A stretch of 13,947 bases of DNA from an uncultured beta proteobacterium (lineage in GTDB: Bacteria > Pseudomonadota > Gammaproteobacteria > Burkholderiales > Burkholderiaceae_C). The position numbers were made by a program, and so were the translations under genes. This document shows, piece after piece, positions 1 through 13,947 of the stretch. The number at the start of each line of letters is the position of its first letter. Within the stretch, counting starts at the first letter, position 1. The notes below the pieces were generated by a model, which saw nothing but the letters and a program-made list of their open reading frames with translations, did no database searches and had not been told where the DNA came from. Where the stretch lies: assembly GCA_903870955.1 (NCBI GenBank), contig CAIQEX010000067.1:1-13947 (forward strand), written 5' to 3'.

Positions 1-835
1 AGGCTTCACTGGTGGAAGTCTCTTTTGCCTTTTCGGAACTAGGCAAGTTCAGCACAGCACCCGCGCGCAGACGGTTCAAGTTGTTTTTGGTGAATGCGTC
101 CGGGTTGGCGTTCAACAGCGCAACCAGCATTTGGTCCAGTGAAACATCGCTGCTTTTGGTGCTCAAGGCAATCTTGCTGGCAGAGTCACCCGGTTTGACA
201 ATGACCTGCTTGGCACTGCTGCTGTCCGACTTGCCAGGCGCTGGGGTGGGGGCCACTGGTGCCGGTTTAGACGCATTTGAACGCGCATTGTCGACTGAAG
301 GCGCAGGCGCAGCAGGCGCTACCTTTACCGGGGGCGGCGTTGGAACCGGGGCTGGTGCCGAAGAAGGTACCGTCGCCTGAGTCTGCGGCAAAGTTGGCGC
401 AGGTGCCGTCGGTTTAAGCGACGGCGGGTCAAACAGCATTGTGTAATCGCGCACGATACGGCCGGATGACCAACTGGCCTCCAGAATCATGTCAACAAAA
501 GGCTCGTTGATAGGACGGTCGCTGCTGAGGCGAATGTATGAACGACCATCGGACCGGCGCGCCAAGGTGGCCTGCAGCCCCGACATGGCAGCGTTGTAGT
601 CGAGTCCAGCGGCAACAAACGCTGCCGGCGACGCAACATTGGCTTTAAGCGATGCGGCTTCTTCGGCACTGATGTTCGGAACTTCAATTTCCGCTCGGAG
701 AGGCTCACCCAACGCGGATTGGACGGTGATGCGACCCAGCGAAAGCGCAAAAACCTCGGTAGTGGACAAGCCGAGTAGCGCAATGGCCGCGGCCGCCATG
801 GCGGTCCTTTGCCAGCGATGTGACTTTTCGATCAA
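1..835 (-). CDS. fimV: FimV-family peptidoglycan-binding protein, N-terminal part (3' end outside window)
   Basis: The reading frame is open from a TTG start at 835 to the left edge, 278 codons, with the C-terminus missing. Residues 1–30 form a signal peptide (basic IEKSHRWQR, an Ala/Leu core, cleavage probably after VFA30), followed by the FimV hallmark LSLGRITVQSALGEPLRAEI. A Pro/Ala-rich linker (about residues 145–208) leads to a LysM-like domain at about 212–265 (VIVKPGDSASKIA...). FimV proteins are inner-membrane-anchored, bind peptidoglycan through LysM, and act in type IV pilus secretin assembly and polar organisation; that role is family knowledge. TTG is chosen because a perfect AGGAGG lies 8 nt upstream (844–849) and it supplies the basic n-region. 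An in-frame ATG at 799 would lose both. The gene lies 226 bp downstream of asd, and asd–fimV adjacency is common in beta- and gammaproteobacteria. Confidence 0.9.
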   Translation of the reverse strand, partial: MIEKSHRWQRTAMAAAAIALLGLSTTEVFALSLGRITVQSALGEPLRAEIEVPNISAEEAASLKANVASPAAFVAAGLDYNAAMSGLQATLARRSDGRSYIRLSSDRPINEPFVDMILEASWSSGRIVRDYTMLFDPPSLKPTAPAPTLPQTQATVPSSAPAPVPTPPPVKVAPAAPAPSVDNARSNASKPAPVAPTPAPGKSDSSSAKQVIVKPGDSASKIALSTKSSDVSLDQMLVALLNANPDAFTKNNLNRLRAGAVLNLPSSEKAKETSTSEA

Positions 836-878
836 TTTATTAGCCTCCTGTGATCAGGCGAGCCCCGCAAATAAGCCA

Positions 879-907
879 ATTATGTGGCAGCTGGACCTGA
901 CTCTAAA
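879..907 (-). promoter_or_regulatory. Possible sigma70 promoter for fimV
   Basis: On the minus strand a CATAAT -10 (879–884, 5 of 6 consensus) lies 17 bp from TTTAGA (902–907, 4 of 6). This would start transcription about 35–40 nt before the TTG start of fimV. It was found by eye in an AT-richer stretch and is only a candidate. The 226-bp gap between asd and fimV otherwise shows only short palindromes (955–962, 970–977, 1008–1023), and no convincing terminator after asd. Confidence 0.35.
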
Positions 908-1061
908 ACGTAAAAAGTACCATAACATCAATGTCTTAGGCTGACAAGCTAAGGAAGCGCTTAAGTTTGTAAGCTTATCGCGGTAACAATGGACTTAGCC
1001 GCGAAATGTTGTCTGTTGACAACGAACCAGAGCCAGCCCCGGTCGTTGTCATCCACCGCTT

Positions 1062-2192
1062 TTACGCTTGCAACAAAATGCGCAACATTCGGCGCAGTGG
1101 CTCGGCAGCGCCCCACAGCAACTGGTCGCCAATGGTGAAAGCGCCCAAATATTCCGGTCCCATGGCCATCTTGCGGATGCGGCCCACGGGGATCGTCATA
1201 GTGCCCGTCACGGCAACCGGCGTCAGATCCTTGATGGTGGCTTCACGGGTATTGGGAACGACTTTGACCCACGGGTTATCGGCGGCGATCATGGCTTCGA
1301 TATCGGCCACTGGCACGTCTTTTTTCAGCTTGAAGGTCAATGCCTGGCTGTGGCAACGCATGGCACCCACGCGCACGCAAAATCCGTCGACCGGCGTTTC
1401 GACCGAGCCGAAGTTTGCACCTTGACCCAAAATTTTGTTGGTCTCGGCCTGGCCCTTCCACTCTTCCTTGGACATTCCATTGCCCAGATCCTTGTCGATC
1501 CAGGGAATCAGAGAACCGCCCAGTGGCACACCAAAGTTGGCTGTTTCGGATGCAGTAAGGGCACGTTGTTTGGCGATGACCTTGCGGTCGATTTCCAGAA
1601 TTGCGCTCTTGGGGTCATCCAGCATGGATTTCACTTCGGCGTTCAGCGTGCCGTATTGGGTGAGGAGTTCGCGCATGTGTTGCGCGCCGCCACCGGAGGC
1701 AGCCTGGTAGGTCTGTGTGGACATCCATTCGACCAGGCCCGCCTTGTAGAGCGCGCCCACGCCCATCAGCATGCAACTCACGGTGCAGTTGCCACCGATC
1801 CAGTTCTTGCCACCGTTAGCCAGTGCTTTTTGGATGACCGGCATGTTGACCGGATCCAGAATGATGACCGCATCCTTTTCCATGCGCAGCGTGGACGCGG
1901 CATCAATCCAGTGACCGTTCCAACCCGCTGCGCGCAGTTTGGGGAAAATCTCGGTGGTGTAGTCGCCACCTTGGGCGCTGATGATGATTTCGCAACGCTT
2001 CAGGGCGTCGACGTTGAACGCGTCCTGCAGCTTGGTTTCGTTCTTGGCCAGCGCCGGGGCGGTACCACCGGCGTTGGACGTGGAAAAGAACAGGGGCTCG
2101 ATCAGATCGAAGTCACCCTCTTGCACCATGCGGTCAATCAATACCGAGCCGACCATGCCACGCCAGCCGACCAATCCTACCAACTTGCTCAT
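1062..2192 (-). CDS. asd: Aspartate-semialdehyde dehydrogenase
   Basis: 376 residues, close to the Gram-negative type (E. coli 367). The enzyme reduces aspartyl phosphate with NADPH to aspartate semialdehyde in the cytoplasm, the branch point to lysine/diaminopimelate, threonine, isoleucine and methionine. Visible features: N-terminal nucleotide-binding loop [11 protein letters not shown] (residues 8–18), catalytic cysteine C136 in GGNCTVSCM, and the substrate/acid–base pair R274 and H281 in [11 protein letters not shown] with the spacing of E. coli R267/H274. The ATG at 2192 has AAAGGG (2200–2205) 7 nt upstream. It is separated from leuB by a terminator and a 300-bp leader, so it probably has its own transcript. 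The leader encodes a Thr/Lys-rich peptide (2296–2397), which suggests control by end-product amino acids. Identity is certain; regulation is inferred. Confidence 0.97.
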
Positions 2193-2249
2193 TTCATCGC
2201 CCTTTCAAAATAGTAAACAGTGCCGTACACGATTGCTTGCAGGCTGCTT

Positions 2250-2291
2250 GCCCGGCTCGTCTGGCCGGGAGGGGCGCACGACGAACCAGGC
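2250..2291 (-). promoter_or_regulatory. Two mutually exclusive RNA stems in the asd leader
   Basis: On the minus-strand RNA the segment GCCTGGTTCGTC (2280–2291), starting 4 nt after the stop of the leader ORF, can pair over 12 positions (10 Watson–Crick, 2 G·U) with GACGAGCCGGGC (2250–2261). The same downstream segment can instead form a 6-bp all-GC hairpin with CCCGGC (2264–2269), loop CAGACGA. The two stems cannot coexist. A ribosome at the leader stop codon would cover the first arm and favour the short hairpin; one stalled on the Thr/Lys codons would leave it free. No U-run follows the short hairpin, so it is not a classical intrinsic terminator. Rho, or effects on asd translation, would be needed. 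Confidence 0.45.
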
Positions 2292-2295
2292 TGGA

Positions 2296-2397
2296 TCAGC
2301 CCTTAATGGTCGTGGTTTTGGTGGAAGTTGCACGCACAGGCACACCGACCGCAGCGGCGGGTGTGGAGTTCAGGTTGAACAATTGGGCGTGAAACAT
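2296..2397 (-). CDS. Putative Thr/Lys-rich leader peptide upstream of asd
   Basis: A 33-codon ORF begins with MFHAQLFNLN and ends ATSTKTTTIKG-stop. Codons 24–32 read T-S-T-K-T-T-T-I-K: five Thr, two Lys and one Ile out of nine, in the position where stalling codons lie in amino-acid leader peptides such as thrL. Those amino acids are all made from the product of asd, which starts 103 nt downstream. A self-complementary stretch inside the ORF (arms 2341–2346 and 2360–2365, with inner stem 2349–2351/2355–2357) could be a pausing hairpin. No Shine–Dalgarno is visible; a TACAAT -10 box lies 8 nt before the ATG, which would make the mRNA leaderless or nearly so. A competing frame from an ATG at 2407 (34 codons) lacks this codon pattern. 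The peptide family is not one I recognise, and translation is unproven. Confidence 0.5.
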   Translation of the reverse strand: MFHAQLFNLNSTPAAAVGVPVRATSTKTTTIKG

Positions 2398-2405
2398 GGG
2401 GTTGC

Positions 2406-2411
2406 ATTGTA
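2406..2411 (-). promoter_or_regulatory. Candidate -10 element for the asd leader transcript
   Basis: TACAAT on the minus strand (5 of 6 consensus), with the leader-ORF ATG 8 nt downstream at 2397. I see no good -35 at 16–18 bp; the corresponding sequence is GGCTCA. The element sits just after the leuB terminator, as expected for a separate asd transcription unit. Confidence 0.4.
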
Positions 2412-2436
2412 GCGGAAGCTTTTTGGCGTGAGCCTT

Positions 2437-2477
2437 ACAAAATAGGCCCGCTACAGCGGGTAGCCTGCCTATTTTGT
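2437..2477 (-). terminator. Stem-loop terminator after leuB
   Basis: Perfect 11-bp inverted arms ACAAAATAGGC (2437–2447) and GCCTATTTTGT (2467–2477) enclose a 19-nt loop that can itself fold (CCGC...GCGG). It begins 15 bp after the leuB stop. The descending arm ends in TATTTTGT on either strand, so it may act in both directions. It separates the leucine operon from asd. Confidence 0.75.
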
Positions 2478-2492
2478 GAACTGGCGAGAAAA

Positions 2493-3563
2493 CTAGATGA
2501 GCGCCTTGACCACCGCGTCACCCATCTCTACCGTGCTGACCTTGGTCGTGCCTTCACTGTAGATATCGGCCGTGCGCAAGCCCTGCTGCAGCACTTTTTG
2601 TACCGCAGCTTCAATGCGTTGCGCGGCAGCTTCCTGGTTCAGGCTGAAGCGCAGCATCATGGCCGCGCTGAGGATGGTGGCCAGGGGGTTGGCTATTCCC
2701 TTACCGGCGATATCCGGTGCGCTGCCATGGCTGGGCTCATACAGGCCCTGGCCTTTGCTGTTCAGGCTGGCAGAAGGCAGCATGCCGATGGAGCCGGTCA
2801 GCATGGAGGCCTCGTCGCTCAGAATGTCGCCGAACATGTTGCCGGTGACCAGCACGTCAAACTTCTTCGGTGCCTTGACCAACTGCATGGCTGCGTTGTC
2901 CACCAGCATGTGGTCCAACGCGACGTCAGTGTATTGCTGCCCGATCTCCACCAAAACGTCCTTCCAGAGCTGGGAGGTTTCCAGAACGTTGTTTTTGTCC
3001 ACGCTGGTGACGCGCTTACTGCGCTTTTGAGCGGCCTGGAAGGCAACGTGCGCAATGCGTTCGATTTCGGGTCGGCTGTAACGCATGGTGTCAAAGGCTT
3101 CCTCGGCACCAGGGAAATGGCCATCGGTGGCAATTCGACGTCCTCGCGGCTGGCCAAAATAGATGTCACCGGTCAACTCGCGGATGATGAGGATGTCCAG
3201 CCCGGCAATCAACTCGGGCTTGAGGCTGGAGGCATCGACGAGTTGCGCGTAACAGATGGCCGGGCGGAAGTTGGCGAACAGGCCCATGTTCTTGCGCAGG
3301 CCCAGAATGGCCTGCTCGGGGCGTAGCGGGCGATCCAATTTGTCGTACTTCCAGTCGCCCACGGCGCCAAACAGCACGGCGTCAGAATCCATCGCCAGCT
3401 TCAAGGTGGATTCGGGTAGTGGATGGCCATGCGCTTCATAGGCGGCGCCGCCGACCAGCGCACTTTCCATTTCCAGGGGCAGGTCCAGGACCTGCAGAAC
3501 TTTGATGGCTTCTGCGACGATTTCGGTACCAATGCCGTCACCCGGCAATACTGCGATTTTCAT
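2493..3563 (-). CDS. leuB: 3-isopropylmalate dehydrogenase
   Basis: 356 residues, full family length. It oxidises and decarboxylates 3-isopropylmalate with NAD+ to 2-oxoisocaproate, the third step committed to leucine, in the cytoplasm. The N-terminus [14 protein letters not shown] is typical. Substrate-binding arginines are R90, R100 and R128 (in [10 protein letters not shown]), with Y135 following. K190 and D222 (VDNAAMQL) and metal-binding D246/D250 in GDILSDEAS are all present. The C-terminal NAD region [14 protein letters not shown] starts at residue 280. It begins 13 bp after the leuD stop with only a weak ribosome site (GAAAG), so translation is probably coupled to leuD. It is the last gene of the leuC–leuD–leuB operon and is followed by a terminator. 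Confidence 0.97.
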
Positions 3564-3576
3564 AATTTCTTTCGAT

Positions 3577-4227
3577 TCAGGAGGTCATGGAACGGGCTAG
3601 CCAGGGCTTCTGCGCCAGGCGTTCGGCTTCGAATGCCTTGATTTTCTCGCCGTGGCGCAAAGTCAAGCCGATGTCATCAAAGCCATTCAGCAGGCAGTAC
3701 TTGCGGAACCCCTGTACCTCGAATGGCAGTTCCACGCCATCTGGTTTGACCACGACCTGGCGCTCCAGGTCGATGGTTAACTGGTAACCCGGAAAGGCCA
3801 GGGCTTCGTTGAACAACTGGTCCACTTGCGCATCAGAAAGCACGATCGGCAACAGGCCATTCTTGAAACTGTTGTTGAAGAAAATGTCGGCATAGCTGGG
3901 CGCGATGATGGCCCTGAAGCCAAACTGGTCGAGTGCCCAGGGCGCGTGCTCGCGGGATGAGCCACAACCGAAGTTCTTTCGCGCGAGCAGGATTGAAGCC
4001 CCGGCGTAGCGGGCTTGGTTTAGCACAAAGTCCGGATTGGGCTTGCGGCTGCTGGGGTCCTGACCCGGAAAGCCTGCATCCAGGTAACGCCATTCGTCAA
4101 ACAGATTCTGGCCAAAGCCGGTCTTGCGAATTGATTTAAGAAACTGCTTGGGGATGATGGCATCGGTGTCCACGTTCTCGCGGTCCATGGGGGCCACCAG
4201 TCCTTGGTGTACGGTGAAGTTTTTCAT
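3577..4227 (-). CDS. leuD: 3-isopropylmalate dehydratase, small subunit
   Basis: 216 residues, usual for the betaproteobacterial small subunit. With LeuC it isomerises 2-isopropylmalate to 3-isopropylmalate. It supplies the swivel domain that closes over the active site; the signature [14 protein letters not shown] is at residues 86–99, and the N-terminal [17 protein letters not shown] substrate loop is at about 14–30. The ATG overlaps the TGA of the upstream lipoprotein gene (ATGA), and no good ribosome site precedes it. Its translation is therefore likely coupled to that small gene, which would tie lipoprotein and LeuD synthesis together. leuB follows 13 bp downstream. Confidence 0.97.
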
Positions 4228-4352
4228 TTTTGCACTGCGCCTTCTATTTTTTCACCAGCCTTTTTGAGGTCCTGCCCGATACCTTTAACGGTGTTGCAGG
4301 CACTGATCAGCAAAGTGCTGGTCAGCAAACAAAGCGTGAGGAGATGTTTCAT
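4224..4352 (-). CDS. Entericidin A/B-family small lipoprotein
   Basis: 42 residues. A signal peptide [18 protein letters not shown] ends in the lipobox ISAC with C19 as the lipidated residue. The mature part [20 protein letters not shown] is a short amphipathic, Lys/Gly-rich helix of entericidin type. Entericidin B of E. coli is an outer-membrane-associated lipoprotein linked to programmed lysis; what family members in this leucine-operon position do is not known to me. The gene starts 10 bp after the leuC stop with an AGAGG ribosome site, and its TGA overlaps the leuD ATG, so it is embedded in the leucine operon. I recall the same placement from other Comamonadaceae, but could not check it. 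Family call is firm; role is open. Confidence 0.88.
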
Positions 4353-4362
4353 GGGATACCTC

Positions 4363-5811
4363 TTAGCTGAACTTGCGTATATCGACAAAGTGACCATGGA
4401 TGGCTGCCGCTGCAGCCATTGCCGGACTGACCAGGTGCGTGCGTCCACCGGCACCCTGACGGCCTTCGAAATTGCGGTTGCTGGTCGATGCGCAGCGTTC
4501 TCCTGGTTCCAGCCGGTCGGCATTCATGGCCAGGCACATGGAGCAACCGGGTTCGCGCCATTCAAAGCCGGCGGCCTTGAATATTTCGTGCAGGCCTTCA
4601 CGCTCCGCCTGGTCTTTCACCAAGCCAGAGCCGGGTACGACCATTGCCAACTTGACGTTCCTGGCGACTTTCTGCCCCAGTCTCTTCACCACGGCTGCAG
4701 CTTCACGCATGTCCTCGATACGGCTGTTGGTGCAAGAGCCAACAAACACCTTGTCGACAAAAATATCGTTCAAGGCTTTGCCGGGTTCCAGACCCATATA
4801 GGTCAGGGCGCGCTCAATCGCACCCCGTTTGTTGGCGTCTTTTTCCTTGTCTGGATCAGGCACGCAATCGTCGATGCCCAACACCATTTCGGGCGATGTT
4901 CCCCAGGTGACTTGCGGCACGATCTGCGATGCGTCAAGTTCAACGACGCTGTCAAATCGGGCGTCAACGTCTGTATGCAAAGTCTTCCAGTAGGCCACGG
5001 CCAAGTCCCATTCCACTGCAGCCGCAGCAGGGGTTGCCGCGTTGGCGCCGGGCGACAAGGGGCGACCTTTGACGTACTCGATGGTCTTTTCATCCACGGC
5101 AACCAGACCGGCTCGGGCACCCGCTTCGATGGCCATATTGCAGACCGTCATACGTCCTTCCATGCTGAGCGCCCGAATGGCTGAGCCACCAAACTCAATG
5201 GTGTAGCCCGTGCCGCCAGCGGTGCCAATCTTGCCGATGATGGCCAGCACAATGTCCTTCGCCGTACAGCCTTTGGGGATGCTTCCTTCGACCTTGATCA
5301 GCATGTTCTTGGCTTTTTTTGCCAGCAGCGTTTGGGTCGCCATCACATGCTCGACTTCGCTGGTGCCAATGCCGTGTGCCAGTGCGCCAAAGGCACCGTG
5401 GGTAGAAGTGTGGGAGTCGCCGCAGACGACCGTCATGCCGGGCAGCGTTGCGCCGTTCTCGGGCCCAATAACATGCACGATGCCCTGACGTTTGGATAGA
5501 AACGGGAAGTAGGCCGCCGAACCAAACTCCTGAATGTTGTGGTCCAGGGTAGTGACTTGCTCTTTGCTGGTGGGGTCGGTAATGCCATCGTAGCCGCGTT
5601 CCCAACCGGTGGTGGGCGTGTTGTGATCTGCCGTGGCAACGATGGAACTGACACGCCAGACTTTGCGACCGGCTTCACGAAGCCCTTCAAAGGCTTGGGG
5701 GCTGGTGACTTCGTGGACCAGGTGACGGTCTATATAGAGTACCGACGTACCGTCTTCTTCGGTGTGGACGACGTGTTCGTCCCAAAGCTTGTCATAGAGC
5801 GTGCGACCCAT
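4363..5811 (-). CDS. leuC: 3-isopropylmalate dehydratase, large subunit
   Basis: 482 residues, aconitase superfamily. With LeuD it forms the isopropylmalate isomerase heterodimer, the second committed step of leucine synthesis. It starts with the family-typical [15 protein letters not shown], and the ATG at 5811 has AAGGA 6 nt upstream. The three 4Fe-4S ligands are C360 in VGSCTNSR and C423/C426 in GCSMC. The active-site loop [12 protein letters not shown] is at about residues 131–142. An upstream in-frame TTG at 5871 would add 20 residues with no ribosome site and no family match, so it is not used. It is the first gene of the operon and divergent from an XRE-type regulator across 91 bp. The shared promoter region carries a perfect palindrome, so that regulator may act on leuC; this is inference. 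Confidence 0.97.
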
Positions 5812-5856
5812 ATATTTTCCTTGTCTGGCATGTGGAGCCGGTATGGTGCACCTGTT

Positions 5857-5896
5857 TTTAAACTGGTACAAGAAGCAAATTTATACTGGTATAAAT
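5857..5896. promoter_or_regulatory. Palindromic operator and divergent promoters, leuC/XRE regulator
   Basis: A perfect 18-bp palindrome ATTTATACTGGTATAAAT spans 5879–5896. A degenerate second copy centred on ACTGGTAC (5857–5872) lies exactly 23 bp away, about two helical turns on the same face. On the plus strand the right arm forms an extended -10, TGGTATAAA (box 5890–5895), 7 nt before the regulator ATG. On the minus strand the leuC -10 is either TATAAA (5880–5885) or TATACC (5888–5893, 17 bp from TTGGTA at 5911–5916). Binding here would block both promoters. Assignment to the neighbouring regulator is inference from position. Confidence 0.55.
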
Positions 5897-5902
5897 ACCA
5901 CC

Positions 5903-6676
5903 ATGACCGATACCAATCCACGCGCGTTGTTGGGCGCATTCATTCGCGCGCACCGAGAGCGCCTCCCCTTGACTGGCAAGTTGCCAATGCGCAGGCGTAC
6001 GCCGGGTTGGCGTCGCGAAGAACTTGCCGAAGCGGCTGGGGTTGGACTCACCTGGATCACCTGGTTGGAGCAGGGCCGCGATGTTTCCGCGTCTCCTGCC
6101 GCCCTGGCACGTCTGTCAGACGCGTTGCGTCTGAACCCCGCTGAGCGGGCTTCCATGTTTGATCTTGCGGGACGGCGTGATCCCGTAGAACCGGGCGAAC
6201 CTTCTACTGAAATGCCGGAGCAGGTGCTGGCCTTGCCGATGCTACTGACTGTGCCGGCTTACCTGCTGGACCATTTATGGACGGCGCGTGCCTGGAACCC
6301 GGCGGCGGCCAGACTGTTTGTGGGCTGGTTGGACGAGGGGACTGAAAAGAACCTGTTGCGTTACGTTTTTCTAACCCCGGCAGCGAAGGGTCTGATTGCG
6401 GACTGGCCCGAGCGTGCGCAGCGGCTGGCTGCCGAGTTTCGGGCCGACTTCAGTCGCCGTCCGCGCGATGTGGCCATGCAGGCGTTGGTGGACGAATTGT
6501 CGGCGCAGAGCCCACTATTCACCAAGCTGTGGCGCGAACAGACGGTGCTGCACCGGGAAGGCGGGGAGCGCGGTTTCTGCAACGCGCAAGGGGGTACGGA
6601 CCGCTACCAACAAACCACATTGCTGGTCGCATCTCAGGTGGAATGCAAGCTGGTGTGTCTGGCACCCATGAACTGA
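5903..6676 (+). CDS. XRE-type transcriptional regulator with MmyB-like ligand-binding region
   Basis: 257 residues. The N-terminal helix-turn-helix (about residues 8–88) has the pattern TPGWRREELAEAAGVGLTWITWLEQGRD, typical of regulators annotated HTH plus MmyB-like ligand-binding domain. The remainder (about 108–255, beginning LPMLLTVPAYLLDHLWTARAWNPAA) fits that PAS-like sensor region. The ligand is unknown. ATG 5903 is chosen because the HTH begins soon after and an extended -10 (TGGTATAAA) ends 7 nt before it. There is no ribosome site, so the mRNA is probably leaderless. Starts further upstream would run through the promoter. It is divergent from leuC and convergent with gltA, with a shared terminator after both. 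Self-repression through the adjacent palindrome is likely; control of leuC is possible. Confidence 0.88.
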   Translation: MTDTNPRALLGAFIRAHRERLPLTGKLPMRRRTPGWRREELAEAAGVGLTWITWLEQGRDVSASPAALARLSDALRLNPAERASMFDLAGRRDPVEPGEPSTEMPEQVLALPMLLTVPAYLLDHLWTARAWNPAAARLFVGWLDEGTEKNLLRYVFLTPAAKGLIADWPERAQRLAAEFRADFSRRPRDVAMQALVDELSAQSPLFTKLWREQTVLHREGGERGFCNAQGGTDRYQQTTLLVASQVECKLVCLAPMN

Positions 6677-6684
6677 CGGCACGT

Positions 6685-6720
6685 AAAAAAGCCCGCCGAC
6701 GTTGCCGTGCGGCAGGCTTT
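6685..6720. terminator. Bidirectional terminator between gltA and the XRE regulator
   Basis: Arms AAAGCC-C-GCCG (6688–6698) and CGGC-A-GGCTTT (6710–6720) form a stem with one C·A mismatch, starting 8 bp after the regulator stop. On the minus strand the stem ends in a run of six T, a good intrinsic terminator for gltA and the sdh operon. On the plus strand only three T follow, so it is weaker for the regulator. Confidence 0.8.
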
Positions 6721-6746
6721 CGAGCCGGTAGGCTTAGTGCTCGAAC

Positions 6747-8057
6747 TTAACGTTGCGCCAAGGGCAACACGTCACGGCGTGCAGAGCCTGTGAACAACTG
6801 GCGTGGACGGCCGATCTTGTATTCGGGGTCGCCAATCATTTCATTCAACTGGGCAATCCAGCCAACCGTACGTGCCAGCGCAAAGATGGCGGTGAACAGG
6901 CTGACGGGAATGCCAATCGCGCGCTGCACGATGCCGGAGTAGAAATCGACATTGGGGTACAACTTGCGCTGAACGAAATAATCGTCTTCCAGGGCAATCT
7001 TTTCCAAGGCCATGGCCAGTTTGAACAGGGGATCGTTTTCCAGGCCCAGTGCGGTCAGAACTTCCTTGCAGGTTTCCTGCATCAGCTTGGCGCGTGGGTC
7101 ATAGTTCTTGTAAACACGGTGACCAAAGCCCATCAGCTTGACGCCGGAGTTCTTGTCCTTGACCTGGTTCATGAATTCACCGACCTTGGCCACGCCACCC
7201 ATTTTCTGGATGTCTTCGAGCATGTTCAGGCAGGCTTCATTTGCGCCGCCATGGGATGGACCCCACAAGCAAGCCACACCGGCAGCAATCGCCGCAAAAG
7301 GATTGGTACCGGACGAGCCGCAGAGGCGCACCGTGGAGGTGGAGGCATTTTGTTCGTGGTCGGCGTGCAGGATGAAGATGCGGTCCAATGCACGCTCGAT
7401 GACGGGGTTCACCACATAATCTTCACACGGCGTAGCAAACATCATGTGCATGAAGTTACCGGCGTAGCTCAGGTTGTTCTTCGGGTACATGTAGGGCTGG
7501 CCAGCGCTGTATTTGTAGGCCATGGCCACCAGGGTTGGCAACTTGGCAATCAGGCGGATCGCCGAAATTTCACGGTGCTCTGGATTGTTGATGTCGGTGC
7601 TGTCATGGTAGAACGCCGACAAGGCACCGACCAAGCCAGTCAGGATGGCCATCGGGTGCGCATCACGGCGGAAGCCACGCAAGAAGAATTGCATTTGCTC
7701 GTTCACCATGGTGTGGTTTGTCACACGTTTGGTGAAGTCAGCTTTACCGGCCGCATTGGGCAGGTTTCCGTAGAGCAACAGGTGGCAGGTTTCTAGGAAA
7801 TCACAATTTACGGCCAACTGTTCGATCGGGTAACCGCGATACAGCAACTCACCCTTGTCGCCATCGATGTAGGTGATGGCCGATTGGCATGCAGCGGTAG
7901 ACAGAAAACCCGGGTCATAGGTGAACATGCCGGTTTGTGCATAGAGCTTGCGAATGTCAATGACATCCGGGCCTACGGTGCCCTGGTAGATCGGCATATC
8001 CACGCTTGGACTGCCGTTACTGAACGACATCGTGGCTTTGTTGTCAGCTAGTTTCAT
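6747..8057 (-). CDS. gltA: Citrate synthase (type II)
   Basis: 436 residues, close to E. coli GltA (427). It condenses acetyl-CoA and oxaloacetate to citrate in the cytoplasm, the entry step of the TCA cycle. Catalytic residues are visible: H269 in [10 protein letters not shown]313 in [14 protein letters not shown], and D371 in [18 protein letters not shown] at 231–239 is the conserved oxaloacetate-site segment. The ending [19 protein letters not shown] is normal for the family. The ATG at 8057 has AAAGG 6 nt upstream and lies 10 bp after the sdhE stop, so gltA is the last gene of the sdhCDAB–sdhE–gltA unit. A terminator follows at 6685–6720. No separate promoter is seen in the 10-bp gap. Confidence 0.98.
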
Positions 8058-8067
8058 TTTTCGCCTT

Positions 8068-8352
8068 TCAGAGAGGTTTTCTCAACATTTTTAAAACTTC
8101 ACGCACATCTTCGGTGTCGAGCTGCGCATCAACCTGAGTGAGCGATTTCCGTGCCAACTGCACATCCAGCAGGTCGTTATCGCTCAACTCCATCAACGCC
8201 CCCAGCGCTTGCGCCTGGCGACCATTCAACGTGGTACTAAACCGGTCAAAAAACCGCTCGATAAACAGGTCGTTTTCCAACAGGCCGCGGCGGCAGCGCC
8301 AGCGCAGCTTGCTTAACACCCGTTCATCAATCAGTTCATCCATGGACATCAT
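8068..8352 (-). CDS. sdhE: FAD assembly factor SdhE (succinate dehydrogenase flavinylation)
   Basis: 94 residues, one small all-helical domain. It carries the family RGxxE motif as R22-G23-L24-L25-E26 within [13 protein letters not shown], followed by LSDNDLLDV. SdhE proteins help attach FAD covalently to SdhA, so its place between sdhB and gltA fits the job. It starts 10 bp after the sdhB stop. The N-terminus contains three Met codons (8352, 8349 and 8343) and no clear ribosome site for any of them. The first is annotated, but the protein could begin at the third, giving [10 protein letters not shown]. Translation is probably coupled to sdhB. Confidence 0.9.
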
Positions 8353-8362
8353 TTGTGCAGGT

Positions 8363-9067
8363 TCAGACCGTACGCAAAACCATCATTTCTTTGATCTTGC
8401 CAATGGCACGGGTTGGGTTCAAGCCCTTGGGGCAAACTTCAACGCAATTCATGATGGTGTGGCAACGGAACAGGCGATACGGGTCTTCCAGGTTGTCCAG
8501 TCGCTCGGTGGTAGCTTGGTCGCGGCTGTCGGCCAGGAAGCGGTAGGCCTGCAAAAGGCCTGCGGGGCCAACAAACTTGTCCGGGTTCCACCAGAAACTG
8601 GGGCAACTTGTGGAACAACTGGCGCACAGAATGCACTCGTACAAGCCGTTGAGCTCTTCACGCTCTTCAGGGCTTTGCAGGCGTTCCTTTTCGGGCGGCA
8701 CGGTGTCGTTGATCAGGTAGGGCTTGATCGAGTTGTACTGCTTGAAGAATTGCGTCATGTCGACGATCAAGTCGCGAATCACCGGCAGGCCGGGCAGGGG
8801 CTTCAAGACGATGGTACCGGGCAGCGTCAGCATATTGGTCAGGCAGGCCAAACCATTTTTGCCGTTGATGTTCATGGCGTCGGAACCGCAAACGCCTTCG
8901 CGGCAGGAGCGGCGGAAGGAGATGGTGGGGTCGACTGCCTTGAGCTTCATCAGGGCGTCCAACAACATGCGTTCGTGGCCATCCAGTTCCACCTGGATAG
9001 TTTGCATGTAGGGCTTGGCGTCCTTGTCTGGATCGTAGCGGTAGATGGAGAAGGTACGTAGGGTCAT
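8363..9067 (-). CDS. sdhB: Succinate dehydrogenase iron–sulfur subunit
   Basis: 234 residues. It carries electrons from SdhA flavin to ubiquinone through three clusters. The 2Fe-2S motif is C55, C60, D63 and C75 (SCREGVCGSDAMNINGKNG); Asp in the third place is normal for this family. The 4Fe-4S and 3Fe-4S ligands are C145, C148, C151, C155, C202, C208 and C212 (CILCASCSTSCPSFWWNPD and CHTIMNCVEVCPKG). The start MTLRTFSIYRYDPDKD matches the family, but no Shine–Dalgarno is visible. The 63 bp between sdhA and sdhB contain three imperfect 13-bp repeats. It acts on the cytoplasmic face of the inner membrane, bound to SdhCD. Confidence 0.98.
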   Translation of the reverse strand: MTLRTFSIYRYDPDKDAKPYMQTIQVELDGHERMLLDALMKLKAVDPTISFRRSCREGVCGSDAMNINGKNGLACLTNMLTLPGTIVLKPLPGLPVIRDLIVDMTQFFKQYNSIKPYLINDTVPPEKERLQSPEEREELNGLYECILCASCSTSCPSFWWNPDKFVGPAGLLQAYRFLADSRDQATTERLDNLEDPYRLFRCHTIMNCVEVCPKGLNPTRAIGKIKEMMVLRTV

Positions 9068-9073
9068 GTTCGG

Positions 9074-9112
9074 TATCTCGCGGTTTATATCGCCGGTTTA
9101 ATTCGCTGGTTT
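9074..9112 (-). repeat. Three contiguous imperfect 13-bp repeats before sdhB
   Basis: On the minus strand AAACCAGCGAATT (9100–9112), AAACCGGCGATAT (9087–9099) and AAACCGCGAGATA (9074–9086) follow one another without gaps. Units 1 and 2 match at 10 of 13 positions; unit 3 aligns with small shifts. They fill most of the 63-bp sdhA–sdhB spacer and end 6 bp before the sdhB ATG, in place of a ribosome site. Function is unknown. Confidence 0.5.
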
Positions 9113-9130
9113 GTTTGGCTATAGGGCACT

Positions 9131-10921
9131 TTAGAAGGTGCGCACCTTGAGTGGCACAGAGTCCACGGTCAAAGGCTTCATCTGGACAGACTTGTAGGAC
9201 AGGCTGTTGTCTGCGCTATGCCAAAGCGTGTGCTTATGCCAGTCACGGTCATTACGGCCATTCGGGAACTCGGCCGAGTCCGCGTAGTCGTCCACGGTGT
9301 GGGCGCCACGGCTTTCGTGGCGCGCGGCGGCAGAGACGATCGTGGCTTGCGCGGCTTCAATCAGGTTGTCGACTTCCAGCGCTTCGATGCGCGCCGTGTT
9401 GAATACCTTGGACTTGTCCTTCAGGCCAATGTTCTTGACGCGTTCGCGCAAGTCGGCGATCTTGACCACGCCTTGATCCATGACTTTCTGCGTCCGGAAA
9501 ACGCCGGCATGCAGTTGCATCGCAGCGCGCAGGTCGTTGGCCACGTCCTGTGCGTACTCGCCGCTCGTGGCATTGTCCAGACGAGCCAGACGGCTCAACG
9601 TGAGATCTGCCGCATCCTTGGGCAATTCTTTGTGTTCCTTGTTCTTGTTGTTGAACTCGACAATGTGGTTGCCCGCCGCGCGGCCAAACACCAGCAAGTC
9701 CAGCAGCGAGTTGGTACCCAGGCGGTTGGCGCCGTGCACCGACACGCAGGAGCATTCGCCCACGGCGTAAAGGCCGTTGACAACCGCGTTGGTGACGTCA
9801 CCCTTGCGCGTCACCACTTGACCATTGATGTTGGTGGGAATGCCGCCCATCTGGTAGTGGATGGTGGGTACCACGGGGATGGGCTCTTTGGTGATGTCGA
9901 CGTTGGCGAAGTTGTGACCAATTTCGAACACCGAAGGCAGGCGCTTCATGATGGTCTCGGCACCGAGGTGGTCGAGCTTCAAGAGCACGTAGTCCTTGTT
10001 CGGGCCGCAGCCACGGCCTTCCTTGATTTCCTGGTCCATTGAGCGCGACACGAAATCGCGCGGAGCCAGGTCTTTCAGTGTCGGTGCATAGCGCTCCATG
10101 AAGCGCTCGCCATTGCTGTTCAGCAAAATGGCGCCTTCGCCACGGCAACCTTCAGTCAGTAGCACGCCAGCGCCGGCAACGCCGGTGGGGTGGAATTGCC
10201 AGAATTCCATGTCCTGCAAAGGCAGGTTGGCACGTGCCGCCATTCCCAGGCCGTCACCGGTGTTGATAAAGGCGTTGGTGGAGGCGGCAAAAATACGTCC
10301 GGCACCACCAGTGGCCAGCAAAGTGGTCTTGGCTTGCAGGATATGCACGTCGCCCGTTTCCATTTCCAAAGCTGTCACGCCGACTACGTCGCCTTCTGCG
10401 TCGCGGATCAGGTCGAGTGCCATCCATTCGACGAAGAAACTGGTTTTTGCGGCTACGTTTTGCTGGTACAGCGTGTGCAGCATCGCATGGCCCGTGCGGT
10501 CAGCAGCAGCACAGGCACGCTCCACGGCCTTCTCGCCGTAGTTGGCTGTGTGGCCACCAAAGGGGCGCTGGTAAATCGTGCCGTCGGGATTGCGGTCAAA
10601 CGGCATGCCCATGTGCTCCAGGTCATACACGACCTTGGGCGCTTCGCGGCACATGAATTCAATGGCGTCCTGGTCACCCAGCCAATCGCCACCCTTGACG
10701 GTGTCGTAGAAATGGTAGTGCCAGTTGTCGTCATTCATGTTGCCCAGGCTGGCACCGATGCCGCCCTGTGCTGCAACCGTGTGTGAACGGGTCGGAAAGA
10801 CCTTGGAGAGAACGGCGACGTTCAAACCGGCACGGGCCAGTTGGAGCGAAGCGCGCATGCCGGAGCCGCCGGCGCCGACGATAACAACGTCAAATTTGCG
10901 TTTGGTAACTTGGGTAGCCAT
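9131..10921 (-). CDS. sdhA: Succinate dehydrogenase flavoprotein subunit
   Basis: 596 residues (E. coli 588). It oxidises succinate to fumarate at a covalent FAD on the cytoplasmic side of the inner membrane. The FAD-binding loop VVIVGAGGSGMRAS is at residues 12–25. The flavin-linking histidine is H47 in RSHTVAAQGGIGA. Active-site residues by alignment to the family are H244 (FHPTG), E257 (TEGCRGEG), R288 (LAPRDF), H355 (HYQMGG) and R400 (GANRLGTNSLLDLL). The ATG at 10921 gives the standard MATQVTKRKFDVVIVGAG start; the frame stays open 84 codons further upstream, into sdhD, but that extension has no family match. Only a weak AGGC precedes the start. It lies 44 bp after sdhD, and its maturation helper sdhE lies two genes downstream. 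Confidence 0.98.
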   Translation of the reverse strand: MATQVTKRKFDVVIVGAGGSGMRASLQLARAGLNVAVLSKVFPTRSHTVAAQGGIGASLGNMNDDNWHYHFYDTVKGGDWLGDQDAIEFMCREAPKVVYDLEHMGMPFDRNPDGTIYQRPFGGHTANYGEKAVERACAAADRTGHAMLHTLYQQNVAAKTSFFVEWMALDLIRDAEGDVVGVTALEMETGDVHILQAKTTLLATGGAGRIFAASTNAFINTGDGLGMAARANLPLQDMEFWQFHPTGVAGAGVLLTEGCRGEGAILLNSNGERFMERYAPTLKDLAPRDFVSRSMDQEIKEGRGCGPNKDYVLLKLDHLGAETIMKRLPSVFEIGHNFANVDITKEPIPVVPTIHYQMGGIPTNINGQVVTRKGDVTNAVVNGLYAVGECSCVSVHGANRLGTNSLLDLLVFGRAAGNHIVEFNNKNKEHKELPKDAADLTLSRLARLDNATSGEYAQDVANDLRAAMQLHAGVFRTQKVMDQGVVKIADLRERVKNIGLKDKSKVFNTARIEALEVDNLIEAAQATIVSAAARHESRGAHTVDDYADSAEFPNGRNDRDWHKHTLWHSADNSLSYKSVQMKPLTVDSVPLKVRTF

Positions 10922-10965
10922 GTGAGTGTGCCTATGTTTGTTGGGGCTTGGTGGGTTGTGCGCGA

Positions 10966-11331
10966 TCAGACGCGCCACAAAACCTGGATAGCCCAGCCGG
11001 CACAACCGACGAGCCAAACGATGGAAAGAACCTGCAAGGACAGGCGGATGGAGACGGGTTTGATGTAGTCCATCCAGATATCGCGAATGCCGATCCAGGC
11101 GTGGTACAGCAGGGCAATGATGACGACAAAGGTCAGAAACTTCATGCACTGACCATGGAAGATACCGGCCCATTTGTCATAGCCAATCGGGCCCTTGGTC
11201 AGGAGTACCTGCGCCAGCAGGATGATGGTGAAGAGCGCCATCAGACACGCGGTGACGCGTTGCGCCAGCCAGTCGCGCAGACCGTAATGAGCGCCGGTCG
11301 CAAGTCGCTTGGTTCCGTAGTTAACTGCCAT
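10966..11331 (-). CDS. sdhD: Succinate dehydrogenase membrane anchor subunit
   Basis: 121 residues with three predicted membrane helices: about 27–45 (TACLMALFTIILLAQVLLT), 63–83 and 98–119. The conserved anchor motif YHAWIGIRDIWMDYIKP is present; H77, D84, D88 and Y89 match the quinone/heme-side residues of the family (Y89 corresponds to the ubiquinone-binding Tyr). With SdhC it anchors SdhAB and binds heme b and ubiquinone. The start at 11331 is preceded by AAGGA with 6-nt spacing and gives the typical MAVNYGTKRLATGAHYGLRDWL. An 18-codon upstream extension starts within the end of sdhC and is rejected. Gap to sdhC is 28 bp, to sdhA 44 bp. Confidence 0.95.
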   Translation of the reverse strand: MAVNYGTKRLATGAHYGLRDWLAQRVTACLMALFTIILLAQVLLTKGPIGYDKWAGIFHGQCMKFLTFVVIIALLYHAWIGIRDIWMDYIKPVSIRLSLQVLSIVWLVGCAGWAIQVLWRV

Positions 11332-11359
11332 TTTTTTTCCTTGTGTTCTATTGGAAGGG

Positions 11360-11806
11360 TCAGTACAGACCGAAAAGCTTGGCACCCAGTGCCACTGTCA
11401 GCAAGGTGCCGAGCGTCAAGGTGACCAAGGCTGAAGAGCGGCCGAATTCTTTGGTCACAGCGTCATGGCTAAGGTCCATCCACAAGTGACGCAAACCGGC
11501 AATGAAATGGTGCAGATAGGACCACATGATGGCCAAGACCACCAGCTTGACCAACCAACCCGGAAGAAAGCCGACACCAGCGCTAAAAACGTGGGTGAAT
11601 CGTGCGAATGAATACTCCGAAGAGATCGAGCTGTCGAACATCCAGATGATGAAAGGCATCAGCACAAAAAGAATAGCGCCACTGACGCGGTGCAGGATGG
11701 AGACGATGCCTGCGGGCGGAAGCTTGTAGGAGGGTAGATCCGAGAACGCGTTGATGTTGCGGAATTCGGGCCGTTTGGCTCGGGCGGTTGATGCAAGGTC
11801 GGTCAT
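11360..11806 (-). CDS. sdhC: Succinate dehydrogenase cytochrome b556 subunit
   Basis: 148 residues, slightly longer than E. coli SdhC (129) through an N-terminal extension. The signature SILHRVSGAILFV gives quinone-site S36 and R40. The heme b ligand is H100 in HHFIAGLRHLWMDL, with H107 seven residues on, the spacing of E. coli H84/H91. Three membrane helices are at about 34–57, 83–106 and 125–147. It is the first gene of sdhC–sdhD–sdhA–sdhB–sdhE–gltA. The ribosome site is weak (AGAAAG). The 104 bp back to gntR should hold the operon promoter, but I could not assign -35/-10 boxes with confidence. Confidence 0.96.
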   Translation of the reverse strand: MTDLASTARAKRPEFRNINAFSDLPSYKLPPAGIVSILHRVSGAILFVLMPFIIWMFDSSISSEYSFARFTHVFSAGVGFLPGWLVKLVVLAIMWSYLHHFIAGLRHLWMDLSHDAVTKEFGRSSALVTLTLGTLLTVALGAKLFGLY

Positions 11807-11855
11807 GAATCGCTTTCTTTTCTGTGATGTAACTGCACTGTAATTATTACGCGGT

Positions 11856-11912
11856 TAAGCAAAATTCTATTGCACCGCATCAATCTGACATTGGACTTGC
11901 ATAAGCAAATTC
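11856..11912 (-). repeat. Repeated GAATTT(T)GCTTA motif upstream of sdhC
   Basis: On the minus strand GAATTTTGCTTA (11856–11867) and GAATTTGCTTA (11902–11912) are direct near-copies 46 bp apart in the presumed sdh promoter region; the second overlaps the end of gntR. TTGCTT in each could serve as a -35, but no matching -10 lies at 16–18 bp. This may be a regulator-binding pair, or chance. Confidence 0.35.
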
Positions 11913-12723
11913 AATTCAGCGCGTTGCGATAGTAGTGCGTATCGGTCAGGTAAAGACCACGCCGCAATTCCATGGGTACGTCGTTGTAGGTGTATGCGGT
12001 TCGCTCGACACTCAAAAGCGGCGTTTGTGCGTCTATTTTGAGGAGCGCACATTGGTCTTCGTCCGGTAGTACAGCACGGATTTTTTCTTCCGCGCGAACC
12101 ATCCGCACACCGAACTCGGTCTCAAACAATGCGTACATTGGGCCATGGTATGCGCGCAGGCGCTCGGCGGTCAAACCTTTGAATTGTGCTCCGGGTAGCC
12201 ACAAATCTTCCAAAATCGTAGGCCTTGCGGCGAACGAGAGCACGCGGCGCACTTGTAGCACCGCTTCAGTTTGGCGGATGGTCAACGCCTTGGCGACCTC
12301 GGATGGGGCGCGTACACGCTTGCAATCAATGATTTGCCTCTGCGCGGGGCCTTCCGCTTGCAAATCTCCGTCATCCGGAAAGAGTCGAAGAAAGCGGTAT
12401 TGCACATGCTGCTCCGCATGCGTTGCAACAAATGTGCCTTTGCCTTGACGGCGTACCAACAAGTTTTCAGCCGCCAATTCATCGATAGCCTTGCGCACCG
12501 TGCCTTGACTCACCTTGAATCGTGCCGCGAGGTCCATTTCACTGGGAATAGCGGCACTGGGCTTCCACTCGCCGGATTGCAGGCTTTGCAATATCAGTAC
12601 CTTGATTTGTTGGTACAGCGGACTGAACGCAGGCGTTAAGCCGTGCGCGGGACTGGCGACAGTCGTGACCTCGGCAGGTGCCGGGGCGGAGCTGTCGATC
12701 AAAGGTTGGGTTGCAATATTCAT
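11911..12723 (-). CDS. GntR-family transcriptional regulator (HutC/UTRA type)
   Basis: 270 residues. After a low-complexity Ala/Pro N-terminus (1–33), the winged helix-turn-helix spans about 34–102: SPLYQQIKVLILQSLQSGEW, IPSEMDLAARFKVSQGTVRKAIDEL and the wing RRQGKGTFV. A UTRA effector-binding domain follows (about 115–265) and ends ELRRGLYLTDTHYYRNAL. The effector is unknown; UTRA domains bind small metabolites. ATG 12723 is chosen; a TTG five codons upstream is possible, and neither has a clear ribosome site. It sits between sdhC (104 bp downstream, same strand) and the divergent mdh, so a role in controlling these TCA genes and itself is a reasonable inference. The intergenic palindrome at 12792–12803 lies between the -35 and -10 of its own promoter. 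Confidence 0.92.
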   Translation of the reverse strand: MNIATQPLIDSSAPAPAEVTTVASPAHGLTPAFSPLYQQIKVLILQSLQSGEWKPSAAIPSEMDLAARFKVSQGTVRKAIDELAAENLLVRRQGKGTFVATHAEQHVQYRFLRLFPDDGDLQAEGPAQRQIIDCKRVRAPSEVAKALTIRQTEAVLQVRRVLSFAARPTILEDLWLPGAQFKGLTAERLRAYHGPMYALFETEFGVRMVRAEEKIRAVLPDEDQCALLKIDAQTPLLSVERTAYTYNDVPMELRRGLYLTDTHYYRNALN

Positions 12724-12785
12724 CAAATTTGCCCGCAAAAACGGTTTGCAAAGTCAGCTTGAAGTCAGTCTCGGATTTTTCAGCA

Positions 12786-12813
12786 ATCATATCTTATATA
12801 AGACATAAGACAA
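12786..12813 (-). promoter_or_regulatory. Candidate gntR promoter
   Basis: Minus-strand TTGTCT (12808–12813, 4 of 6) and TATGAT (12786–12791, 5 of 6) with a 16-bp spacer. The TCTTATATAAGA palindrome fills most of the spacer, so its occupant would compete with RNA polymerase, suggesting autorepression. Confidence 0.5.
12792..12811. promoter_or_regulatory. Probable GntR operator in the gntR–mdh gap
   Basis: TCTTATATAAGA (12792–12803) is a perfect 12-bp palindrome, a size and AT-rich centre usual for GntR-family sites. It runs into a tandem 7-bp repeat, ATAAGAC at 12798–12804 and 12805–12811. A third TAAGACAA occurs at 12846–12853, near the presumed mdh start point and 40 bp from the TAAGACAA at 12806–12813. 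Assignment to the adjacent regulator is by position. Confidence 0.55.
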
Positions 12814-12814
12814 G

Positions 12815-12844
12815 TTGACCTGCGCGCGATTTCAAGGGTAAACT
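12815..12844 (+). promoter_or_regulatory. Candidate mdh promoter
   Basis: TTGACC (12815–12820, 5 of 6) and TAAACT (12839–12844, 4 of 6) with an 18-bp spacer would start transcription near 12851, leaving a leader of about 75 nt. The palindrome lies directly upstream, and the third TAAGAC half-site lies across the predicted start. Confidence 0.5.
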
Positions 12845-12925
12845 CTAAGACAATCTGCGGGGCTCAAACCGTTTTGCTTGGGTTCCTGATTAGCGTCTGT
12901 TTCCTAACCATTCTGGAGTATCACC

Positions 12926-13912
12926 ATGAGCAAAAAGCCCGTTCGCGTCGCAGTCACCGGAGCCGCCGGTCAAATCGGATATGCACTTCTGTTCCGTATC
13001 GCATCGGGCGAAATGCTGGGCAAAGACCAACCCGTCATCCTGCAATTGCTGGAAGTGCCGGTTGAGGGTCCACAAAAGGCGCTGAAGGGCGTGATGATGG
13101 AACTCGACGATTGCGCGTTTCCCCTGTTGGTCGGCATGGAAGCCCACGGCGACCCCATGACTGCGTTTAAGGATGCTGATTACGCGTTGCTGGTGGGTTC
13201 GCGTCCGCGTGGACCGGGCATGGAACGCGCAGAACTGTTGGCCGTCAATGGCGCCATCTTCACTGCGCAAGGCAAAGCTTTGAACGCTGTAGCCAGCCGC
13301 AATGTCAAGGTTCTGGTGGTCGGTAACCCTGCCAACACCAATGCCTATATTGCGATGAAGAGTGCACCTGACCTGCCACGCAAGAATTTCACCGCCATGC
13401 TGCGTTTGGACCATAACCGCGCTGCCAGCCAGATCGCTGCCAAAACCGGTAAGGCCGTGGCCGACATCGAAAAATTGACCGTCTGGGGCAACCACTCTCC
13501 CACCATGTATGCCGACTACCGCTTTGCCACGATCAACGGCGAAAGCGTTGCCGCCATGATCAATGACCAAGAGTGGAACGCCAACACCTTCTTGCCCACA
13601 GTGGGCAAGCGTGGTGCAGCCATCATCGAAGCCCGTGGTTTGTCATCGGCTGCTTCCGCTGCCAACGCCGCCATTGACCACATGCGCGATTGGGCCCTCG
13701 GCACCAACGGCAAGTGGGTCACCATGGGTATTCCTTCGGATGGCCAATACGGTATCCCCAAGGATGTCATGTTTGGTTTCCCCGTGACCTGCGAAGGCGG
13801 CGAATACAAGATCGTTGAAGGACTTCCAATCGACGCCTTCAGCCAAACCTGCATTGACAAGACACTCGCCGAACTGACCGGTGAGCAAGACGGCGTCAAG
13901 CACCTGCTGTAA
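12926..13912 (+). CDS. mdh: Malate dehydrogenase
   Basis: 328 residues, the length of the betaproteobacterial NAD-dependent type (the family that resembles cytosolic MDH). It interconverts malate and oxaloacetate, feeding citrate synthase encoded nearby. The Rossmann loop [16 protein letters not shown] starts at residue 11. Substrate arginines are R95 and R101 in [11 protein letters not shown] and R165 in LDHNRA; the catalytic pair is D162 and H190 (WGNHSPTMY); N134 is in VVGNPANTN. The ATG is preceded by GGAG (12915–12918) with 7-nt spacing. It is divergent from the GntR regulator; the shared region has overlapping operator-like repeats. No terminator is visible in the 35 bp after the stop, so transcription may continue into a next gene. 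Confidence 0.97.
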
Positions 13913-13918
13913 TCAGCA

Positions 13919-13947
13919 ATGAGCGCAGCGCAGGGCCGCCCCAAGCA
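13919..13947 (+). CDS. Possible start of a further ORF downstream of mdh (truncated by window)
   Basis: An ATG at 13919, 6 bp after the mdh stop, opens a frame reading MSAAQGRPK up to the right edge. There is no ribosome site apart from possible coupling to mdh. Nine codons are too few to name a product. The GC-rich stretch could also be a non-coding intergenic repeat. Confidence 0.2.

Follow-up and report, generated by a model that had tools for sequence, protein, structure and literature searches.

The aspartate-semialdehyde dehydrogenase gene (asd) of the betaproteobacterial DNA analysed here (the window, 13,947 nucleotides in its whole length) is preceded by a leader and an RNA which, judged from sequence, make up an unannotated cis-regulatory element of two halves, a run of Thr, Lys and Ile codons and a conserved RNA with competing helices. 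Our reading, to which we give a probability of about 0.7, is that the asd leader is a ribosome-mediated attenuator sensing charged Thr, Lys and Ile tRNAs. It is very probable that the leader has a function in cis, and the element has the look of one that raises Thr/Lys/Ile synthesis when these amino acids run short. If so, it would represent a control point for aspartate-family amino acids across a large betaproteobacterial family, with three end products read by one short run of codons; the records affected would include those of Rhodoferax, Comamonas, Acidovorax, Hydrogenophaga, Limnohabitans, Ramlibacter, Roseateles, Caldimonas and others.

The gene order on the minus strand of the window is leuD, leuB, a 33-codon ORF and asd, the identities of asd, leuB and leuD being confirmed by NCBIfam. 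The ORF (minus strand, 2397..2296) is translated as MFHAQLFNLNSTPAAAVGVPVRATSTKTTTIKG before its stop, and its codons -10 to -2 read T-S-T-K-T-T-T-I-K, with Thr/Lys/Ile in 8/9, in line with the initial annotation, which had singled out a Thr/Lys/Ile-rich ORF ahead of asd; the distance from its stop to the asd ATG, given there as 102 nt, is 103 nt on recounting (2295-2193). Folding of 2403-2193 is better than that of 200/200 dinucleotide shuffles (z -3.19), the asd Shine-Dalgarno sequence GAAAGGGC is unchanged across 27 aligned relatives, and Rfam gave zero matches anywhere in the window at gathering scores. An inverted repeat with a T-rich tail lies between leuB and the leader (about 2477-2437, minus strand); it is probably the leuB terminator, setting leuB apart from the leader-asd unit in the window. 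The features are as follows:

1062..2192, minus strand: asd, aspartate-semialdehyde dehydrogenase (TIGR01745, NF005144).
2190..2206, minus strand: asd Shine-Dalgarno GAAAGGGC (2206-2199) and start codon (2192-2190), from the sequence.
2248..2307, minus strand: whole conserved RNA core matched by covariance model R1 (72.3 bits, E 1.4e-15, a score from the window's genome, the window sequence having belonged to the R1 training set).
2250..2261, minus strand: segment 3, GACGAGCCGGGC, from pairing and swap tests.
2264..2269, minus strand: segment 2', CCCGGC, the alternative partner of segment 3, from folding and a swap test.
2272..2277, minus strand: GCGCCC, complementary to the asd Shine-Dalgarno region, with which it pairs in folds with the stop region masked.
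2280..2291, minus strand: segment 2, GCCUGGUUCGUC, partner of segment 3 in the proposed ON state, from pairing, folding and swap tests.
2288..2302, minus strand: P0, a possible short hairpin across the stop codon (2302-2298 with 2292-2288), from the pairing in 61 sequences.
2296..2397, minus strand: 33-codon leader ORF, conserved among relatives, with 64 loci having a free ORF and 60 loci having the leuB end in its place.
2299..2328, minus strand: regulatory codons T-S-T-K-T-T-T-I-K-G preceding the stop, from codon and frame statistics.
2406..2411, minus strand: -10-like hexamer TACAAT, 8 nt ahead of the leader ATG, from the sequence.

Upstream regions of asd were fetched from the window's genus and family (158 loci); an asd start was recognised in 141/158, among them L014 with an upstream sequence of just 13 nt, and in the 17/158 loci without a recognised start the element is present in 14 and absent in 3 (L054, L087, L090). 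One hundred asd regions were taken from top-scoring relatives down to about E 1e-213, and divergent asd types are therefore under-represented among them. An upstream ORF end with at least four Thr/Lys/Ile codons out of nine occurs in 124 of the 141 readable regions, as a separate leader ORF in 64 loci (as in the window) and as the end of LeuB in 60, both this count and the codon tables referring to ORFs preselected for at least 4/9 such codons. Within these preselected rows, Thr, Lys or Ile stands at codons -2 to -7 in 75-100% of the sequences, and the Thr/Lys/Ile fraction (rows with at least 4/9) is 0.81 and 0.78 in frame vs. 0.01 and 0.12 in the shifted frames. At the same preselected leader ends, the third base after AA is A/G (Lys) 146 times and C (Asn) once, the third base after AT is T/C/A (Ile) 107 times and G (Met) three times, and AC tolerates every third base, AG being found once. 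Third bases thus obey the genetic code, which speaks for selection on the amino acids; the leader ORF is real, and its end is selected as codons. That the leader end keeps Thr/Lys/Ile codons with synonymous variation before asd had been anticipated in the initial annotation and is borne out by 124/141 readable regions; the frameshifts or missing enrichment in relatives that it had named as counting against the idea were looked for and are not what these 124/141 regions show.

Preselection for at least 4/9 codons does not enter the chance test, the model-match test or the noncoding-only scan. The first of these covered about 22,900 ORF ends (at least 20 open codons) in 1.13 Mb of loci L001-L058 and L200-L318: among the ORF ends lacking a rough downstream-element pattern (about 22,900), seven have at least 7/8 Thr/Lys/Ile at -2 to -9, and four of these seven are asd leaders overlooked by the pattern (L013, L019, L048, L052), the remainder being three (L029, L030, L203); among ORF ends with the downstream pattern, 125 have at least 7/8 Thr/Lys/Ile codons. 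In the scan with the noncoding pattern only, independent of codons, at least 119 stretches were found in the named genomes, 90 of them followed closely by asd on the same strand. Among the matches listed, 89 of these 90 have at least 5/9 Thr/Lys/Ile codons in front of the stop that precedes them; where several stops lay inside 24 nt, the best one was taken, in matches as well as in controls. The exception, L279, with asd downstream and codons absent, lies at a contig edge; also among the matches listed, two further codon-bearing stretches lie at contig edges, and of the other 27 none (0/27) has the codons.

Since 61 of the sampled loci formed the training set of covariance model R1, matches among these 61 are such by construction. 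Within the window's family R1 matches 199/240 genomes and 115/133 genera (E<=0.001), with a single match per genome except for three genomes with two. A search of 300 genomes of the order gave 14 matches, of which the 10 strong ones (E<1e-10) all fall in the window's family; the four weak matches outside the family (E 0.001-0.009) have no asd or leuB nearby. All strong R1 matches that were given loci (37/37) lie directly ahead of asd, and R1 matches in loci unselected for codons carry Thr/Lys/Ile codons in 14/14 cases. The lone exception among the loci tested with R1, an element without codons, is L035 from the window's genus, where a weak, decayed-looking RNA copy (about 1376-1447, E 1.5e-8) has no Thr/Lys/Ile end; leader and RNA seem to have been lost together there. 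Taken jointly, the codon, frame and linkage tests point to a leader carrying pathway end-product codons, as expected of an amino-acid attenuator.

The RNA beyond the stop is strongly conserved in both sequence and pairing, and consists, from 5' to 3', of P0, segment 2 (CCGGUUCGUC), GCGCCC or UCGCCC, segment 2' (CCCGGC) and segment 3 (GACGAGCCGGG), the last being able to pair with segment 2 or with segment 2'. RNAalifold, run on MAFFT alignments that spanned the whole gap, returned no consensus of any use, so the helices were assessed by named pairs, swapping and position-dependent folding. Standard pairs fill 93% of the cells of P0 and helix 2:3 in 61 sequences, vs. 21-44% in a slid control; pairs changed on both sides amount to 5/14, a value equalled in 6/500 shuffles, while the covariation score is only modestly over shuffles (20/500) and pair types are not (404/500). 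The swap test compared the mean energy of own and permuted partners in 119 sequences over 2000 permutations: for 2:3, no permutation was as good (0/2000) and the own partner beats the median foreign one in 74/119; for 2':3, the result is 0/2000 overall and 3/2000 in the LeuB class, the own partner beating the median foreign one in only 56/119. P0 gave 1/2000 over all rows and was unsupported within classes (free ORF 1857/2000, LeuB 368/2000). Its pairs are retained in 97.7% of the cells in the 61 sequences, with one fully compensated change (G-C to A-U, in L143); it is weak in the free-ORF class and absent from the minimum-energy fold of the window, where its bases pair with CAGCCU after segment 3. 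In L061, L073, L157 and similar LeuB-class loci, an additional complementary pair around segment 3 is formed by UGGACCCC with GGGGUCC, and in other LeuB-class loci by ACAAACCC with GGGUUUGU; the additional pair in this LeuB subgroup is possibly a different off structure.

The effect of ribosome position was modelled by masking the RNA to successive points that mimic a ribosome and folding the remainder, nascent RNA being RNA that ends just past segment 3. In nascent RNA masked to the stop, the mean probability of 2:3 is 0.90 for free ORFs and 0.92 for the LeuB class; with masking to +12 it is 0.41 and 0.29, respectively, and at +15 it is 0.03 in both. The flip point lies at +12/+13 in 40/53 free-ORF sequences and at +8 to +14 in 57/58 LeuB sequences, and 2:3 never rises above 0.5 in 10/63 and 2/60 sequences of the two classes. 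With no ribosome, P0 rivals 2:3 in some sequences (mean P0 0.34 for free ORFs, 0.41 for LeuB). The switch was not seen in the complete RNA of the LeuB class, where 2:3 reaches only 0.00-0.21 at every ribosome position; this class would need folding during transcription, because its complete RNA mostly folds away from 2:3. For a ribosome whose A site holds the stop codon, the toeprint distance should put the leading edge at about +12, close to where the fold flips, and completion of the leader should therefore weaken 2:3, while a hold in the last codons should protect it. Mutually exclusive helices chosen by ribosome position, the other property expected of an attenuator, are thus predicted by the computed folds.

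The mechanism that we propose would work as follows. Ribosomes would translate the leader, that is, the 33-codon ORF in the window and the leuB end in many relatives. With Thr, Lys or Ile in short supply, the ribosome would stall in the last codons with the stop region covered and segment 2 free, segment 2 would pair with segment 3, and asd would be expressed. When they are plentiful, the ribosome would come to the stop with its leading edge over the beginning of segment 2; with this start covered, segment 3 would pair with 2' instead, and the rest of segment 2 together with GCGCCC could form pairs with the Shine-Dalgarno and start codon of asd, so that asd translation would be held down.

The translation-level output is the least certain part of this scheme. 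Terminator-like sites in the leader-asd gap are found in 5/64 free-ORF loci (shuffled mean 1.6) and in 0/60 LeuB loci, and the window has none after the leader, its only ones lying upstream, between leuB and the ORF; since such sites are rare, thrL-type termination is unlikely and the output is probably asd translation. With masking to +12, the free segment 2 and GCGCCC fold onto the asd Shine-Dalgarno/start codon in the window, and the same fold appears in many of the 21 sequences shown. The best duplex of segment 2 and GCGCCC covers the Shine-Dalgarno or AUG in 60/60 free-ORF and 55/59 LeuB sequences, but it outperforms dinucleotide shuffles (5% level) in no more than 26/60 and 17/59; by the swap test it co-varies in the LeuB class (0/2000) and does not in the free-ORF class (895/2000), and it is absent in the subgroup of L061, L073 and L157. 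Opening of the Shine-Dalgarno in the complete RNA is 0.49 at +6, 0.35 at +12 and 0.44-0.45 at 0 and +3 for free ORFs, and flat for the LeuB class (0.51 to 0.50). Translation control seems to us the most likely output, and a transcription-level output is its main rival. In that alternative, one of the two states of the same codon sensor and RNA switch would promote Rho-dependent or pause-linked termination before asd; we consider it a good deal less probable, as the rarity of terminator-like sites (5/64 and 0/60) and the co-variation of the duplex in the LeuB class argue against it, although the duplex is only moderately supported and missing from a subgroup, and nascent RNA shows the exchange of helices most clearly.

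The threonine leader thrL ends in pathway end-product codons, which are followed by competing helices, and precedes an aspartate-pathway gene. The asd leader resembles this attenuator (Rfam RF00506, Thr_leader) in its codons, helix logic and pathway, and differs from it in the gene, in the RNA, in having Lys codons too and in the rarity of intrinsic terminators. At asd, a thrL-type transcription attenuator of the classical form, which would use an intrinsic terminator, is highly improbable: codon placement and helix logic are identical and the five free-ORF sites exceed the shuffled mean, but 59/64 free-ORF loci and 60/60 LeuB loci have no terminator-like site, and those of the window lie on the wrong side of the ORF, toward leuB. 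The initial annotation, which proposed a thrL-like ribosome-mediated attenuator, was largely right in the attenuator idea; codon placement and leader are supported, and likeness to thrL in mechanism is not. It did not mention the post-stop RNA, the -10-like hexamer or the use of the LeuB C-terminus as leader in about half of the sampled loci. When Rfam was searched with relaxed thresholds (up to E 5) over 2150-2480, nothing matched the element itself and Thr_leader was the only candidate; it scored 17.3 bits vs. a gathering score of 55 (E 0.69), through its 3' end only and on the hairpin after leuB, and was rejected.

The codon run of 60 loci is the C-terminus of LeuB itself, e.g., GDAVVAAITKTITKG or AITTTKTIKS before the stop. 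Over 150 loci with both genes, some genomes being counted twice, the last nine LeuB residues hold on average 0.85 Thr/Lys/Ile where a separate leader is present (range 0-2, n=100) and 7.28 where LeuB ends at the element (range 5-8, n=46), the class with neither (n=4) including L264, whose LeuB tail sits at a larger distance. Family members without the element have LeuB ends such as AALNAQG (L090) and ARLKAQG (L145, L158); as LeuB without an adjoining element has no tail, the codon run accompanies the RNA and not LeuB. According to record titles and leader types, LeuB carries the tail in Roseateles, Caldimonas, Piscinibacter, Methylibium, Azohydromonas, Caenimonas, Xylophilus and Malikia, the leader is an ORF of its own in Rhodoferax, Hydrogenophaga, Acidovorax, Comamonas testosteroni and Limnohabitans, and both forms are seen in Ramlibacter. 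In a LeuB tree of weak resolution, the window's LeuB falls among loci from the same genus, and Rhodoferax records are placed nearby too; this tree needs 11 label changes per class (9 with the two main classes only), of which well-supported branches require just 2. The LeuB-tail form (ending in AITKTITKG) is also seen in L013, a locus from the genus of the window, so the leader form can change inside one genus.

We regard it as probable that this is an attenuator class in which a full-length enzyme from a different pathway supplies the leader with its C-terminus, here the Thr/Lys/Ile tail of LeuB, and that tail and free ORF have been swapped more than once. In the LeuB-tail form, the ribosome completing leuB would report the aspartate-family amino-acid supply to asd. 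If true, an attenuator leader can be built into, or split from, the end of a working enzyme gene, small-ORF searches alone would overlook LeuB-tail leaders, and odd LeuB C-terminal tails would be explained as regulatory rather than enzymatic. That the peptide or LeuB tail acts as a protein (in enzyme function, as an arrest peptide or as a free small protein), with the RNA as a separate matter, is very improbable: one clade shows some conservation in the N-terminal half of the free ORF (MFAARPF.LN), but residue order at the leader end is free to vary while the Thr/Lys/Ile composition is retained, which fits codon sensing and not an arrest peptide, and the tail tracks the RNA, not LeuB. We give just as little credence to a purely RNA-level element (riboswitch or protein-binding site) with an incidental codon pattern, since the high conservation of the post-stop RNA in sequence and pairing, which would suit it, is met by third bases that obey the genetic code and by the in-frame Thr/Lys/Ile enrichment of the preselected rows.

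The free-ORF counterpart of the LeuB tail would probably be leaderless. All 64/64 free-ORF loci have a -10-like hexamer 3-13 nt before the start, the best hexamer within that range being chosen per locus; it is TACAAT in 51 and has a gap of 6-9 nt in 58. A sigma-70 scan of the window gave 0 promoters, with no good -35. From the spacing of the hexamer, a leaderless or nearly leaderless mRNA is predicted, starting at about 2400-2397, and the leader ORF of the window is thus probably leaderless. The transcript of the Sinorhizobium meliloti trpL leader peptide (peTrpL) starts at its ATG (PMC7298713); the likeness to the free ORF lies in the leaderless start, only predicted for the latter, and the differences in the Trp codons, the transcription terminator and the alphaproteobacterial host.

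Other systems share single traits with the asd leader. Translation of the end of the upstream gene controls the next gene in rph-pyrE of E. coli (PMC2784333), which is like the LeuB-tail form in using an upstream gene's end and unlike it in that the rph end is not described there with regulatory amino-acid codons, regulation is by an attenuator and uracil/UTP, and there is no swapped-in tail. The LEU element before actinobacterial leuA resembles the asd leader in pairing with the Shine-Dalgarno box; there the leucine codon run itself pairs, whereas the asd case would use a separate post-stop RNA. Of the known systems, thrL comes nearest in logic, rph-pyrE in using the end of an upstream gene, S. 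meliloti trpL in the leaderless start, and the LEU element in Shine-Dalgarno pairing. Attenuator-like sequences before Streptococcus mutans asd are cited in PMC2864571, in whose table the Burkholderiales-1 RNA candidate (2010) is named with no Rfam accession. The asd RNA motif of Lactobacillales (RF01732) shares the gene and belongs to another phylum, a leader peptide not being mentioned for it there; as a candidate it gave no match in the window at gathering and none in 2150-2480 up to E 5. The open-access literature searched contained no betaproteobacterial asd leader or attenuator and no LeuB-tail leader (sources consulted also span PMC2965389, PMC5343134, PMC1262725, PMC12548453).

Some further observations concern the distribution of these leaders. 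Among 20 genomes of other families, 19 have no ORF end with more than 4/9 Thr/Lys/Ile in the approximately 200 nt before asd, and the remaining one (L320) has a Thr/Ile/Lys-rich ORF end ahead of asd. The family of L320, of the same order, has Thr/Ile/Lys-rich ends 77-78 nt before asd in 3/3 genomes searched (L339, L340, L341), followed by a hairpin that differs from the element of the window's family; these leaders may be either a distant relative or a second origin. In 13/37 strong loci (L161, L162, L165, L173-L175, L180, L181, L184, L187, L188, L198, L199), asd is only 66-72% identical to that of the window and leuB, where found, about 84-89%, so that asd looks displaced or fast-evolving; the divergent asd of these 13 loci is still preceded by the same leader RNA. 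Finally, records titled Anaerolineae (L201), Chitinophaga pinensis (L240) and Akkermansia muciniphila (L265) have the element before asd, and are probably misbinned or mislabelled contigs, given that the LeuB of L265 groups with Limnohabitans.
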